A stretch of DNA of 64,000 nt from Psychrobacillus sp. INOP01. Its GTDB lineage: Bacteria > Bacillota > Bacilli > Bacillales_A > Planococcaceae. Of the stretch, positions 1-64,000 are shown piece by piece (the stretch's first letter is position 1; each line of letters opens with the position of its first letter). Location of the stretch: assembly GCF_018140925.1 (NCBI RefSeq), contig NZ_CP073315.1, positions 1,674,001 through 1,738,000 of the forward strand, written 5' to 3'. The translations under genes were made by a program, and so were the position numbers. The notes beneath the pieces are model-generated. The model searched no databases. It was not told the origin of the DNA and saw nothing but the letters and a program-made list of their open reading frames with translations.

Positions 1-1114
1 CATGTCTAGTCACTACTACTTCAAATGGTACATCCTCCTGTCCTTTAACTTTAATAGGGGAAGGACGAACTTCCGCCTGCTCCCATTCCCCTTCGTATAA
101 GAATTGTGTACGGTCATTTGGATTTGGTGTTTCAATATAAAGATCCTGTACATCCGGTCCTACATTGGTCACACCCCAAGCAACCTCTTCGTTATGGCCC
201 AGAATGATGCCGGGTATTCCAGCAAATATAACACCGCTCACATTTTGCTCTGGCGATTCTAAATGCATTTGATACCACACAGATGGTGTACTCAATCCTA
301 AATGTGGGTCATCTGCAAGTAAAGGAAGCCCACTAGCTGTCTTTTCCCCACTCACTACCCAGTTATTACTACCATTAAATTCGTTCGGTAGAACCGACGA
401 ATCAAAGTAATCACTTACATTTACTGGTTTACTTATATTCGCCTCTATAATTGATTGGGCATTATCGGGATAAGTTATAAAAAGCTCCTTCGCTTTTTCT
501 TCATCCAATTCGTTTAAAGCCCAATGTCTTATTGCAAGTGTCGACCAGTTTCCACCTAAGTCATACGCCATGTACTTCCCAATCGCTAGTGAGTCAGTTG
601 GAGTCCACTCTTCTGGTTCATAACCTAATAATTTAAATTCATAGCTTAATTTATTTTCTTCTTTTGCAAATTCAATGAAATCATTGACCCCTTCTGCATA
701 GAACTTTAATACTTCTTTTGCTTCCTCACTATATCCATCATAAGATTTCTCGGCAGCATCACGTAAGCTGAAGGTTAAGAAAAACTTATCTGTATCTACA
801 GCAGATTCCCCAACAACCTCTGCCAAACGCCCACTAGCCTGCCTTCTAGCCAAATCCATTTGAAAAAGCCTATCTTGTGCTTGCACAAATCCTTGCGCTC
901 GGTAAAGATCAGCATCTGATTGAGCTGTAATATGCGGAACTCCGTCTGCATCACGTACTACTTTTACATCCGAGTCCAATACCTCCATCGCAAGTTCCCC
1001 TTCAATAATTGCTTTCGTGCTAGACAAATACATGTTCAACCCAATAACGACAATAACTGCTAAAGTAACAATAGTACCTATTATCCAAGCAGTTATCTTC
1101 CACCCTTTTCTCAT
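1..1114 (-). CDS. Penicillin acylase family protein, C-terminal part beyond the left edge
   Basis: Reading the minus strand from the ATG at 1114 gives an open frame running off the window with about 371 residues visible. Residues ~7-26 form one hydrophobic segment (signal peptide or N-terminal anchor). The A-chain part contains AQGFVQAQDRLFQMDLARR, and the B-chain begins near GSNNWVVSGEKTASGLPLL, where the serine after the glycine would be the N-terminal nucleophile of this Ntn-hydrolase family, followed by DDPHLGLSTPSVWYQMHL. The last visible residues (VVVTRH) match the conserved T-R-H-G-P stretch. Family members cleave amide bonds of beta-lactams or acyl-homoserine lactones after autocatalytic maturation; the substrate here is unknown. 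An in-frame ATG at 1153 is an alternative start, but GGGGGG lies 8 nt before 1114. Full-length relatives are near 780-800 residues, so roughly half is missing only because of the window edge. Confidence 0.88.
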   Translation of the reverse strand, partial: MRKGWKITAWIIGTIVTLAVIVVIGLNMYLSSTKAIIEGELAMEVLDSDVKVVRDADGVPHITAQSDADLYRAQGFVQAQDRLFQMDLARRQASGRLAEVVGESAVDTDKFFLTFSLRDAAEKSYDGYSEEAKEVLKFYAEGVNDFIEFAKEENKLSYEFKLLGYEPEEWTPTDSLAIGKYMAYDLGGNWSTLAIRHWALNELDEEKAKELFITYPDNAQSIIEANISKPVNVSDYFDSSVLPNEFNGSNNWVVSGEKTASGLPLLADDPHLGLSTPSVWYQMHLESPEQNVSGVIFAGIPGIILGHNEEVAWGVTNVGPDVQDLYIETPNPNDRTQFLYEGEWEQAEVRPSPIKVKGQEDVPFEVVVTRH

Positions 1115-1192
1115 ATACCTTGCCCCCCTTTGTTCCTTTACAGTATTCGACATTATTAGAAATTCACCTTCCAATAATATTCTCGTATAGCA

Positions 1193-1430
1193 CAAAAGCT
1201 GTTTCTATCGTTTCCAAAGTGCTTTGGAGATTTGTAGCTTATTATTAACAGTTAATTTTTGGAAATAAAAGATGTAAAAACTTCTAATAATAAATCTACT
1301 TACTAACTCATAAAATGGCTGTATTTAAATCTTGAGAAACACTTACACCATTGATTGCAGTGGATGGCGGTGAAGGTTCCTCTCTCCCCCCGTGGAAAGC
1401 GTCCGCCTGAAAAGGAAATCAGCAATATCG
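1193..1430 (+). repeat. Decayed pieces of two dispersed intergenic repeats
   Basis: The gap 1154-1490 holds no gene. Around 1196-1222 lies CTGTTTCTATCGTTTCCAAA, which matches the left end of the long dispersed element at 21593 and 49784. At 1393-1424 lies GGAAAGCGTCCGCCTGAAAA followed by GGAAATCAGCA, the core of the short repeat also found at 22012, 25335 (inverted) and 50419, and its downstream tail (TTTAAAGTACTATGAAC) is shared too. The order, long-element end then short repeat, is the same as in the two better preserved loci, so this is probably a third, internally deleted locus. Confidence 0.6.
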
Positions 1431-1491
1431 CTTTATTCTTTAAAGTACTATGAACACTCGTTTCCACACAATACCCTTATAATTTCTTAAT

Positions 1492-1522
1492 AAAAAAACC
1501 CATGAATAATTATATTCATGGG
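1492..1522 (-). terminator. Terminator after murB
   Basis: CCCATGAATA and its complement form a hairpin followed, on the minus strand, by a run of seven T. It sits 13 nt past the murB stop. Confidence 0.8.
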
Positions 1523-1534
1523 TCAGGGCTTGTA

Positions 1535-2452
1535 TTAGTCTATATTTTCTCCAACAATTTTCACTTCTAGCTCTAGCTCGACGCCAAAGTTTTCTTTTAC
1601 TGTTTCTTTGACCATTTCAATCGTACTAATATAATCAGTTGCAGTAGCATTATTTTTATTGACGATAAACCCGGCATGCTTCGTGGATACCTCTGCTCCA
1701 CCAAAGCCTTTACCCTGCAAGCCACTGTCTTGAATGAGCTTTCCTGCAAAATATCCTGGTGGTCGTTTGAATACACTACCAGCAGAAGGGTATTCTAATG
1801 GTTGTTTCGATTCTCGTTGAAAAGTAAGATCTGCAATTTTTGCATCGATCTCTTCTTGACTTCCTTTTTCCAATAAAAACTCAGTCGATAATACATAATA
1901 GCCTTTTTTCGTAATAATACTTTTTCGATATCCTAGCTCTAATTGCTCTTTGGAAAGAACAAGTTTTTCTCCTGCCGGAGTTAGCACTGTACATTGTACA
2001 ATTACATCTTGGATTTCTCCGCCATATGCTCCTGCATTCATCGCCATTGCTCCACCAATTGAGCCGGGAATACCACAGGCAAATTCTAAGCCTGTTAGGG
2101 ATTTTTGTGCTGCCGCCTTTGATACATCAATTATATCAGCACCACTCTCGGCAATCACACTGTTACCATCAATTATAATTTTGTTTAAATTTTCTAGTCG
2201 CAGTACAATTCCTCGTACTCCACCATCACGAACGACCATATTTGAGCCGTTTCCAAGTAATAATAACGGTATATTATGTTCATATGCATATTGAACGACA
2301 AAGGCTGCCTCGTCCTGTGTGGAAGGTGTAACAAACAAATCTGCCTTTCCACCCATTTTAGTTACTGTGTGTAAATTCAATGCTTCATCTATTTTAATAT
2401 TTTCCGGATTTAATTTTTCGTTTAAGCTTTGAAACCATTTTTGTTTATTCAA
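1535..2452 (-). CDS. murB: UDP-N-acetylenolpyruvoylglucosamine reductase MurB
   Basis: This 305-residue cytoplasmic flavoenzyme reduces UDP-GlcNAc-enolpyruvate to UDP-MurNAc with NADPH, the second committed step of peptidoglycan precursor synthesis. The FAD-binding motifs GNGSNMVVRDGG (~62-73) and GIPGSIGGAMAMNAGAYGGE (~127-146) are present, as are SAGSVFKRP with the serine that protonates the substrate (~223-231) and the C-terminal glutamate in ELEVKIVG. It has the short, type II layout usual in Firmicutes. The start is TTG, preceded by AAAGGA at 9 nt; no better ATG exists in frame. It is monocistronic between the HxlR regulator and its own terminator. Confidence 0.95.
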   Translation of the reverse strand: MNKQKWFQSLNEKLNPENIKIDEALNLHTVTKMGGKADLFVTPSTQDEAAFVVQYAYEHNIPLLLLGNGSNMVVRDGGVRGIVLRLENLNKIIIDGNSVIAESGADIIDVSKAAAQKSLTGLEFACGIPGSIGGAMAMNAGAYGGEIQDVIVQCTVLTPAGEKLVLSKEQLELGYRKSIITKKGYYVLSTEFLLEKGSQEEIDAKIADLTFQRESKQPLEYPSAGSVFKRPPGYFAGKLIQDSGLQGKGFGGAEVSTKHAGFIVNKNNATATDYISTIEMVKETVKENFGVELELEVKIVGENID

Positions 2453-2531
2453 AGAGAGACAATCCTTTCTACTTTAACCTGTTACCCTTACATAGTATGC
2501 ATTTTCACTCATAATATATCAAGCGAAAATG

Positions 2532-2837
2532 CTATAACCATTCTTTAGACCAAGTCTCGATTCCACCAACTACTTCTTTTAGCGCAAGACCTTTCTCCGT
2601 CAAGTTATATTCTACCCGTATAGGTACCTCGGAAAAGACAGTTCTTTCAACTATTCCCTCTTTTTCAAGTTCCTTTAAACGCTCTGATAACAAACGGCCA
2701 CTTATAGGAAGTGACGACTCAATTTCATTAAATCTTTTTGCTCCATCCATTAGTTGATACACGATTAGCGCGGTCCATCTTTTTCCCAGCAACTCCATTG
2801 CCTTTGATAAACGTGGACATAATAACGTTTCTTTCAT
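2532..2837 (-). CDS. HxlR/YodB-type winged-helix repressor
   Basis: A 101-residue winged helix-turn-helix protein of the HxlR family, containing LGKRWTALIVYQLMDGAKRF and the recognition region ISGRLLSERLKELEKEGIV. I start it at ATG 2837, 6-7 nt after GAGGTG, rather than at the GTG at 2846. This places a single cysteine at residue 7 (TLLCPRL), the position of the conserved N-terminal redox cysteine in the quinone- and aldehyde-sensing regulators YodB and CatR. That suggests thiol-based sensing of electrophiles, but the inducer is not shown. It is divergent from the YceI-family gene, whose -35 and -10 elements are bracketed by palindromes, so that gene is the likely target. Confidence 0.85.
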   Translation of the reverse strand: MKETLLCPRLSKAMELLGKRWTALIVYQLMDGAKRFNEIESSLPISGRLLSERLKELEKEGIVERTVFSEVPIRVEYNLTEKGLALKEVVGGIETWSKEWL

Positions 2838-2892
2838 CTGATTCACCTCTATTACTTCCTATTATATTCTTTTCTGCTCACTTTGTAAAATT

Positions 2893-2954
2893 AAGTAATT
2901 TAATTACTTGACGTAACTAAGATATTAATCTACATTTAGTTACATAAAGTAACT
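2893..2954 (+). promoter_or_regulatory. Distal yceI promoter P1 with two HxlR-type operators
   Basis: TTGACG at 2908-2913 and TACATT at 2931-2936, spaced 17 nt, form a sigma-A promoter for the YceI-family gene. The palindrome AAGTAATTTAATTACTT (2893-2909) overlaps the -35 on its upstream side and AGTTACATAAAGTAACT (2938-2954) lies just after the -10. The second fits TTAC-N5-GTAA, which I recall as the operator of YodB/CatR-type regulators. Repression by the divergent HxlR protein is inferred. Confidence 0.65.
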
Positions 2955-3005
2955 ATTTGTTTACCTTTTAAAGAAAACAGGTAATTTAAATTATGGTTTT
3001 ATTAT

Positions 3006-3055
3006 ATTGTTTCGAAACAATAACTCTTGATTTCAAAACAATATTGTTTTATACT
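3006..3055 (+). promoter_or_regulatory. Proximal yceI promoter P2 with two 16-bp palindromes
   Basis: TTGATT (3027-3032) and TATACT (3050-3055), spaced 17 nt, form a second promoter 32 nt before the ATG. The perfect palindrome AAAACAATATTGTTTT (3035-3050) fills the spacer and another, ATTGTTTCGAAACAAT (3006-3021), lies just upstream of the -35. Their sequence differs from the operators of P1, so a second regulator may act here. Confidence 0.6.
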
Positions 3056-3086
3056 AAAAAAAACAATTCTTAGGAGGAAATTAACA

Positions 3087-3614
3087 ATGACAAAATTTAA
3101 TCTTGACGCTGCACATTCTACTATCGACTTTTCAGTAAAACACATGATGGTTTCAAAAGTAAAAGGATCATTCACTAATTTTACGGCAGACTTAGATGGT
3201 AATGCTGAAGATTTAACCGGTGCTACAATTAGCTTTGACATTGATGTAAAATCAATCAACTCAAACAACGAGGATCGTGATAACCACTTACGTTCTGGAG
3301 ATTTCTTTGATGCAGAAACCTACCCAAGCATCAAATTTGTGGCAACTAGTATTAAGAAAACAGACGATGGTGAATATGACGTAACTGGTGACCTTACGAT
3401 TAAAGACGTTACTAAACCAGTAACATTTGACGTTCAATATGGTGGTAAAGGTACTAATCCATGGGGTCAAGAAGTAGTAGCTTTCTCTGCAGATACGAAA
3501 GTAAACCGTAAAGAATTTGGTTTAACTTGGAACCAAGCATTAGAAACTGGTGGCGTTCTAGTTGGTGAAGACATTAAAATCACTGTTGAACTTGAATTAA
3601 ACCCTGCTCAATAA
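3087..3614 (+). CDS. YceI-family lipocalin-like protein
   Basis: A 175-residue protein matching the YceI family throughout: N-terminal NLDAAHSTIDFSVKHMMVSK, then DRDNHLRSGDFFDAETYPS and the conserved LTIKDVTKPVTFDV. Family members are lipocalin-like beta-barrels that bind isoprenoid chains such as polyprenyl phosphates or quinones. Unlike E. coli YceI there is no signal peptide, so the protein should be cytoplasmic. The start is the ATG 8 nt after AGGAGG; an earlier in-frame start at 3027 lies inside the P2 promoter and is unlikely. Control by an HxlR regulator with a redox cysteine fits a role in handling quinones, but that is inference. Confidence 0.9.
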   Translation: MTKFNLDAAHSTIDFSVKHMMVSKVKGSFTNFTADLDGNAEDLTGATISFDIDVKSINSNNEDRDNHLRSGDFFDAETYPSIKFVATSIKKTDDGEYDVTGDLTIKDVTKPVTFDVQYGGKGTNPWGQEVVAFSADTKVNRKEFGLTWNQALETGGVLVGEDIKITVELELNPAQ

Positions 3615-3629
3615 TTCTTGTAAATGCAA

Positions 3630-3656
3630 AAAGCTATCCTTTTGGATAGCTTTTTT
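3630..3656 (+). terminator. Terminator after the YceI-family gene
   Basis: AAAAGCTATCC-TTTT-GGATAGCTTTTTT, a stable stem with a four-base loop and a T-run. Confidence 0.85.
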
Positions 3657-3742
3657 GTTTTGTACTATTGAAACCACCTGTTCACAAGTTTAATACCGCC
3701 TAAAATTAACGGAATATTAAGAAATATATTACATACTTTATA

Positions 3743-3770
3743 TTGATAAAAAAATGTGTTATTGTATGAA
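3743..3770 (+). promoter_or_regulatory. Putative promoter of the permease-amidohydrolase operon
   Basis: TTGATA (3743-3748) and TATGAA (3765-3770) are 16 nt apart. If real, the GTG at 3756 lies inside the promoter, which supports the ATG at 3801 as the permease start. Confidence 0.4.
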
Positions 3771-3800
3771 TTATCTTATTTTCTGAAAGGACGGAATATT

Positions 3801-4988
3801 ATGTCGCAAATGCTCGCTTTGGTTATTGTCGTTGCTATTTTATTTATTGGAGACTTTGTTTCCATACGGACTAAGGCTTGGATTCCATCTGTCTTCGTAG
3901 CTGCTGTTCTTTTCATTATTGGTTATTGGACATTCTTCCCCAAGGAAATCGTTTCGATAGCTGGTGTACCACCAGTAGTTGCAACTATGATGATTTATCT
4001 TCTAATCACAAATATGGGTACATTACTTTCTCTTAAACAATTAAAAGAACAATGGAAAACTATATTAATTTCATTAGCAGGAATTTTAGGTATAATTGTC
4101 GCATTATTCGCAATTGGAACTGTATTATTTGGAATTGAAACTGTCATTGTTGCAATTCCTCCATTAGTAGGAGGTGTCGTTTCTGCTCTCATCATGTCTG
4201 AAGGTGCTGCGAATGCGGGTCTTACCACTTTGTCAGTTTTCGCAATTGTCATCTACGTTATGCAAGGATTCGCCGGGTATCCACTTACTTCAATCGTTCT
4301 AAAAAAAGAAGGAAAAGACCTTCTTCAAAAGTTCCGTATTGGCGAGATTACTATTGCAGGACAAACTAACAGTGAAGCAGGAAAATCAAAAGAAGAACTT
4401 AAAATGTTTAGCAAGTTGCCAGCCAAATATAATACGGATTATTTTAAGCTGTTCCGTCTAGCTTTCATCGGCTTCCTTGCTTATGGGGTATCTACTCTTT
4501 TAAATCCTATTATAGAAATCAGTCCTTTTGTACTGTGCTTGTTATTTGGTATTATCGCGGGAAGTATTGGTTTCTTAGAAAGAAATGTCCTACAAAAAGC
4601 AAACAGCTTCGGTATCTGTATCTTAGTTTTAATGCTCTTTGTTTTCGATGCTCTGAAAAATGCTACTCCCTCAATGATTATGGAACTTCTTTATCCACTT
4701 GTAGGAACAATTGTTATAGGGGTAATCGGGATGTACATCTTCTCCTTCATCATCGGAAAACTCCTAAAAGTTAGCAAAAACATGGCCTTTGCAGTTTCTT
4801 TAACAGCACTTTACGGATTTCCCGCTGATTACATCATTACAAATGAAGTTATTAAATCTTTGACAGAGGATGAAGAAGAAAGAGAAGTTTTAACTAGTCA
4901 CATGCTTCCTCCAATGCTTGTAGGAGGATTCATTAGTGTAACTATCGTATCTGTTATTCTAGCAGGTATTTTCGTAGGATTCTTATAA
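3801..4988 (+). CDS. Multi-spanning membrane transporter of unknown substrate
   Basis: A 395-residue protein with about ten hydrophobic segments in two halves separated by a charged loop (~178-205, KKEGKDLLQKFRIGE onward). Before this loop lies a glycine-rich re-entrant-like stretch, IPPLVGGVVSALIMSEGAAN, of the kind seen in sodium- or proton-coupled carboxylate carriers. I do not recognise the exact family. The start is ATG 3801 with AAAGGACGG upstream. The amidohydrolase begins 80 nt downstream on the same strand without a terminator, so the two probably form an operon in which the permease imports an N-acylated compound, or exports a product, of the enzyme. Substrate and ion coupling are unknown. 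Confidence 0.7.
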   Translation: MSQMLALVIVVAILFIGDFVSIRTKAWIPSVFVAAVLFIIGYWTFFPKEIVSIAGVPPVVATMMIYLLITNMGTLLSLKQLKEQWKTILISLAGILGIIVALFAIGTVLFGIETVIVAIPPLVGGVVSALIMSEGAANAGLTTLSVFAIVIYVMQGFAGYPLTSIVLKKEGKDLLQKFRIGEITIAGQTNSEAGKSKEELKMFSKLPAKYNTDYFKLFRLAFIGFLAYGVSTLLNPIIEISPFVLCLLFGIIAGSIGFLERNVLQKANSFGICILVLMLFVFDALKNATPSMIMELLYPLVGTIVIGVIGMYIFSFIIGKLLKVSKNMAFAVSLTALYGFPADYIITNEVIKSLTEDEEEREVLTSHMLPPMLVGGFISVTIVSVILAGIFVGFL

Positions 4989-5068
4989 GGAGTGTTTGAA
5001 AAAAGTCAAAGAACATATTGAACAATGATTATATATGGAACGGCATTACAATTAACGGAGGGAACAGC

Positions 5069-6244
5069 ATGATTAACAATAAAATAAAAGAATCAATCAA
5101 AAATAATAATGAAGAACTAACTCAATTACGTAGAAAATTGCACAGCGAGCCTGAGCTATCATTTGAGGAATTCAAAACAACACAGTTTGTATGCGAGTAT
5201 TTAGATAATCTAGGAATCTCTTATCGAAAAACTGAACCTACCGGAGTTATTGCAGAAATTAAAGGGGCAACAGGAGGAAAAACTGTCGCTCTTCGAGGAG
5301 ATATGGATGCCCTTGCTGTTCAACAGCTTAACAAGCACGTCCCTTATGCCTCTAAAATAGAAGGTAAAATGCATGCATGTGGTCATGATGCACATACATC
5401 TATGCTATTAATAGCAGCAAAGGCACTTTCAGAGGTAAAAGATCAGCTTCCCGGTAATGTACGCTTCATATTCCAGCCAGCAGAAGAAATAGCGCAAGGT
5501 GCAAAGGCTATGGTTAACCAAGGCGCTATGGAGAATGTTGATAATGTTTTCGGCATTCATATTTGGTCTCAAATGCCGACAAATAAGGTTTCTTGTACCC
5601 CAGGTCCTTCTTTCGCTGCAGCCGATATCTTCAAAGTGACATTCAAGGGCCGCGGTGGTCACGGTGCCATTCCAGAGGCTTGTATCGATGCAGCTATTGT
5701 TGCTTCTTCCTTCGTTATGAACGTTCAAACAGTTATTTCAAGAACTATTGACCCACAAAGCCCCGCTGTTCTAACAGTTGGTAAAATGGTCGTTGGTACA
5801 CGATTTAATGTAATTGCGGAGAATGCAGAGATAGAGGGAACTGTCCGTACGTTCCAGCCTGCTACCCGAGACCATATTGAAAAATCTATTACCCAGTATG
5901 CAGAAAGTGTAGCAGCAATTTACGGAGCAACTGCTGAAGTAGAATATATAAGAGGCACAGATGCTGTAGATAATGATGAAGAAAGTGCTAAACTTGTCCA
6001 ACAGGTGGCTTCAGCTGCATTTGGACCAGAAGTAGTTTACAATGAGAAGCCGACAATGGGTGGAGAGGACTTCTCTGCATTTTTAACAAGAGCTCCTGGT
6101 AGCTTTGCATTTGTCGGTAGCGGAAATCCTGAAAAGGATACAGAGTGGGCTCATCATCATGGTAACTTTAATATAGATGAGGATGCACTTTCTACTGGCG
6201 CTGAACTATACGCGCAGTACGCTTGGGCATATTTGAATAAATAA
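5069..6244 (+). CDS. M20-family amidohydrolase (N-acyl amino acid / hippurate hydrolase type)
   Basis: A 391-residue dinuclear-metal hydrolase of the M20D group. It has the opening RRKLHSEPELSFEE, the metal-binding MHACGHDAHT (~105-114), QPAEEIAQGAKAM with the catalytic glutamate pair (~140-152), the dimerisation-domain GRGGHGAIP and the final ligand region TMGGEDFSAF (~333-342) with HHGNFNIDEDAL near the end. Relatives release the amino acid from N-acetyl, benzoyl or indole-acetyl conjugates. I chose ATG 5069, 6 nt after GGAGGG. It shares an operon with the upstream permease, suggesting import then hydrolysis of an amide-linked nutrient; the true acyl group is not predictable here. Confidence 0.88.
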   Translation: MINNKIKESIKNNNEELTQLRRKLHSEPELSFEEFKTTQFVCEYLDNLGISYRKTEPTGVIAEIKGATGGKTVALRGDMDALAVQQLNKHVPYASKIEGKMHACGHDAHTSMLLIAAKALSEVKDQLPGNVRFIFQPAEEIAQGAKAMVNQGAMENVDNVFGIHIWSQMPTNKVSCTPGPSFAAADIFKVTFKGRGGHGAIPEACIDAAIVASSFVMNVQTVISRTIDPQSPAVLTVGKMVVGTRFNVIAENAEIEGTVRTFQPATRDHIEKSITQYAESVAAIYGATAEVEYIRGTDAVDNDEESAKLVQQVASAAFGPEVVYNEKPTMGGEDFSAFLTRAPGSFAFVGSGNPEKDTEWAHHHGNFNIDEDALSTGAELYAQYAWAYLNK

Positions 6245-6261
6245 AGTCTTAAAATGCATTC

Positions 6262-6302
6262 GGGTAGAGAAAACAGATTCGTAGTTTTCTCTGCCCTTTT
6301 TT
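6262..6302 (+). terminator. Terminator after the amidohydrolase gene
   Basis: GGGTAGAGAAAAC pairs with GTTTTCTCTGCCC across a short loop and is followed by six T. Confidence 0.85.
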
Positions 6303-6384
6303 GCGAGTAGATTATTATCTGATCTTTGAAACTATTTATACAGAAAATCGTATATACTTATATAAAAGACTTGGAGGGATATTT

Positions 6385-6666
6385 ATGGAAAATTTTATAG
6401 GATTAGTGGCCGTGGTTATGGTTTTTTCTATACCGCTTACTGCAATTTGGACAACCCATCTACGAAAGTCGCAGAAAGTGAAATTAATAATTGTAAAAGA
6501 TGAAATTGAACTAGAAAAACTCAAATATAATAACTTTTTACTAGAAACGGAAAAAATGCGAATCGATCTTCAGCAAAAACAAGAAAACTTGCTAGGAAGC
6601 TCAGATCCACTTGTTTTAGATTTGCAAAAAAGTGTACAAACGGAGACAAAAACTATATCTACTTAA
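6385..6666 (+). CDS. Small membrane protein with a cytoplasmic coiled coil
   Basis: A 93-residue protein: residues ~4-23 are one transmembrane helix (IGLVAVVMVFSIPLTAIW), followed by a basic turn (HLRKSQKVK) and a heptad-like segment (DEIELEKLKYNNFLLETEKM) extending to ~70. The layout resembles phage-shock PspB-like proteins, but I cannot assign it to a family. The ATG at 6385 follows GGAGGG by 9 nt; an earlier in-frame GTG at 6301 lies in the preceding terminator. It has its own terminator, so it appears to be a single-gene unit. Confidence 0.7.
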   Translation: MENFIGLVAVVMVFSIPLTAIWTTHLRKSQKVKLIIVKDEIELEKLKYNNFLLETEKMRIDLQQKQENLLGSSDPLVLDLQKSVQTETKTIST

Positions 6667-6668
6667 AA

Positions 6669-6704
6669 CAATCGTGCAGATTTTATTCCGCACGATTGTT
6701 TTTT
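6669..6704 (+). terminator. Terminator after the small membrane protein gene
   Basis: CAATCGTGC and GCACGATTG form the stem, followed by six T. Confidence 0.85.
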
Positions 6705-6800
6705 CGAAGAATTATTCCTCACCCCTATCCTTCTCAGTCGCTACTTTACCAATCCATCGATTACAATAGAAATAATCTACTAAACGAAATGGAGTTTACT

Positions 6801-8522
6801 ATGAAAACATCTACCAAAGGATTTTTCCAACTACTTAAAAGTCTTAAATGGCCAGTAAAGATAACAATTATAGCGATTGTTCTATCTCTCTTAAGCACTG
6901 TTATTGGATTAATCGTACCTCTTGTTACAAAAGATTTAGTTGATACGCTAACAACTACTGCTTTTAATTGGAAAATGATTGGCGTTTTACTCGTCGTATT
7001 CCTTTTACAGGCGATATCCGGCGGATTTTCATTTTATTTATTATCTTATATCGGTGAATTTATCGTAGCGGATCTTCGTAAAAAACTATGGAGCAAAGTA
7101 CTCCATCTTCCTGTTCCCTACTATGATCAAAATGAAAGTGGCGAAACGATGAGTCGTATTACACAGGATACGACGACGTTGAAATCACTTATTACGGATC
7201 ATTTAGTAAATTTCGTATCTGGAATTATTACAATTATTGGGTCCGTTATTATCTTATTTTTTATTGATTGGAAAATGACATTAATCATGCTTATTAGTGT
7301 TCCGCTAAGCATAGCGATCATGATGCCACTCGGCACGATGATGCATAAAGTATCAAAATCTACCCAAAAAGAAATGGCTTCGTTTTCAGGACTTCTAGGA
7401 CGAGTGCTATCTGAAATCCGGTTAGTCAAATCTTACCGTGCGGAGAAAACGGAAACTGTTAGTGGAAATGAAGCCATTCAAAATTTATATCGATTTGGCT
7501 TGAAAGAAGCGAAAATACAAGCGTTCATCTCCCCTTTTATGACACTCATCATGATGGCAATTTTAGTCGTTATTTTAGGCTATGGCGGTTTACAAGTGTC
7601 TAAAGGAATCTTATCTGCCGGAGATCTTGTTGCGATCATCTTTTACTTAGTGAATATTATTGTTCCTTTTGCACAGATGGCAACATTCTTCACCTCTTTC
7701 CAAAAAGCAGTTGGAGCAACGGAGCGTATCCAAGAAATATTCCATATGGATGCTGAGGCAGTAGAACTAGAAGCACCAAAACCTTTAAAAGATGGAGTTA
7801 TAACATTTGATGATGTCTATTTTTCTTATGGCCCCGAGAAGAAAGTAATAGATGGAATTTCCTTAACAGCTCATCCAGGAACCGTTACTGCTTTTGTCGG
7901 ACCAAGTGGTGGAGGAAAAACAACTATTTTCTCCTTGCTAGAACGATTTTATGACCCCGATTCTGGAACCATTTTATTTAATGGATCACCTATTACCAAT
8001 TTATCTTTACATGCCTGGCGCTCTAAAATTGGCTACGTCTCTCAGGAAAGTCCATTAATGAGCGGTACTATTTTATCGAATATGACGTATGGAATGACGG
8101 AAGATCCTCCGATGGATAAAATAATCCAAGCTGCTGAGGCAGCGAATGCTACAGATTTTATAGAGGAACTGCCAGACAAATACGACACACTTGTTGGAGA
8201 ACGCGGCATCAAGCTATCAGGGGGTCAACGTCAACGGATAGCTATTGCACGTGCACTCTTACATGATCCCAAAATATTATTATTAGACGAAGCAACCTCT
8301 AACTTAGATAGTGGTTCAGAAGCATCCGTACAAGAAGCGCTCGAACGTTTAATGAAAGGTAGAACCACCTTAATCATTGCACATAGACTAGCAACGATTA
8401 TTCACGCCAACCAAATATTCTTTTTAGAACAAGGAAAAATTACAGGTAGCGGTACACATGAAGAGCTGCTTGCCCAACACAATCTGTATCGAGAGTTTAC
8501 TCACGGACAAGGTTTATCTTAA
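6801..8522 (+). CDS. bmrA: BmrA-like multidrug ABC exporter (homodimeric half-transporter)
   Basis: A 573-residue fused membrane and ATPase half-transporter. Six transmembrane helices occupy ~10-300. The nucleotide-binding domain has Walker A GPSGGGKTT, Q-loop YVSQESPLMSGT, signature LSGGQRQR, Walker B ILLLDEATS with the catalytic glutamate, and H-loop IIAHRLAT, all canonical. Long stretches match B. subtilis BmrA (YvcC): PYYDQNESGETMSRITQDT, SEIRLVKSYRAE and GYGGLQVSKG. It should act as a homodimer extruding drugs or lipophilic compounds. I start at ATG 6801 with TGGAG upstream; upstream in-frame residues overlap the previous terminator. It lies just before the TPR regulator/propeptide pair on the same strand, but no link is shown. 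Confidence 0.9.
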   Translation: MKTSTKGFFQLLKSLKWPVKITIIAIVLSLLSTVIGLIVPLVTKDLVDTLTTTAFNWKMIGVLLVVFLLQAISGGFSFYLLSYIGEFIVADLRKKLWSKVLHLPVPYYDQNESGETMSRITQDTTTLKSLITDHLVNFVSGIITIIGSVIILFFIDWKMTLIMLISVPLSIAIMMPLGTMMHKVSKSTQKEMASFSGLLGRVLSEIRLVKSYRAEKTETVSGNEAIQNLYRFGLKEAKIQAFISPFMTLIMMAILVVILGYGGLQVSKGILSAGDLVAIIFYLVNIIVPFAQMATFFTSFQKAVGATERIQEIFHMDAEAVELEAPKPLKDGVITFDDVYFSYGPEKKVIDGISLTAHPGTVTAFVGPSGGGKTTIFSLLERFYDPDSGTILFNGSPITNLSLHAWRSKIGYVSQESPLMSGTILSNMTYGMTEDPPMDKIIQAAEAANATDFIEELPDKYDTLVGERGIKLSGGQRQRIAIARALLHDPKILLLDEATSNLDSGSEASVQEALERLMKGRTTLIIAHRLATIIHANQIFFLEQGKITGSGTHEELLAQHNLYREFTHGQGLS

Positions 8523-8797
8523 TCGGACTGTAACAACATGAAAGAACGATCAGACTTGTATACACTAGTAACTCCGAGAAAATTGCCCAAAACTAAAACC
8601 CTGGCAACTTGTCATTTTTTCGTTGCGTCATTGCTAAACTAAGAAAGTTACACTGAAATAGTGTTGTATTTTAGTGCTTTTCCATCATTACTTTCATAAT
8701 GAATGCTTTCTATGTTTTTCTTACTAGAATATGGTATCTTATTTATATAATTGGATTTGTTTTCCTTTTCATTGGCTTAGGAGGGGGTGTAGATTAG
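8523..8797 (+). promoter_or_regulatory. Control region before the TPR regulator
   Basis: No gene is visible here. A putative promoter has TTACTA (8721-8726) and TATAAT (8746-8751), spaced 19 nt. Upstream are two short inverted repeats, ACACTGAAATAGTGT (8650-8664) and CATTACTTTCATAATG (8686-8701), that could bind a regulator. A hairpin between TTGCC (8583-) and GGCAA (-8611) followed by T-rich DNA may end the exporter transcript. Confidence 0.4.
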
Positions 8798-10084
8798 ATG
8801 AACCTAGGACAATTGATCAAGTTAGAGCGACAGAGACAGAATATAAAGCAAGAGGCATTGGCTATTGGTATTTGTGTCCCTTCTTACTTGAGCAGAATTG
8901 AAAACGGATTAGTCATTCCAAGTGAAGACATAAAACATCATATTCTGATGAGATTAAATATTTCTTTAGACTCGTTGAATAGCAATCAAAATGAAAAAAA
9001 GATTGTTCAGTTTAAATTACAGTTCAAGCAAGTACTAAATTCTCGAGATAAAAAGTTGGCTAAAGAGCTTTTTTCTGAAATTCATCTTTATATCGTGGAA
9101 CATCCGCTAGAGGAAGAAAGACTAACGCTCCTTTTATTAGAAGCTCGCTTGATGCTTATGTTACCTGAAGCATGGGATATGAAAAGTAATGTCTACATTT
9201 TAGAAGAATTCAAAAAAGAAATGTCGATTGAACAGTTGTTTTATCTCTACACAATTCAAGGTATTACCGCATATCAAGATAATCAGTTTAGCCAAGCCTC
9301 TCATATTTTTAAAGAAGTTTTTCAATTGATAAAAGGCTTTCGAATGGAAGACTGGGAGATGGCAGAACTATATTACATATCTGGGTTATCTCTTTTATCT
9401 GAATCTCGCTACATTCTAGCTATCGATTATGTAAAGGAAGCCATTTCCTATTTCAATCAAGAGATTTTAATCGAACGATCACTTGAGTGTTTAATAATCC
9501 TTGGGATTGCACAAAAGAATACCGGTCTCTTAAAGGAAGCCCTCGCTACTTTTGAAAGGGCGAGAGATATCAATTCAAAAATAGAATCCTCTGAGTTCAA
9601 TGGCATGATTGAGCATAATTTAGGCTCTTGTTACTCGCTACAAAAAGACTCTCATCAAGCATTGCAGCACTTTTTTTATAGTTTAGATGCAAAGCATGGC
9701 CCTAATGATAAAGTTGTGACTATTTTATCTATCTTGAAGGAATATCACAAAAATGGTGATTTACAGAATGCATTAGTATGGTTGCAAAAGGGTCTAGAGA
9801 TTTCTGAGCATCTATCTAATAGCAAAAAGGAACTTTATACAAACCACTTCTCCGTATATGGAGCGATATTACTGGAGAAACAAGAGACTATCGCTATTTT
9901 CAAGAAAGCTTTGGATTATTTCGGTGGTAAGCAGGACTATAAAAACTGTATGATTTATTGCCACGTTTTAGCTAAGCGATTAGCTGAAACTAAACAATAT
10001 AAGCAAGCGTCAATTTACTACGATTTAGGTTTTCATTTTCATTTGAAGCTATCAAAAGTATCTAGTTGGGAGGAATTGTCATGA
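8798..10084 (+). CDS. HTH-TPR transcriptional regulator of the RRNPP (PlcR/NprR/AimR-like) type
   Basis: A 428-residue cytoplasmic regulator. Residues ~4-58 are an Xre-type helix-turn-helix (LGQLIKLERQRQNIKQEALA, then CVPSYLSRIENGLVIPSED); the remainder is a helical array with tetratricopeptide-like repeats, for example the region of SQASHIFKEVFQLIKGF, then KEALATFERARDINSK and QYKQASIYYDLGFHFHL. This is the architecture of the RRNPP family, which bind re-imported peptides in the TPR groove. A strong site (GGAGGGGGTG) precedes ATG 8798. Its stop overlaps the start of a 40-codon secreted-peptide gene in an ATGA arrangement, as for cognate pheromone precursors such as PapR and NprX. It is too distant in detail for me to name the subfamily, and its target genes are unknown. 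Confidence 0.85.
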   Translation: MNLGQLIKLERQRQNIKQEALAIGICVPSYLSRIENGLVIPSEDIKHHILMRLNISLDSLNSNQNEKKIVQFKLQFKQVLNSRDKKLAKELFSEIHLYIVEHPLEEERLTLLLLEARLMLMLPEAWDMKSNVYILEEFKKEMSIEQLFYLYTIQGITAYQDNQFSQASHIFKEVFQLIKGFRMEDWEMAELYYISGLSLLSESRYILAIDYVKEAISYFNQEILIERSLECLIILGIAQKNTGLLKEALATFERARDINSKIESSEFNGMIEHNLGSCYSLQKDSHQALQHFFYSLDAKHGPNDKVVTILSILKEYHKNGDLQNALVWLQKGLEISEHLSNSKKELYTNHFSVYGAILLEKQETIAIFKKALDYFGGKQDYKNCMIYCHVLAKRLAETKQYKQASIYYDLGFHFHLKLSKVSSWEELS

Positions 10085-10203
10085 AAAAAGTTGTATTTGG
10101 GGTTCTACTTTGTTTCGTTCTATTCGCACTACCGCTTTTAAGTTCAAACCATCTTGCAGAAGATGACAAGCCAAAAATCACTTCTGTTGGCGAATTTATC
10201 TAA
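10081..10203 (+). CDS. Small secreted peptide, candidate signal precursor for the TPR regulator
   Basis: A 40-residue reading frame whose ATG overlaps the regulator's stop (ATGA). GGGAGG lies 7 nt before the ATG, an excellent ribosome site inside the upstream gene. The product has MKK, a hydrophobic core (VVFGVLLCFVLFALPLL, 4-20) and a polar tail (SSNHLAEDDKPKITSVGEFI). That is the layout of PapR and NprX-like propeptides, exported by the Sec system and processed to a 5-10 residue C-terminal signal taken up by an oligopeptide permease. By analogy the active part would lie within KITSVGEFI. Processing, import and binding are inferred; a terminator follows 28 nt later, closing a two-gene operon. 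Confidence 0.8.
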   Translation: MKKVVFGVLLCFVLFALPLLSSNHLAEDDKPKITSVGEFI

Positions 10204-10231
10204 ACTGAAAATCAGATTTAGTGAAACATAA

Positions 10232-10264
10232 AAACGAGTCCTCCTCAAAAGATGGACTCGTTTT
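10232..10264 (+). terminator. Terminator of the regulator/propeptide operon
   Basis: AAACGAGTCC pairs with GGACTCGTTT across a 12-nt loop, followed by T residues; it may also end the opposing gene. Confidence 0.75.
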
Positions 10265-10304
10265 ATCTGTTAAATATATTAAATACTATTAGCTTTAGGA
10301 ACTC

Positions 10305-10619
10305 TTATTCAACCGCCACTTCTTCATCCACAATAATATGCTGGCTGTATACCTCTACAAATTCCAAGGTTTCCTCAATATTGTCGACAAGCTCAAAGAC
10401 GTCGAGAATCATTACGAGCTTTATCGTCGTTTCTTCTCCAAAAATGTTTTTATAGGTGATATCTTTATAATGTGCCTTTACTAGTGGATCAACATCCTCT
10501 ATTTTTGCAGCGCGTATGATATTAATGGTCTCTTCATAGATTTTGTTAGACACGGTTTTGGATAACGAAATGTGTTCAAACAATAATTTAACTGAAAAAA
10601 TTTTATACATTGTGCTCAC
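10305..10619 (-). CDS. DUF4288-like small protein
   Basis: A 104-residue acidic soluble protein without signal or membrane segment. The order of motifs, an opening LLFEH, then YEETINIIRAAKIEDVDPLV, YKNIFGEETTIKLVMILDV and FVEVYSQHI, resembles the DUF4288 family as I remember it, whose function is unknown. AGGTGAGCAC precedes the ATG. It faces the regulator/propeptide operon across a shared terminator and is transcribed toward it; no functional link is evident. Confidence 0.6.
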   Translation of the reverse strand: MSTMYKIFSVKLLFEHISLSKTVSNKIYEETINIIRAAKIEDVDPLVKAHYKDITYKNIFGEETTIKLVMILDVFELVDNIEETLEFVEVYSQHIIVDEEVAVE

Positions 10620-10741
10620 CTCTTACTTATAACTCTATTATGTGAGCACTTGGAATGCTATATATTTCATGTGTGAAAGTGTCGCAGGAAATATGCACTT
10701 AAACCACATTTTTTGTTCTTACTTTCATCGTTTTTGTTAGT

Positions 10742-12559
10742 TTATATATTAAACTGACTTTCATATAGCTCGGAGTAGAAACCTTTTTGTTTCAGTAGCT
10801 CTGCATGTGTTCCAACCTCGATTAATTCACCATGGTGAATGACTAAGATTTTATCTGCGTTTTCAATCGTTTTTAAACGATGGGCTATGACAAAACTAGT
10901 ACGTCCTTCAGAAAGTCTATTGAGCCCTTGCTGAATATCTATCTCCGTTTTCGTATCGATGCTTGAAGTTGCTTCATCTAGGATTAGTATATCTGAATCT
11001 GCTAAAATGGCACGAGCAATCGCTAATAATTGGCGCTGTCCTTGACTTAAATTAGACCCATTCCCAGCAATCTGCGTGTCATACTTATCAGGTAAATGCT
11101 TGATAAACCGATGAGCAGATGCCAGTTTAGCAGCTTCTATTACTTCCTCATCAGTTGCCTCCAGTCTACCGTAGCGAATATTTTCTAAAATGGAGCCTGA
11201 AAACAGAAAGGTATCTTGTAAAACAATACCAATTTTTTCACGAAGCTTACTTATTTGATATTCACTGATGGACCTCCCATCGATTTTGATGTTTCCAGAG
11301 TCTAATTCATAAAAACGCATAAGCAAATTAATAATTGTAGTTTTCCCCGATCCTGTTGGACCTACTAAAGCAATCTTTTCTCCTGCTCTAGCCTCGAAGC
11401 TAATATTCTTCAAAATCGGTTTTCCAGTATCATAAGAAAAGTGAACTTCGGAAAATGTAACGTCCCCTTTTAAAGTATCTATTGTAAGTGCGTTCTCCTG
11501 GTTTTGAAGATCCGGAGCTTCATCCATAATTTCAAATACTCGCTCAGCTCCTGCTATAGCAGACTGAAAGGTATTCAATAAAGTTGAAAGCTGATTAATT
11601 GGTCTAAAGAATTGTCTTGAATAATTAACAAATGCTGCAATTATACCGACTGTCGCCAATTCTTGTACTGTCATCACTGCCCCAATTCCAATAATTAAAG
11701 CAAGACCTAAATTGTTGATAAAGTTGTTGATAGGTCCTAGAAATCCCGATACAGTATCAGCAGCAGTTGCTGAGTGACGAAGTCGTTCATTAACTATCGA
11801 GAACTTGTTGAAATTCTTTTCTTCTTGCCCAAAAAGGGTAATTACTTCATTTCCTGAAATGGCTTCTTCTATAAAACCATTTAGCTCACCTAAATCACGT
11901 TGTCTTTTGATGAAGTTGCTACTACTATAGGTGATTATCTTTTTCGTTGTGAAAATAACTAATGGAACCACTAACAGTGACACTATAGCCAACACCCAGT
12001 TAAGCATAAACATCGCTATCGTTACACCTGTCACCATCATTATAGTAGAAATAATTTGAATCACACTTTGACTTAATGCGTTATTCAAACTTTCAATATC
12101 ATTCGTAACGCGACTCATAAGGTCTCCATGCGTACGTTTATCGAAAAACCGCAATGACAGAGTTTGAAACTTTTCATATAAATCCTGGCGTAGTGACCTA
12201 ATTGTTTTCAAAGACACTCGAACCATTAAAAAGTTCTGTAGCCAAGTAAACATAGCAGCTGCCGTGTACACAATTGCTAATATTACTAAGAAACGTAGTG
12301 TTCCGTCCATATCCTTTGGAATTATATACTCATCAATGGTGACACCAATCATATAAGGAACCAACAAGTTTAATAAAGTAGAAATTACAACCAATATAAT
12401 TGAAACAACAATAGCAATTTTTTGTTTCTCCATATATCGCCAGATTCGTTTTATCGTACCCTTTTTATCTTTTGCTTTCTCTACCGGTCCACCAAATCCT
12501 CTTGGGCCTCTTGCACGACCTATTGCATTAGAGGCTGGTTGAGCTGGAGCTTTACTCAT
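10742..12559 (-). CDS. Heterodimeric ABC exporter, subunit with consensus catalytic residues (YfiC-like)
   Basis: A 605-residue half-transporter with six transmembrane helices (~40-330) and a C-terminal ATPase. Walker A is GPTGSGKTT, Walker B ILILDEATSS with the catalytic glutamate, H-loop FVIAHRLKT, but the signature is LSQGQRQ instead of LSGGQ. The N-terminus has a low-complexity RGPRGFGG stretch, as in YfiC/EfrB-type subunits. The start is ATG 12559, whose first 8 nt overlap the end of the partner gene, implying translational coupling. It supplies its Walker motifs to the consensus ATP site, completed by the partner's intact LSGGQ. Probable role: extrusion of drugs or lipophilic compounds under PadR control. 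Confidence 0.88.
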   Translation of the reverse strand: MSKAPAQPASNAIGRARGPRGFGGPVEKAKDKKGTIKRIWRYMEKQKIAIVVSIILVVISTLLNLLVPYMIGVTIDEYIIPKDMDGTLRFLVILAIVYTAAAMFTWLQNFLMVRVSLKTIRSLRQDLYEKFQTLSLRFFDKRTHGDLMSRVTNDIESLNNALSQSVIQIISTIMMVTGVTIAMFMLNWVLAIVSLLVVPLVIFTTKKIITYSSSNFIKRQRDLGELNGFIEEAISGNEVITLFGQEEKNFNKFSIVNERLRHSATAADTVSGFLGPINNFINNLGLALIIGIGAVMTVQELATVGIIAAFVNYSRQFFRPINQLSTLLNTFQSAIAGAERVFEIMDEAPDLQNQENALTIDTLKGDVTFSEVHFSYDTGKPILKNISFEARAGEKIALVGPTGSGKTTIINLLMRFYELDSGNIKIDGRSISEYQISKLREKIGIVLQDTFLFSGSILENIRYGRLEATDEEVIEAAKLASAHRFIKHLPDKYDTQIAGNGSNLSQGQRQLLAIARAILADSDILILDEATSSIDTKTEIDIQQGLNRLSEGRTSFVIAHRLKTIENADKILVIHHGELIEVGTHAELLKQKGFYSELYESQFNI

Positions 12560-14294
12560 AGGAAAGGACCCCCTTTCCACTTTGCGTTGCATAAATACTA
12601 CAATAAACCTCACTCGCTACAAGCAGCTCTTCATGTGTACCACTTGCTACAATCATTCCATCTTCCATTACAAGAATTCGGTCAGCATTTATAATGGAAG
12701 AGACTTTGGATGATACGATGAATACAGTTGTATCCGATAGATACTGTCCAAGTGCTTGTTGTACCTGAACTTCAGATATTGCATCTATTGCTGAAGTTGA
12801 ATCATCTAAAACTAATATATTCGGCTGGCGTATGAATGCCCGGCTCATGGATAATCGTTGTTTTTGTCCTCCTGACAAATTGGTTGCCCCTTGCATAAGC
12901 TCATGCGCAAACTGGTCTTCTAATTTTTCTATAAACTCACTTGCCGCTGCTGAGTTTGTCGCTTTTTTCATCTCTTCTAAGGTCGCTTCTTCTTTTCCAA
13001 AGCGTATATTCTCCTCTATTGATCCTGCAAATAACGTTGCATTCTGCGGTACAAACCCAATTAACCCTCGTAACTTCTCAATAGAATACTCTTTTATATT
13101 TATCCCGTTGATCAATACCTCTCCTAAATCAGGGTCATACAATCGAGGGAGAAGTTTGATAAGCGTTGACTTCCCACTTCCTGTTGGTCCTATAATTCCA
13201 ATCGTTTCTCCACTATTCACATGAAAGGAAATATCCTTTAATACATATTCTCCATTTTTACTATAGCTAAAGTAGACCGATTTAAACTCTACCTCGCCCT
13301 TGATATCATTCTCCGATACAGGGTTTACAGGATCAGTTATATCAATTTTTGTTTCCAAAACTTGTTGAATTCGACCAGCAGAAGTGAACGATTTCGTAAT
13401 TTGCATTAATACATGACTACTCGATACCAATCCGTTCATAATAATAGTTAAATAGTTGATGAACGCTAAAATAACACCGACCTGTAGTGTTCCCTCATTT
13501 ACTTTGATGGCACCCATCCACATTCCAATTACTACTCCAATATTAACGATAAATAGCATAACGGGCATTAGTGTAAGAATCACCTGTTCTGCCGACATAT
13601 TACGTTTCGTTAACTCTTCATTTACACGTTTAAATGCTTTTATCTCATAATCTTGTCTATCAAATGCTTTAATCACACGTATACCTGCAAACGTTTCTTG
13701 AAGCTTCGTATTCACTTTGTCCATAGCTTTTTGTACTCTCGCAAATAATTTACCTGTTTTATAAGAGAAAAAGTAGATTAAAACCATTAAGATAGGAATA
13801 ACAACCAATAGCACAGGAAATAACTCTCTAGCTGTAAACCAAACAATCGCAACTGCTCCTATAAATAACAGCGGTCCCCTTACAAAAACTCGAAGTGTCA
13901 TCATAAGTGCCTGTTGGACAGCAGTGATGTCATTTGTCACAATCGTTATTAATTTTCCCACACCAATATTGTCCATATTTTTACTTGAAAACTTCTCTGT
14001 CATTTTGAATACATCTCTTCGAATATCAGCAGCAAAATTTACTGCAGCTCTAGTACTATATATCGTACATCCTGCTCCACCTATCAGCCCAATGACTGCT
14101 GTTACAAGCATTAGAACACCTAATTTCACGACATAAGCTGTATCATCATTAGCAATACCATCATCAATAATATGTTGCATGATTGTCGGGGATAATAAAT
14201 CCATCGCCACTTCAATACACATAAAAATTGGTGCTAAAATAGCAAAAAGCATATATGGTTTAACATAAGGAAGTAATTTCCTAAAGGATTTCAT
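12552..14294 (-). CDS. Heterodimeric ABC exporter, subunit with degenerate catalytic residues (YfiB-like)
   Basis: A 580-residue half-transporter, six transmembrane helices then an ATPase domain. Walker A GPTGSGKST and signature LSGGQKQR are intact, but Walker B ends ILVLDDSTSA, with aspartate where the catalytic glutamate should be, and the H-loop reads FIVSSKVSS, serine replacing the switch histidine. Its own ATP site, completed by the partner's LSQGQ, is therefore the degenerate one, as in asymmetric heterodimeric exporters (BmrCD, TM287/288, LmrCD). The gene sits 13 nt after padR and overlaps the second subunit by 8 nt, giving a three-gene operon. Confidence 0.88.
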   Translation of the reverse strand: MKSFRKLLPYVKPYMLFAILAPIFMCIEVAMDLLSPTIMQHIIDDGIANDDTAYVVKLGVLMLVTAVIGLIGGAGCTIYSTRAAVNFAADIRRDVFKMTEKFSSKNMDNIGVGKLITIVTNDITAVQQALMMTLRVFVRGPLLFIGAVAIVWFTARELFPVLLVVIPILMVLIYFFSYKTGKLFARVQKAMDKVNTKLQETFAGIRVIKAFDRQDYEIKAFKRVNEELTKRNMSAEQVILTLMPVMLFIVNIGVVIGMWMGAIKVNEGTLQVGVILAFINYLTIIMNGLVSSSHVLMQITKSFTSAGRIQQVLETKIDITDPVNPVSENDIKGEVEFKSVYFSYSKNGEYVLKDISFHVNSGETIGIIGPTGSGKSTLIKLLPRLYDPDLGEVLINGINIKEYSIEKLRGLIGFVPQNATLFAGSIEENIRFGKEEATLEEMKKATNSAAASEFIEKLEDQFAHELMQGATNLSGGQKQRLSMSRAFIRQPNILVLDDSTSAIDAISEVQVQQALGQYLSDTTVFIVSSKVSSIINADRILVMEDGMIVASGTHEELLVASEVYCSIYATQSGKGVLSYE

Positions 14295-14307
14295 AAAATC
14301 TCACTCC

Positions 14308-14769
14308 CTAATAGTCCTCTGTCTGTAATCGTTCTGTTATTTCTTTCATAAACGCAATAAGTTTTGGCGAATTCTCGGGAGTGCTCCGGCTTTGCTTTAT
14401 CGCCTTTCTAAGCTCCGCCTCCCACAAATCGATTGTCTCTTTTAAACGAATAGCTTCTTCAGAGTTTTGCCAGATCCACCGAGCCTCCCAGTTGCTCCAA
14501 AATGCTCCCTCTTTACGGTTTGCAAACTCCTGCAAGCGACTTTTCCCCTTTTCTTGAATGCAATAAGTCTTTTTATCGGATGAAGGTTCGAGTTCTATCA
14601 TTTCCTGCTCTAGCAATTCTTGAAGTGCCGGGTATACTGTTCCCGCACTGGCTGAATAATGTCCTCCCGACCTAATTTCTAATTGTTTCATTATTTGGTA
14701 TCCATGCATCGATGCTTCCTCCAATAGATGCAAGATTGCCATTTGAACAAATCCTCTACGCTTTTTCAT
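14308..14769 (-). CDS. PadR-family repressor of the adjacent ABC exporter
   Basis: A 153-residue regulator: winged helix-turn-helix in ~1-75 (FVQMAILHLLEEASMHGYQI and SASAGTVYPALQELLEQEM) and a C-terminal helical dimerisation part rich in charged residues (~85-150). I start at ATG 14769, 9 nt after GAAGGAG, rather than the GTG at 14787 that overlaps that site. PadR proteins such as LmrR bind drugs directly and derepress a neighbouring exporter. Here the two exporter genes follow 13 nt later, and a perfect 20-bp palindrome lies between the promoter elements upstream, pointing to autoregulation of the operon. Confidence 0.9.
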   Translation of the reverse strand: MKKRRGFVQMAILHLLEEASMHGYQIMKQLEIRSGGHYSASAGTVYPALQELLEQEMIELEPSSDKKTYCIQEKGKSRLQEFANRKEGAFWSNWEARWIWQNSEEAIRLKETIDLWEAELRKAIKQSRSTPENSPKLIAFMKEITERLQTEDY

Positions 14770-14798
14770 GTAAACCAACTCCTTCACTTATATCGATA

Positions 14799-14827
14799 AT
14801 ATTAATCGATATATCGATTAAAAACAA
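14799..14827 (-). promoter_or_regulatory. padR operon promoter with palindromic operator
   Basis: On the minus strand TTGTTT (14827-14822) and TAATAT (14804-14799) are 17 nt apart. The perfect palindrome TTAATCGATATATCGATTAA (14802-14821) occupies the spacer, so a bound dimer would block RNA polymerase. A further half-like TATCGATA lies at 14791-14798. Confidence 0.7.
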
Positions 14828-14833
14828 TAGTAA

Positions 14834-14865
14834 AGGAGTTACCCAATATAATTTAGGTAACTCCT
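14834..14865 (-). terminator. Probable terminator of yhfW
   Basis: AGGAGTTACC and GGTAACTCCT form a 10-bp stem with a 12-nt loop. It lies downstream of the yhfW stop on the minus strand; the T-rich tail there is interrupted (TTTACTATTGTTTTT). Confidence 0.5.
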
Positions 14866-14906
14866 CTGTGATCAAACTATTATGGAATCGTATATTCCAA
14901 TTACTA

Positions 14907-16439
14907 TCAGTCGACATATTCAACTTTTTCTAATGGTTCAAATGCTGGGCCTTCTAGTACGTCTCCCTTATAACTAAATCTTGAACCATGACATGGACAA
15001 TCCCATGAACTTTCCGCATTGTTAAAAGAAACATTACAGCCCATATGTGAACAAGCAGGTTTAACAAGGTATACTTTTCCTTGGTCGTCCTTATAAGCCC
15101 CTACCTTTTTACCATCCATCATTATTATATCTCCACTACCGGATTGTATATCCTCTAGCTTCAAATCTACCAGTTCTGTTTTCCCTTTAACTAGTTCCTT
15201 TGCAACACTTGCATTGGTCTTTGCGAAGCTTGTTATATCTTCTTTTTTCAGTTTAGAGCGGGCTGGGTTATAAAGTTCTATATAGCGGTTTTCCCTTTCC
15301 AATACAAGATCAGCCATGATTCTTGCGGCAACAGTACTGTTGGTCATTCCCCATTTTGCATATCCCGTTGCTACTAATACATCTGACTTTCCTGCTGTCA
15401 TCGCACCGACATATGGTAGCTGATCTAAAGTGACTAAATCCTGAGCAGACCAGCGATAATCATAATTTTTCACTTTAAACTGTTCTCGACCAAAAGCTGC
15501 GAGGGTTTCGTAATTTTCATTTGTATCGCCTTCGAAACGGCCAGTTACATGACCTTCTCCACCAATCATCAAATACCTTTTTCCATCATTGCCTAATGCA
15601 GTTCGTACAGATCTTGTCGGTTTCTCTACATTTATATACATACCTTTTGGATAATTAGTCGGTGCGATAGAAGCTAGTGCATAGGAACGTTCTGAATGCA
15701 TTCGCGCAAAGTATAATCCATCTCCATCATTAAATGGGAAATGACTGCATACCAATACTTTGTTTGCACGTATTAGCTGACCCTCCATCAATTCTACTGT
15801 ATTAGACTTAACCGTCTTTGCACGAGACTCTTCAAAAAATTCCACACCATTTTCAATTGCTTTTTCCATTAATGCCTTTGCGTATTTTATCGGATGGAAC
15901 TGACCTTGCCCCTCTAGTTTAAGTGCTTGCTTCACTGTATAAGGTAGTCCCGTATCCTTCGTCAGGGCTGCTCCTTCTATGCCAAGAGTATTGTAAGCTT
16001 CCATTTCCTTTTCCACTTTTTCTATACCAACCTCGGTATCTGCATAAATATAGGCGGGCATCGTTTCATAGTCACAGTGTATGCCCAATTGTTCAATTGT
16101 TTGTTTGATAAACTCTTTGGCTTCTGTATTTGCATCATAGTATAACCGTGCCTGTTCTTCTCCAAAGGTAGTAATTAGTTGCTGATAGATGGGACCATGC
16201 TGGGCTGTCACCTTGGCAGTTGTGAATCCCGTAGTTCCTTCCAATATCCGACTACCCTCCACCACTGTCACCTTTCGACCGCTACTACTCAGCAAATATG
16301 CTGCGGTAATTCCTGTGAGGCCAGCACCGACAATGACAATATCCGTTTCGATATTATCGTTTATTTTAGGGAATAGTGGAAGGTCATTAGTTGCTCTCCA
16401 GTAAGATTTAGATTCCTTAGGTAAAATTTGATCTGACAA
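14907..16439 (-). CDS. yhfW: FAD-dependent oxidoreductase with C-terminal Rieske domain (YhfW-like)
   Basis: A 510-residue protein. Residues ~28-380 form a DAO-type FAD-binding domain beginning with the dinucleotide motif DIVIVGAGLTGITAAYLL and ending with YAKWGMTNSTVAARIMADL. Residues ~410-510 form a Rieske [2Fe-2S] domain with both ligand boxes, C-S-H-M-G-C and C-P-C-H-G-S. Length and order match B. subtilis YhfW (about 509 residues), whose substrate is unknown; electrons probably pass between flavin and the cluster. There is no signal peptide. It is monocistronic, back to back with the DUF2500 gene. Confidence 0.9.
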   Translation of the reverse strand: MSDQILPKESKSYWRATNDLPLFPKINDNIETDIVIVGAGLTGITAAYLLSSSGRKVTVVEGSRILEGTTGFTTAKVTAQHGPIYQQLITTFGEEQARLYYDANTEAKEFIKQTIEQLGIHCDYETMPAYIYADTEVGIEKVEKEMEAYNTLGIEGAALTKDTGLPYTVKQALKLEGQGQFHPIKYAKALMEKAIENGVEFFEESRAKTVKSNTVELMEGQLIRANKVLVCSHFPFNDGDGLYFARMHSERSYALASIAPTNYPKGMYINVEKPTRSVRTALGNDGKRYLMIGGEGHVTGRFEGDTNENYETLAAFGREQFKVKNYDYRWSAQDLVTLDQLPYVGAMTAGKSDVLVATGYAKWGMTNSTVAARIMADLVLERENRYIELYNPARSKLKKEDITSFAKTNASVAKELVKGKTELVDLKLEDIQSGSGDIIMMDGKKVGAYKDDQGKVYLVKPACSHMGCNVSFNNAESSWDCPCHGSRFSYKGDVLEGPAFEPLEKVEYVD

Positions 16440-16537
16440 TGTATTTCCTCCTTTTTCTACAGTGTCTATCTATTGATGAAACTTTATTCAATATTTTGCG
16501 TATAACAGAAAAACAGTTTTTAGTTAGGGGAATGAGC

Positions 16538-16891
16538 ATGGATACTTTTGGGTTCTTCGTTGCAGGGATGCCTATATTTTTTGTGGTAGTATTTTTATTA
16601 ATTTTTGGGCTTATTATTTTCACTATTATTAAGGGTTTAACGCAGTGGAGTAAGAACAATAACTCACCTAAGTTATCTGTGCCTGCACAGGTTGTGACTA
16701 AACGCTCTAAAACGAGCGGTGGTGCGGGCGATAGCTCAGCATCGACTTACTACTATGTTACTTTTCAATTTGATAGTGGCGATCGTTTGGAATTGTGTCT
16801 TAGTGGCTCAGATTATGGAATGCTAGCAGAGGATGATTTAGGTGTACTGACTTTCCAGGGTACAAGATATCACTCATTTGAAAGAAAATAA
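16538..16891 (+). CDS. DUF2500-like membrane protein
   Basis: A 117-residue protein with one transmembrane helix (~10-33, IFFVVVFLLIFGLIIFTII) and a soluble domain that includes VPAQVVTKRSKTS, YYYVTFQFDSGDRLELCLSG and GVLTFQGTRYHSFER. This resembles the DUF2500 family, whose function is unknown. I start at ATG 16538, 8 nt after AGGGG; an earlier in-frame start adds an unlikely leader. It ends at a bidirectional terminator shared with the opposing DsbA-family gene. Confidence 0.7.
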   Translation: MDTFGFFVAGMPIFFVVVFLLIFGLIIFTIIKGLTQWSKNNNSPKLSVPAQVVTKRSKTSGGAGDSSASTYYYVTFQFDSGDRLELCLSGSDYGMLAEDDLGVLTFQGTRYHSFERK

Positions 16892-16892
16892 A

Positions 16893-16927
16893 AACGTGCA
16901 GGTTCAATTTGAGCTGCACGTTCTTTT
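16893..16927. terminator. Bidirectional terminator
   Basis: AACGTGCAG and CTGCACGTT form the stem, with T-runs on both strands, between the convergent DUF2500 and FrnE-like genes. Confidence 0.85.
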
Positions 16928-16935
16928 TATTTTTG

Positions 16936-17571
16936 TTATCCTTCTTCAGCCACTTTTTGTAGCGCACCAACGAATGTTTCTGTTGGTTGAGCTCCTGAAA
17001 TAGCATATTTGTCGTTTATAACAAAGAAAGGTACTCCACGGACTCCGATTTGTCCTGCTTTAGCGATGTCTATACGTACATCTGCTAAATACTCTTTGGA
17101 GTTTAAGACTTTTTCTGCTTCTTCCCTTGATAGGTCAAGTGATTCGATCAGATCAAGCAGTACATCATTATTTCCAATTTCTTTCCCTTCGATAAAGTAA
17201 GCATGCAATAATAACTCATTTGCCTCTTTTGCTTTACCTTGTGCAGATGCCCATTTTACTAATCGATGTGCATCTAATGTGTTAGCAGGCTTCATTGCAT
17301 CAAAATTATAATCTAGCCCAACTGTTTTCGCCTGTTCTACTACACCAGCTGTCATCGTTTTCGCAGCTTCCACCGTAGAGCCGTATTTTTCTGCTAGCAC
17401 CTCGTACATGGTTTTATTTGATTGCTTTGGTGTATTTGGGTCTAATTCAAAGCTTTTAAATTCTACTTGTGCTTGTGAAGTAAAACCAGTTTGTTCTAAT
17501 GCTTCTTCTAATCTTCTTTTTCCAATATAACAAAAAGGACATACGAAATCGGACCAAACTTCAATTTTCAT
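16936..17571 (-). CDS. FrnE-like DsbA-family oxidoreductase
   Basis: A 211-residue cytoplasmic thioredoxin-fold protein. It opens MKIEVWSDFVCPFCYIGKRR with the active-site C-P-F-C, has the inserted helical domain (~60-150), and closes with QIGVRGVPFFVINDKYAISG, where VP is the cis-proline loop. These are FrnE subfamily hallmarks; the cytoplasmic members act as thiol oxidoreductases or isomerases, some protecting against oxidative stress. ATG 17571 is chosen because GAGGTG lies about 9 nt upstream and relatives start here, although ATGs at 17577 and 17580 are also in frame. Confidence 0.85.
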   Translation of the reverse strand: MKIEVWSDFVCPFCYIGKRRLEEALEQTGFTSQAQVEFKSFELDPNTPKQSNKTMYEVLAEKYGSTVEAAKTMTAGVVEQAKTVGLDYNFDAMKPANTLDAHRLVKWASAQGKAKEANELLLHAYFIEGKEIGNNDVLLDLIESLDLSREEAEKVLNSKEYLADVRIDIAKAGQIGVRGVPFFVINDKYAISGAQPTETFVGALQKVAEEG

Positions 17572-17774
17572 TTTCATCATCACCTCTTCTACATTGTAAT
17601 AGGAACAAATCTTGAATTCAAAATTACTGCTTGCTGTATAATTATCTTTTTTTGCAAGTAAATACCCTTTGAGCGAAAGTAAACAACATGTCAAACCAAG
17701 TAAATGCTTTTAGAGATTATCCCACTACCAAGAGTGTGAATTTTAGAGGATTGTGCGTTTACTGCATGATATAA

Positions 17775-17805
17775 AAAAAACGATGCAAATTGCACCGTTT
17801 TTTGG
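17775..17805 (-). terminator. Terminator after ppaC
   Basis: On the minus strand AACGGTGCAATTTGCATCGTT is followed by eight T; it lies a few bases past the ppaC stop. Confidence 0.8.
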
Positions 17806-17811
17806 TATTTC

Positions 17812-18741
17812 TTATTCAGTTAATGCTTCTGTTAAGGCTGGTACAACTTGTTTTTTACGAGATACTACACCTTTTAGAAGGGCAGTATTGTTTTCAAATT
17901 TCACGCTGAATGCAGCTTCTGCTTTTAATGCTAGTTTTCCAAGAGCTAATGCTACAGAATCGTTGTTTAGGATATCTGTTACGACAAAGAAGAATAGATC
18001 CAATTCTTTTTCTTGGATTTCACGAGTGATTAACTCTTCTAGTTCCACTTGACGATTCATCACATCGTTGACATCTACTGCGTTTACTTGCGCAATGACT
18101 ACCTTAGATTCACCCATACCAAACTCTTTCGCATCTAGCGTAAGTAGGTCCTCTAAGCTCTTATCACTTAAGTCTGCTCCTGCTTTTAGCATTGCAAGCC
18201 CGTACTCTTCTACATTAACTCCAGCAATTTTCTCTAACTCTCTTGCAGCTGTTATATCTTCCTCTGTGCAAGTAGGTGATTTGAATAATAATGTATCTGA
18301 AACAATTGCAGAGAGCATTAATCCAGCAATATTTGCAGGTACTTCTACGCCTTTTTCTTTATAGATTTTATTTATAATAGTTGCTGTACAACCTACTGGC
18401 TCTGCACGATAGTATAGTGGATCGGCTGTTTCAAAGTTTGCAATACGGTGGTGATCGATTACTTCAGTTACTTGAACTTCTTCGATACCATCTGCGCTTT
18501 GTTGTTTTTCATTGTGATCAACTAAAATAACTTTTTTTGCTTCTGTTGAGACGTTTTCTATTAATCTCGGTGCTTCTATGCCGAATTTTTCTAATGCAAA
18601 CTTTGTTTCATTATTTAAATCGCCTAAACGAACCGCTTCTGCTTTCACACCAATCTGATTTTTTAAGTGTGCATAAACGATAGCAGATGTAATTGTGTCT
18701 GTATCAGGGTTTTTATGTCCAAAAACGAGTACTTTTTCCAT
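17812..18741 (-). CDS. ppaC: Manganese-dependent inorganic pyrophosphatase (family II)
   Basis: A 309-residue cytoplasmic enzyme hydrolysing pyrophosphate to phosphate, driving biosynthetic reactions forward. Metal-binding motifs of the DHH superfamily are present: [14 protein letters not shown] (~7-20), LVDHNEKQQ (~73-81), and the DHH-type [10 protein letters not shown] (~94-103). The C-terminal DHHA2 domain closes over the active site and ends with [14 protein letters not shown] (~293-306), containing the conserved R-K-K-Q. AGGAGG precedes ATG 18741. Length equals that of B. subtilis PpaC (YybQ). Monocistronic. Confidence 0.95.
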
Positions 18742-18779
18742 GAATAATCCTCCTAAAATCTATTTCCGACTATATTTTA

Positions 18780-19229
18780 TCATACATCCTGTGTGTCATT
18801 GAAAAGTAAATCCGCTAATTTATGCTTTTGATGTAGAAAATCTGCCAGTGTATATCCGTCTAACACCTGTAGATAGGCATTAAGCGCTAAACGTAACGCT
18901 CCACGTAATCCACAAACTGATGTAATAGCACAACTATTCGACTGACAATCAAAGCATTCTACAAGATGGAAGTCGTCTTCTGTATGTCGTACGACTTGTC
19001 CTATATTAATAGCTTCAGGCTCCATTGCTAAACGGATGCCGCCACCTCTTCCTCTAACTGTATCTATATAGCCAAGTTTCCCAAGCTCATGGGTTACCTT
19101 CATCAGATGGTTTTTCGATATACCATAAGCATCCGATATAGCTTGAATTGTAGAAAGTTTTTCTTTTTCTTGCGCTCCAAGGTATATTAACACGCGAAGT
19201 GAGAAATCTGTATACATAGTCATTCTCAT
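18780..19229 (-). CDS. nsrR: Nitric-oxide-sensing Rrf2-family repressor NsrR
   Basis: A 149-residue Rrf2-type regulator with an N-terminal winged helix (MRMTMYTDFSLRVLIYLG; SKNHLMKVTHELGKLGYI; RGRGGGIRL) and a cysteine-rich loop at ~91-107 (ECFDCQSNSCAITSVC) that would hold the [4Fe-4S] cluster attacked by NO. The start at ATG 19229 follows the N-terminus usual in this family. It is divergent from the flavohemoglobin gene, whose promoter carries an NsrR-like AT-rich palindrome, so NO should lift repression of the detoxifying enzyme. Confidence 0.92.
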   Translation of the reverse strand: MRMTMYTDFSLRVLIYLGAQEKEKLSTIQAISDAYGISKNHLMKVTHELGKLGYIDTVRGRGGGIRLAMEPEAINIGQVVRHTEDDFHLVECFDCQSNSCAITSVCGLRGALRLALNAYLQVLDGYTLADFLHQKHKLADLLFNDTQDV

Positions 19230-19305
19230 ATTGCCACCGCCATTCTTCCATATCATTATAACGATTTTGACAACATTGTGGTATAAATGTGTCTGATTTA
19301 TTAAA

Positions 19306-19349
19306 GATGTATTTTAAATATTGCTTTTAAATATGGACAGGAGTATATT
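19306..19349 (+). promoter_or_regulatory. hmp promoter with NsrR-like operator
   Basis: ATGTATTTTAAATATTG (19307-19323) closely fits the palindromic ATGTATTT-type NsrR box of Bacillus. It overlaps a promoter with TTGCTT (19321-19326) and TATATT (19344-19349), spaced 17 nt. Confidence 0.65.
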
Positions 19350-19384
19350 GTGTTTGTAATCAAATAAAAAGGACGTGTTCATAA

Positions 19385-20572
19385 ATGTTATCCCAACAAA
19401 CAATTGATATCGTAAAATCTACAGCACCAGTTTTAGAAGTACACGGTGTAGCTATTACCACTGCTTTTTACAAAAATATGTTCGAAGCTCATCCAGAATT
19501 ATTAAATATATTCAATCATGCAAACCAAGCAAAGGGACGTCAACAAACTGCTTTAGCGAACACAGTTTATGCTGCTGCTGTTCATATCGATAACCTTGCA
19601 GCAATCATTCCTGTAGTTAAACAAATTGGGCAAAAACATGTAAGTTTGGGTATTAAGCCTGAACATTATCCAATCGTCGGAGAACACTTACTTGGTGCTA
19701 TTAAAGAAGTACTTGGTGATGCAGCAACGGATGATATTATTAATGCATGGGCAGAGGCATACGGAATAATCGCAGATGCGTTTATCGGTATAGAGGAAGA
19801 AATGTATACGGAAACTGAATCTAAACAAGGTGGTTGGAGATTCTTCAAAGACTTCGTTATTGCTGACAAAGTAAAAGAAAGTGATAATATTACTTCATTC
19901 TATTTGAAGCCTGCAGATGGTTCTGTATTACCATCTTATGAGCCTGGTCAATTTATCACGATTCGTGTTAGTATCCCTGGAGAAAAATATTTGATGAACA
20001 GACAATATAGTTTATCAAAAGCAACAGATAGTGAATCTTTCCGTATTTCTGTTAAAAAAGAGGATGAAAATAATCCGGAAGGTAAAGTATCTGTTTACCT
20101 TCACAATAATGTGAATGTTGGAGACAAAGTAGAGCTTACTGCACCAGCTGGAGATTTCATTTTAGATCCATTAAAAACAACACCAGTAACATTCGTAAGT
20201 GGTGGCGTTGGAATCACACCAATGATGAGTATGTTCGAGACGATTGCGAAAAACAATCCGAGCCGTTCTGTATCCTTTATCTATAGTGCCCGTAATGAAA
20301 ACTTACATCCATTCGATAAAGATATTCGTTCTTTGATGGAAAACATGGATGATGCAAAATATATATCGCTTTACTCTGAAACTGGGGATGGCTTTATCAC
20401 AAAAGATGTTCTTAAAGAACATGCTAATATAAACGGCGATATTTACGTATGTGGTCCAGCAGGATTTATGGAAGCTATGATCAATCACTTATTAGAGCTA
20501 GGAGTTCCAAATGAAAATATTCACTTCGAATTCTTCGGACCAGCGATGCAATTAGAATTAGTGAAGGCCTAA
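19385..20572 (+). CDS. hmp: Flavohemoglobin, nitric oxide dioxygenase
   Basis: A 395-residue enzyme converting NO and O2 to nitrate with NAD(P)H. The globin domain (~1-137) starts MLSQQTIDIVKSTAPVLEVH and has the proximal-histidine region KQIGQKHVSLGIKPEHYP. The ferredoxin-reductase-like part has the FAD motif NRQYSLSKA (~206) and the NAD(P)H motif VSGGVGITPMMSM (~271-283), ending with VCGPAGFMEAMI and HFEFFGPAM. AAAGGACG precedes the ATG. Divergent nsrR and the operator at 19306 give the classical NO-inducible arrangement. Confidence 0.97.
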   Translation: MLSQQTIDIVKSTAPVLEVHGVAITTAFYKNMFEAHPELLNIFNHANQAKGRQQTALANTVYAAAVHIDNLAAIIPVVKQIGQKHVSLGIKPEHYPIVGEHLLGAIKEVLGDAATDDIINAWAEAYGIIADAFIGIEEEMYTETESKQGGWRFFKDFVIADKVKESDNITSFYLKPADGSVLPSYEPGQFITIRVSIPGEKYLMNRQYSLSKATDSESFRISVKKEDENNPEGKVSVYLHNNVNVGDKVELTAPAGDFILDPLKTTPVTFVSGGVGITPMMSMFETIAKNNPSRSVSFIYSARNENLHPFDKDIRSLMENMDDAKYISLYSETGDGFITKDVLKEHANINGDIYVCGPAGFMEAMINHLLELGVPNENIHFEFFGPAMQLELVKA

Positions 20573-20579
20573 TATTTTT

Positions 20580-20615
20580 TTAAAAGTGTTACTTCTATTT
20601 GAAGTAACACTTTTT
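20580..20615 (+). terminator. Terminator after hmp
   Basis: AAAGTGTTACTTC-TATTT-GAAGTAACACTTTTT, a 13-bp stem and T-run. Confidence 0.88.
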
Positions 20616-20730
20616 CAATTTAGGAATAATTTTACTTATGAATAGATTTTAAGTTTTGTTTACTTATCAACAATAATGTTATAATTAGGATATAATTCAT
20701 ACTTTGAGTAGAAATGAGTGAAAATGTTTA

Positions 20731-21531
20731 ATGCCCAAAAATTCTGAGAGCAAATATATTCCGTTGGCCGACTTTTTTAAACAATCGACTAACAAAGAAA
20801 TCACATTAACATACGCTGAAATCGAAGCAATTATTGGGCATGTTCTTCCTAATGCTGCTTATTTAAGTAGTAGTTGGTGGAAAAAAACGAAGCCACCTGC
20901 GCTCCATTATTTTGCATGGACAGATTCTGGATATTCTGTAAAGAGCGTTGATCTTGGAAAAGCAATTCATTTTCATAGTGTTTTACATGAGACTGATGAA
21001 CGGAAATCCGATGATAACAGCAATAAGGATATCCTTATTATTCGTGAAGCAGATTTAGAGGATGCACGTCCTTTTATAAACTTACAGGAAACCATTTTTG
21101 CAGAAACAGATTTTATGTTATTCGGAAAATCTGATAGACAATTAACAGTTCAAAGTATCCGCAAGAGCATGAATACATGGAAAACTTCACCTAACTCTAT
21201 TTTGCTTTTAGCTATTATGAACGGTCAATATGCAGGCTATGTACAATTTATAGGAGGTCCAGCTCCACGTGCTGTACATCGAGCTTCCGTGGTTATAGGG
21301 GTTAAACAAGCCTTTTCTAAAAAGGGAATTGCTTCTTCTCTAATGATTCAAGGAGAAAAGTGGGCAAAAGGATCTGGTATTTCTAAACTGGAACTTACTG
21401 TTATTAAAGAAAACATCAATGCCCAAAAGCTGTATAAGAAGCTTGGGTTTGAATTAGAGGGTACACGAAAAAACGCATTAATTATTCATGACCAATTCGT
21501 AGATGAATACTATATGGGAAAACAGATTTAG
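20731..21531 (+). CDS. GNAT acetyltransferase with N-terminal DUF7662-like domain
   Basis: A 266-residue two-domain protein. Residues ~7-85 (KYIPLADFFKQSTNKEITLT, AYLSSSWWKKTKPPALHYFAW, GYSVKSVDLGKAIHFHSV) resemble the small DUF7662-type domain, which I have seen alone or fused in Firmicutes. Residues ~108-266 are a GNAT domain with the acetyl-CoA-binding loop QAFSKKGIASSLMIQG (~203-218) and the usual IKENINAQKLYKKLGFELEG. The substrate is unknown. The ATG at 20731 has only a poor ribosome site (GTGAAAATG region upstream), so the start is less certain. The long dispersed repeat follows its 3' end. Confidence 0.8.
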   Translation: MPKNSESKYIPLADFFKQSTNKEITLTYAEIEAIIGHVLPNAAYLSSSWWKKTKPPALHYFAWTDSGYSVKSVDLGKAIHFHSVLHETDERKSDDNSNKDILIIREADLEDARPFINLQETIFAETDFMLFGKSDRQLTVQSIRKSMNTWKTSPNSILLLAIMNGQYAGYVQFIGGPAPRAVHRASVVIGVKQAFSKKGIASSLMIQGEKWAKGSGISKLELTVIKENINAQKLYKKLGFELEGTRKNALIIHDQFVDEYYMGKQI

Positions 21532-21592
21532 AATCTGATTTAACATCCTCTTAGAAATACCAAGCAAAAAGACAGGCCCTGCCCTTAAGGTC

Positions 21593-21914
21593 AAAACCTG
21601 TTTCTTCGTTTTCGAAGGGCTTCGGACATACGATTCGTTATATTATTACCGAGTGAATTTTTAGTGATATTGGTTGAGACGTTCGTCACAACCAATATCA
21701 CTTTTTTCGGTAATCTTATGGCGTTTGTCCCGCATTAACGGGCAGTAGATAACTGCCCGTTAATGCCCGAATGGTTCAACTAACAATTAGTGGGGGATGA
21801 AGCGCCACTAATTGAAGTTTCACTTTATCTGTCCCTCTCCCTCCTACAACTCTTAGAAACAGGTAAGTGTGTTTTTGCATAACTAGAGAAAAGCTACTTT
21901 CCTATTCATAGAGG
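21593..21914 (+). repeat. Long dispersed structured element, copy A
   Basis: About 320 bp with a second copy at 49784-50116. It starts AAAACCTGTTTCTTCG and ends near CCTATTCATAGAGG. Three hairpins are visible: AGTGATATTGGTTG... pairing with ...CAACCAATATCACT then six T (21663-21707); CGGGCAGT/ACTGCCCG (21739-21759); and CAATTAGTGG/CCACTAATTG (21784-21814). There is no open frame, transposase or obvious target duplication. Between copies the first stem differs but stays paired, which indicates selection on structure. It lies about 60 nt after the GNAT gene, same orientation. Confidence 0.75.
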
Positions 21915-21957
21915 AAGCTCTCGAGATGAGTGATGCAGATAAGACATCACAGACGAA

Positions 21958-22075
21958 CGCATAAGCGGCGGTGATGGCTTATCGCTCACCTCGCGGAAAG
22001 CGTCCGCCTGAAACGAAAATCAGCAGTACTATTCAATTGTTTAGTACATGAACCAAGTGTTCCATTCTATATTTT
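21958..22075 (+). repeat. Short GCGTCCGCCTG intergenic repeat, copy next to element A
   Basis: GGTGATGGCTTATCGCTCAC (21968-) then CGGAAAGCGTCCGCCTGAAA (22011-) and AATCAGCAGTACTATTC, ending with AGTACATGAACCAAGTGTTC. The core and its tail recur at 1393 and 50419. Such repeats are common between Bacillaceae genes; function unknown. The rest of the gap to 22193 holds only a weak possible promoter (TTGTGA 22137, TAATGT 22159). Confidence 0.7.
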
Positions 22076-22193
22076 TATATACTATATTATTCTCTAACAA
22101 ATACTTCCAATAGTTAGCTCCTGGAAGTCTCTTTATTTGTGAAAAGGAATTTGTAACATAATGTCGAATTGTTACTGAGATGGGGGGAGTAGT

Positions 22194-23327
22194 ATGTTGG
22201 ATTTTAAAATCAATAAAGATTGTTTTAACAAAGCAGTTTCAGATGTTAGTAAGGCAGTGTCGCCGAAGTCACTTTTACCAGTCTTATCGGGCATTAGGAT
22301 AGTGGTCAATAGTGATCATATAATCCTAAGTGGAAGCAATTCTGAAATTGCTATAGAAAGGGTTATTCCATTAACATTGAATAACTATAACGTATTGGAT
22401 GTTATTGAAACAGGTAGCGTTGTCTTATCAGCAAAACATTTAAGTGAAATCGTAAAAAAGTTACCCAGTGACATTCATATAAAAATGCAGGAGAAACAAT
22501 TGGTAGCTATACAATCGGAAGAAATCATAATCCATTTAAATGGTTTTAGTTCGGAGGAATATCCTACTCTTCCAGACATCGATTTATCAAAACACATAAG
22601 TATCCCAAGCAATAAACTGTTAGATATTATAGACCAAACTTTGTTCGCTGTTTCTAAAAACATGTCTAGACCAGTTTTGACAGGTGTAAATATTACCTTA
22701 TCCGCAAATGAAATTTCATTTATCGCAACTAATTCACAACGACTAGCTTCCCTAAAATTAGCATTAGAAACAAGATTTGAAGGCTCATTCATTATTCCTG
22801 AAACAAGTTTACGAGAGCTTTCTAAGTTAATTAAAAATGAAGTTCATATGATTACTATTTATTTTTCGGAAAAGTATGCAGTATTTAAATCTGAAAGTCT
22901 GACACTTTTTTCAAACCTTATAGAAGGTAGTTATCCCAACACATCGGGATTGTTCCCAAAAGAGTCTAAAACAATCATTACTTTAAACACCAAACAATTT
23001 TTACAAGGTATTGATAGAGCCTGCCTTTTTGCAAGTGAGTGGAGAAATAATAACGTATATCTAGAAATAGAAAGTGAAAATAAAATTAAAATTTCATCAT
23101 ACTTCTCTGAGATAGGATTAATAGAAGAAACACAACCTATCGAAGAAATCACTGGGGAGACGGACTTAAAGATTTCACTTGATGCAAGTTTTTTAATGGA
23201 CGCTTTAAAAGCGATTAAAGAAGAGGAATTTAGATTGAGTTATAGTGGTTCAATGGGTCCGATATTAATCGATTCAATCAATAATCCTTCTTATATCCAA
23301 CTAATTTCACAAGTACGTACAAACTAA
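22194..23327 (+). CDS. DNA polymerase III beta subunit (sliding clamp) paralogue
   Basis: A 377-residue protein matching DnaN over its whole length: three clamp-fold repeats, with SKAVSPKSLLPVLSGIRI (~19-36), EYPTLPDIDL (~122-131), SRPVLTGVNITLS (~159-171), ATNSQRLASLKLAL (~179-192) and LIEGSYPNTSGLFP (~242-255). The C-terminus, usually LILPVRTY, is ISQVRTN here, and AMRPFLIR reads SMGPILID, so the hydrophobic partner-binding cleft is altered. The normal dnaN lies beside dnaA and recF, which are absent; this is therefore most likely a second clamp, as known in some Bacillus and Lysinibacillus genomes. GGGGGGAG lies 4 nt before the ATG. It is monocistronic behind the repeats. Confidence 0.9.
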   Translation: MLDFKINKDCFNKAVSDVSKAVSPKSLLPVLSGIRIVVNSDHIILSGSNSEIAIERVIPLTLNNYNVLDVIETGSVVLSAKHLSEIVKKLPSDIHIKMQEKQLVAIQSEEIIIHLNGFSSEEYPTLPDIDLSKHISIPSNKLLDIIDQTLFAVSKNMSRPVLTGVNITLSANEISFIATNSQRLASLKLALETRFEGSFIIPETSLRELSKLIKNEVHMITIYFSEKYAVFKSESLTLFSNLIEGSYPNTSGLFPKESKTIITLNTKQFLQGIDRACLFASEWRNNNVYLEIESENKIKISSYFSEIGLIEETQPIEEITGETDLKISLDASFLMDALKAIKEEEFRLSYSGSMGPILIDSINNPSYIQLISQVRTN

Positions 23328-23343
23328 TACTTTACATAACAAA

Positions 23344-23379
23344 AACCAGAGGTGACCTATTTTCAGGCCATCTCTGGTT
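23344..23379. terminator. Terminator between the clamp paralogue and yxlJ
   Basis: AACCAGAGGTGACCT and AGGCCATCTCTGGTT pair with one mismatch across ATTTTC. It serves the convergent ends, reaching the last codon of yxlJ. Confidence 0.6.
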
Positions 23380-23992
23380 ATCTTGTTTTCGATACAAATG
23401 GATTATCTGTTTCCCAAAATCTATAAGGGTAATGTACAGCCTCTCCACTGTTTTCAATGCCTATTCTTGGTCCAGCCGATATAGCAGTTATCTGCTCTCC
23501 CTCTGCCATATACAAAGGCTTATCGGTCCAATGTGAACCGTAGTGTTCCATGGATATGCCCATAGCTTTTGTTAGCTTTCCCGGTCCGTTCGTCCACTGT
23601 TTCATAGGAAGATCGTTACGGAATTCCTTCATCAAATCTAAGCCCTCTATTGGTTCCACAGCACGTATTAATATTGCATTGGGAATTTCGATAGGTGCCG
23701 AGACTACATTGATGAGTGTATGAGTGTGCATTTGATATGTGTAAATCAAACCTGGCTCACCAAACATAACTTCCGTCCGTTTCGTCCTCCTATTACCAAA
23801 ACTATGTGCTGCTCGATCATCTGGCCCCATATATGCTTCGGTTTCTACGATTTTACCAACAATTAATCCACTTGGATGCTCATGGACAATGTAATTCCCT
23901 AATAATTGACGAGCAAGTTCTAAAGTTGGCTGTTGAAAAAAACTAGCATCGATTGGCTTCACCTTAAATAAACCCCATTTTTTTCGCTTCAA
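23378..23992 (-). CDS. yxlJ: 3-methyladenine DNA glycosylase, MPG/AAG family
   Basis: About 204 residues. This monofunctional glycosylase removes alkylated purines and hypoxanthine. It has VETEAYMGPDDRAAHSFGNR with the catalytic glutamate in ETEAY, the wedge region YTYQMHTHTLINVV (~86-99), EWTNGPGKL-type motif TNGPGKLTKAMGI, and RIGIENSGEAVHYPYRFW near the end, very like B. subtilis YxlJ. The start is uncertain: TTG at 23992 overlaps the upstream CoA-transferase by 29 nt, while GTG at 23962 lies just after its stop. Coupling to the upstream gene is likely either way. Confidence 0.92.
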   Translation of the reverse strand: MKRKKWGLFKVKPIDASFFQQPTLELARQLLGNYIVHEHPSGLIVGKIVETEAYMGPDDRAAHSFGNRRTKRTEVMFGEPGLIYTYQMHTHTLINVVSAPIEIPNAILIRAVEPIEGLDLMKEFRNDLPMKQWTNGPGKLTKAMGISMEHYGSHWTDKPLYMAEGEQITAISAGPRIGIENSGEAVHYPYRFWETDNPFVSKTR

Positions 23993-25235
23993 ATGTTAGC
24001 TCTTCTCTAAACTTTGGATGAGCAATTGAAATAAGCTGTTTCGCACGCTCTGAAATTGGTTTCCCAAACATTTTAGCAACGCCGTACTCCGTAACAATCA
24101 TATCCACATCATTTTTTGAAGTAGTTACAACTGAGCCTGGAGTAATACTTAGTTTTATACGAGAGATTTCATCATTTTTGGCTGTAGAGGTCATACATAC
24201 AAAGCCTTTTCCTTCTTTAGCAAAACGAACACCACGAGCGAAGTCAGCTTGGCCACCCGTAGATGAATAGTATTTACCAGCTACCGTTTCGGAGGCACAT
24301 TGTCCAAATAGGTCGACCTCTGTAGTTGCGTTAATCGAAACAATACGCTCCTCTTTAGCAATTTCTCGTGGATCATTCACAATACTTACAGGTAAAAACT
24401 CCACAGAAGGATTGTTGTCTAGGAAGTCATACATTTTCTTTGATCCATGAGCAAATGTAGCAATAATCTTCCCTTTATTCGTAAACTTTTGTGTCCCGTC
24501 AATAGCACCTGCTTGTACTAAATCCACGATTCCATCGACGAACATTTCTGTATGAATACCTAAATGACGATGACTTTTTAATAAGCTCACTACTGCATTT
24601 GGAATTGAGCCAATACCTATTTGCAGTGTGTCCCCATTTTTAATCGTCTCCGTCACATACTCAGCAATTTTCAAATCCTTCTCTCCGATAGGAACTGCAA
24701 CATCCTCGAATAGAGGACGATCATTATTAACAAATCCGGCAATTTGGCTAATGTGGATTTGATTTTGACCAAAAGTGCGAGGCATATGCTGGTTCACCTC
24801 TAATATAAACGGGACTGTACCGATAAACTCACTCACAACATCTGCCTGTGTCCCTAGTGAAAAGTAACCAAATTCGTCCATTGGCGAAGCTACAGCCATA
24901 ATCATTGACAGGTTTGTAGAGCTTTTTAATATGCGAGGCATCTCATGAAAATGATTAGGTACTAAGTCTACCAATCCCTGGTAGAACTGTTTTCTTGTTG
25001 CCCCGCTTAAAAAGTAAGAGACATGGTGTAGTTGTCCTGGAAAGGAACCATTCATATACTTTCTAGATTGTAAGGCAAGCAATTGATGTATTTTCACATT
25101 AGATAATTGATGTGCTTGATCCTCTAAAATATCCAACAGTTTATGTGGTTCTCCATTCGTTAGCGGAAGAATAATATCTGCATTATTAGGAATTAGATCG
25201 ATTACCTGTTGTTCTGTTAGTTGTTTGTTATTCAT
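23964..25235 (-). CDS. Acetyl-CoA hydrolase/transferase family protein (butyrate/4-hydroxybutyrate CoA-transferase type)
   Basis: A 423-residue family I CoA-transferase. The first domain includes HHVSYFLSGATRKQFYQGLV and ASPMDEFGYFSLGTQAD; the second has LQIGIGSIPNAVVSLL, the loop GIHTEMFVDGIVDLV with the catalytic glutamate that forms the glutamyl-CoA thioester (~230-244), and the C-terminal VVTTSKNDVDMIVTEYGVAK. It moves CoA between short-chain acids such as acetate and butyrate; the exact pair is not predictable. GGAGTAT precedes ATG 25235. yxlJ follows with overlap or none. Confidence 0.9.
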   Translation of the reverse strand: MNNKQLTEQQVIDLIPNNADIILPLTNGEPHKLLDILEDQAHQLSNVKIHQLLALQSRKYMNGSFPGQLHHVSYFLSGATRKQFYQGLVDLVPNHFHEMPRILKSSTNLSMIMAVASPMDEFGYFSLGTQADVVSEFIGTVPFILEVNQHMPRTFGQNQIHISQIAGFVNNDRPLFEDVAVPIGEKDLKIAEYVTETIKNGDTLQIGIGSIPNAVVSLLKSHRHLGIHTEMFVDGIVDLVQAGAIDGTQKFTNKGKIIATFAHGSKKMYDFLDNNPSVEFLPVSIVNDPREIAKEERIVSINATTEVDLFGQCASETVAGKYYSSTGGQADFARGVRFAKEGKGFVCMTSTAKNDEISRIKLSITPGSVVTTSKNDVDMIVTEYGVAKMFGKPISERAKQLISIAHPKFREELTFEAKKMGFI

Positions 25236-25320
25236 GTTGTTATACTCCTATGGTGTATCATATTTTTTATCATTGGTGCTAATTTCAGAAAGTAGTAATT
25301 AGAAGTAAAATACGGACAAA

Positions 25321-25369
25321 GTTGATTTTCTCTCCAGGCGGACGCTTTCCGCTCCAATCAACGAAGCCC
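25321..25369 (-). repeat. Short GCGTCCGCCTG repeat, inverted copy
   Basis: On the minus strand this reads GGAGCGGAAAGCGTCCGCCT followed by GGAGAGAAAATCAAC, the typical Bacillaceae form of the short repeat. It lies between the CoA-transferase start and the kinase stop. Confidence 0.7.
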
Positions 25370-25429
25370 ACTTTATCTAAACAGATAACTGAATATAATA
25401 TCATTCAAAATAAGTAATTATGAAATTGA

Positions 25430-25951
25430 CTAAAATGGTGCGGTCATAAGGAATCCTTCTACTTCCTTAGGATTTCGCAAAATGCATATATCTGTATTTT
25501 TTACATTTCTTAATATGTCGATTGTATGTGGGCGTACATCCTTTGGAAAACGCCATACCCATTTAGCAAATTCTATGTCCATTTTTTCCTTGCAGCCCGG
25601 TGCCATATCCGGACGTGTTTTGCCACGATGGATCCATGCCCTTTTGAAAACTCTGTACGTGCATAATACTCTAGAGAAATCCAAAAGAACAATTAAATCT
25701 GCATAGGATGCTCGCAATTCTAATGTCGAATCAAAATTTCCGTCTATGATCCATTTATCTTTTTCTAGTTCTGCTTGAATTTTTTCACGAAATTCTGGCT
25801 TTGGTGTAGGGACCCACCCCTCATTCCAATAAAGAGCATCTAGATGGATTAAAGGCAAATCCCATTTTTCAGACAATCGTTTGGATAATGTAGATTTACC
25901 TGCACCGCTTGAACCGATGATGAGTATACGTTTATGTTTTAACTGATACAT
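25430..25951 (-). CDS. P-loop small-molecule kinase-like ATPase (FlaR/topology-modulation type)
   Basis: A 173-residue P-loop protein with Walker A IIGSSGAGKSTLSKRLSEK (~11-29), HLDALYWNEGWVPTPKPEF (substrate-side loop), IIDGNFDSTLELRA (~68-81) and LIVLLDFSRVLCTYRVFKR. This matches the shikimate/adenylate-kinase-like group often called topology modulation or FlaR-like proteins; the name is historical and the substrate unknown. GGGGGTAGAGG precedes the ATG. It is preceded by the NiaP gene's terminator, so it has its own promoter. Confidence 0.8.
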   Translation of the reverse strand: MYQLKHKRILIIGSSGAGKSTLSKRLSEKWDLPLIHLDALYWNEGWVPTPKPEFREKIQAELEKDKWIIDGNFDSTLELRASYADLIVLLDFSRVLCTYRVFKRAWIHRGKTRPDMAPGCKEKMDIEFAKWVWRFPKDVRPHTIDILRNVKNTDICILRNPKEVEGFLMTAPF

Positions 25952-26008
25952 CCTCTACCCCCTTTGTTAAGCCATTATTCATTTTACTATGTTTTCACCT
26001 GCTGGCAA

Positions 26009-26040
26009 AACAAAAACCTGCTCCTTTAGGAACAGGTTTT
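26009..26040 (-). terminator. Terminator after niaP
   Basis: AAAACCTGTTCC-TAAA-GGAGCAGGTTTTTG on the minus strand. Confidence 0.85.
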
Positions 26041-26044
26041 GCAA

Positions 26045-27247
26045 CTATTCTAATTCTACTTGTTTTGTTTCTGTACCTAAGAACAGTACCGCAAATACTC
26101 CGATAACGATTGCAATACAGAAGATAGTAAAGATATAGCCAATTTCATAGCCTCTCATTACGAGAGTCCCAACCAACAACGGACCTAAAATCCCCCCTAT
26201 ACGCCCAACAGAGGCGGCCATTCCAGAACCGGTTGCTCGAATGACAGTTGGATATTGCTCTGGGGAGTAAGCGTATAATGCTCCCCATGCACCAAGGTTA
26301 AAGAATGATAAAAGAACTCCTGAAACTATCAATAACGTTGTTGTCTCGGCTGAACCAAAGACGAATGCACTTGCCGCAGTTCCCAATAAATAAGTAACTA
26401 ATACAAATTTACGTCCTGCCTTCTCGATTAACCACGCAGCAGAAAAATATCCCGGTAATTGGGCAATAGTCATGATCAATACGTATTCAAAGCTTTTAAT
26501 AAGAGTGAATCCCTTAATGACCATTACACTTGGTAGCCATAAGAACATTCCATAATAGGAAAACACGACTGTAAACCATACTATCCATAACATTAATGTT
26601 CGCTTCGCATATTTCTTTGACCAAACTTCACTCATGTTTTGCATAATACTTCTGGATTCCGATTTTTTCTCCGTGTATTTAGGGGAATCGGGTAATTTTA
26701 TACGTAAGTAAATTGCATAAAAGGCAGGTAATGCTGTGATTATTAAAGCAACTCTCCAGCCATAATCAGGAATTATAAAATAGGCAATTATTGCGGAAAT
26801 AATCCATCCTGCAGCCCAAAAGCTTTCTAATAGAACAACCACTCTTCCCCGTTCTTTTGCTTCCACACTTTCAGATACTAATGTAGATGCTACTGGAAGC
26901 TCTCCTCCAAGCCCCATTCCTACAAAGAATCGTAAAAGTAAAAATGCAGCAAGAGTTGTCGTTAGTGCGGATAGTCCACTTGCGATAGAGAACATTAGTA
27001 GAGTAATCATAAATATTTTTTTTCGTCCTACTTTATCTGCAAAAACTCCAAATACTAGAGCCCCTACCGCCATCCCAATAGAGTTGACACTACCAATCCA
27101 CCCCATTTGTTCTGGAGATAAATTCCAATCCACAGCCAAGGCTGCAATTACAAATGATAGAATTCCAACGTCCATTGCATCGAACATCCATGCAAGCCCT
27201 GCTATTCCTAGTAGTTTATTTTTAGATATCTTTTTTTGTTCTTTCAT
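26045..27247 (-). CDS. niaP: Niacin permease NiaP (major facilitator)
   Basis: A 400-residue twelve-helix MFS transporter, the same length as B. subtilis NiaP (YceI) and nearly superimposable: LGIAGLAWMFDAMDVGILSF, GMGLGGELPVASTLVSES, SYYGMFLWLPSVMV, QLPGYFSAAWLIEKAGRK and FFNLGAWGALYAYSPEQYP. It should import nicotinate or nicotinamide for NAD synthesis. ATG 27247 is chosen over the GTG at 27262 because it aligns with the family N-terminus, with GGAGTG 12 nt upstream. The promoter carries a 16-bp inverted repeat that may bind NiaR. Confidence 0.93.
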   Translation of the reverse strand: MKEQKKISKNKLLGIAGLAWMFDAMDVGILSFVIAALAVDWNLSPEQMGWIGSVNSIGMAVGALVFGVFADKVGRKKIFMITLLMFSIASGLSALTTTLAAFLLLRFFVGMGLGGELPVASTLVSESVEAKERGRVVVLLESFWAAGWIISAIIAYFIIPDYGWRVALIITALPAFYAIYLRIKLPDSPKYTEKKSESRSIMQNMSEVWSKKYAKRTLMLWIVWFTVVFSYYGMFLWLPSVMVIKGFTLIKSFEYVLIMTIAQLPGYFSAAWLIEKAGRKFVLVTYLLGTAASAFVFGSAETTTLLIVSGVLLSFFNLGAWGALYAYSPEQYPTVIRATGSGMAASVGRIGGILGPLLVGTLVMRGYEIGYIFTIFCIAIVIGVFAVLFLGTETKQVELE

Positions 27248-27268
27248 AGCTCTGCATTTCACTCCTGT

Positions 27269-27331
27269 CTTTACACCTGTAAAGTTTTTAGTTTACTTGT
27301 TTAGTATACGCATGGAACATCAAAGTTACAA
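27269..27331 (-). promoter_or_regulatory. niaP promoter and putative NiaR operator
   Basis: TTGTAA (27331-27326) and TATACT (27308-27303) are spaced 17 nt on the minus strand. About 20 nt downstream lies CTTTACACCTGTAAAG (27269-27284), a 7-2-7 inverted repeat. Its position suits a repressor and the sequence resembles NiaR sites as I recall them. Confidence 0.55.
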
Positions 27332-27344
27332 TATAAATTTTATC

Positions 27345-27373
27345 TTGTTTTTTGCACTTTATTAGAGTAAAAT
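27345..27373 (+). promoter_or_regulatory. Putative thrCB promoter
   Basis: TTGTTT (27345-27350) and TAAAAT (27368-27373), 17 nt apart, 57 nt before the thrC start. No T-box or other leader structure is evident. Confidence 0.5.
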
Positions 27374-27429
27374 GTCCTTTATACAAATACATATGTTTAT
27401 TCAAGGAGAACAGAGAGGCGGAATCCATC

Positions 27430-28488
27430 ATGGCTTGGCAAGGATTAATCGAAGAGTATAAAGAGTTTTTACCAGTAACAGAAAAAACACCTAAATTGAC
27501 TTTACTAGAGGGTAATACGCCTCTAATTAAGCTAGAAAATTTATCAAAAGAATTAGGAATCGAATTATACGTGAAGGTAGAAGGAGCAAATCCTACTGGA
27601 TCATTTAAAGATAGAGGCATGGTTTTTGCGGTTGCAAAGGCAAAAGAAGAAGGTAGCAAAGCAGTTATTTGTGCTTCTACAGGTAACACTTCAGCTGCGG
27701 CAGCTGCTTATGCAGCTCGTGCTGGAATGCGAGCAGTTATTGTTATTCCTGAAGGGAAAGTAGCTGCCGGGAAATTAGCACAGGCATATATGTATGGAGC
27801 AGAAGTCATTCAAATAGAAGGAAACTTTGACGTGGCGCTTGATATGGTCCGTGCAATTAGCGAAACATCTCCTATTACACTAGTGAATTCTGTTAACCCC
27901 TATCGTATTGAAGGACAAAAAACAGCAGCCTTTGAAATTTGCGATGTGTTAGGTACTGCACCTGACTATCTGGCAATACCAGTAGGAAACGCTGGTAATA
28001 TTACTGCTTACTGGAAAGGGTTTAAAGAATATAACGAGAAAAAACAAACAGGTCTACCTCAAATCTTTGGCTTTGAAGCAGAGGGCTCTGCTGCCATCGT
28101 ACAAGGAAAACCTATCGAATTCCCTGAAACAATTGCTACTGCAATTCGTATCGGTAATCCAGCAAGCTGGAAAGGCGCCGAAGCAGCGCGTGATGAGTCT
28201 AATGGTGTTATTGAAGCTGTAACTGATGAAGAAATTATTGAAGCCTATAAACTAATCGCAAGCAGAGAAGGTATCTTCGCAGAACCAGGCTCTTGTGCAT
28301 CTATCGCAGGTCTATTACGTTCAGTAAAAAATGGAAAAATTAAAGCAGGAAGCAAAGTAGTTGCAGTATTAACTGGTAATGGCTTAAAAGATCCACAAAC
28401 TGCTATCGACGTAAAAGTTGCTGAGCCACATAAACTTGAAAGTAATGCACCAGCTCTTAGCGCATTTATAGAGGAGGTGCTAGCGTAA
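27430..28488 (+). CDS. thrC: Threonine synthase
   Basis: A 352-residue PLP enzyme converting O-phosphohomoserine to threonine. It begins [16 protein letters not shown], has the PLP lysine in [11 protein letters not shown] (~58-68), the substrate loop [16 protein letters not shown], the phosphate-binding [11 protein letters not shown], and [12 protein letters not shown]. Length equals B. subtilis ThrC. The ATG at 27430 follows AGAGGCGG; an upstream in-frame stretch lies over the promoter. The thrB start overlaps its stop by one base. The usual hom gene is not next to it; the divergent neighbour is niaP. Confidence 0.96.
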
Positions 28489-29399
28489 TGGTTTGGTGTA
28501 TATCAATTCCAGCAAGTACAGCGAACCTTGGACCGGGCTTTGATTCCATTGGTATTGCATTAGATAAGTATTTGGAGCTTGAAGTCGAGTTAGGTTCTGA
28601 TTGGGAAATCATTAATTTATCGGGTAATCTTCCCGATATTCCAAACCCACATGATCACTTAATTGTCCAAGCTGCCGAAAAAACTGCTGAGTTACATGGT
28701 TTTTCACTTCCTCCGTGCACAGTGCGAGTGAAGAGTGAAATTCCATTAGCACGAGGGATGGGGAGCAGTGCTTCTGCCATTGTCGCGGGAGTTGAGTTAG
28801 CCAATCAAATCATGGAATTACACTTGACCTCCCAGGACAAATTAAAAGTCGCAACACTTATGGAGGGACATCCTGATAATGCAGCAGCTTCCATTTATGG
28901 AGGCTTTACCATCTCCTCTAATGCAGATAATGGAGAAATAAATGTATTTCATGCCAATCATATCGAGGCATCATTTGTGCTTTTTATCCCAAATTTTGAG
29001 TTAAAAACAGAAAAGGCCAGACAAGTATTACCAGATACCTATACACGTCGAGATGCAGCACAAGCAAGTGCCACTGCAAACTTGTTAACTGCAGCTTTTT
29101 TATCACAAGCATTTGAACAAGCTGGAACTTATATGGAACAGGATTTATTTCACGAGCCATACCGACTCGATTTAATCCCACAAAGTAAAGACATTAAAAT
29201 CGCAGCTAAAAATGCAGGTGCGTATGGAACTTGTATAAGTGGTGCTGGACCTACCCTGCTCTCACTTGTTGAAAAAGGAACAGAAGAGGAATTCATCTCT
29301 AAGTTAAAAGGACAGTTCTCTAATTTCGACCTCGTTGCAGTACCCATGAATAGTACTGGAACCATTGTTTCAGTAAAAGACGCAGAACGCACTCGTTAA
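28488..29399 (+). CDS. thrB: Homoserine kinase
   Basis: A 303-residue GHMP-family kinase that phosphorylates homoserine, producing the substrate of ThrC. Motif 1 is SIPASTANLGPGFDSIGIAL (~5-24), the ATP-binding loop is ARGMGSSASAIVAGVELAN (~87-105), and motif 3 is GTCISGAGPTLLSL (~247-260). AGGAGGTG lies 8-9 nt before the ATG, inside the thrC end, and the genes overlap as TAATG, indicating translational coupling. Confidence 0.96.
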   Translation: MVWCISIPASTANLGPGFDSIGIALDKYLELEVELGSDWEIINLSGNLPDIPNPHDHLIVQAAEKTAELHGFSLPPCTVRVKSEIPLARGMGSSASAIVAGVELANQIMELHLTSQDKLKVATLMEGHPDNAAASIYGGFTISSNADNGEINVFHANHIEASFVLFIPNFELKTEKARQVLPDTYTRRDAAQASATANLLTAAFLSQAFEQAGTYMEQDLFHEPYRLDLIPQSKDIKIAAKNAGAYGTCISGAGPTLLSLVEKGTEEEFISKLKGQFSNFDLVAVPMNSTGTIVSVKDAERTR

Positions 29400-29471
29400 G
29401 CACTTAAGTAGGTATGTACTTATAGAAAGTTTTCTACAGGTTGAAGATTTTATACCTCTTTGATAAATAAT

Positions 29472-29517
29472 AAAAGGCAGTGTTACTCTCTCCTAAGAGA
29501 AGCTACACTGCCTTTTT
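29472..29517. terminator. Bidirectional terminator between thrB and zupT
   Basis: AAAAGGCAGTGT and ACACTGCCTTTTT pair around an inner CTCTC/GAGAG region; T-runs on both strands. Confidence 0.85.
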
Positions 29518-29522
29518 CATCG

Positions 29523-30332
29523 TTAAGCTAATAGAACGAGACTTAGGGCCATTACGAGCATTCCTGCAACGACTCCGTAAATAGATAAATGAGTTTCATC
29601 ATATTTTTTCGCTGCTGGTAGTAATTCATCCAATGAAATAAAGACCATAATTCCCGCTACCGCTGCAAATACTACTCCAAATACCGCTCCATTTAAATAC
29701 GGCATCAGTATTAAATACGCAACGAACGCTCCAACTGGTTCAGCTAAACCAGATAAGAAGGATAATTTAAATGCCTTTTTTCGACTTCCTGTTGCAAAGT
29801 ATATAGGCACTGCTACGGCAATCCCTTCTGGAATATTGTGAATTGCTACCGCAATTGCAATTGCAATTCCTAAATTGGGATCTTGCAAAGCAGATGCAAA
29901 AGTTGCAATTCCTTCAGGAAAGTTATGAATTCCTATAGCAAGAGCTGTGAAAACACCCATTTTCATCAATTTTGTATGCTCTGGGTTACTTAACTTCTCA
30001 TCCATATCCTCTACACTTTTAACTTCATGGGGATTACCAAGAGTAGGTATTAATCGGTCGATTACTGCAATTACAACCATCCCACCGAAGAAACCAACTA
30101 TTGTCATCCAATACCCATTAGTCGCTCCAAGTTCTGCTACAAGAGAATCCTTAGCCTTCACGAAAATTTCTACTAAGGACACGTAAATCATGACACCCGC
30201 TGAAAAACCTAGTGCAACTGATAAAAACTTTGTATTTGTACGAGATGTCAATAAAGATAGCAGACTACCAATCCCTGTTGCAAGACCAGCAAATAATGTA
30301 AGTAACAAAGCAAAAACTACATTTCCATCCAT
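29523..30332 (-). CDS. zupT: ZIP-family metal transporter ZupT
   Basis: A 269-residue protein with eight predicted transmembrane helices, importing zinc and possibly other divalent metals. Helix 4 has the metal motif HNFPEGIATF (~136-145) and helix 5 has HNIPEGIAVAV (~167-177), both diagnostic for the ZupT subgroup. The loop near ~100-122 (HEVKSVEDMDEKL) is acidic and cytoplasmic. It is a single gene with its own promoter; no Zur box was recognised. Confidence 0.93.
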   Translation of the reverse strand: MDGNVVFALLLTLFAGLATGIGSLLSLLTSRTNTKFLSVALGFSAGVMIYVSLVEIFVKAKDSLVAELGATNGYWMTIVGFFGGMVVIAVIDRLIPTLGNPHEVKSVEDMDEKLSNPEHTKLMKMGVFTALAIGIHNFPEGIATFASALQDPNLGIAIAIAVAIHNIPEGIAVAVPIYFATGSRKKAFKLSFLSGLAEPVGAFVAYLILMPYLNGAVFGVVFAAVAGIMVFISLDELLPAAKKYDETHLSIYGVVAGMLVMALSLVLLA

Positions 30333-30663
30333 TGACTCAACTTCTTTCTTTTTAATCGATTTTCATTTATTATACGCAGAATGTTTCCTTTGTGCAACTC
30401 TTTTCAACTAACGAAAACATTATTTTTTACCTATGGTCAATTGGAAAATTTCTTACAAATTAAGAAAGTACCATCCCATTCCTCAATTGTTCCCTAAATG
30501 AACTAGATTTTACCTATGTGTATGCCAATTCAATTTAAAATGCAAACGTCCTCCTATCCCCTTCATAGAAATGAAAAAGCATTGGAAAAAGTGTTTGAGA
30601 CACTAAATCCAATGCTAGAATTATATATATATATTTTATTATTACGTTATTGCCGCTACTCTT
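30333..30663. terminator. Gene-free stretch with terminator of the HmoA-like gene
   Basis: No coding frame is supported here. At 30574-30615 GCATTGGA and TCCAATGC enclose an inner AGTGT/ACACT hairpin and are followed on the minus strand by five T, ending the HmoA-like transcript. The remainder is AT-rich without other clear signals. Confidence 0.65.
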
Positions 30664-30996
30664 CTATTCCACGATAGTGTAACTACCATGCTCCATAGCA
30701 ATTACATATTCAGGCTGTGGTGGTTTTCCACTATGCTCTTTAATTTTCTTTTTATGTCCCGCAATATGCTCCGGACTCTTTTCCCATGCTTTCCAAGCCT
30801 CTTCTGATTCCCAACGAACAATCATTAATACTTCTTCTTCACCGCGACGAACATTTTTCACTAATAACTCACGGCCTATAAAACCTTCACGTTGCTCAAT
30901 TAACGATGGACCTTGATCTGGCTTTTTCTTAAAACGTTCAAGAATTTTATCAGCATTTCCTTCCGTCACTGTCCATTTACGAATTTGTACTAACAT
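30664..30996 (-). CDS. Heme-degrading monooxygenase-like (HmoA/IsdG) ABM-domain protein
   Basis: About 110 residues forming one ferredoxin-like ABM domain. It has the strand LVQIRKWTVTEGNADKILERF, EGFIGRELLVKN, VLMIVRWESEEAWKAWEKS and EHIAGHKKKIKEH, where the histidine-containing helix matches the heme-binding region of HmoA/HmoB/IsdG proteins. The tail (~90-110, PQPEYVIAMEHGSYTIVE) is an extra strand. Function as a heme oxygenase is probable but not certain. ATG 30996 is best (GGAGG 7 nt upstream); 31002 is possible. A decayed fragment of a paralogue lies 2.1 kb away at 33135, beside the iron-siderophore operon. Confidence 0.75.
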   Translation of the reverse strand: MLVQIRKWTVTEGNADKILERFKKKPDQGPSLIEQREGFIGRELLVKNVRRGEEEVLMIVRWESEEAWKAWEKSPEHIAGHKKKIKEHSGKPPQPEYVIAMEHGSYTIVE

Positions 30997-31088
30997 TTCC
31001 ATTCCTCCATTTAATATATATCTGAGTGAAGCTATACTATTTTTAATGCATAGCAGCTTTTCTGGACAGGATTTATACTACTTCTATC

Positions 31089-31448
31089 TTATAAGCTTTC
31101 CGTATCAATTGACTTCTCTTCATTAATAACCTCTTGAGCTGTTTCTTCTACTTCATATAATTCAAATAGCTGTGCAAACTCTTCCATTAGTGTTTCTACT
31201 GCCTTCAATTCACCCACTAAAATTGGATTAATCGACTGTAATTCAGGAGTTTCCAATTGTTTCTTTAATGCATTAGATTTCATATTCATCATATCATAAA
31301 AAGCTAATGCTCTACCTCGTCGGAACGTTTTAGCACCATGTCTTTTCTCTATACCCTCTACTTGTTCTGGTCTTCCTCTGCGTCGTCCTTCGCGATGATG
31401 TTCGTCACGATGACCATGCCTACCTCTAGAATGTGATTCACTTCTCAT
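31089..31448 (-). CDS. Small protein with a His/Arg-rich N-terminus, under a strong palindromic operator
   Basis: A 119-residue protein I do not recognise. Residues ~1-32 are almost all Arg, His, Gly, Glu and Ser (RGRHGHRDEHHREGRRRGRP), which could bind metal or nucleic acid. Residues ~38-105 are helical (FRRGRALAFYDMMNMKSNAL, then NPILVGELKAVETLMEEFAQ), ending in an acidic tail. The ATG at 31448 follows GGAGGCG by 6 nt. The promoter carries a 44-bp inverted repeat. No helix-turn-helix is visible, so the regulator that binds the palindrome is not obviously this protein. Confidence 0.75.
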   Translation of the reverse strand: MRSESHSRGRHGHRDEHHREGRRRGRPEQVEGIEKRHGAKTFRRGRALAFYDMMNMKSNALKKQLETPELQSINPILVGELKAVETLMEEFAQLFELYEVEETAQEVINEEKSIDTESL

Positions 31449-31463
31449 ATCAACGCCTCCTTC

Positions 31464-31517
31464 GTATACGTTTGTATACTTAATTAAAATTGTATACAAA
31501 CGTATACAATTAGTCAA
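31464..31517 (-). promoter_or_regulatory. Promoter with nested 44-bp GTATAC palindrome
   Basis: TTGACT (31517-31512) and TACAAT (31494-31489) are 17 nt apart on the minus strand. GTATACAAACGTATAC (31492-31507) lies in the spacer and its exact complement GTATACGTTTGTATAC (31464-31479) lies just after the -10. Each 16-mer is built of two GTATAC half-sites, so two dimers could bind. The layout is that of a tightly repressed promoter. Confidence 0.75.
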
Positions 31518-31645
31518 TTGATATTATTTGAAACTAGCTTAAAATACAACATTACCGAAACCCTTGAATAGAGGCAGTCATCATTTGGAACAGAGATTAG
31601 CTGCAACTATATAAGATAGATACGACTTCTCGTCTAAAACATCCA

Positions 31646-32305
31646 TTAAAACTTCCTATTCGCTAAATAGTTTCCAATATGCACCCAATCCTGCTCAAGA
31701 AGGTCCCGATTGGATGGTCGATAAAAAACAGATGCAGGATGGTAGGTAGGAATGATTATATAACTCTCAGCAGACCATATAAACCCAGCAGAATCCAGTG
31801 ATTCCAAATGACGTATTTGCCTATGAAGCAATTCTCCATGCAATAATGATACCTTTGCATCTTTTCCTAATAACCTTTGTAAACCTACATTTCCTAACGT
31901 AACAATAATTTGAGGTACAATGTTTTTTAATTCATAATCTAGTATCGGTGCATGTGCAACCACTTCTAATTGAGTAGGAGGGCGATTATACTTTCTTTGT
32001 ATTAACTCTCCATTTCGAGCCTTCTTTTCTCTCCACACATATGGTCGACTACGAACTGCACTTGTCATATATACGTCTTCTCGAGTCAATCCAATACTTT
32101 CTAATGACTTATTTAACTCGTCACCAGCTCTACCGATAAATGGTACTCCTTTTATCGCCTCATTCTCTCCTGGTGCCTCACCTATTAGTAGTATACTTGG
32201 TTTTTTTGGCCCCTTCCCTTTAACAAATCCTTCTACAGGAAATCCTGCTATACGTTCGATCCCTAGTTTAACAAGCTCCTCTGGTATTTCGAACAAGTAT
32301 CTCAC
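31646..32305 (-). CDS. Family 4-like uracil-DNA glycosylase lacking the iron-sulfur cysteines
   Basis: A 219-residue protein of the uracil-DNA glycosylase superfamily: motif A is LIGEAPGENEAIKGVPFIGR (~41-60), followed by AGDELNKSLESIGL, and motif B is PTYHPASVFYRP (~192-203). Family 4 enzymes hold a [4Fe-4S] cluster on four cysteines; this sequence contains no cysteine at all. Where relatives have KCRP and a C-P pair it reads SAVRSRPYVW and AHAPILDYEL, and the N-terminal pair is missing. It may be a cluster-free branch or a relative with changed activity. Start ATG 32305. Transcribed toward the basic-protein gene. Confidence 0.82.
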   Translation of the reverse strand: MRYLFEIPEELVKLGIERIAGFPVEGFVKGKGPKKPSILLIGEAPGENEAIKGVPFIGRAGDELNKSLESIGLTREDVYMTSAVRSRPYVWREKKARNGELIQRKYNRPPTQLEVVAHAPILDYELKNIVPQIIVTLGNVGLQRLLGKDAKVSLLHGELLHRQIRHLESLDSAGFIWSAESYIIIPTYHPASVFYRPSNRDLLEQDWVHIGNYLANRKF

Positions 32306-32311
32306 TCCTCC

Positions 32312-32341
32312 TAAAAAAACCTTTCCAGCAAGGAAAGGTTT
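32312..32341 (-). terminator. Terminator after the PAP2 gene
   Basis: AAAACCTTTCC pairs with GGAAAGGTTTT around a TTGCT loop on the minus strand, followed by T. Confidence 0.85.
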
Positions 32342-32953
32342 TTACTGTGTATACTTTTTAAAAACTCTGTTTCTATATTCATACCACAATGCCACGATTA
32401 CAAACCAAGAATACCCAATCATCCAACCAGCTATTACATCTGAAGCATAATGTCGATGTTCTGCAATACGAGATAGCCCGACCATCATGGTGATTAATAT
32501 GGTGATTATCCAGATTAGAACCTGTTTCAGTCTACTCGACTGATGCTCTGTTAAAAAGTAAGCAATCGTAAACCAACATAAAAGTCCGACCATCGCATGA
32601 CCGGACGGAAAACTAAAGGTTTCTAACTGTTGTGGAACATCCGGACGTTCTCTTTCAACCCATTTTTTGAGCATTTGGTTCAGAACATTTCCAAATCCTA
32701 TGGAAAGTACAACAAAGAGCATTCCCCGGTAGTTTCTGGACCGAAACCACAAATAAATTATTAATATAAGCGTTATAAATACAATAAATTTAGTTTCCCC
32801 TAAGTAATGGAACAATCCAATCACTTTATTATCCCCAAACAACTGGGACATCTGATAGTCGAACTGAGCTATTTCTTTCGAATTGAAATATAATAGCAGG
32901 ACAGCAAATCCTAATAATGTTACTAGGCTAAGTGGATAAAACCATTTCCTCAT
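32342..32953 (-). CDS. PAP2-family membrane phosphatase
   Basis: A 203-residue protein with about six transmembrane helices. The three catalytic motifs are present: KKWVERERP (~98-106), PSGH (~117-120) and SRIAEHRHYASD (~157-168). Such enzymes dephosphorylate undecaprenyl pyrophosphate, phosphatidic acid or phosphatidylglycerol phosphate on the outer face of the membrane; this layout resembles B. subtilis YodM/BcrC-like and PgpB-like members and the substrate cannot be fixed. ATG 32953 follows TAGGAGGG by 8 nt. Confidence 0.85.
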   Translation of the reverse strand: MRKWFYPLSLVTLLGFAVLLLYFNSKEIAQFDYQMSQLFGDNKVIGLFHYLGETKFIVFITLILIIYLWFRSRNYRGMLFVVLSIGFGNVLNQMLKKWVERERPDVPQQLETFSFPSGHAMVGLLCWFTIAYFLTEHQSSRLKQVLIWIITILITMMVGLSRIAEHRHYASDVIAGWMIGYSWFVIVALWYEYRNRVFKKYTQ

Positions 32954-33049
32954 AACAAAAACCCTCCTATCCATTACCCAAATTATATGCTAAAATTTTT
33001 AGGTTGTACAATGAATACAGCGAAAACCAAAACCTCACTTAAGTGAAAA

Positions 33050-33083
33050 AACCTACTTTTCAGTCTGATTGGTAAAGTAGGTT
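33050..33083 (-). terminator. Hairpin downstream of the pseudogene fragment
   Basis: AACCTACTTT and AAAGTAGGTT form a 10-bp stem followed by T on the minus strand (TTTTTTC). It probably ended the transcript of the now decayed heme-monooxygenase-like gene. Confidence 0.55.
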
Positions 33084-33134
33084 GATTCGATTTCTATTAT
33101 AGTCTAGATATTATTTAATCATTCACAAGTAAAG

Positions 33135-33280
33135 CTATTCTATAACCTTATAGTTTGCATGCTCCATTGAAAGAACATATTCTGGCCATTGGTGACTTAC
33201 CGCCATGATTTAATTTTCGATTTATGACCCGCAATATGTTTCGAATTTGGACAAACATTTTCTTCAACCCCCTCAGATGC
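33135..33280 (-). pseudogene. Decayed 3' fragment of an HmoA/IsdG-like gene
   Basis: On the minus strand the translation contains NSKHIAGHKSKIKS in one frame, then after a frameshift QWPEYVLSMEHANYKVIE and a stop. These align in order with EHIAGHKKKIKE and QPEYVIAMEHGSYTIVE of the intact gene at 30664. An in-frame stop follows the first segment and no 5' part of the gene is detectable beyond about 33280. It lies between the PAP2 gene and yclQ. Confidence 0.8.
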
Positions 33281-33290
33281 AAAATAATAA

Positions 33291-33333
33291 AAAGAGCTAC
33301 CCTACTCGTATACACGAATAGGGTAGCTCTTTA
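33291..33333 (-). terminator. Terminator after yclQ
   Basis: AAAGAGCTACCCTA and TAGGGTAGCTCTTT form a 14-bp stem with T on the minus strand. Confidence 0.9.
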
Positions 33334-33340
33334 GTATGGA

Positions 33341-34378
33341 TTATTTTAATTCATCTAAAATTTCTTGTAGTTTTGCTGCTTCAGTTGTTACACCGTTGCT
33401 TGAGAAGTACCAGTTCGTACCATCTAAGTATACGATTTTACCTTCTTTATAAGCACGAGTTTGTTTGATAATATCATTTTCGATATCTGCTTTAATCGTT
33501 TCTACATCCGAAACTGTACGGTCAACGATTAATAATACTTCTGGATCTACAGAAAGTAATGACTCATAAGAAAAGTCAGACCCGTGGGAAGATGCTTTAA
33601 TATCAGTTGTTGCTGGTTTGAAACCAAAGTCATTGTACACATATGCGAAACGTGAATCTTCGCCATTATCAAAGCCAGAGATTTTTTTGTCGTTATACAT
33701 TGCAACTAATGCATTTTCATAGCCAGCTGCTTTTTCTTTCACAGCATCAACTTTTTCTTGTAATTCAGCTTTTAACTCTTCACCTTTTTCAACTTTATCA
33801 AACATGTTAGCAGCTAGGTCAACTGTTTCATAAACTGCATCAATATAGTTTGAATTATCGGAACCGATAAATACTACATTTGGTGTAATTTCTTTTAACT
33901 CTTCATAGAATGGAGTTTGACGACCTGACATAAAAATGATATCTGGATTTGCAGCTGCAACTGCTTCGAAGTCGATTGCTTTTAATGTACCAACATCAGC
34001 AATCTCATCGCTTGGTGCATACTTTTCTTTTAAGTGTTCTGGAATATTCCCTTTACCGCCACCTGCTGCTACACCTACGATACCTTCAACTCCTAATGCG
34101 TCAAGTGTATCTAAGAAACCATAGTCCAAAGAGATGATGCGCTTTGGCTCTTCTTCCAACGTAATGTCTTCAAAAGTAACTGAAGCACCTTCTTCTGTTT
34201 CGCGAGCAGAAGTTAACGAAGATACTGTCATTGGAAATGCTGATTCTTCCACTACTTCTTTTTCTGTTTCACTTGCTTCGTTCGTGTCACTTACTTTAGG
34301 TGTCTCTGTTTCTTCTGATCCACAAGCAGCTAACATTAATGCTAATGCTGCAGCAGTTATAATATTCCACTTCTTCAT
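33341..34378 (-). CDS. yclQ: Siderophore-binding lipoprotein (YclQ-like)
   Basis: A 345-residue lipoprotein: signal peptide with lipobox LAAC (Cys ~20), an acidic linker rich in Glu, Thr and Ser, then a class III helical-backbone binding domain starting KRIISLDYGFLDTLDALGVE, with AANPDIIFMSGRQTPFYEEL and SYESLLSVDPEVLLIVDRTV. It resembles B. subtilis YclQ, the petrobactin receptor, and the gene order N-O-P-Q is the same. It captures ferric siderophore outside the membrane for YclNO. A separate Fur-boxed promoter lies between yclP and yclQ, giving extra expression of the receptor. Confidence 0.88.
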   Translation of the reverse strand: MKKWNIITAAALALMLAACGSEETETPKVSDTNEASETEKEVVEESAFPMTVSSLTSARETEEGASVTFEDITLEEEPKRIISLDYGFLDTLDALGVEGIVGVAAGGGKGNIPEHLKEKYAPSDEIADVGTLKAIDFEAVAAANPDIIFMSGRQTPFYEELKEITPNVVFIGSDNSNYIDAVYETVDLAANMFDKVEKGEELKAELQEKVDAVKEKAAGYENALVAMYNDKKISGFDNGEDSRFAYVYNDFGFKPATTDIKASSHGSDFSYESLLSVDPEVLLIVDRTVSDVETIKADIENDIIKQTRAYKEGKIVYLDGTNWYFSSNGVTTEAAKLQEILDELK

Positions 34379-34420
34379 ACTATATTTCTCCTCCTAATAA
34401 AACTCTTTCATTTTTATAGC

Positions 34421-34483
34421 GATAATGAAAATCATTCTCAATCAACTAAACCAAATTCTAGTTTAGTTTGCTTCAATTGTCAA
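34421..34483 (-). promoter_or_regulatory. Internal Fur-controlled promoter of yclQ
   Basis: TTGACA (34483-34478) and TAGAAT (34460-34455) are 17 nt apart on the minus strand. GATAATGAAAATCATTCTC (34421-34439) matches 17 of 19 positions of the Fur consensus and lies just downstream of the -10. AGGAGGAG precedes the yclQ start. Confidence 0.85.
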
Positions 34484-34497
34484 TTACTTTCTTAAAT

Positions 34498-35265
34498 TTA
34501 ATTATGTGAATTAAAATAGACACAAATTCTACAGCCATCTTGCACTTGAACAGGAATATGCATATCATACACTTCACGTAAAGAATCTGAGTTAATAATC
34601 TCAGCTGTTGGACCATCTTTTACTAAACGACCATCCTTTAACGCAACGATACGATCTGAATAGACAGAGGCAAAGTTAATATCATGCAATACGATAACTA
34701 CTGTTTTCCCTAAATCATCCACTAATTTGCGTAGAATCTTCATGATCTGAACCGAATGCTTCATATCTAGATTGTTTAATGGTTCGTCGAGTAAAATGTA
34801 TTCAGTATCTTGCGCAATAACCATAGATATAAATGCACGCTGCTTTTGTCCACCAGAAAGCTCATCTAAAAACTTATCTTGCATATCAGTTAAATTCATA
34901 TACTCTAACGCTTGATCCACAAACTTGTTATCTTCTTCGTTCAAACGCCCTTTTGAGTATGGATAACGACCAAAAGCTACAAGCTCTCGAACTGTTAAAC
35001 GAATATTTAAATGATTTGCTTGCTTTAAAATTGCAACACGCTTCGCAAATTTATCAGATTTCATTTTCTTTACATCTGATTGGTCTAACAATACTTCACC
35101 TGTATCCGCATCTAACAAACGACTTACCATTGATAATAACGTTGATTTCCCCGCACCATTAGGTCCAATAAAGGACGTAATGGCTTTTGATTGAATTTTT
35201 AAAGTAACATCTTCGACTACAATTTTTTTCCCAAAGCTTTTAGAGAGCCCTTTAATTTCTATCAT
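34498..35265 (-). CDS. yclP: Siderophore ABC importer ATPase (YclP-like)
   Basis: A 255-residue FepC-type ATPase: Walker A GPNGAGKST (~33-41), Q-loop region VAILKQANHLN, signature LSGGQKQRAF (~138), Walker B YILLDEPLNNLD and H-loop VVIVLHDINFASVY. It powers ferric-siderophore import through YclNO. Its start overlaps the yclO stop by 4 nt. Confidence 0.92.
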   Translation of the reverse strand: MIEIKGLSKSFGKKIVVEDVTLKIQSKAITSFIGPNGAGKSTLLSMVSRLLDADTGEVLLDQSDVKKMKSDKFAKRVAILKQANHLNIRLTVRELVAFGRYPYSKGRLNEEDNKFVDQALEYMNLTDMQDKFLDELSGGQKQRAFISMVIAQDTEYILLDEPLNNLDMKHSVQIMKILRKLVDDLGKTVVIVLHDINFASVYSDRIVALKDGRLVKDGPTAEIINSDSLREVYDMHIPVQVQDGCRICVYFNSHN

Positions 35266-36218
35266 GCTGCTTTCCTACTTTCCTTTAGTAATAAGTAAAT
35301 AAAGTAAAGACCGCCGATAAAGTTAATAATTACACTAATCGTTGTCGTTAAATTAAATACGTGTAGCACTAAAAATTGACCGCCGACTAATGCAATGATA
35401 CTAATTAAACTTGCTCCTATAATTAAAACCGAGTGTTTGTATGTAGCAAAATATTGATATGCTAAGTTGGAAACGATTAACCCTAAAAACGTAATTGGTC
35501 CTACTAACGCTGTCGATACTGCTATTAAAATCGATGACAAAATTAGAATTCGTAAAACCATCTTGTCATAGTCAATACCTAAGTTCATGGCATTATCTCG
35601 CCCTAAAGCCATAACATCTAATTTATGTAATATGCGTGTGCCATAAAGAAATGCTAATACTAAAATACCTGCTGATAAAAATAACAATTCTGTCTTTACA
35701 TTCATAAAGCTAGCAAACAATCTAGCTTGTAAGCTTTCATACTCTACTGGATCAATAATTACTTGCATAAAGGTAACTAAGCTTCCAAGCAATGTACCGA
35801 TAATCATTCCTGCCAATAGCAATAAGAAAATTGGATACTTATCTGCACGAAATAAGAAGCGGTATAAAATTAAAGCAAACAAAACCATTGCAATAATTGA
35901 TACTCCAAAGTTTAAATAACGGCTTACAACAAAAATGGAAGATGAACCTAAGGCAAAATAAATAATCGTTTGAACTATATTGTACATGGAGTCAATACCC
36001 ATTACCGATGGTGTTAATAGCCGATTGTGGGTTACAGTTTGGAACGCTACTGTTGCATAAGCGATTGCAGTACCTGTAATGATCATCGCAAACATTCGTT
36101 CTAAACGTTTTGGAAATGCATAACTAAAACCACCTTGAATATCGTATAAGGCAAATAACAACATACAAATGAGCGCAATAACCGATAATATAATTAACTT
36201 CGTACTATTTTTTCGCAT
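35262..36218 (-). CDS. yclO: Siderophore ABC importer permease (YclO-like)
   Basis: A 318-residue FecCD-type permease with about nine to ten membrane helices. Conserved points are GTAIAYATVAFQTVTHNRLL, TPSVMGIDSMYNIVQT, the ATPase-contact region LGRDNAMNLGIDYDKM and the C-terminal GPITFLGLIVSNLAYQYF. It pairs with YclN to form the channel. The start overlaps the yclN 3' end by 14 nt. Confidence 0.9.
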   Translation of the reverse strand: MRKNSTKLIILSVIALICMLLFALYDIQGGFSYAFPKRLERMFAMIITGTAIAYATVAFQTVTHNRLLTPSVMGIDSMYNIVQTIIYFALGSSSIFVVSRYLNFGVSIIAMVLFALILYRFLFRADKYPIFLLLLAGMIIGTLLGSLVTFMQVIIDPVEYESLQARLFASFMNVKTELLFLSAGILVLAFLYGTRILHKLDVMALGRDNAMNLGIDYDKMVLRILILSSILIAVSTALVGPITFLGLIVSNLAYQYFATYKHSVLIIGASLISIIALVGGQFLVLHVFNLTTTISVIINFIGGLYFIYLLLKESRKAA

Positions 36219-37173
36219 ATGCTTTCCCCCTAAACAACATAATTAAGAAGATCGCACTACCAATTACTGCAACAGTTGTATTTACCGGAATTTCAAATGG
36301 ATGTACGATTAAGCGGCTAATAATATCACAGAACAATAAAAATGCTGCACCCATAAAAATGGTGTGTGGTATTGTTTTACGTAAATTATCCCCTAAATAA
36401 AGGGAAACAAGGTTTGGTACTATTAATCCTAAAAACGGGATAACACCCACAGTTAATATGACTGTCGTCGAAATAACAGCAACAATAATTAACCCTATAT
36501 TCAATACCGTACGATAGCTTAAGCCGAGATTTTTAGCAAAATCCTCACCCATACCCGCTACGGTAAATTTATTGGCGTAAATATAAGCAATAATAATTGC
36601 TGGTACAGCTACATAAAGAAGCTCATAGCGTCCAGAAACAACTAGCGTGAAACTCCCCTGAAAAAATGCATCGACATTTTGTAGCATGTTCCCTTCATAC
36701 GCTAGGAAAGTAGATAGTGCTCCTATAACATTTCCGTACATAATACCGATAAGTGGTACAAACACAGCATCTTTGAACTTAATTCGTTCAAGCAGCTGCA
36801 TAAAAATAAATGTACCAATTAAAGCAAATGCAAAACTAAAAGCGATTTGCCCAATATATGACATACCTGTAAAGAACATCATTGATATGATAATCCCTAG
36901 TTTTGCTGCATCTAACGTACCAGCCGTTGTTGGCGATACAAATTTGTTTCGACTTAAACTTTGCATTATCAAACCTGCAATACCCATCCCTGCGCCAGCT
37001 AAAATTATTGCTAATAATCTTGGTAAACGACTTATTAAGAAAATCTGTGTTTCTAATGATTCCCAATTAAGCAAATCACTTGGCTTTATGTCAATTGCAC
37101 CAATAAATAGCGAAATAACTGACAGGATGATTACTGTAACAATTAACATCCACAGTCTCATTTTGAACCCCAT
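36205..37173 (-). CDS. yclN: Siderophore ABC importer permease (YclN-like)
   Basis: A 322-residue FecCD-type permease, first gene of the importer operon. It shows SRLPRLLAIILAGAGMGIAG (~47-66), SRNKFVSPTTAGTLDAAKLG (~73-92), the ATPase-contact GMGEDFAKNLGLSYR and VIPFLGLIVPNLVSLYLGDN. The start may be ATG 37173 or ATG 37161; neither has a strong ribosome site. Fur boxes lie at 37193, 37411 and 37482. A decayed duplicate of codons ~70-96 lies upstream at 37300. Confidence 0.9.
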   Translation of the reverse strand: MGFKMRLWMLIVTVIILSVISLFIGAIDIKPSDLLNWESLETQIFLISRLPRLLAIILAGAGMGIAGLIMQSLSRNKFVSPTTAGTLDAAKLGIIISMMFFTGMSYIGQIAFSFAFALIGTFIFMQLLERIKFKDAVFVPLIGIMYGNVIGALSTFLAYEGNMLQNVDAFFQGSFTLVVSGRYELLYVAVPAIIIAYIYANKFTVAGMGEDFAKNLGLSYRTVLNIGLIIVAVISTTVILTVGVIPFLGLIVPNLVSLYLGDNLRKTIPHTIFMGAAFLLFCDIISRLIVHPFEIPVNTTVAVIGSAIFLIMLFRGKAYAKK

Positions 37174-37192
37174 ATTTCTTTTATTCTCAGAT

Positions 37193-37211
37193 GCTAGTGA
37201 AAATTATTCTC
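37193..37211 (-). promoter_or_regulatory. Fur-like box close to yclN
   Basis: GCTAGTGAAAATTATTCTC matches about 14 of 19 Fur consensus positions, 20 nt before the yclN start. Confidence 0.55.
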
Positions 37212-37299
37212 AACACTGAGTAAATACTTGATAAAATATTCCTAAACATTAACCCAACTAAGGGACAAATGTAAAATACGATGTATTAGTACATACTAA

Positions 37300-37388
37300 T
37301 ACTGATATTTCTAATCTAGTTGCATCAAACGTCCCAGCAGTAGTTCGTGATACAAACTTTTTTCTACTACGACTTTGCAACTATCCTC
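37300..37388 (-). pseudogene. Decayed internal fragment of a yclN-like permease gene
   Basis: The minus strand translates as LQSRSRKKFVSRTTAGTFDA followed by TRLEISVL, aligning with LQSLSRNKFVSPTTAGTLDA of the intact yclN without gaps. No start or further homology is present. It sits in the leader between a Fur-controlled promoter and yclN, so it is a relic of a second copy of the operon's first gene. Confidence 0.82.
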
Positions 37389-37410
37389 ATCATTCTTTTT
37401 GTAAATAGAC

Positions 37411-37496
37411 GACATTGAAAATCATTATCAATTAATGACAGTTCAATTATAGCATCTCGACTAGTTAAGTCAACGATTAGATGAAAATGATTTTCA
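37411..37496 (-). promoter_or_regulatory. Main Fur-controlled promoter of the yclNOP(Q) operon
   Basis: TTGACT (37473-37468) and TATAAT (37451-37446), 16 nt apart on the minus strand, are bracketed by TGAAAATGATTTTCA (37482-37496), a perfect 7-1-7 Fur palindrome, and GACATTGAAAATCATTATC (37411-37429), 16 of 19 positions of the consensus. The transcript would run through the yclN relic before reaching yclN. Confidence 0.85.
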
Positions 37497-37572
37497 ATTG
37501 ACCATACACATATATGCCGTTTGAATCTATTTTAGTCCTATTCTATTTTACTACATTCTCCCCCTAATTCAA

Positions 37573-37624
37573 AAAGACTATTGCAATTGTTGATTTTTCG
37601 CAACAATTACAATAGTCTTTTTGA
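37573..37624 (-). terminator. Terminator after the DUF6612 lipoprotein gene
   Basis: AAGACTATTGCAATTGTTG and CAACAATTACAATAGTCTT form a long stem with one mismatch and T-runs on both strands. Confidence 0.88.
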
Positions 37625-37638
37625 CACCAGCTATTCAT

Positions 37639-38484
37639 TTAAAGTTCAGTAGCACTATCAATAACTTCTTGAGGAACGACAATTTCATCTATTTCATTGA
37701 ATTTAGAGAAGTCAGTTTTAGCATCCATTTTCATGTTCACCGTTTCTCCATCCATTTTCATGTCCATATCTATAATCATATCTAATTTGTTCGTTTGGAA
37801 TGATTGTTTATCAATATGAACTAGGTAGTTGACCGAATGAATAGTAACATCTAAGTTAACATTTTCTTCTGTAGTAAGACTTTGAAGTGCTTTATCTACC
37901 TGATCTTGCACAAGACTCGTAAACTCTTCACCACTACCCTCAAGTGTTAAAATATAGTTTTCATTGTCTTGTTCAAATTCCACTTGTTCTAGATACTCTT
38001 GTAGAGGCTGCAGTTGAGCTGAAGGATCAGTTTGTTTTGTAGTACTCAACATTTGGTCTACCATCTCCTGAGGAAACTTCATCCATTGTGCAGTAGTGCC
38101 TTCATACACATACATCGCATCTTCCGTAATATAAGTCTCCATGTCAGTCTCTTGAGATTCTCCACCTTCACTAACGCCCATCATAGTAGTTGTACCCTTT
38201 TGATGCATTTTCATGGGTTCTATTATATATTCCATTTCCAATAAAGATTTAATATCCAAAGTCATTTCTGCACTTGGGATATTCATCGTCTGTTTCATAT
38301 CTATCGTGCCTTTTACGCTTTTTAGCTCTTCCGAAGTTTTCAATGACTTGTCATATACTTCTTGTAAAGTGAGTTTACTAGTTTCCGTTACCTCTTTTTC
38401 TTGTACCGGAGTTGCAGTTTCGTTACAAGCAGCCAAACCTAATGATAAGGTTACTACCGATAATAGCGCTGTCCATTTTTTCAT
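37639..38484 (-). CDS. DUF6612-type lipoprotein
   Basis: A 281-residue lipoprotein with signal peptide and lipobox LAAC (Cys ~20). The mature part has TLQEVYDKSLKTSEELKSVK, then beta-rich segments with repeated methionines (MKMHQKGTTTMMG, IIDMDMKMDGETVNMKMDAK), typical of the large LolA/LppX-like DUF6612 group of Bacillales. Its function is unknown; a lipid- or hydrophobe-binding envelope role is plausible. ATG 38484 is used; the ATG at 38496 is too close to its ribosome site. Confidence 0.75.
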   Translation of the reverse strand: MKKWTALLSVVTLSLGLAACNETATPVQEKEVTETSKLTLQEVYDKSLKTSEELKSVKGTIDMKQTMNIPSAEMTLDIKSLLEMEYIIEPMKMHQKGTTTMMGVSEGGESQETDMETYITEDAMYVYEGTTAQWMKFPQEMVDQMLSTTKQTDPSAQLQPLQEYLEQVEFEQDNENYILTLEGSGEEFTSLVQDQVDKALQSLTTEENVNLDVTIHSVNYLVHIDKQSFQTNKLDMIIDMDMKMDGETVNMKMDAKTDFSKFNEIDEIVVPQEVIDSATEL

Positions 38485-38562
38485 AAAAATAATCATCCCT
38501 TCTCAGTAAGATACTTACTTTACGGGATGATTACTTAAAAAGTTTCATTATTTTGGAATTAC

Positions 38563-38617
38563 TCCGCATTAACGGGCAGTGATGGATGAAGAACTCCACA
38601 CTGATGGAATTTTCACT
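38563..38617 (+). repeat. Fragment of the long dispersed element
   Basis: CCGCATTAACGGGCAGT (38563-38579) and GATGGATGAAG...TTTCACTT match the middle of the elements at 21593 and 49784. A short CAGTG/CACTG hairpin remains. It abuts the POT transporter stop. Confidence 0.6.
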
Positions 38618-40105
38618 TCACTTAACGCCACGCATATATTTTTGGATCAACGGAGTCATAAAGTAGAGTAATAAACCAATAACTATAGCTACTGCTCCAA
38701 TGACACCAAAGTAAATAATTTCGTTTTCCGGTGTGTAAAATTTAACTACTTGAGCATTGATAGCTTGAGCAGATGCGTTCGTCATAAACCATAAACTCAT
38801 TGTTTGAGCAGCAAACGCTCCTGGTGCAAGCTTTGTAGTAGCAGATAATCCAACTGGTGATAATAATAATTCCCCTAATACTACTAGGAAGAAACTCAGA
38901 ACAAGCCAAAACGGACTAACAAGAGACTCTGTTCCATTTAAGTAAGCAGGAATTATCATGACGACAAAGGACATCCCCGCAAAGAGCAAACCAAACGAGA
39001 ATTTTTTCGGAGTAGATGGTTGTCTATCCCCTAACTTCATCCACATCCACGCAAACACCGGCGCAAGTGCAATGATGAATAATGGATTTAACGATTGGAA
39101 CCATGCAGGTGAAATCTCAAATGATCCAATCATTAAATTGACTCGTTCATCCGCATACTGTGCTAGGATATTTGATCCTTGCTCTTGAATTGCCCAGAAC
39201 ATCATAGCTGCAACAAATAATGGAATATAAGCAAGTAATCGAGACTTTTCATCTTCTGTTGTTTTGCTGCTTCTATACATAACGATAAAGTACAATGTAG
39301 GAATAACGATACCTAGAATAGAGACTGTCATGATGAATCCATCTATCGTTAATATACCTTGTTGAATCAATATAAATCCAACAACTAGAATAATAACTAA
39401 AGCAATACCAATTCTCGTTAATACTTTTTTACGTTCTTCTTTAGACATTGGATTTGGCACATATGTACCTGCTAATCCTAGATATTTCTTTTTCGTGATT
39501 AAAAACACGATTAATCCTAATGCCATACCAACTGCAGCAAGTCCGAATCCTAAATGGAAGTTATACTCTAGACCAATTGTTCCAACGATTAAAGGTGCGA
39601 TGAACGCTCCCATGTTAATCCCCATGTAGAAAATACTAAATCCTGAATCACGGCGAGTATCTTCTTTCGAGTAAAGATCACCGATAATACTTGAAATGTT
39701 TGGCTTCAGCAAGCCTGTCCCAATGATGATTAATGCCATCGAAACAAACAAAGTAGTCAATCCTCCTGGGAATGCCAAGACGATATGACCAAACATTATC
39801 AGAACACCACCGTAGAATACGGTTTTCGTTGTACCAAATAGACGGTCAGCTATCCAACCTCCAATAATTCCGGACATGTATACTAGTGAACCATAAACAG
39901 CCATAATTGAGTTAGCAGTAGAACGCTCTAAACCTAGTCCACCCTGCGTCACTTCGTAGTACATGTAATAAATTAATATGGCACGCATTCCATAGTAAGA
40001 AAAGCGCTCCCAAAACTCAGTGAAAAACAATGATAGTAATCCTTTCGGATGACCAAAGAACCCCTTTTGTGGGACGGATTTAATTATTTCCTCTCGTGTT
40101 GCCAT
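38618..40105 (-). CDS. POT/PTR-family proton-coupled peptide transporter
   Basis: A 495-residue transporter with about fourteen helices, importing di- and tripeptides with protons. Helix 1 has the hallmark EFWERFSYYGMRAILIYY (E-x-x-E-R-F-x-Y-Y-G, ~31-48), followed by GGWIADRLFGTTKTVFYGG and the family signature GTGLLKPNISSIIGDLY (~127-143). Similar to B. subtilis YclF/DtpT. AGAGG lies 6-7 nt before ATG 40105. Monocistronic with a strong promoter at 40212. Confidence 0.93.
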   Translation of the reverse strand: MATREEIIKSVPQKGFFGHPKGLLSLFFTEFWERFSYYGMRAILIYYMYYEVTQGGLGLERSTANSIMAVYGSLVYMSGIIGGWIADRLFGTTKTVFYGGVLIMFGHIVLAFPGGLTTLFVSMALIIIGTGLLKPNISSIIGDLYSKEDTRRDSGFSIFYMGINMGAFIAPLIVGTIGLEYNFHLGFGLAAVGMALGLIVFLITKKKYLGLAGTYVPNPMSKEERKKVLTRIGIALVIILVVGFILIQQGILTIDGFIMTVSILGIVIPTLYFIVMYRSSKTTEDEKSRLLAYIPLFVAAMMFWAIQEQGSNILAQYADERVNLMIGSFEISPAWFQSLNPLFIIALAPVFAWMWMKLGDRQPSTPKKFSFGLLFAGMSFVVMIIPAYLNGTESLVSPFWLVLSFFLVVLGELLLSPVGLSATTKLAPGAFAAQTMSLWFMTNASAQAINAQVVKFYTPENEIIYFGVIGAVAIVIGLLLYFMTPLIQKYMRGVK

Positions 40106-40211
40106 CTTTTTACCTCTTTTCTAATTTAGAAAACTTTAGAAATCTCTATACTTCAATATAACTTGAAGCATATGAAAAGTTACTTAATGTCCTTACACTA
40201 ACAAGACACAT

Positions 40212-40240
40212 ATTATAAACTTCCCTTTTTCAATTGTCAA
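40212..40240 (-). promoter_or_regulatory. Promoter of the peptide transporter
   Basis: TTGACA (40240-40235), 17-nt spacer, TATAAT (40217-40212): perfect sigma-A consensus on the minus strand, giving a leader of about 100 nt. The rest of the gap 40106-40427 is AT-rich with no gene. Confidence 0.8.
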
Positions 40241-40368
40241 AAAACCTTTTATATTTAAACTAGGAAGTTTACTCTCAAAAAAGCCGTTATAACAACGAAA
40301 TTCAAAACATTCACATCTTTAAATTACCAAAAATTAGAATAATTAGTTCGCTAATCTAATTTTATTAT

Positions 40369-40396
40369 TTCGACTTTTGAAATTGTTCGTTATAAT
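40369..40396 (+). promoter_or_regulatory. Putative promoter of the ABC exporter
   Basis: TTCGAC (40369-40374) and TATAAT (40391-40396), 16 nt apart, 31 nt before the GTG start. Confidence 0.5.
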
Positions 40397-40427
40397 AGTC
40401 GTTATGACAGAGGAAGGAGCGATTTAA

Positions 40428-42146
40428 GTGCTCAAGAAGTTTTTTTCATATTACAAACCGCATAAACGACTTTTTATCATTGACTTCAGCAGCGCTGTAT
40501 TTGTAGCAATTTTAGAGCTTGCATTTCCAGTAGCAGTTCAATGGTTTATCGATGATTTGTTACCTACTGGTGATTGGAGCATGATTACACGAATTAGTAT
40601 TCTACTACTAGTAGTCTACGTAATCAGCACTTTTCTACAGTATGTTGTAAGTTATTTTGGCCATAAGCTTGGCATAAATATCGAAACCGATATGAGACAG
40701 CAATTATTCACCCATGTTCAACGCCAATCATTCCGATTCTTCGATAATACAAAGACAGGTCATATTATGAGTCGAATTACAAATGATCTATTTGATATTG
40801 GTGAACTCGCTCATCATGGTCCTGAGGATTTGTTCATAGCAATTATGACGTTAATCGGGGCATTTACGATTATGTACAATATCAATCCAGAACTTGCAAT
40901 CATCGCTATTGTCATGGTGCCAATCTTATCCGTCGTAGCAACATACGGTAACATTATGATGAATAAAGCTTGGAAAAACATGTACGGCAAAATTGCCGAT
41001 GTTAATGCACGAGTGGAAGACAGTGTTTCTGGTGTTCGCGTCGTTCAATCATTTACAAATGAAAATTTTGAAATAGCTCGTTTTAAAGAAGATAACGGAC
41101 AATTCCGTTTAGCTAAGCTTGTTGCCTATAAAGTGATGGCTGGTACACATTCCAGTATTTATATGTTAACTCGCCTTGTGACATTAGTCGTGCTTGTTGT
41201 CGGAGCTTGGTTTACTTTCAAGAAAGTCATTTCTTACGGAGAGCTTGTAAGTTTTGTTCTATATGTCAATGTGTTGATCAAACCTGTTGATAAAATTACC
41301 GCACTACTTGAGCTATACCCTAAAGGAATGGCTGGGTTCAAACGTTTCTTAGAGCTTGTTGAACAGGATCCTGAAATTCAGGACAAGCCTAATGCACATA
41401 CTGTTCAGCATTTAAAAGGAGATATTACTTTTGAGAAGGTTGGTTTTCGATACGATGAACATAAACCTGTATTAGACAATATTAATTTGTCTATAAAAGC
41501 TGGAGAAACTATTGCCTTTGTAGGTCCATCTGGTGCAGGAAAAACTACAATTTGTTCACTTATCCCAAGATTTTACGATGTTCAAGAGGGTGCCATTTCT
41601 GTTGACGGATTGAACATTCAAGATATTACGATGAAATCATTACGTTCACAGATTGGGATTGTTCAACAGGATGTATTTTTGTTCACTGGATCTATTCGGG
41701 AAAATATTGCATACGGTAAAAAAGATGCAAGTGAAGCTGAAATTCGGGATGCTGCCAAAAAAGCACATTTAGAGGACATGATTGCTTCTCTACCTGAGGG
41801 TTACGATACACAAATCGGGGAACGTGGACTTAAGTTATCTGGTGGGCAGAAACAACGTCTAGCGATAGCGCGTATGTTCTTGAAAAACCCGCCGATTCTC
41901 ATTTTGGATGAGGCAACATCGGCTCTTGATACTGAAACGGAACGATTTATCCAGAAGTCTTTAATGGAACTAGCTGAAAATAGAACTACGCTTATTATTG
42001 CACATAGACTAGCGACTATTCGTGATGCAGATCGTGTACTTGTTGTAACAGAGGACGGGATTGCGGAGGATGGATCCTATAGTGATTTAGTGGCACAAGA
42101 TGGTATATTTGCTAGACTGCATAATATACAGTTTCAAGAGGTTTAA
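40428..42146 (+). CDS. ABC exporter half-transporter (Sav1866/YgaD type)
   Basis: A 572-residue fused exporter starting at GTG 40428, 8 nt after AAGGAG. Six transmembrane helices (~15-300) are followed by an ATPase with Walker A GPSGAGKTT, Q-loop IVQQDVFLFTGS, signature LSGGQKQR, Walker B ILILDEATSALD and H-loop IIAHRLAT, all canonical, so it can work as a homodimer. It resembles S. aureus Sav1866 and B. subtilis YgaD; substrates are unknown, probably lipids or drugs. Single gene with its own promoter and terminator. Confidence 0.9.
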   Translation: MLKKFFSYYKPHKRLFIIDFSSAVFVAILELAFPVAVQWFIDDLLPTGDWSMITRISILLLVVYVISTFLQYVVSYFGHKLGINIETDMRQQLFTHVQRQSFRFFDNTKTGHIMSRITNDLFDIGELAHHGPEDLFIAIMTLIGAFTIMYNINPELAIIAIVMVPILSVVATYGNIMMNKAWKNMYGKIADVNARVEDSVSGVRVVQSFTNENFEIARFKEDNGQFRLAKLVAYKVMAGTHSSIYMLTRLVTLVVLVVGAWFTFKKVISYGELVSFVLYVNVLIKPVDKITALLELYPKGMAGFKRFLELVEQDPEIQDKPNAHTVQHLKGDITFEKVGFRYDEHKPVLDNINLSIKAGETIAFVGPSGAGKTTICSLIPRFYDVQEGAISVDGLNIQDITMKSLRSQIGIVQQDVFLFTGSIRENIAYGKKDASEAEIRDAAKKAHLEDMIASLPEGYDTQIGERGLKLSGGQKQRLAIARMFLKNPPILILDEATSALDTETERFIQKSLMELAENRTTLIIAHRLATIRDADRVLVVTEDGIAEDGSYSDLVAQDGIFARLHNIQFQEV

Positions 42147-42160
42147 TACTAATTAAACTA

Positions 42161-42206
42161 AAAAGTTGTCTCCCAGTTGGAAACCACTGGCGAGACAACT
42201 TTTTTA
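42161..42206 (+). terminator. Terminator after the ABC exporter
   Basis: AAAAGTTGTCTC and GAGACAACTTTT pair, with an inner CCAGT/ACTGG hairpin, followed by T. Confidence 0.88.
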
Positions 42207-42313
42207 TTTACCTTATTGATTCTTCGATGCTTTACGGTGATTCTTCACTGTATTCAGGTGTTTCTTTGGTGCATTCGGGTGTTTCTCTACAACATTCCAG
42301 TGTTTCATGATTA
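42207..42313 (-). repeat. 21-bp tandem repeat, translatable as a KHxNxxK peptide
   Basis: Four imperfect 21-bp units cover about 42230-42313 (for example CATTCGGGTGTTTCTCTACA). On the minus strand from ATG 42308 they read as heptads MKHWNVVE-KHPNAPK-KHLNTVK-NHRK, giving a basic peptide of about 31-33 residues; its exact C-terminus is uncertain. The ribosome site is weak (AGAG). I treat it as an intergenic repeat that may or may not be translated. It lies directly after hflX on the same strand. Confidence 0.55.
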
Positions 42314-42331
42314 GCTTCTCTAAAACAGGTT

Positions 42332-43603
42332 CTATTGAACAAATAGAAATTCTTGTAAGCGGTCATAATCTGACTTTTTCAATTCTACTTGTACAACTGT
42401 CCCTTCTTCTTCATATGAAGTAGAGGAAACTGATGCATGCTCATTTAGATAAGACACAATATCTCCACGATCAAACGGGATCAATAATGAGCAACGTACA
42501 TAATTAGAGAAAATATGCTTTTTAATAATCTCTAATAGTTCATCCAGTCCTGCTCCCTCTTTCGCAGAAATCCAAATATTATCTCCAGCCATATGTGGGT
42601 ATTTCATATCTGCTAAATCAGATTTGTTGTATACAAAGACAGTTGGAACATCTTCAACACCAACAGCATGAAGTGTTTCATTCGTAACGTCCATCATAAA
42701 GCGATGTTCGTCGTTGGAGACATCTACAACATGTAGAAGTAAATCCGCATCACGAGCTTCTTCCAATGTTGAACGGAAAGCTTTCACTAAGTGATGGGGA
42801 AGCTTACTAACGAACCCTACCGTGTCGGTTAATAAAAATTCCTTCTGGTCCGAAAGTTTAATCTGTCTAACGGAAGTTTCTAGAGTTGCGAAAAGCATGT
42901 CCTTTTCAAATACTTGCTTGGATTCCACTTGCCCAGCTTTGTAAAGCAATTGGTTCATAATCGTCGATTTACCAGCATTCGTATAACCTACTAAGGATAC
43001 TACAGGAATTGCATTTTTCCTACGTTGCTTCCGCTGTGTTTCTCGTTGATCTTTTGCATGTTCGAGATCCCTTTTAAGCTTAGCAATCTGGTCTTCAATC
43101 TTACGTCTATCAAGCTCTAGCTTTGTTTCCCCAGCACCACGGTTTTTAAATCCGCCGCCAGTTCCTCCCCCTTGTCGACCAAGAGATGCTCGAAGTCCCA
43201 CAAGACGTGGAAGCATATATTGAAGCTGCGCTAAATCAACTTGCATCTGTGCCTCATTTGATTTTGCACGTCGAGCAAAAATATCGAGGATAAGCATAGT
43301 GCGGTCAATAACTTTACAGTCTAGGTCACGTTCTAAGTTTCTAATTTGTGACGGTGAAAGCTCATCATTGAATATTACCAGATTGGCTCCAGCTTCTTCA
43401 TAAAGGTTTCTAATCTCCTCTACCTTACCTGTACCAACGTAATGAGACGAGGTAACACGTTCAAGATTTTGCGTTACTTCTCCAACTACTTCCACATCTA
43501 ATGCCTCTGCTAAATTGTGTAATTCTTCTAATCCATATTCAAAATGCTCGTCCTTTTGTAGTTTCACTGCAACTAGTATTGCCTTTTCTATTAATTCATC
43601 CAT
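42332..43603 (-). CDS. hflX: Ribosome-associated GTPase HflX
   Basis: A 423-residue GTPase that splits stalled ribosomes under stress. The N-terminal HflX domain has YVGTGKVEEIRNL and FNDELSPSQIRNLE; a glycine-rich linker (GRQGGGTGGGFKNRGAGETK) leads to a coiled coil, then the G domain with G1 GYTNAGKST (~206-214), G3 DTVGFVSKLPHHLVKAFRST (~254-273) and G4 NKSD. AAGGAG precedes ATG 43603. The VOC-family gene lies 13 nt upstream on the same strand. Confidence 0.95.
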   Translation of the reverse strand: MDELIEKAILVAVKLQKDEHFEYGLEELHNLAEALDVEVVGEVTQNLERVTSSHYVGTGKVEEIRNLYEEAGANLVIFNDELSPSQIRNLERDLDCKVIDRTMLILDIFARRAKSNEAQMQVDLAQLQYMLPRLVGLRASLGRQGGGTGGGFKNRGAGETKLELDRRKIEDQIAKLKRDLEHAKDQRETQRKQRRKNAIPVVSLVGYTNAGKSTIMNQLLYKAGQVESKQVFEKDMLFATLETSVRQIKLSDQKEFLLTDTVGFVSKLPHHLVKAFRSTLEEARDADLLLHVVDVSNDEHRFMMDVTNETLHAVGVEDVPTVFVYNKSDLADMKYPHMAGDNIWISAKEGAGLDELLEIIKKHIFSNYVRCSLLIPFDRGDIVSYLNEHASVSSTSYEEEGTVVQVELKKSDYDRLQEFLFVQ

Positions 43604-43616
43604 TTATTTTCTCCTT

Positions 43617-44363
43617 TTAAAGAAAGCGATAGATTGCTTGTTCATATATGATTTCTTCATGTCGATTAGATCCATTTATATCAATGCTTGCAAGTCGCTC
43701 TTTTGTTTCACTAGTATTTTGCTTAAATATTAATCGTGTATTTTCCAACAGTAATGTTTGTTCATCCTGCTCGACAAATTGAAAATAACTTTTCCACTTA
43801 TTCATTACTTCCCGCGGATTTCGAACATGAAACTCACAGGTAGCAATAGATAACTCTAAATTACTTTTTTCTATTGTTCCATCCTCCTGAAGTAAGCGAA
43901 ACCTGTCCTCATCGCTTTCCTCCCATTCTATAAAGAACGGCAAAGGAAGTGCGTCACTTATCTCTTCTATCACAAATAGCATTTTCCACTTACGTACTAA
44001 TCCACTAGTCGTCTTTCTTTCAGCATGTAGAACTCCAGATGTTTTTATACCCTGCTCCTCTAGCTGTTTACTAAGATCATCAATGGTTGTCGTGCGAATG
44101 CAAATTGTATTGAACCCTGCTCCACTCGTTTTCAAATCATGAAGCATAAGATTTATTAAAGGATGATTAGCGTTTTTTGCAATTTCTTCATATTCTGCTG
44201 CAAGCCATTCAATATAGCTAGTTTTCGTATAAAGAAGTGCGTTATATGTTCCCCACTGAGTATGTTGGCCACCCACTACTGCATGGATACCTTTATCAGT
44301 CCAATCCTCAGCTACTTCTATTGGCTTTTTCGTTACGCTATGAACGATATGATCCAAATACAT
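43617..44363 (-). CDS. VOC-superfamily (glyoxalase_3-like) protein
   Basis: A 248-residue soluble protein beginning MYLDHIVHSVTKKPIEVAED, then VVGGQHTQWGTYNALLYT and YIEWLAAEYEEIAK, typical of the two-domain glyoxalase-like VOC family in Bacillales. A second half has GFNTICIRTTTIDDLSKQL and LPFFIEWEESDEDRF. Metal use and substrate are unknown. ATG 44363 follows TGGAGGTG by 5-6 nt. hflX follows 13 nt later, so the genes may be co-transcribed. Confidence 0.75.
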   Translation of the reverse strand: MYLDHIVHSVTKKPIEVAEDWTDKGIHAVVGGQHTQWGTYNALLYTKTSYIEWLAAEYEEIAKNANHPLINLMLHDLKTSGAGFNTICIRTTTIDDLSKQLEEQGIKTSGVLHAERKTTSGLVRKWKMLFVIEEISDALPLPFFIEWEESDEDRFRLLQEDGTIEKSNLELSIATCEFHVRNPREVMNKWKSYFQFVEQDEQTLLLENTRLIFKQNTSETKERLASIDINGSNRHEEIIYEQAIYRFL

Positions 44364-44417
44364 TGTAGCACCTCCATTCAATATTTTACCCTTTCATCAG
44401 TATACCAACTAATGTGA

Positions 44418-44446
44418 AGAGCATCGTTTTAAAAACCGATGCTCTC
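44418..44446. terminator. Weak hairpin after the RDD gene
   Basis: AGAGCATCG and CGATGCTCT form a 9-bp stem; neither strand has a strong T-run. Confidence 0.35.
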
Positions 44447-44454
44447 ATATTTTA

Positions 44455-44973
44455 CTAAGACCCTACCTTAATAACCTGTGTCCTGACAACAATATCATAA
44501 AGCGACTTTTTTCTTTTAGTAAATAGAGTCGTTAAGATATATGCAAACATAAGCGCATAGATAATTCCACCAAATACATAGTAATTTAATGGTACTTCTG
44601 CATCTCCCAGATAGATTAGTCGATAAACAAGATAATGCGAAAGCTCCCAAGGTAGAAATTTCAGGATGGTTCTACAAATTGCATGCTGTATAGAAAGAGT
44701 TTCATTCCGTTCATTGACCACCTTAATCCCTATATATCTTTTTCCAAATGACTGCCTACCTACGACTGAGTCACTAATAATAAAATAGAGTGAAACCGGC
44801 AATGTCACCATTAGAAATCCTGTGAGCTGTGCTAATACAAGTGAATTACTAAAAAGATTCTGTATAGATGGAAATAGAAATACATTCAAGATAGCGAGAA
44901 CAACCAAGTAGGCAAATATAAGAAAGTAATCAAGCATAAACGCTTTGAAACGCATAAGAAATGTTGCATTCAC
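44455..44973 (-). CDS. RDD-family membrane protein
   Basis: A 172-residue protein with three or four transmembrane helices. It opens with MRFKAFMLDYFLIFAYLVVL, where R and D mark the RDD motif, and has SFGKRYIGIKVVNERNETLS and a terminal KRKKSLYDIVVRTQVI, the usual end of the family. Function unknown, possibly transport-related. AGGAGGAG precedes the ATG. Confidence 0.8.
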   Translation of the reverse strand: MNATFLMRFKAFMLDYFLIFAYLVVLAILNVFLFPSIQNLFSNSLVLAQLTGFLMVTLPVSLYFIISDSVVGRQSFGKRYIGIKVVNERNETLSIQHAICRTILKFLPWELSHYLVYRLIYLGDAEVPLNYYVFGGIIYALMFAYILTTLFTKRKKSLYDIVVRTQVIKVGS

Positions 44974-45044
44974 TTAAAATTACTCCTCCTATTGGATTTG
45001 TTTTCTTACATGAAACTTGTCGATTTCCCAGGAAATAATTCGAA

Positions 45045-46685
45045 TTATGCCTCGGTCTTCTCTTTAGACATTTCACGAAGGAGGAACTTTTGGATTTTCC
45101 CTGAAGCTGTCATTGGATATGCCTCTATAAACTCAATATACTTCGGTATTTTATGAAATGAGATCTTCCCTTTGCAGTATCCCTTTAATTCATCAGAAGT
45201 TAATTGCTCACCACTTTTTAAAATAACCCACGCCATAAGTTCTTCCCCGTATTTTGGATCAGGTACTCCAACTACTTGTACGTCTTGGACTTTAGGGTGC
45301 TGATATATAAATTCTTCCACTTCTTTTGGATAGATATTTTCTCCGCCACGGATGACCATATCTTTAATACGTCCTGTTATATCGATATATCCTTCCTCAT
45401 CCATCACTGCGATATCACCCGTGTGAAGCCAGCCATTATTGTCGATTGTTGCCTTAGTTGCTTGTTCGTTTTTATAATAGCCTTTCATCACTAAATATCC
45501 TCTAGTACAAAGCTCACCAGGAACTCCTGCTGGTGTATCTTCTCCAGTTACTGGATCGATAATTTTAACCTCAACCCCCGGGTGTGCCTGGCCAACTGAT
45601 GACACACGTTTCTCAATTGGATCATTCGTCTTAGTTTGCGTAATGACTGGAGAGGATTCAGTTTGTCCATAAGCTATTGTTATTTCGGTTGCGCCCATAT
45701 CATTCATCACTTTTTTCATCACTTCGATTGGACAAATGGATCCTGCCATAATACCTGTTCGTAGCGTAGACAATTTAAACTTTTTAAAGTCTGGATGGTT
45801 TAATTCTGCGATGAACATTGTAGGTACCCCATGCAACGCTGTACATTTTTCGTCCTGTACCATTTGAAGTACTTTTCCTGGATCGAACCGTTCGATAACA
45901 ACCATTGTAGACCCATGTGTCACGGATGCAATTGTTCCCATTACACAACCAAAGCAGTGGAAAAATGGTACTGGAATACAAAGACGATCTTTTTCGGTCA
46001 AATATATATAGTCTCCTACAAGTTGCCCGTTATTTACTACATTTTTATGCGAGAGCATAACACCTTTAGGGAAGCCCGTTGTCCCAGAAGTATATTGAAT
46101 ATTAATAACCTCTTCATTGTGAAGTGAATTCATAGAGTTCTCCAGTGTTTCGTCAGCAACTTGATCAGCATGCGCTAATAGCTCCGACCATGTATACATA
46201 CCTTTATACTCATTCTCACTCATTACAATGACACGTTTAAAATACGGAAACTTTTCGGAGTGAATATTGCCTTTTTCCGACTGAATGATTTCCGGGCATA
46301 TAGCACGTATAATATCTAAATAGGAAGTTCCTTTAAAAGATTCACATAATATGAGAGTTGTAGCATCGGATTGCTGCAATAAGTATTCAAGCTCTTTTTC
46401 TTGATAGTTTGTGTTTACTGTCACTAGAACTGCACCCATTTTGCCTGTTGCGAATTGACTAAGTAACCACTCTCTCTTATTGTCAGACCAAATGGCCACA
46501 TGCTCTCCTTTTTGAATACCCATGCCGATAAATGCTTTTGCTAGCTTATCCGTTTCTTCATCAAATTCCTTATAGGTTTTTCGAATACCATGCTCCGGAT
46601 ACACATACGCTTCTGTGTCTGGAAATTTTCTTGCTGCTTCTTTAACAATTTCCCCAACTGTTTTTTCATTTAACAAACCAATCAC
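45045..46685 (-). CDS. yngI: Acyl-CoA synthetase (AMP-binding), YngI-like
   Basis: About 546 residues of the ANL superfamily, activating a fatty or related carboxylic acid to acyl-CoA through an acyl-adenylate. Motifs: P-loop YTSGTTGFPKGVMLSH (~199-214), AYGQTESSPVITQT (~338-351), WLHTGDIAVMDEEGY (~422-436), hinge GRIKDMVIRGGENIYPKEVE and the catalytic lysine in TASGKIQKFLLRE. It aligns closely with B. subtilis YngI. The start is uncertain: GTG 46685 overlaps the ribosome site; TTG 46676 has AAAGGGG about 8 nt upstream. Single gene here; no beta-oxidation operon is adjacent. Confidence 0.9.
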   Translation of the reverse strand: MIGLLNEKTVGEIVKEAARKFPDTEAYVYPEHGIRKTYKEFDEETDKLAKAFIGMGIQKGEHVAIWSDNKREWLLSQFATGKMGAVLVTVNTNYQEKELEYLLQQSDATTLILCESFKGTSYLDIIRAICPEIIQSEKGNIHSEKFPYFKRVIVMSENEYKGMYTWSELLAHADQVADETLENSMNSLHNEEVINIQYTSGTTGFPKGVMLSHKNVVNNGQLVGDYIYLTEKDRLCIPVPFFHCFGCVMGTIASVTHGSTMVVIERFDPGKVLQMVQDEKCTALHGVPTMFIAELNHPDFKKFKLSTLRTGIMAGSICPIEVMKKVMNDMGATEITIAYGQTESSPVITQTKTNDPIEKRVSSVGQAHPGVEVKIIDPVTGEDTPAGVPGELCTRGYLVMKGYYKNEQATKATIDNNGWLHTGDIAVMDEEGYIDITGRIKDMVIRGGENIYPKEVEEFIYQHPKVQDVQVVGVPDPKYGEELMAWVILKSGEQLTSDELKGYCKGKISFHKIPKYIEFIEAYPMTASGKIQKFLLREMSKEKTEA

Positions 46686-46850
46686 CCCTTTGATTGTTTA
46701 TATGTATTCTATTTTATCATAAAATTCTGATGAAATAGACATTTCGTTTTCCAATTGACAGTCTGTTGAAACATGGTAAAATCCTAATTACTTTAACGAT
46801 TGAAAGCGTTGAATCGACGAAGTGCTAAAATTAATTTAGGAGGTTATATA

Positions 46851-48230
46851 ATGTTTCGAATTTCATCTACGATTACGCCTCCTTTTCGAGAGGCATTGTT
46901 TCTTATTTTAGTAATCATTACTTTAATGGCTGTTTGTATTATAGAATTTGAGGCTGTACCTCACATGCCCATTTTATTTGCTATTTTACTTTTAATCATT
47001 TATGGGTTCATAAAAAAAGTACCATTCAACTTATTGGAAGAAGGTCTCATAGAAGGTTCTAAAACGGGACTTGGAGCAGTTTTCATCTTTTTCTTTATAG
47101 GAATTTTAATAAGTAGCTGGATGATTGGTGGAACTATTCCAACGCTTATTTATATAGGTTTTCAATTCATTTCTCCACATTTTTTCTTTGCAATTGTCTT
47201 TTTAGTTACCTGCGTCATTGGTTTATCCATTGGAAGTTCATTGACAACAGTAGCAACTATAGGTGTTGCTTTTGTCGGAATAGCAAGTGCTATGGATATT
47301 TCTTTGGCTATAACTGCGGGGGCTGTTGTATCTGGTGCCTTTTTCGGCGACAAGATGTCTCCTTTATCTGATACAACGAATCTAGCATCTGCCATTGTTC
47401 GAGTAGATCTATTTGAGCATATTCGAAATATGGGATGGTCGACAATTCCTGCTTTTTTTATAGCGATTATTGGTTATGCAATACTTTCACCTAACAAGGA
47501 AATTCAGCAGCTAGAACAAATAAATACACTTAAGGATGGTCTACTTCAAACTGGTATGATTCATTGGTATTCATTACTGCCGTTAGCTTTGCTTATTGTG
47601 CTTTCTTTTAAAAAAGTACCAGCTATTTTAGCTCTTGCATTGACTTCTGCTAGCGCAATAGCTGTTGCATATTTCCATCATTTTTTTACTGCAAGTGAAG
47701 TATTAAACATCCTTTTTAGTGGTTATACATCTCAAACTGGTATAGAGGCGGTTGACTCTTTACTTTCTAGAGGCGGAATGACTAGTATGATGTTCACTAT
47801 CTCACTTGTCTTACTGGCCCTGAGCATGGGTGGCCTTTTATTTACTTTAGGTATCGTACAAAGTTTACTGCAGAAAGTGGAGAGTTTACTAACGAGTGTA
47901 GGGAAGGTTATTTCAGCAGCGGCTTTTACCGCTATTGGTGTGAATGTGCTTATCGGAGAGCAATACTTATCGATTTTATTGACAGGTGAAACATTCCAAG
48001 CCCATTTCCAAAAAGTCAGATTAGCAAACAAAAACCTAGCTCGTGTGATGGAGGATGCAGGTACTGTTGTAAACCCACTGGTCCCTTGGAGTGTTTGTGG
48101 GATTTTCATCACAGATGTATTAGATGTATCAACGATTGACTACTTGCCGTTCGCCTTTTTCTGTTTGCTTTGTCCAGTACTCACTATTTTGTTTGGACTG
48201 ACTGGAAAAACACTTACTTATAATAAATGA
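46851..48230 (+). CDS. NhaC-family Na+/H+ antiporter
   Basis: A 459-residue protein with about eleven to twelve helices. Signature regions are LSIGSSLTTVATIGVAFVGI (~123-142) and AVVSGAFFGDKMSPLSDTTN (~158-177), the latter typical of NhaC. It exchanges sodium (or malate/lactate in some relatives) for protons. ATG 46851 follows AGGAGG by 7 nt; an earlier in-frame start at 46800 has no ribosome site. Followed by a methyltransferase gene after 53 nt, with no terminator seen between them. Confidence 0.9.
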   Translation: MFRISSTITPPFREALFLILVIITLMAVCIIEFEAVPHMPILFAILLLIIYGFIKKVPFNLLEEGLIEGSKTGLGAVFIFFFIGILISSWMIGGTIPTLIYIGFQFISPHFFFAIVFLVTCVIGLSIGSSLTTVATIGVAFVGIASAMDISLAITAGAVVSGAFFGDKMSPLSDTTNLASAIVRVDLFEHIRNMGWSTIPAFFIAIIGYAILSPNKEIQQLEQINTLKDGLLQTGMIHWYSLLPLALLIVLSFKKVPAILALALTSASAIAVAYFHHFFTASEVLNILFSGYTSQTGIEAVDSLLSRGGMTSMMFTISLVLLALSMGGLLFTLGIVQSLLQKVESLLTSVGKVISAAAFTAIGVNVLIGEQYLSILLTGETFQAHFQKVRLANKNLARVMEDAGTVVNPLVPWSVCGIFITDVLDVSTIDYLPFAFFCLLCPVLTILFGLTGKTLTYNK

Positions 48231-48283
48231 GATCAATATGATACACTATTTCCAAGTACATTACGGAAAAAGTAGGCGATATT

Positions 48284-49447
48284 ATGGAATTTCAGGAAAT
48301 GAAAGAATACTTGCTTGAGCAAATAGTAGCGAAGCAGTTAGTCAGCGCAACCATTAGTCAACCACGCGCAAAGTCTAATGAAGTGAAACGTGTAAAATTA
48401 AAACCGATTGAGATAAAAAATACGTATCATATCCAGCTAGAATACCAATATGAACGAGTTTTAAAGCATGAAAATATCCCATTAGATGCTTTTACAGAAA
48501 CATTAGATGAACTCTTAGAACAGTTCCGTCAGCTTCATATAGATTTCAAAGCGGAAAAAGTACAGGCTCAGCTTTCTAAGAAAAACAAAGTCATGTGGAA
48601 ATCCGAGAAAGCAACAGACACCAAAACGGTAGACCTCTCCCATAACCGTAAAAAGAATTATTTGTTGGATGAAAATACACCATACCCATTCCTTATTCGA
48701 TTAGGCGTTCAGACACCTGACGGAAAAGTAAAAAAGCAAAAGTATGACAAGTTTAAACAAATAAATCGTTTCATCGAGTTTATAGATGATACGCTTGCCT
48801 ACTTGCCAAAGGATAAAACCGTTCGAATTCTCGATTTTGGATCTGGTAAATCTTATTTGACATTCGCATTGTATCATTATTTGAAAATCGAAAAAGGGCT
48901 TGATATTCGGGTTACTGGACTTGATTTGAAAAAGGAAGTCATTGAGGAATGTGCACAAATTGCAGATGATTTAGGATACGAGCAGTTAGAGTTTCTAGTA
49001 GGAGATATTAATGACTACAATGACGAAACTGCTGTGGATATGGTTGTCACGCTTCATGCCTGCGATGTTGCAACAGATATGGCACTTGCTAGAGCCGTAA
49101 AATGGGATGCGAGCGTAATTTTAAGTGTACCTTGCTGTCAGCATGAATTAAACACACAGCTAAATGCACCGGGTTTAGATATTATGTTGAAACATGGACT
49201 AATAAAGGAACGTTTTGCTGCCCTAGCAACGGACTCCATTCGAGCGGAGATTTTGAATATGGTTGGCTACGAGGCACAATTAGTCGAGTTTATCGATATG
49301 GAAAACACACCGAAAAACATATTGATACGTGCTTATAAAACTGGTAAAAAACCAACCTCTGAACAAATGATAAGTTATCAACAATTTAAACAGATGCTAA
49401 ATGCAAAGCCATTTTTGGAGAATGAATTGAAGGATTATCTCAATTGA
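48284..49447 (+). CDS. SAM-dependent methyltransferase (Methyltransf_32-like)
   Basis: A 387-residue protein. The N-terminal ~140 residues are a charged lead domain; the class I methyltransferase fold starts RILDFGSGKSYLTFALYHYL (~183-202), then IRVTGLDLKKEVIEECAQ, VTLHACDVATDMALARAV (~256-273) and SVPCCQHELNTQL (~283-295). The LHACD...PCCQHE pair marks the Methyltransf_32 group, of unknown substrate (RNA or protein). TAGGCGA precedes the ATG. It may share a transcript with nhaC and the next small gene (37 nt downstream). Confidence 0.82.
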   Translation: MEFQEMKEYLLEQIVAKQLVSATISQPRAKSNEVKRVKLKPIEIKNTYHIQLEYQYERVLKHENIPLDAFTETLDELLEQFRQLHIDFKAEKVQAQLSKKNKVMWKSEKATDTKTVDLSHNRKKNYLLDENTPYPFLIRLGVQTPDGKVKKQKYDKFKQINRFIEFIDDTLAYLPKDKTVRILDFGSGKSYLTFALYHYLKIEKGLDIRVTGLDLKKEVIEECAQIADDLGYEQLEFLVGDINDYNDETAVDMVVTLHACDVATDMALARAVKWDASVILSVPCCQHELNTQLNAPGLDIMLKHGLIKERFAALATDSIRAEILNMVGYEAQLVEFIDMENTPKNILIRAYKTGKKPTSEQMISYQQFKQMLNAKPFLENELKDYLN

Positions 49448-49484
49448 TAAAGATTGAAATATTATGCTACTGGGGGTTTTACCG

Positions 49485-49748
49485 ATGAAAGAACCAACTA
49501 TTAAAAAGGTAGCCTATGGTATAGCAATGGCGATTGCAATAATCATTGTGCACTTTATCGATGCTCGCGTTTATGCGATGCCTCCAATTTTCGCATTGTT
49601 TTTAGCGATTTTCATAACCTATCTTGGTATTGTATCAATAAATAAATTCGATAGATTGGATCAACCGATTTCTAGAACTAATTATAATTTAATAAATGGA
49701 GTCGTTGTACTTGTTCTTTTTATCGCTTATTTTAAGATTTCTGGATAA
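49485..49748 (+). CDS. Small two- to three-helix membrane protein
   Basis: An 87-residue protein with hydrophobic segments at ~8-22 (AYGIAMAIAIIIVHF), ~28-48 (MPPIFALFLAIFITYLGIV) and ~67-84 (LINGVVVLVLFIAYFKI). I do not recognise the family. ATG 49485 follows GGGGG by 8 nt. It is the last gene before the repeat-rich gap; a small AACCGGG/CCCAGTT hairpin lies right after the stop. Confidence 0.65.
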   Translation: MKEPTIKKVAYGIAMAIAIIIVHFIDARVYAMPPIFALFLAIFITYLGIVSINKFDRLDQPISRTNYNLINGVVVLVLFIAYFKISG

Positions 49749-49783
49749 GAAAAACCGGGTAAAAAGATGCCCAGTTTAAGTCC

Positions 49784-50116
49784 AAAACCTGTTTCTATCG
49801 TTTCCGAAGGGCTTTGGACAGACATTTTACTATATGATTGCCGAGGGAATTTTTAGGGATGCTGGTTGGTTGTGACGTTCGTCACAACCAACCAGCATCC
49901 CTTTTTTTCGTTAATCTAATGGCGTTTATCCCGCATTAACAGGTAGTAGATAACTGCCCGTAAAAGCCCGAATGGTTCAACTAACAATTAGTGGTGGATG
50001 AAGCCCCATTAATTGAAGTTTCACTTTATCTGTCCGTCGCCCTTCTACAACTCTTAGAAACAGGTAAGTGAGTTTTTGGATAACTAGAGAAAAAATACTT
50101 TCCTATTCGTAGAGGG
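49784..50116 (+). repeat. Long dispersed structured element, copy B
   Basis: The second full copy, about 333 bp, roughly four-fifths identical to 21593-21914 by eye. The main hairpin at 49855-49902 is a perfect 23-bp stem with a TT loop followed by seven T. Relative to copy A at least three base pairs of this stem have changed on both sides (for example GTGAT/ATCAC to GGGAT/ATCCC and ATATTGG/CCAATAT to ATGCTGG/CCAGCAT). The second hairpin is weaker (GGTAGT/ACTGCC) and the third has one G-T pair. Orientation and position after a gene's 3' end are as in copy A. Confidence 0.75.
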
Positions 50117-50517
50117 GATGACAGTCTAGGTACGCGACATCGTGGTGCTCCTGCGCAAAGCTCGTCGCAAAATAAAAACTATTTCGCAACGACTGCCTGA
50201 CCCGCATCATGCGGGCCCCGAAGATACAATTTCGTTCGCTATTACGCTTCTTTATTTAGTGAACACTTATTATTTCACTGTATATATTCACTAGAATAAA
50301 AGAAAATCTACTTACTTCATCCTTCATGACAGCATAGTATCCCTAATTCAACAGACGATTTTATCCCTATATTAATTTTGACTACTCTTATCATCTAAGC
50401 AAGAAAGTCGAGACCCCGCGGGAAGCGTCCACCTGAAACGGAAATCAGTAGTATTATTCATTCTTTCAAGTCCCATGAACTCAGTATTCACTACATCTTT
50501 ATATAATTTCTTATCTT
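50117..50517 (+). repeat. Repeat-rich gap with GC-rich patch and short repeat
   Basis: No gene. At 50154-50169 lies GCGCAAAGCTCGTCGC, whose complement recurs at 52707-52722, then the hairpin CCCGCATCATGCGGG (50201-50215). At 50416-50500 lies the short repeat (GCGGGAAGCGTCCACCTGAA, then CGGAAATCAGTAGTATT and CCATGAACTCAGTATTC). The GC-rich patch stands out from the AT-rich surroundings. Confidence 0.6.
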
Positions 50518-50520
50518 TTA

Positions 50521-50567
50521 AAAAGAGTGACCAATAGATGTCTTAAGACACTCATTGGCCACTCTTT
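50521..50567 (-). terminator. Terminator of the MacB-like ABC operon
   Basis: AAAAGAGTGACCAAT pairs with ATTGGCCACTCTTTT, with inner GTCTTAAGAC; it ends 5 nt before the permease stop codon on the minus strand. Confidence 0.85.
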
Positions 50568-50571
50568 TCTT

Positions 50572-51864
50572 TTATAATTCCTGACGTAATGCTTGGATCA
50601 CATCAATTTTAGTAGCTTTGCGTGCTGGTCTCCAACCGGAGATCATTGCTACCCCAATACTAATAGTTGATGCTAAAGCCACTAGCTGCCAAGGGATTAA
50701 TGAAAATGTAATAGATAAGTCTTGAAGTCCATCCTCTCCTAATGCAGCCCCAACAACCATCGGCAGTAGCCAGTTAGCTAGGAAGCTCACTGCGTATGAA
50801 ATAATGACTGCAAGGACAGTCCCAATTATGCCAATCCACGCACTTTCCATTAAGAACAATCGTTGAATGAGTTTAGGGCTAGCTCCAATTGCTTTCATCA
50901 CCCCAATTTCACGAGTTCGTTCGGTTACAGCCATTGTCATTGTATTGAAGATACCAATAGATGATATTAGAATTGCAATAGTTCCAACAAATATTAATCC
51001 AATCTTAAAGGCCATAAAGAACACATCGATTTGCTCTAATTGCTCTGAGACAGAATAGACGTTATAGCCCATATCCTTTAATTCTTTAGTTACTGATTTC
51101 ACATGTTCTAAACTAGATGTATATATTTTTGTGGTTGTGTAAGTAAAGTTTTCCGGAATTTCTTCTGCATTTGCTTCATAAGCTCCTGTTAATTTCGGTA
51201 GCCATGATTTATCCATTAAAATACTTTGATCTACAATCCAGTCTCTTGCAGGGTTATCCGTTACACCTACTACTGTAAAATCCCATTGTTCTGGGAAAGC
51301 ATCATCCGACTCATATGGTTGTAAAGATAATGAAACTGTTTCGCCTATCATCGACTTTTCATAGCCCTTTGGAAAATCTGCCTCTTCTAAACCTTCTTCC
51401 ATCTTTGCACGTTCTGCGTCTGTCCATAAATTCTGTGCAAAGTGATAGCCTACTACTATTTCCGATTCATTTTGCGGTAAACGGCCTTCTGATAATTTTA
51501 GATTTGATTGTTCTTCCTCTTTCATATCAGTTAATAGCAAGTTTCCTTGTATCGAACGATCCTCGAATTGAAAATTTGTCATGACTTCCATGCTTGTTCT
51601 TTGGACGATTGCTCCAACATGTGGAACAGATTTTATTTCTTCCAGATTCAATTCTTCATCTTCATTCGGGTAAACTTCCACTTCCGTGATGGATTGATCT
51701 TGTAGGATTTCGTTGCGCATCGTATCTTGTATACCAAATCCAATGGAAGCTAGTACGATCAAAAATGCACAGCCCATTGTTGCGGCAAGCACTGTCATAA
51801 ATACGCGTAGTTTATTTTTCTTAATATGTTGGCGAACAAAGTCGATCTGATCTTTAAATAACAT
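50572..51864 (-). CDS. MacB/FtsX-type ABC transporter permease
   Basis: A 430-residue protein: one N-terminal transmembrane helix (~20-45, VFMTVLAATMGCAFLIVLAS), a long extracytoplasmic MacB core domain (~45-290) and three C-terminal helices with the FtsX motif ERTREIGVMKAIGASPKLIQ (~315-334). With the ATPase encoded just upstream it forms a type VII-like complex that moves or senses envelope substrates such as peptides rather than transporting across the cytosol. No HlyD-like partner is adjacent. Its ATG overlaps the ATPase gene's stop by one base. Confidence 0.88.
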   Translation of the reverse strand: MLFKDQIDFVRQHIKKNKLRVFMTVLAATMGCAFLIVLASIGFGIQDTMRNEILQDQSITEVEVYPNEDEELNLEEIKSVPHVGAIVQRTSMEVMTNFQFEDRSIQGNLLLTDMKEEEQSNLKLSEGRLPQNESEIVVGYHFAQNLWTDAERAKMEEGLEEADFPKGYEKSMIGETVSLSLQPYESDDAFPEQWDFTVVGVTDNPARDWIVDQSILMDKSWLPKLTGAYEANAEEIPENFTYTTTKIYTSSLEHVKSVTKELKDMGYNVYSVSEQLEQIDVFFMAFKIGLIFVGTIAILISSIGIFNTMTMAVTERTREIGVMKAIGASPKLIQRLFLMESAWIGIIGTVLAVIISYAVSFLANWLLPMVVGAALGEDGLQDLSITFSLIPWQLVALASTISIGVAMISGWRPARKATKIDVIQALRQEL

Positions 51865-52553
51865 TATAGAACATCCCCCTTCACTAATTCCCCGTCACGC
51901 ATTTTAAATGTTCTATGCGCAATACTCGCCACTTCCTCGTCGTGCGTAATCATCACAAACGTTACGCCTAGTGTTTGATTTAAATTTTGTATTAACAATA
52001 AAATATCCTGTTCGGTTTCGGAATCTAGACTCCCAGTCGGCTCATCTGCAAATAGTATAGGTGGGTTAGTAATTACAGCACGTGCAATACTTACACGCTG
52101 CTGCTGTCCACCAGATAATTCATTTGGATAATGGTCCCCAACCTCCGTTAGCCCTACCTTGTCCATCATTTGTTGAACACTTGCTTTTCTTTGTTTCGGT
52201 GATATACCCTTTAGTTTCAAAGGTAGCTCTACATTTTCAAAAGCTGTTAATCCAGGCATCAGTTGAAAGTTTTGAAAGATGAACCCAAAATTATTTAAGC
52301 GAAATGCTGCTCTTTCCGTTTCATTTAAATTAGCTGTTTCTTGTCCATTTACTGTAATCGAACCATGCTCGGGACTCATAAATCCTGCTATTGTATGAAG
52401 CAAAGTCGACTTGCCAGATCCACTTTTTCCTACAATTGCCACGATTTCCCCCTGTTTTACTTCGAACGATAAACCTTTTAAAACCGGCACTTTTTTCTCT
52501 TTTCCTTTTTTTCCTATTAGAAATGTATGATTCACATGATTAACTTGTATCAT
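51864..52553 (-). CDS. MacB/LolD-type ABC transporter ATPase
   Basis: A 229-residue ATPase: Walker [18 protein letters not shown] (~42-58), Q-loop [20 protein letters not shown], signature [14 protein letters not shown] (~143-156), Walker [14 protein letters not shown] and H-loop [11 protein letters not shown]. These are hallmarks of the MacB/LolD/SalX subfamily. It energises the adjacent permease. Confidence 0.92.
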
Positions 52554-52812
52554 TTATTTACCCTCCCGTTTCGCTACTTCACTAATTGTACCCACCAATT
52601 CTTAACATTCTAGAAGGATAAAAATGAAGAAATTCTTAAGATAGGTTGAAATGTGGACGGAGTCGTCTGATAGCCCTAACACCGTTCTTCAGCGACGAGC
52701 TTTGCGCGTCTTTATTAGCAAGATTGAAGCGAAACGAGGGGCTGGTATCCGGAACTGGACAATAAAATAAAAAATGCACGAAGTTTTCACTTCGTACACT
52801 CACATCACTTTT
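52554..52812 (-). terminator. Intergenic gap with terminator of the YhcG-like operon
   Basis: At 52766-52798, GTACGAAG and CTTCGTGC form a hairpin followed by T on the minus strand. At about 52650-52760 lies a GC-richer patch without an open frame, sharing GCGACGAGCTTTGCGC (52707-52722) with the patch at 50154 in opposite orientation. Confidence 0.55.
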
Positions 52813-53604
52813 TTACATTTTAATAGCTACCCTTTTCGTAATCTGGCGGATAACCCATAGAACTATAATTATTATTACTACTACCCCTAGTATTGATATA
52901 GGTAAACCAAAGTCATATGAGGAGAAACTTTCTGATACTGTAAGTCCTAATCCAATACTTAATAATGCATTCTCTATGAGGATTAAGACAATTGAAATTG
53001 CGATGAACACTATACCGATTATCACTCCAAAGCGATAAAAGGCACTTCCTATTAACCAACCTAGTAGATAGAACGTTAAGAGGTTTAAAGTAACGATGAA
53101 AATCGCTAACAACCAGTTACTTTGAGGATCAACATAAGGAGCTATAATAATAGATTGAATAATGTCAGTGACAATCCCATCGTCTTCCATGTTGACTCTT
53201 TCTCCAAAAGTAGTAGTAAATACAGTAGACATGTTAAATATTTTCAAAACGAATAATTCAATTCCAGAAACTATACTCGTTATCACTGGCAGGGTAATAG
53301 AAAGCCCGACAGAAGCAAGTGCCGCTCCTTTAAAGTAATCTTTTCTCGTTACTCCATTACTAACATAGTGAGGCAAAAAACCATATGATGAAATTATACC
53401 TACTACAAGCATGAATATATTAGAAGCTACAAATGTCGAGACAAAATACAATTCCATATCATTGTCACTGTTAATAGCTAGGACAATTTTTACTATATGA
53501 ATAGCGAACATTATTCCTAAGAAGCCGAATGCCCAAAATAGTTGAACCCAGAACAAATCTGTTGCTACCTTTGGAAAAATCGATGCTTTTTTCAACTTAA
53601 TCAT
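52813..53604 (-). CDS. ABC transporter membrane subunit
   Basis: A 263-residue protein with six predicted transmembrane helices and no recognisable enzyme motif (for example FLGIMFAIHIVKIVLAIN, then LTFYLLGWLIGSAFYRFGVI and a C-terminal ILGVVVIIIIVLWVIRQI). It is the membrane part of the complex with the ATPase upstream, overlapping its gene by 8 nt. The set GntR regulator, ATPase, membrane protein resembles B. subtilis yhcF-yhcG-yhcH/I and the ytr operon, which respond to cell-wall-active peptides. Confidence 0.75.
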   Translation of the reverse strand: MIKLKKASIFPKVATDLFWVQLFWAFGFLGIMFAIHIVKIVLAINSDNDMELYFVSTFVASNIFMLVVGIISSYGFLPHYVSNGVTRKDYFKGAALASVGLSITLPVITSIVSGIELFVLKIFNMSTVFTTTFGERVNMEDDGIVTDIIQSIIIAPYVDPQSNWLLAIFIVTLNLLTFYLLGWLIGSAFYRFGVIIGIVFIAISIVLILIENALLSIGLGLTVSESFSSYDFGLPISILGVVVIIIIVLWVIRQITKRVAIKM

Positions 53605-54469
53605 CCCCCTCTGTCAAATGTATAAACAGATCTTGAAGTGAAATAGGACCAACCTCGAGTCCCTTTTGCTGAGCCGCTTTTCGGTCACGATCATTCAGTT
53701 CTCCATATACCATAACGGACTTCGTATTTCCTAATTGTTGGGTATTTAACTGTTTCATCGGGCGTACAAATTCGTCTACAACCTCTGTCGCACCTGTAAT
53801 GGAGGAACCTTTTGTTATTAGTGACTCAAAATCCTCTTGCAAAACGATACTTCCTTTATGCAAAATGATTACATCATCGAACAAGTAATCCATTTCGGAA
53901 ACGAGATGTGTAGATAATATAATGATGCGCGGGTGGTTTGATTGGTCCTCTAACAATTCACGGTAAAATATATCTCTAGTCGGGGCATCCATCCCTAGGT
54001 AGGCCTCATCGAATATCGTAATCGGGGACCTGCTCGCTAGACCAATCGTTACATTTAGAGCAGACTGCATACCCTTTGAAAATTCTTTTATTGGTTTTTT
54101 TAACGGAAGTTTGAACTTTTGCACTAAATAGTCAGCGTATTTTGCATCAAACTTTGAACGGTATCTCGCTACATACTCTAGCGTTTCTTTTACGTTATCT
54201 GATTCATCTTTATAGTCTTTATTGAAGATGAAAGATACATATTGCATAACTTCTGCATTCTCGAATGGAGCTTCGCCACCAATTGTAACAGTTCCACTTG
54301 TTTGTTCCCTGAACGAAGCCAAGATAGACAGTAGAGATGTTTTTCCAGCACCATTCCTACCTAATAACCCGTAAACTTTTGGCTCATTTAGCATGAACGA
54401 AACATCCTTTAAAGCAGGGTAGGAACCATAAGTTAAGCTTAAATTGTTTACTGAAACATTTAAAGTCAT
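53597..54469 (-). CDS. ABC transporter ATPase (YhcG/YtrB-like)
   Basis: A 290-residue ATPase: Walker A GRNGAGKTSLLSILASF (~37-53), signature FSKGMQSALNV (~138, a K variant as in YtrB/YhcG), Walker B ITIFDEAYLGMDAPTRDIFY and H-loop IILSTHLVSEMDYLF. The last ~80 residues are an extra regulatory part. Start overlaps the gntR stop by 4 nt (ATGA). Confidence 0.88.
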   Translation of the reverse strand: MTLNVSVNNLSLTYGSYPALKDVSFMLNEPKVYGLLGRNGAGKTSLLSILASFREQTSGTVTIGGEAPFENAEVMQYVSFIFNKDYKDESDNVKETLEYVARYRSKFDAKYADYLVQKFKLPLKKPIKEFSKGMQSALNVTIGLASRSPITIFDEAYLGMDAPTRDIFYRELLEDQSNHPRIIILSTHLVSEMDYLFDDVIILHKGSIVLQEDFESLITKGSSITGATEVVDEFVRPMKQLNTQQLGNTKSVMVYGELNDRDRKAAQQKGLEVGPISLQDLFIHLTEGDD

Positions 54470-54843
54470 TTAGAATCACTCCTTTTCACTTTGCTTAACA
54501 GCTGGATAATTTCGTTTTCGGTTATACCTAATTTCTCAGCTTCTCTCACTAGACCCACTATATAATCATCTACGAATGCGTCTTTCCGTTTTTGGACGAG
54601 CATTCCTTTAGCCCCTTCTGCTACAAACATCCCTATCCCCCGCTTTTTAAATAGTATTCCTTCTTCTACTAATTGATTGACCCCTTTTGATACGGTTGCA
54701 TGATTTATCTTGTAGAAGCTAACCAATTGATTCGTAGAAGGTGCCTGCTCTCCTTCTTTTAATTGATCGTTTACAATTTGATCTTCAATTTTTTCCCGTA
54801 TTTGCAAATAGATCGGTTTATCATGGTCGAAAAGTGTGCTCAC
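54466..54843 (-). CDS. GntR-family regulator, YtrA subfamily
   Basis: A 125-residue protein with a GntR winged helix (PIYLQIREKIEDQIVNDQLK; PSTNQLVSFYKINHATVSKG; VEEGILFKKRGIGMFVAEGA) and only a ~45-residue C-terminal helical dimerisation tail, which marks the YtrA subfamily. GTG 54843 is preferred (GGGAAGAGG 8 nt upstream). These repressors usually control their own operon with an ABC transporter, and a 30-bp operator lies at the promoter. Confidence 0.88.
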   Translation of the reverse strand: MSTLFDHDKPIYLQIREKIEDQIVNDQLKEGEQAPSTNQLVSFYKINHATVSKGVNQLVEEGILFKKRGIGMFVAEGAKGMLVQKRKDAFVDDYIVGLVREAEKLGITENEIIQLLSKVKRSDSK

Positions 54844-54870
54844 TACAAAAACCTCTTCCCTTACCACTTA

Positions 54871-54923
54871 TATGGTTATATACTTGTGTGTATAACCATA
54901 ACAGCTAGAGTAATTTTCGTCAA
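54871..54923 (-). promoter_or_regulatory. YtrA-type operator and promoter
   Basis: TATGGTTATA and TATAACCATA form a perfect 10-10-10 inverted repeat (54871-54900). It overlaps the -10 TATGGT (54900-54895), 17 nt from TTGACG (54923-54918), on the minus strand. Autorepression by the GntR protein is inferred. Confidence 0.75.
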
Positions 54924-54956
54924 GCAGGAGCTTTATCGTTAAAATTTATAAAAGGC

Positions 54957-54981
54957 AAACTTTCTTACAGCTAACCCCGTC
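54957..54981 (+). promoter_or_regulatory. ECF-type autoregulatory promoter of sigV
   Basis: AAAC (54957-54960) followed after 17 nt by CGTC (54978-54981) fits the AAAC-N16/17-CGTC pattern of the SigV/SigX/SigW group, 53 nt before the sigV start. This implies positive autoregulation. Confidence 0.65.
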
Positions 54982-55034
54982 TAATATTTAATACGTTCGA
55001 ACGTTATAGTTATAAAAAGGAGCACACCCCTGTC

Positions 55035-55532
55035 ATGACAAAATCAGAAAAGTTTCAACTAGTGGAAAACTATATAATTGAAAATCAAAATGCCCATTAT
55101 CGGCTTGCCTTTAGCTATGTTAAAAATAAGGAATCGGCTCTTGATATTATTCAGGACAGTATTATGAAAGCTTTAAAATCTATTGATTCACTTGAGCAAA
55201 CCGGGTATTTAAAAACATGGTTTTACCGCATTTTAATAAATACGTCCATAGATTTTATTCATAAAAACAAACGAATAGTTGTAGTGGAGGATGAAGTTTT
55301 AGATTTTCATTTACCCTCCAGCGAAATGGAAGTACCAGATATCGACCTGTACGAAGCAATCGATAATTTAGCACCCGAACAGAAAACCCTAATTATTCTT
55401 CGTTTTTTTGAGGATATAAAAATAGAGGATATTGCAAAGATGCTTGGTGTAAACCAAAACACAATCAAAACAAGATTATATGCGACTTTAAGAAAATTAC
55501 GCACCAATATGGAAGAGAAGGTGAAAGTATGA
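55035..55532 (+). CDS. sigV: ECF sigma factor SigV
   Basis: A 165-residue extracytoplasmic-function sigma factor. Region 2 includes AFSYVKNKESALDIIQDSIMKALKSID and YLKTWFYRILINTSIDFI; region 4 has LAPEQKTLIILRFFEDIKIEDIA and QNTIKTRLYATLRKLR, the promoter-recognition helix-turn-helix. The next gene encodes an RsiV-like anti-sigma factor and overlaps by 4 nt (ATGA), which identifies this as SigV. In B. subtilis SigV is released when RsiV binds lysozyme. Confidence 0.92.
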   Translation: MTKSEKFQLVENYIIENQNAHYRLAFSYVKNKESALDIIQDSIMKALKSIDSLEQTGYLKTWFYRILINTSIDFIHKNKRIVVVEDEVLDFHLPSSEMEVPDIDLYEAIDNLAPEQKTLIILRFFEDIKIEDIAKMLGVNQNTIKTRLYATLRKLRTNMEEKVKV

Positions 55533-56413
55533 GTAAATTAAATGATTCTAAAAAACAATATAATGATATTGAAATACCGACAGAGCTGAAGCAAGTAGTA
55601 AGTAAATCCGTTCAAACTGTTAAAAGAGAACAATTGAAAAAAAAGCCCTCTTTCAAAAAGTTTGGACTTGGAGTTGCTGCAGCCGCTGCAATCTTTGTAG
55701 CAGGTGTTAATGTGAATCCCACCCTTGCACAATCTCTTTCCACAGTTCCTATTCTTGGATCCATCATTCAAGTCGTTTCGATACAAGAAATAACTATAGA
55801 AGAGGACACATATAACGCAGACTTGAAAACACCAAATGTAACCGGATTGACTAATAAAGAATTAGAAAATAGCCTAAATGAAAAATATATTGCAGAAAAC
55901 AAAGAACTTTATGAAGGATTCCAAAAAGAAATGGAGGCTTTGAAGGAAGTTGGCGGTGGTCATCTTGGTGTCGCATCTACGTATGAAGTAGTGACGGATA
56001 CAGATGAGATTCTCTCGATTAGCCGCTACGCAGTGAACATAGTAGGTTCTTCATCTACTACTATGAGAACAGATACGATTGATAAAAAAAATGAAGTTTT
56101 AATAACATTACCTAGTCTATTTAAAGACGACAAAGGATACATCGAGACAATCTCCACGTATATTAAGGGGGAAATGAAAAAAGAGATGGCTGCTGATGAA
56201 ATGAACATGTACTGGATTGCCGGTGAAGAAGAAGTTTTTGATGGTTTTGATACCATTCGACCAGACCAAACATTCTCTATTACTTCAGATCATAAGCTAA
56301 CCATTTCCTTCGATAAATATGAAGTGGCGCCAGGTAGTATGGGCGTTATTACATTTGAAATACCAACGGATGTTATAAAGGAAGAGCTAATTAGTGATTA
56401 TTATATTAAGTGA
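55529..56413 (+). CDS. rsiV: Anti-sigma factor RsiV (lysozyme sensor)
   Basis: A 294-residue membrane protein. The N-terminal ~45 residues bind SigV; one transmembrane helix follows (~48-66, LGVAAAAAIFVAGVNVNP), then an extracellular DUF3298 domain. Matches to B. subtilis RsiV are clear: AQSLSTVPILGSIIQVV, TGLTNKELENSLNEKYIAEN, YEVVTDTDEILSISRY, TIDKKNEVLITLPSLFKD and SFDKYEVAPGSMGVITFEIP. It holds SigV until lysozyme binding triggers cleavage. No oatA follows here, unlike the B. subtilis operon; the next gene is on the opposite strand. Confidence 0.93.
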   Translation: MSKLNDSKKQYNDIEIPTELKQVVSKSVQTVKREQLKKKPSFKKFGLGVAAAAAIFVAGVNVNPTLAQSLSTVPILGSIIQVVSIQEITIEEDTYNADLKTPNVTGLTNKELENSLNEKYIAENKELYEGFQKEMEALKEVGGGHLGVASTYEVVTDTDEILSISRYAVNIVGSSSTTMRTDTIDKKNEVLITLPSLFKDDKGYIETISTYIKGEMKKEMAADEMNMYWIAGEEEVFDGFDTIRPDQTFSITSDHKLTISFDKYEVAPGSMGVITFEIPTDVIKEELISDYYIK

Positions 56414-56514
56414 TTCTAATGATATTCGACCGATTATCATTGATATTCAACCGGTTACTGGTTACTAGCTTATCCAACCAATAATCGGACTTATTTTTCT
56501 AAAACAACACTCAC

Positions 56515-56558
56515 AAAAAAACGCTCCTTCTCACAAATTTGTGAAAAGGAGCAGTTTT
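56515..56558. terminator. Terminator between rsiV and the PCYCGC gene
   Basis: AAAAACGCTCCTT and AAGGAGCAGTTTTT pair around CTCACAAATTTGTGA, with T-runs on both strands. Confidence 0.85.
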
Positions 56559-56561
56559 TAT

Positions 56562-57053
56562 TTATGAAGGCATCGGTGTTTTGGTTGGTGCCGCATAACC
56601 TTCTTTATATGTTTCATCAATGGTATTGCGAATTTCTACTAATGACTTTCCTTCTTGGATCATTTGGATGGATGTGATAGCCGTTTCTAGACAGGCTGCA
56701 CAACGAGTTCCATGATCATCCCAAACGACTTCCCCATTTTCTTTTATTTCATGGACGAAGCAGTTGAAATTACTTTCGTGACCTGCACTATCTCCGCAGC
56801 CACAATAGCAAGGCATCCACTTTAGTACATCATTTGCCTTTGCAGCGGCTTGATAGACAAGCTTCATGTCCTCGGACTGTGTTTCTAAGAAAGCTGGCAA
56901 AACATCTGTTGATGCTGTTGTTTCTTGCAAATCACCATTTTCTAAATGACCTACGTGATCCTCGTGCTCTTCATGATTTTCTTTCTCATTTTCCTTACCA
57001 CATGCCGATAGCACTAATATACAGCTGAATAGAATAAATAATATTTTTTTCAT
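56562..57053 (-). CDS. PCYCGC-motif lipoprotein
   Basis: A 163-residue lipoprotein: signal peptide and lipobox LSAC (Cys ~18), a His/Glu-rich linker (HEEHEDHVGHLENGD), then the diagnostic PCYCGCGDSAGHESNFNCFV (~81-100) and RCAACLETA, giving seven cysteines after the lipobox. The family is named for this motif and is thought to bind metal or a redox cofactor; function is unproven. It begins 9 nt after fumC ends, so it is probably co-transcribed with it. Confidence 0.85.
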   Translation of the reverse strand: MKKILFILFSCILVLSACGKENEKENHEEHEDHVGHLENGDLQETTASTDVLPAFLETQSEDMKLVYQAAAKANDVLKWMPCYCGCGDSAGHESNFNCFVHEIKENGEVVWDDHGTRCAACLETAITSIQMIQEGKSLVEIRNTIDETYKEGYAAPTKTPMPS

Positions 57054-57062
57054 AATTACCTC

Positions 57063-58439
57063 TTAAATCATATTTTCTGGTCGGACAATTTCATCGAATT
57101 TATCAGCAGTCAGAAGATCTAATTCGATTGCCGCCTCTTTTAATGTTGTACCGTTTTTATGGGCATGTTTTGCGATTTTAGCAGCATTTTCATATCCGAT
57201 GTATGGATTTAATGCAGTAACAAGCATTAGTGAGTTATCTACGTGATGCTTAATCGTATCAAGGTTAGGTTCAATTCCAACCGCACAATTATTATTGAAG
57301 CTTAAAATTGCATCACTTAATAATCCAACTGATTGTAAGAAATTGTGAATAATAACTGGTTTAAATACGTTCAATTGATAATTCCCTTGGCTTGCTGCAA
57401 AGCTGATGGTTGTGTCATTACCCATTACTTGTGCAACAACCATTGTCATCGCTTCACTTTGGGTTGGATTTACTTTACCTGGCATAATGGAGCTTCCTGG
57501 TTCATTTTCTGGTATTGAGATTTCACCAATTCCCGAACGTGGACCACTTGCTAGTAAGCGAACATCATTCGCAATTTTCATCAAGTCAGCTGCTAATGCT
57601 TTTACTGCCCCGTGGACATAAACAACATCATCATAGCTTGTTAAAGAATGGAATTTGTTTTTTGCAGATGTAAATTCGATTCCTAGTGCTTTAGAAATTT
57701 CTGCTGCCACTTGGTCCCCAAATCCTTTTGGTGCATTTAACCCTGTACCAACAGCTGTTCCACCAATTGCAAGCTCCTTCATATCTTCTATGCTTTGTGT
57801 AATCATTTTTGCAGATTTTTCTAGCATTCTATGCCAGCCACTAAACTCTTGTCCAAGTGAAAGAGGTGTTGCATCCTGTAAATGTGTACGACCTATTTTG
57901 ACAATATCCATAAATTTCTCGGATTTTTTGCCGAGTGTTTCCTTCAATACATCAATTGCTGGTAGTAGTTGGTTCTCTACTGCAAGTACTCCTGCGATAT
58001 GAAGGGCTGTGGGGAAAGTGTCATTCGAGCTTTGTGATTTATTTACATCGTCATTAGGGTGAAGACGCTCTTCGCTTCCCTTTTCCTCGAGTAACTGATT
58101 TCCTCTATAAGCAATAACTTCATTTACATTCATATTAGATTGAGTACCACTACCTGTTTGCCAAACAACTAACGGAAAATGCGCATCTAGTTTTCCAGCT
58201 AGTATTTCATCTGCTGCCTCTGAGATAGCATCTTTTTTCGCTTCTGATAGATTTCCTAGTGAATGGCTAACGATTGCTGCAGATTTTTTTAAAAGGGCCA
58301 AACCATGAACTACCCCAATTGGCATCTTTTCCGTACCAATTTTAAAGTTTTGTTTGGATCTTTGAGTTTGTGCTCCCCAAAGACTATTTTCTGGAACTTT
58401 AATTTCCCCCATAGAGTCGTGCTCAATACGATAAGACAT
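57063..58439 (-). CDS. fumC: Class II fumarate hydratase
   Basis: A 458-residue tetrameric enzyme converting fumarate to malate in the TCA cycle. It has [30 protein letters not shown] (~95-109), [20 protein letters not shown] with the active-site histidine (~180-199) and the family signature [15 protein letters not shown] (~313-327) with the flexible catalytic serine loop. ATG 58439 follows AAAAGGAGCGAGG; the longer reading frame overlaps the upstream gene and is unlikely. The HD-GYP gene ends 14 nt upstream. Confidence 0.96.
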
Positions 58440-58453
58440 TAACCTCGCTCCTT

Positions 58454-59389
58454 TTAAATCCATTTATTTTGTTTCTCTTCTAGCATGGCCAAAAATTCAT
58501 CCACTACCTCCGGGTGAAATTGAGTGCCTTTTCCATCTTTCATCTCTTGAATGGCCTCCTCAATTGTCATCGCCTTACGGTAGACTCGATTCGTAGTCAT
58601 TGCATCGAACGCATCCACTACTGAGACAATTGAAGCTTCTATAGAAATTTCATTTCCATTTAAGCCATAAGGATATCCTTTTCCATCATACCTTTCATGA
58701 TGTTCTTCTACAATAAAAGCGGCTTTGCGTATTCGTTCTATTTCATGATTACGCATCATCTCTGCACCTAAAGTTGTATGCATTTTAATGACTTTCCATT
58801 CATCGTCAGTTAGTTTACCCGTTTTGTTCAATATTTCTATAGGTATTGCTAGTTTACCGATATCATGAAAATAAGAACCCATCGAAAGAATAGCAACTCC
58901 TTGACCACCTGGTCTCATTCTTTTCCATAATTCTATAGAATAATCACGGATTCGCGAGCAATGATGATAAGTATACCCGTCCACTTCTTGAATTCGCTTA
59001 GAATCTCGTTGAATTATCTCACGCTCTAAAAAGTTTTCCTCAAATTTCGAAGAAGTCATTTCAAATAAAATCTCCACGTGAGATTCTGTATTACAAGTGA
59101 TGATCCCACTGCACTCATTTACATCAATTACATCACCTCGATGCAGTGTCAACTTTTGGCCATCCGAATCTATTTCTAAGACACCATTTAAAATAGTATA
59201 ACGCTCCACAAAATCAGCAGAATTAATTGAGTTATAATAGACCCAAGTAGTTGTATTAGGAAACAATGTGTATAAAGAGTAAGAAATATTTTCTGCACTT
59301 CCAAGGTATGTAGTAACTGATTGATCTGTAAATACTCTTGGTAGATATGCTTTCATACGTATATCCTTTATCTGTTCAACTGTTAGCAT
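58454..59389 (-). CDS. Cupin-like sensor fused to an HD-GYP phosphodiesterase
   Basis: A 311-residue protein. Residues ~40-115 look like a cupin ([20 protein letters not shown], then [12 protein letters not shown]), a fold that often binds a ligand. Residues ~130-300 are an HD-GYP domain: [16 protein letters not shown] (~172-187), [32 protein letters not shown] (~228-247, with HHE and GYP motifs) and [20 protein letters not shown]. The metal ligands appear complete, so hydrolysis of cyclic di-GMP or a related nucleotide is likely. It precedes fumC by 14 nt on the same strand. Confidence 0.85.
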
Positions 59390-59471
59390 ATTTCATCCCC
59401 CATACCTATGACAACATTCAGCTTTATTTGCTTTTATTATACAATTCAATTAACTTAAATGAAACATAATA

Positions 59472-59506
59472 AAAAGAACCTATGAACATTTTCATAGGTT
59501 TTTTGC
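59472..59506 (-). terminator. Terminator after floT
   Basis: AACCTATGAAAATGTTCATAGGTT hairpin with T-runs, 10 nt past the floT stop on the minus strand. Confidence 0.85.
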
Positions 59507-59515
59507 CTTATAACA

Positions 59516-61033
59516 TTATGGAGTTTCATTTACACTTATTATCTCTTCCGTTAATCGCTCAATACTTGGGCGTATATTCCCTTTACCAGCATAGCTTTCT
59601 AGCATTTCCTTCACATCGATACCGGAGGATGCCTTTAACGTTTCTTGAAGTGTAGACATCAAGTTCGTTGCATAAGAGGTGACTTTATTGGCCCCTCCAC
59701 CTTCTCCGCTACCAGTGTCAACAACCGTAATTTTGTCGATATTTGAAAGTGGACTTGCAATTTGTTTAGCGTATTCAGGAAGCATCTGAACAATCATATC
59801 AAGAACAGCCGCTTGACCATACATTTCAAAAGCTTCAGCTATCTTACGTTTTGCTTCTGCTTCTGCAAGACCTTTAAGTCGAATAACATCTGCCTCTGAT
59901 TCCCCTTGTGCTCGTTGTGAATCTGCTTTTGCTTGACCATCTAAACGAACCTTCTCTGCATCAGCTTTTGCTTTAGCTTCAATCCGATACTTCTCTGCAT
60001 CTGCCTCTGCTATCTCACGTGACTTAGAAGCTTCTGCATTTTGTTCAATTGCATAACGATCTGCATCGGCTTTTTTCTTCACCTCTGAGTCATATTGCTT
60101 CTCGCGACGTAGAATCTCTTTTTCTTCTAGCTCTATTTGTTTTTGACGTTCAATAATTTGAATTTGCATTTCTTGCTCGGTTACTTCTTGCTTTGACCGT
60201 GCAGTTTCTAGTTCATACGCTTGGTCGGCACGAGCTTTAGCAATGTCTTGCTCACGGCGATATTCCGCAACCTTCAGCTGGTTATCTTTTTCCGCTTCAG
60301 CAATTTCTGTAGCTCTTTCGATTTCAGCTCTCTGTGCATCTTTAGAGGCTTCTGCACGTTTGATACGTGTTTCTTTTTCTGCCTCTGCAGTTGCGATATC
60401 CGCATCACGCTTAACCTGTGCAATTCTCGGCTTCCCTAGTGAGTCCAAATATCCGTTTTTATCACGTACATCTTTAATAGTAAAAGATACAATGATTAAT
60501 CCCATTTTCGCTAAATCCTGAGATGCTACACGTTGTACTTCCTGCGAGAATTTGTCTCGATTTTTGTAAATTTCCTCTACGGTCATGGAGCCTAAGATAG
60601 AACGTAGATGACCTTCTAATACTTCCTTCGCTTCGTTTTCACGATCCGCCTTTGATTTACCTAAAAATTGTTCGGCTGCAGTAGCAATTTCCGATATAGA
60701 ACCGCCAATTTTAATAATTGCCGTTCCGTCCGCCATTACAGGAACACCTTGTTCAGTATATACTTCAGGTGTAGTAACTTCTAATTTACTAGAAAGTAGA
60801 CTAAGCGGTTCAGCTTGTTGGAACACTGGAAATATGAATGTACCGCCACCACGAATAATTTTAATACGGTTACCAGATTCGTCTGTGTGTACATTCTTAG
60901 AGCCTAAATAGCTCCCTGTTACAATCAATGCCTCATCTGGTCCTACCGTACGATATTTCGTAATAAAAACAGCTAAAATTGCAACTATAACAAACACTAC
61001 TATTCCAATAACTATCAACATTTCCATCTGCAT
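59516..61033 (-). CDS. floT: Flotillin FloT (YuaG-like)
   Basis: A 505-residue membrane-microdomain scaffold. Residues ~5-24 form a membrane anchor (LIVIGIVVFVIVAILAVFI), ~25-190 the PHB/SPFH domain (KYRTVGPDEALIVTGSYLG, FIFPVFQQAEPLSLLSSKLE), and ~200-400 a long Ala/Glu/Lys coiled coil (DADIATAEAEKETRIKRAEA and similar). The C-terminus carries QMLPEYAKQIASPLSNIDKI. It organises functional membrane microdomains and in B. subtilis belongs to the SigW regulon with yuaF, which lies 19 nt upstream here too. AAAGGGGG lies 8 nt before the ATG. Confidence 0.95.
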   Translation of the reverse strand: MQMEMLIVIGIVVFVIVAILAVFITKYRTVGPDEALIVTGSYLGSKNVHTDESGNRIKIIRGGGTFIFPVFQQAEPLSLLSSKLEVTTPEVYTEQGVPVMADGTAIIKIGGSISEIATAAEQFLGKSKADRENEAKEVLEGHLRSILGSMTVEEIYKNRDKFSQEVQRVASQDLAKMGLIIVSFTIKDVRDKNGYLDSLGKPRIAQVKRDADIATAEAEKETRIKRAEASKDAQRAEIERATEIAEAEKDNQLKVAEYRREQDIAKARADQAYELETARSKQEVTEQEMQIQIIERQKQIELEEKEILRREKQYDSEVKKKADADRYAIEQNAEASKSREIAEADAEKYRIEAKAKADAEKVRLDGQAKADSQRAQGESEADVIRLKGLAEAEAKRKIAEAFEMYGQAAVLDMIVQMLPEYAKQIASPLSNIDKITVVDTGSGEGGGANKVTSYATNLMSTLQETLKASSGIDVKEMLESYAGKGNIRPSIERLTEEIISVNETP

Positions 61034-61052
61034 TTCTATTTCCCCCTTTTAT

Positions 61053-61622
61053 CTATACTAATGGTAAGTATTCTTTTACTAAAAAAGTTCCATTATCAAA
61101 ATCTATGATGAGTACCTGTTTATCGTACTCAATTTCTTCATTGTCATAGCCTGCTGCTCTTTTAGAAATTACTCCACTTACCGTTTCTATTACTATTTCT
61201 CCAAACCCATCCGATGGTATCGGAACTATGACTCTTCCAACTTGGCCTTGTAGAGACTCGTTTGTATATGCTGTGGAAACCTCTGCTGATGCTAGCGGAA
61301 CTAATATAAAGAAGTACAGTAAAAAAGTTAATATGCTAGAAATAATGAGAGCTGCCATAATGACAATTTTCTCGTCCCATTCTGTTAGTTTTAATAGGAT
61401 AAAACCGGATGCACATATAAATAGTAAGAAGGAAAGAATCGTTGTCGGGTTGAAAATCCCACTATCCATCCCATCGATCGCATCAGCAAATAACACATAC
61501 AAAATAGTGATTAAACCTATACCGATTAATCCATATAAAAAGACCTGTTCTATTTCACTCACCCCTTCCCACGAAAAAGTAATCTTAGTAGTATATACGG
61601 AAATACTTTCAGAAAGTTTCAT
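61053..61622 (-). CDS. yuaF: NfeD-like membrane protein (YuaF-like) partner of flotillin
   Basis: A 189-residue protein with three transmembrane helices (~28-48, ~60-78, ~86-110) and a C-terminal OB-fold (ESLQGQVGRVIVPIPSDGFG, then VLIIDFDNGTFLVKEYLPL), the NfeD layout. YuaF in B. subtilis lies beside floT and influences microdomain protein organisation. ATG 61622 follows AAGGA; upstream codons to 61646 lack a ribosome site. Confidence 0.88.
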   Translation of the reverse strand: MKLSESISVYTTKITFSWEGVSEIEQVFLYGLIGIGLITILYVLFADAIDGMDSGIFNPTTILSFLLFICASGFILLKLTEWDEKIVIMAALIISSILTFLLYFFILVPLASAEVSTAYTNESLQGQVGRVIVPIPSDGFGEIVIETVSGVISKRAAGYDNEEIEYDKQVLIIDFDNGTFLVKEYLPLV

Positions 61623-61864
61623 ATATTTCCTTTTTTCCAAAGACAATATAATTCATCGCTTTAATTACATTTAAATTCTATAAATTCTGACAAAAATCGC
61701 CTTTTTTCGACAAAAAACGCGCTTATTTGTTCTATTTTTGAGCTATAATGTTACAGTATTGTAAATTTGGCGAATCTAGAGTAAAAAGTGTGTTGATTTA
61801 GTAAATTTTTTGGTATGCTATTTGAGGAAAAAGTAAACATATTAATTAAGTCCAGGAGGCTTTT

Positions 61865-62485
61865 ATGATTAGTTCAAAAAAACCAGATCCATTTTTCGTA
61901 TCTCTATTAAAAATTGCCGAAAACGTCCGTGATAGCGCTCATTATGCAGATGATTTCCGTATTAATACAGTTGCAGATTTAAAGGAAATCAGCGTGCATT
62001 TAAAAAATTACGAAACAGCAGGAGATACATTAATACATGAATTGATCGTTATGTTAAATAAATCCTTTATGACTCCAATTGAACGTGAAGATATCCTTGA
62101 ACTTGCCATTCGTATGGATGACATTTTGGATGGTATTGATAATTTTACGGCTCACCTGGAAATGTTTTCATTGGTCGAAATTGATGAATCGATGCGCACA
62201 TTCTTAGGTTATATTGTGAAAAGCACAGATGAGATTGTTAAAGCAATGGAGCTTCTAGCAAGCAAAAAGCTTCTGAAAATGCATGAACATTCTATACTTA
62301 TTAAAGATTACGAAAGAAAATGTGATGAGGTGCTTCGTTCATCTATCAAACAGTTGTTTTTGAATGAAAAAGACCCAATTCGCATTATTCAATTTAAAGA
62401 TATATATGAACAATTAGAAGAAATCGCTGATTATTGCCAAAACGTAGCAAATACGTTGGAAACAATTATTATGCGAAACGCGTAG
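61865..62485 (+). CDS. ykaA: Pit accessory protein, DUF47/PhoU-like (YkaA)
   Basis: A 206-residue all-helical protein, with IAENVRDSAHYADDFRI, HELIVMLNKSFMTPIEREDI (~54-73), LDGIDNFTAHLEMFSL and FKDIYEQLEEIADYCQNVAN near the end (~178-197). This is the PhoU_div/DUF47 family that regulates or assists low-affinity phosphate transporters. AGGAGG precedes the ATG by 5 nt, and the Pit gene follows after 12 nt. Confidence 0.9.
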   Translation: MISSKKPDPFFVSLLKIAENVRDSAHYADDFRINTVADLKEISVHLKNYETAGDTLIHELIVMLNKSFMTPIEREDILELAIRMDDILDGIDNFTAHLEMFSLVEIDESMRTFLGYIVKSTDEIVKAMELLASKKLLKMHEHSILIKDYERKCDEVLRSSIKQLFLNEKDPIRIIQFKDIYEQLEEIADYCQNVANTLETIIMRNA

Positions 62486-62497
62486 GAGTATACGCTT

Positions 62498-63496
62498 ATG
62501 GAAACAGTATTTATATTAACCATTCTAGTAGTAGTCTTTGCTCTTGCATTTGACTTTATCAATGGGTTTCATGATACAGCGAATGCCATTGCTACATCCG
62601 TTTCAACAAGAGCTCTAAAGCCTAGAGTGGCTGTACTAATGGCAGCAATAATGAACTTTGTTGGTGCCTTAACATTTACCGGGGTAGCTAAAACAATTAC
62701 AAAAGATATTGTAGATCCTTTTGCCTTGCAAAATGGATCGCTAATCATTTTAGCTGCATTACTCTCCGCGATTATTTGGAACTTAGTCACATGGTACTTT
62801 GGTATTCCTTCCAGTTCATCTCACACGTTGATCGGCTCTATTGCTGGAGCAGCAGTGTCATCGGCAGGTTTTGCAATTTTAAACTGGCAAGGTTTCATTA
62901 AAATCATTCAAGCGTTACTTATTTCACCATTTTTAGCGCTTGCTGTCGGCTTCTTAATGATGTCATTATTTAAAGTTATATTTAAAAACGGAAGTTTATA
63001 TGGGACAAACAAGAGGTTTCGTATATTCCAAATTGGTACAGCCGCCCTTCAATCCTTTACGCATGGTACAAACGACGCGCAAAAAGCGATGGGTATTATT
63101 ACAATGGCTTTAATCGCAGCAGAATGGCAAACAAATGACGATATTCAATTATGGGTTCGTATAGCTGCAGCTACTGCTATGGGTCTAGGTACTTCTATTG
63201 GTGGGTATAAAATCATAAAAACCGTTGGTGGTAAAATTATGAAAATACGTCCTATTAACGGGGCAGCTGCTGACTTGTCTTCTGCAATGATTATTTTCGG
63301 TGCTACTACTATTCATTTACCGGTTTCCACTACACATGTTATTTCTTCCGCTATTATGGGGGTTGGATCAGCGCAACGTGTTAAAGGTGTTAAATGGGGA
63401 GTCGCTAAGAAAATTGTCTTAACGTGGATTATCACTTTACCAATTTCTGCTGTTATGGCGGGTATTATATTCCAAGTACTAAATTTATTCTTTTAA
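62498..63496 (+). CDS. pit: Low-affinity inorganic phosphate transporter Pit
   Basis: A 332-residue PiT-family symporter with about ten helices. Both inverted-repeat signatures are present: FDFINGFHDTANAIATSVST (~18-37) and FTHGTNDAQKAMGIITMAL (~187-205), plus PSSSSHTLIGSIAGAA and LPVSTTHVISSAIMGVG (~271-287). It imports metal-phosphate with protons or sodium. Second gene of the ykaA-pit operon. Confidence 0.94.
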   Translation: METVFILTILVVVFALAFDFINGFHDTANAIATSVSTRALKPRVAVLMAAIMNFVGALTFTGVAKTITKDIVDPFALQNGSLIILAALLSAIIWNLVTWYFGIPSSSSHTLIGSIAGAAVSSAGFAILNWQGFIKIIQALLISPFLALAVGFLMMSLFKVIFKNGSLYGTNKRFRIFQIGTAALQSFTHGTNDAQKAMGIITMALIAAEWQTNDDIQLWVRIAAATAMGLGTSIGGYKIIKTVGGKIMKIRPINGAAADLSSAMIIFGATTIHLPVSTTHVISSAIMGVGSAQRVKGVKWGVAKKIVLTWIITLPISAVMAGIIFQVLNLFF

Positions 63497-63506
63497 TAAA
63501 ATGATT

Positions 63507-63541
63507 GATCCCTTGTCTTTTAGGACAAGGGATCTTTTTTT
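63507..63541 (+). terminator. Terminator after pit
   Basis: GATCCCTTGTC-TTTTA-GGACAAGGGATC and a run of seven T. Confidence 0.9.
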
Positions 63542-63609
63542 GATGGGTACCTATGTTTTTACAGTGATGTGGCTCTCTCGTAGAGCAGCGAATCTCTCTC
63601 GTATGCACC

Positions 63610-64000
63610 CTATTCTTTTATCTTTAAACCAAGTGATTTTGCAAAGCCAATCGCTTGTTCTGTAGATACCGTGCAATCTTGCATTTTATCTAATGATACG
63701 GTTAGTTGTTCATACGTATTCGTGCTTAAGTCTACTCCATTTAAAGCTGTTCCTGTGAAATTCGCTTCATTTAATTCACAGCCTTCAAAATTCACTTTAT
63801 CAAATGTGGCATCTATAATATCCCCACGGTTGAATGCAGTTTTAGTGAAAGTGACCTTTTTCAATTTAGAAAAGCTTAAACTCACATAGTTCGCAACAGT
63901 ATCGACTATTTTCACATCAGTCATCCGACTTTGGGATATATTTGCTCCTACTAGCTTCGAACTCTGAATTTCTACGCGATGGAATACCGCATTCCCAAAA
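63610..64000 (-). CDS. Pentapeptide-repeat protein, 5' end beyond the right edge
   Basis: The minus-strand frame is open from the window edge to the stop at 63610, giving at least 129 residues. The visible part follows the A(D/N)LXX-like quintet pattern: KLVGANISQSRMTDVK, LSFSKLKKVTFTKTAF, DATFDKVNFEGCELNEANFT and GTALNGVDLS, which would form a right-handed quadrilateral beta-helix. The last ~35 residues (LDKMQDCTVSTEQAIGFAKS) are a capping tail. An internal ATG at 63924 is not the true start. Function of such cytoplasmic proteins varies; none can be assigned. Confidence 0.8.
   Translation of the reverse strand, partial: FGNAVFHRVEIQSSKLVGANISQSRMTDVKIVDTVANYVSLSFSKLKKVTFTKTAFNRGDIIDATFDKVNFEGCELNEANFTGTALNGVDLSTNTYEQLTVSLDKMQDCTVSTEQAIGFAKSLGLKIKE

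Follow-up and report, generated by a model that had tools for sequence, protein, structure and literature searches.

Does a regulator gene whose stop codon overlaps the start of a 40-codon frame form a peptide-signalling pair with that frame, and what would such a pair control? The question arises in a 64,000-nucleotide stretch of the genome of Psychrobacillus sp. INOP01 (one contig, 4.30 Mb), referred to here as the window, in which a preliminary description had joined a 428-residue Xre/TPR regulator to the small frame by an ATGA overlap and had proposed an RRNPP-type regulator with a secreted propeptide. Both open reading frames were found exactly as described: the TGA stop of the regulator overlaps the propeptide ATG at 10081 (ATGA), and the ORF at 10081-10203 encodes MKKVVFGVLLCFVLFALPLLSSNHLAEDDKPKITSVGEFI, with the ribosome site TGGGAGGAATTGTC immediately 5′ of the ATG and a Sec-type signal segment that was recovered by hydropathy (3.2 over 12 residues). 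Co-occurrence of a propeptide with 87 of 109 related regulators, a codon signature, purifying selection on the small frame, a five-copy precursor, the matching of receptor and peptide clades and a Rap/NprR-type fold agree with the proposal, and we put the probability that the locus encodes an RRNPP-type peptide quorum-sensing pair of NprR architecture at about 0.85. Confidence is high that the pair is real and moderate that its circuit is local.

Table 1. Features of the locus, in window coordinates
Feature	Position	Strand	Basis or context
Whole unit: regulator, propeptide, DUF4288-like gene and two putative operators	8523..10732		Between two convergent ABC-transporter genes
Putative operator 1, GAAAGT-N41-ACTTTC	8643..8695		103-155 nt 5′ of regulator start
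HTH-TPR regulator/receptor, 428 aa, NprR-like architecture	8798..10084	+	Pfam, profile, AlphaFold model, Foldseek
W-E-E-L codons near regulator C terminus, forming the propeptide Shine–Dalgarno (GGGAGGA)	10067..10078	+	Codon counts
Propeptide gene of 40 codons, with MKK at the start, a hydrophobic signal segment and a polar tail	10081..10203	+	Sequence, conservation, pN/pS
Predicted signal core DKPKITSV	10165..10188	+	L022 repeat unit, Pro column, position-wise conservation
Inverted repeat with A/T tracts, likely terminator common to propeptide and DUF4288-like gene	10231..10264		Read from sequence
DUF4288-like protein gene, 104 aa, probable target	10305..10619	-	Pfam near cut-off, co-occurrence with regulator
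Putative operator 2, GAAAGT-N40-ACTTTC	10675..10726		56 nt 5′ of DUF4288-like gene

The inverted repeat at 10231..10264 (arms AAAACGAGTCC and GGACTCGTTTT, loop of 12 nt) was not listed by a scan that allows loops of 3-8 nt.

The small frame is a conserved gene

Propeptides were called by a 12-residue hydropathy of at least 2.2, a Shine–Dalgarno match of at least 4/6, a start between -6 and +25 nt of the regulator stop and a length of at least 34 codons. By the same criteria, a Shine–Dalgarno-led hydrophobic ORF follows 2 of the 53 window ORFs of at least 150 codons, namely the pair itself and one other case that we took as chance, and after shuffling of the downstream DNA in blocks of two bases, the same ATG opened a frame of 34-90 codons with a hydropathy of at least 3.0 (observed, 3.2) in 11 of 20,000 trials. 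The architecture by itself is uncommon, not unique, and is insufficient alone to call a gene; we count the small frame as solid because it is conserved. It is kept in 11 of 12 Psychrobacillus loci, always at -4, with nine ATG starts, GTG in L014 and TTG in L022. In L016 (P. antarcticus) the regulator frame is open and the propeptide has an in-frame stop in its signal segment, the core still being recognisable. Mean nucleotide identity among five close orthologues falls from 81% inside the small frame to 44% in the following 100 nt, and the frame has a pN/pS of 0.17-0.38 in all 10 pairs (regulator, 0.09-0.21), so that evolution without codon constraint, which the preliminary description had named as a sign against the pair, was not found.

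A family search of 261 genomes gave matches at E 1e-30 in 72 of them and 109 regulator places, all of which were read. A comparable propeptide lies directly 3′ of 87 of these related regulators, and 22 of the 109 have none by the above criteria; the alignment of the 87 propeptides contains one invariant proline column (87/87) and M-K-K at 90% or more. Loss of the small frame where the regulator is kept, a second sign named beforehand as counting against the pair, therefore applies in part: it is seen as the broken frame of L016 and among the 22 regulators without a propeptide, whereas 11 of the 12 Psychrobacillus loci keep the frame.

Most related regulators carry W-E-[DE]-L at or beside the C terminus. 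Where a propeptide follows, the Glu codon of W-E is GAG in 74 of 74 regulators, which gives the Shine–Dalgarno TGG-GAG (sequence TGGGAGGA); where none follows, it is GAA in 12 of 14 and GAG in two (L016, with its broken frame, and L076), and GAG accounts for 836 of the 3317 other Glu codons of the regulator genes (one gene counted twice, L050/L060). The 21 of 109 regulators without W-E near the end were left out of this codon count. The Fisher value for GAG against propeptide presence (p 4e-13, uncorrected for kinship) overstates the independent evidence, because the 14 propeptide-less W-E regulators fall into few clades. With 74 of 74 set against 2 of 14, the W-E motif is thus kept regardless and the synonymous choice tracks the small gene, a pattern that supports, at the level of sequence, translation of the propeptide from a ribosome site encoded within the last codons of the regulator. 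Conservation and the codon evidence together rule out a chance ORF.

Paralogues and related regulators

Among the named relatives from the regulator search, seven of eight are Psychrobacillus and the eighth is Filibacter. The INOP01 genome itself holds two more paralogues with small frames 3′, L002 ending SENETPRPTSIENKFI and L003 ending SGEEFPPILQNSNTNQS. The latter (C1:1557887-1559098), the third HTH-TPR paralogue, has a 59-codon frame with a GTG start that ends GEEFPPILQNSNTNQS and is like the EE[LF]PPPLAP repeats of a Mesobacillus plasmid. Genus g12 (L060, L065, L067, L070, L071, L076, L077) has two regulators in tandem, the first without a propeptide by the criteria and followed by an apparent terminator, the second with a propeptide, in the same order in L071; the arrangement suggests a single pheromone read by two receptors, or an eavesdropping receptor. 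A clade of nine regulators without a propeptide by the criteria (L091, L093, L101, L104, L105, L106, L109, L110, L111) ends WEDL(S/T) or WQDL, with GAA or CAA codons.

The INOP01 genome encodes four oligopeptide-binding proteins with uninterrupted frames that pass the SBP_bac_5 cut-off, and a further oligopeptide-binding protein gene (G000:C1:2514353-2516041) has two in-frame stops and is an apparent pseudogene. Searching this genome with the NprX family gave no match, and the control gave none either.

Putative operators and the neighbouring gene

Upstream regions of 14 aligned orthologues contain an inverted repeat, GAAAGT...ACTTTC, before the regulator, recognisable in 14/14, with both arms exact in nine and variants in L014, L015, L016, L018 and L011. 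Operator 2 is exact in both arms, at span 52, in 8 of 12 loci; neither the exact pattern nor a relaxed scan found a copy near the DUF4288-like gene in L014, L015/L006, L016/L007 and L018/L009. Within the window, the exact repeat occurs twice against 0.19 expected. A profile built from 21 sites scored operator 2 at 40.3 bits and operator 1 at 39.2 in the INOP01 genome, and the next unrelated place at 16.2, in a search that scored 150 of 8000 first-look candidates and had both top sites in its training set. Across 19 genomes, the exact pattern gave 67 matches, 16 of them at the unit, as a pair in each of 8 genomes, and the reversed control gave 66. A wide regulon was rejected, since the 51 of 67 exact matches off the unit are no commoner than the reversed control and no third site stands above noise; a degenerate regulon is possible.

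Similar spacing recurs in the wider family. Upstream of 107 regulators, GAAA...TTTC pairs with spans of 51, 52 and 53 occur in 23, 18 and 15 cases against about 1.2 each in block shuffles (spans of 30, 38-40 and 43 likewise lie above the shuffles, less strongly), and a pair with a span of 51-53 precedes 55 of 108 regulators, including the paralogous Psychrobacillus clade. The promoter scan found 8 promoters against 9.3 in shuffles and listed no forward promoter before the regulator. We take a conserved TATGGTATCTT-like stretch downstream of operator 1 as the -10 region; the position of operator 1 upstream of this presumed -10 weakly suggests that the peptide-bound regulator would activate.

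An orthologue of the regulator (at least 67% identity) was found in 12 of 19 Psychrobacillus genomes, six have a best match of 28-29%, and one has none. The DUF4288-like gene is present in the same 12 genomes, at most 1.4 kb downstream of the regulator (about 1.3 kb away and not directly adjacent in G001 and G007), and in 0 of the 7 others, and both genes occur in all seven named Psychrobacillus loci. Its product scores 25.3 bits against Pfam DUF4288, just below the cut-off of 27, and its model (pLDDT 73.9) had no PDB match at E 0.001; we claim no function from the fold. The site is empty in G004 and G017, where the flanking ABC genes are neighbours with about 70-85 nt between matches, and in both genomes homology of the flanks runs up to 8522, to begin again at 10733 in G017 and at 10749 in G004. 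The other five unit-less genomes, whose best match to ABC1 is at 53-55% or falls outside the limit used, are uninformative on the empty site. Gain and loss of the unit both fit, and no mobility gene was seen inside it. The signalling pair comes and goes with one neighbour gene, which it probably controls. As had been noted, two ABC exporter loci flank the pair; a part for them in the system was rejected, as they are inconstant neighbours (the 5-kb flanks searched gave no ABC1 in L005 and no ABC2/ABC3 in L009).

These observations bear on a rather unlikely alternative, in which the pair is real, but the repeats serve another regulator and the DUF4288-like gene is merely a linked neighbour. Another factor could bind the GAAAGT/ACTTTC repeats: the link between regulator and repeat is indirect, operator 2 is not exact in 4 of 12 loci, and about half of the family is without the 51-53 span. 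Control by the regulator encoded here is favoured over this, however, by the own-genome profile, which stands out solely at the two unit sites, by the similar arm spacing upstream of paralogues at unlinked loci, and by the regulator and the DUF4288-like gene being together in 12 of 19 genomes and both absent in 7 of 19.

Receptor domains, fold and contact residues

The regulator scored over the Pfam cut-offs for HTH_3 (26.0 bits, cut-off 23), TPR_12 (45.4, cut-off 30.1), TPR_1 and TPR_2, and the family alignment contains invariant HTH residues. A profile of 57 family members matched Rap3T (1.5e-33), RapH, pLS20 Rap and NprR (1e-31), in a search in which engineered TPR proteins score as well or better and one ranks first. 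Profile positions 65-421 were matched on 4gpk. The AlphaFold model (22 sequences; pLDDT 88.8, pTM 0.82) comprises the HTH and 18 helices at 62-418, and among the best 50 of 1620 Foldseek matches RapI (TMt 0.76), pLS20 Rap and RapJ are on top, with apo-NprR at ranks 19 and 25 (TMt 0.71 and 0.76; alignment identity 18%). Domain layout, profile matches and fold all suggest the Rap/NprR clan. Three hallmarks of the RRNPPA superfamily were found, namely a TPR ligand domain of 5-9 repeats, an N-terminal HTH (a mark of all members but Rap) and an adjacent precursor (its export signal by hydropathy), as was the NprR–NprX layout of an HTH with nine TPRs in about 420 aa (428 aa here).

PMC4970707 lists the residues through which NprR contacts Spo0F and the peptide and forms oligomers. 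In the window regulator the Spo0F contacts D107, Y118 and Y223 are replaced by L104, E115 and I223, and the peptide contacts R126, W167, H201, N306 and D309 by E124, F164, S201, D304 and V307. NprR E188 aligns with M188, adjacent to a nearly invariant E187, where the alignment is ambiguous; the counterpart of the dimer tyrosine Y410 is Y408, at a position that has Y in 40 and F in 16 of 57 sequences. The TPR asparagine N274, invariant in 57/57, aligns with NprR N275, which we take to touch the peptide. Mafft misplaced NprR W79, the NprR chain being without the HTH, and that row was left unused. In a FastTree tree with the TPR part of NprR only, NprR branches outside the regulator family.

A bifunctional NprR orthologue, which without peptide would restrain sporulation via Spo0F and with peptide would activate genes, is quite improbable on this evidence. 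The HTH and nine-TPR layout is the same, the profile and fold matches include NprR and Rap, E187 stands nearly invariant beside the E188 position, and Y408 equals NprR Y410; yet D107, Y118 and Y223 and the five peptide contacts are replaced, NprR falls outside the family in the tree, and the operator search gave no wider regulon. A plain transcription factor would be the likeliest role of the regulator, because most of the tested NprR contact residues are replaced. Its NprR-like architecture probably goes with an NprR-like mode of action, and control of Spo0F by the same contacts is disfavoured.

The predicted signal peptide

The preliminary description had favoured the C-terminal residues (tail ending KITSVGEFI), whereas the conserved core comes before the final residues. 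Over 86 tree-placed pairs the commonest core is [DE]-[EQD]-x-P-[RKE]-[IPLV]-[TF]-[SK], with the proline in 86/86, and the L022 precursor consists of five copies of IQDKP[DE]ITS[IT]N, a unit around DKPDITSIN. Because L022 repeats this unit, we place the window core at DKPKITSV, probably the signal, with an acidic residue before it; a signal-peptidase cut between HLA and ED, ahead of the core, is plausible. The counterpart in the paralogue would be ETPRPTSI. In a plasmid relative from Mesobacillus foraminis (L113, 2763-3176), the HTH-TPR gene precedes a 137-aa precursor in which EE[LF]PPPLAP occurs six times.

The tail had been described as unlike the mature peptides LPFEF, SKPDIVG and SAIRGA, which did not hold: K-P-x-I is common to the window core and NprX, given as SKPDIVG in PMC5641580. 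The shared lysine may be coincidence, because NprR branches outside the regulator family.

Peptide and receptor distances over the 86 pairs correlate with a Mantel r of 0.64 (at most 0.13 in 2000 permutations), and kinship among the sequences makes this test and the p values overstate the evidence. The correlated distances show that the pairs share their descent; this alone shows no residue-level coevolution. Receptor and peptide appear to diversify together, as the sequences support. It is hardly credible that the small ORF encodes a small secreted or membrane protein co-translated with the regulator and not a ligand: a hydrophobic N terminus and translational coupling suit any small membrane protein, and the L016 regulator persists with a broken small frame, but the polar core alone is multiplied in tandem (L022, L113), the proline is invariant (87/87), receptor clades match and the nearest natural folds are peptide receptors.

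Comparison with known systems

The pair resembles NprR–NprX in its HTH with 18 helices as nine TPR-like pairs, in the order of receptor then small Sec-type propeptide, and in a core of the form x-P-[charged]-[hydrophobic] (K-P-D-I in SKPDIVG, K-P-K-I in the window); it differs in having 18% identity to apo-NprR, most Spo0F and peptide contacts replaced, and another neighbour and operator. Against NF033801 and NF033800 the window propeptide reached 13.0 and 12.7 bits over the signal part only, below the cut-offs of 33 and 75; NF033801 was reached at E 0.1 by 7 of 87 propeptides and an unrelated surface-protein model by 17, so weak matches say little. According to PMC9765709, NprR occurs in 21 genera as the broadest subfamily and all 17 atypically long NprR precursors carry repeated peptides, and pairs outside Bacillus and multi-copy precursors are therefore expected. 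An HTH-TPR gene on a plasmid of Priestia koreensis FS-1 is paired with a propeptide ending SEEEFPEPTVAQVLI, close to the SENETPRPTSIENKFI of L002; PMC10075063 places two NprR–NprX systems on FS-1 plasmid(s), and the SEEEFPEPTVAQVLI gene may belong to one of them.

With Rap–Phr, the locus shares the nearest natural folds, the best natural profile matches and a Phr-type precursor, and tandem precursors are described for Rap–Phr in PMC11343458. Rap is without an HTH (PMC9765709), whereas the window regulator has HTH_3 over the cut-off. PlcR–PapR likewise combines HTH and TPRs with a small secreted precursor, and PlcR has five TPRs (PMC12700828, section 7). The PlcR chain, with 293 aa, aligned to the profile over 2-274 only, whereas the window regulator has 428 aa and 18 helices. 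AimR–AimP (arbitrium) couples a receptor gene and a peptide gene to a local target, and the window locus is similar in this logic. No AimR chain was among the matches listed (best 60 of 67; all 32 of the profile search; Foldseek best 50 of 1620), no phage or viral-contig relative of the regulator was found at the limits used, the locus lies between chromosomal ABC genes, and 2 of 87 propeptides matched the AimP family model at E 0.1. PlcR–PapR and AimR–AimP had been offered, with NprR–NprX, as systems of this architecture; given the partial PlcR match, the lack of an AimR chain among the matches listed and the lack of a phage relative, we rejected both as nearest kin.

AloR–AloP of Paenibacillus also shows several receptor–peptide pairs per genome, some without a peptide (PMC7425212); it belongs to another clan than NprR and Rap according to PMC12700828, section 7. 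Further RRNPP clusters are described in PMC10075063 (section 8) and PMC12700828 (section 7). The taxon names looked for are absent from the main texts of PMC9765709, PMC10075063, PMC12700828 and PMC11343458, and the cluster may be in their supplements. In the literature searched, no paper joined Psychrobacillus with RRNPP and none had the word DUF4288, and names from the Psychrobacillus family (Sporosarcina, Planococcaceae) were absent from the RRNPP, NprR and quorum-sensing-peptide papers among the matches listed.

Proposed circuit and implications

For the RRNPP-type pair we propose that the 40-residue precursor would leave by Sec, the signal being predicted by hydropathy, would be cut near the junction of HLA and EDDKP and would be trimmed to a short peptide around DKPKITSV. 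This peptide would re-enter via an oligopeptide permease and bind the TPR groove around N274, upon which the receptor, in dimeric or higher oligomeric form, would bind the 52-53-bp GAAAGT/ACTTTC repeats differently. It would thereby act on its own operon, as feedback, and on the one convergent DUF4288-like gene, so that the circuit looks local and not a global regulon. A more ambitious and tentative reading, which we consider possible but somewhat doubtful, is a quorum-sensing cassette complete in itself, about 2.2 kb long, in which receptor, pheromone, a single DUF4288 payload as sole outside target and two matched long-span operators would form a cellular counterpart of arbitrium in logic, together with a family-wide long-span operator plan whose arm spacing of about five helical turns would fit a tetramer or a DNA loop.

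The pair is ordinary in kind and well defined; its codon signature, long-span repeats and DUF4288-like partner were not met in the available portions of the cited papers. The locus adds a set of receptor–peptide pairs across a bacterial family, with a readable peptide core, and provides a codon-level marker for receptors with a live propeptide. It offers a compact test system of one pheromone, two candidate operators and one candidate payload, and the DUF4288-like protein would gain a regulatory context.
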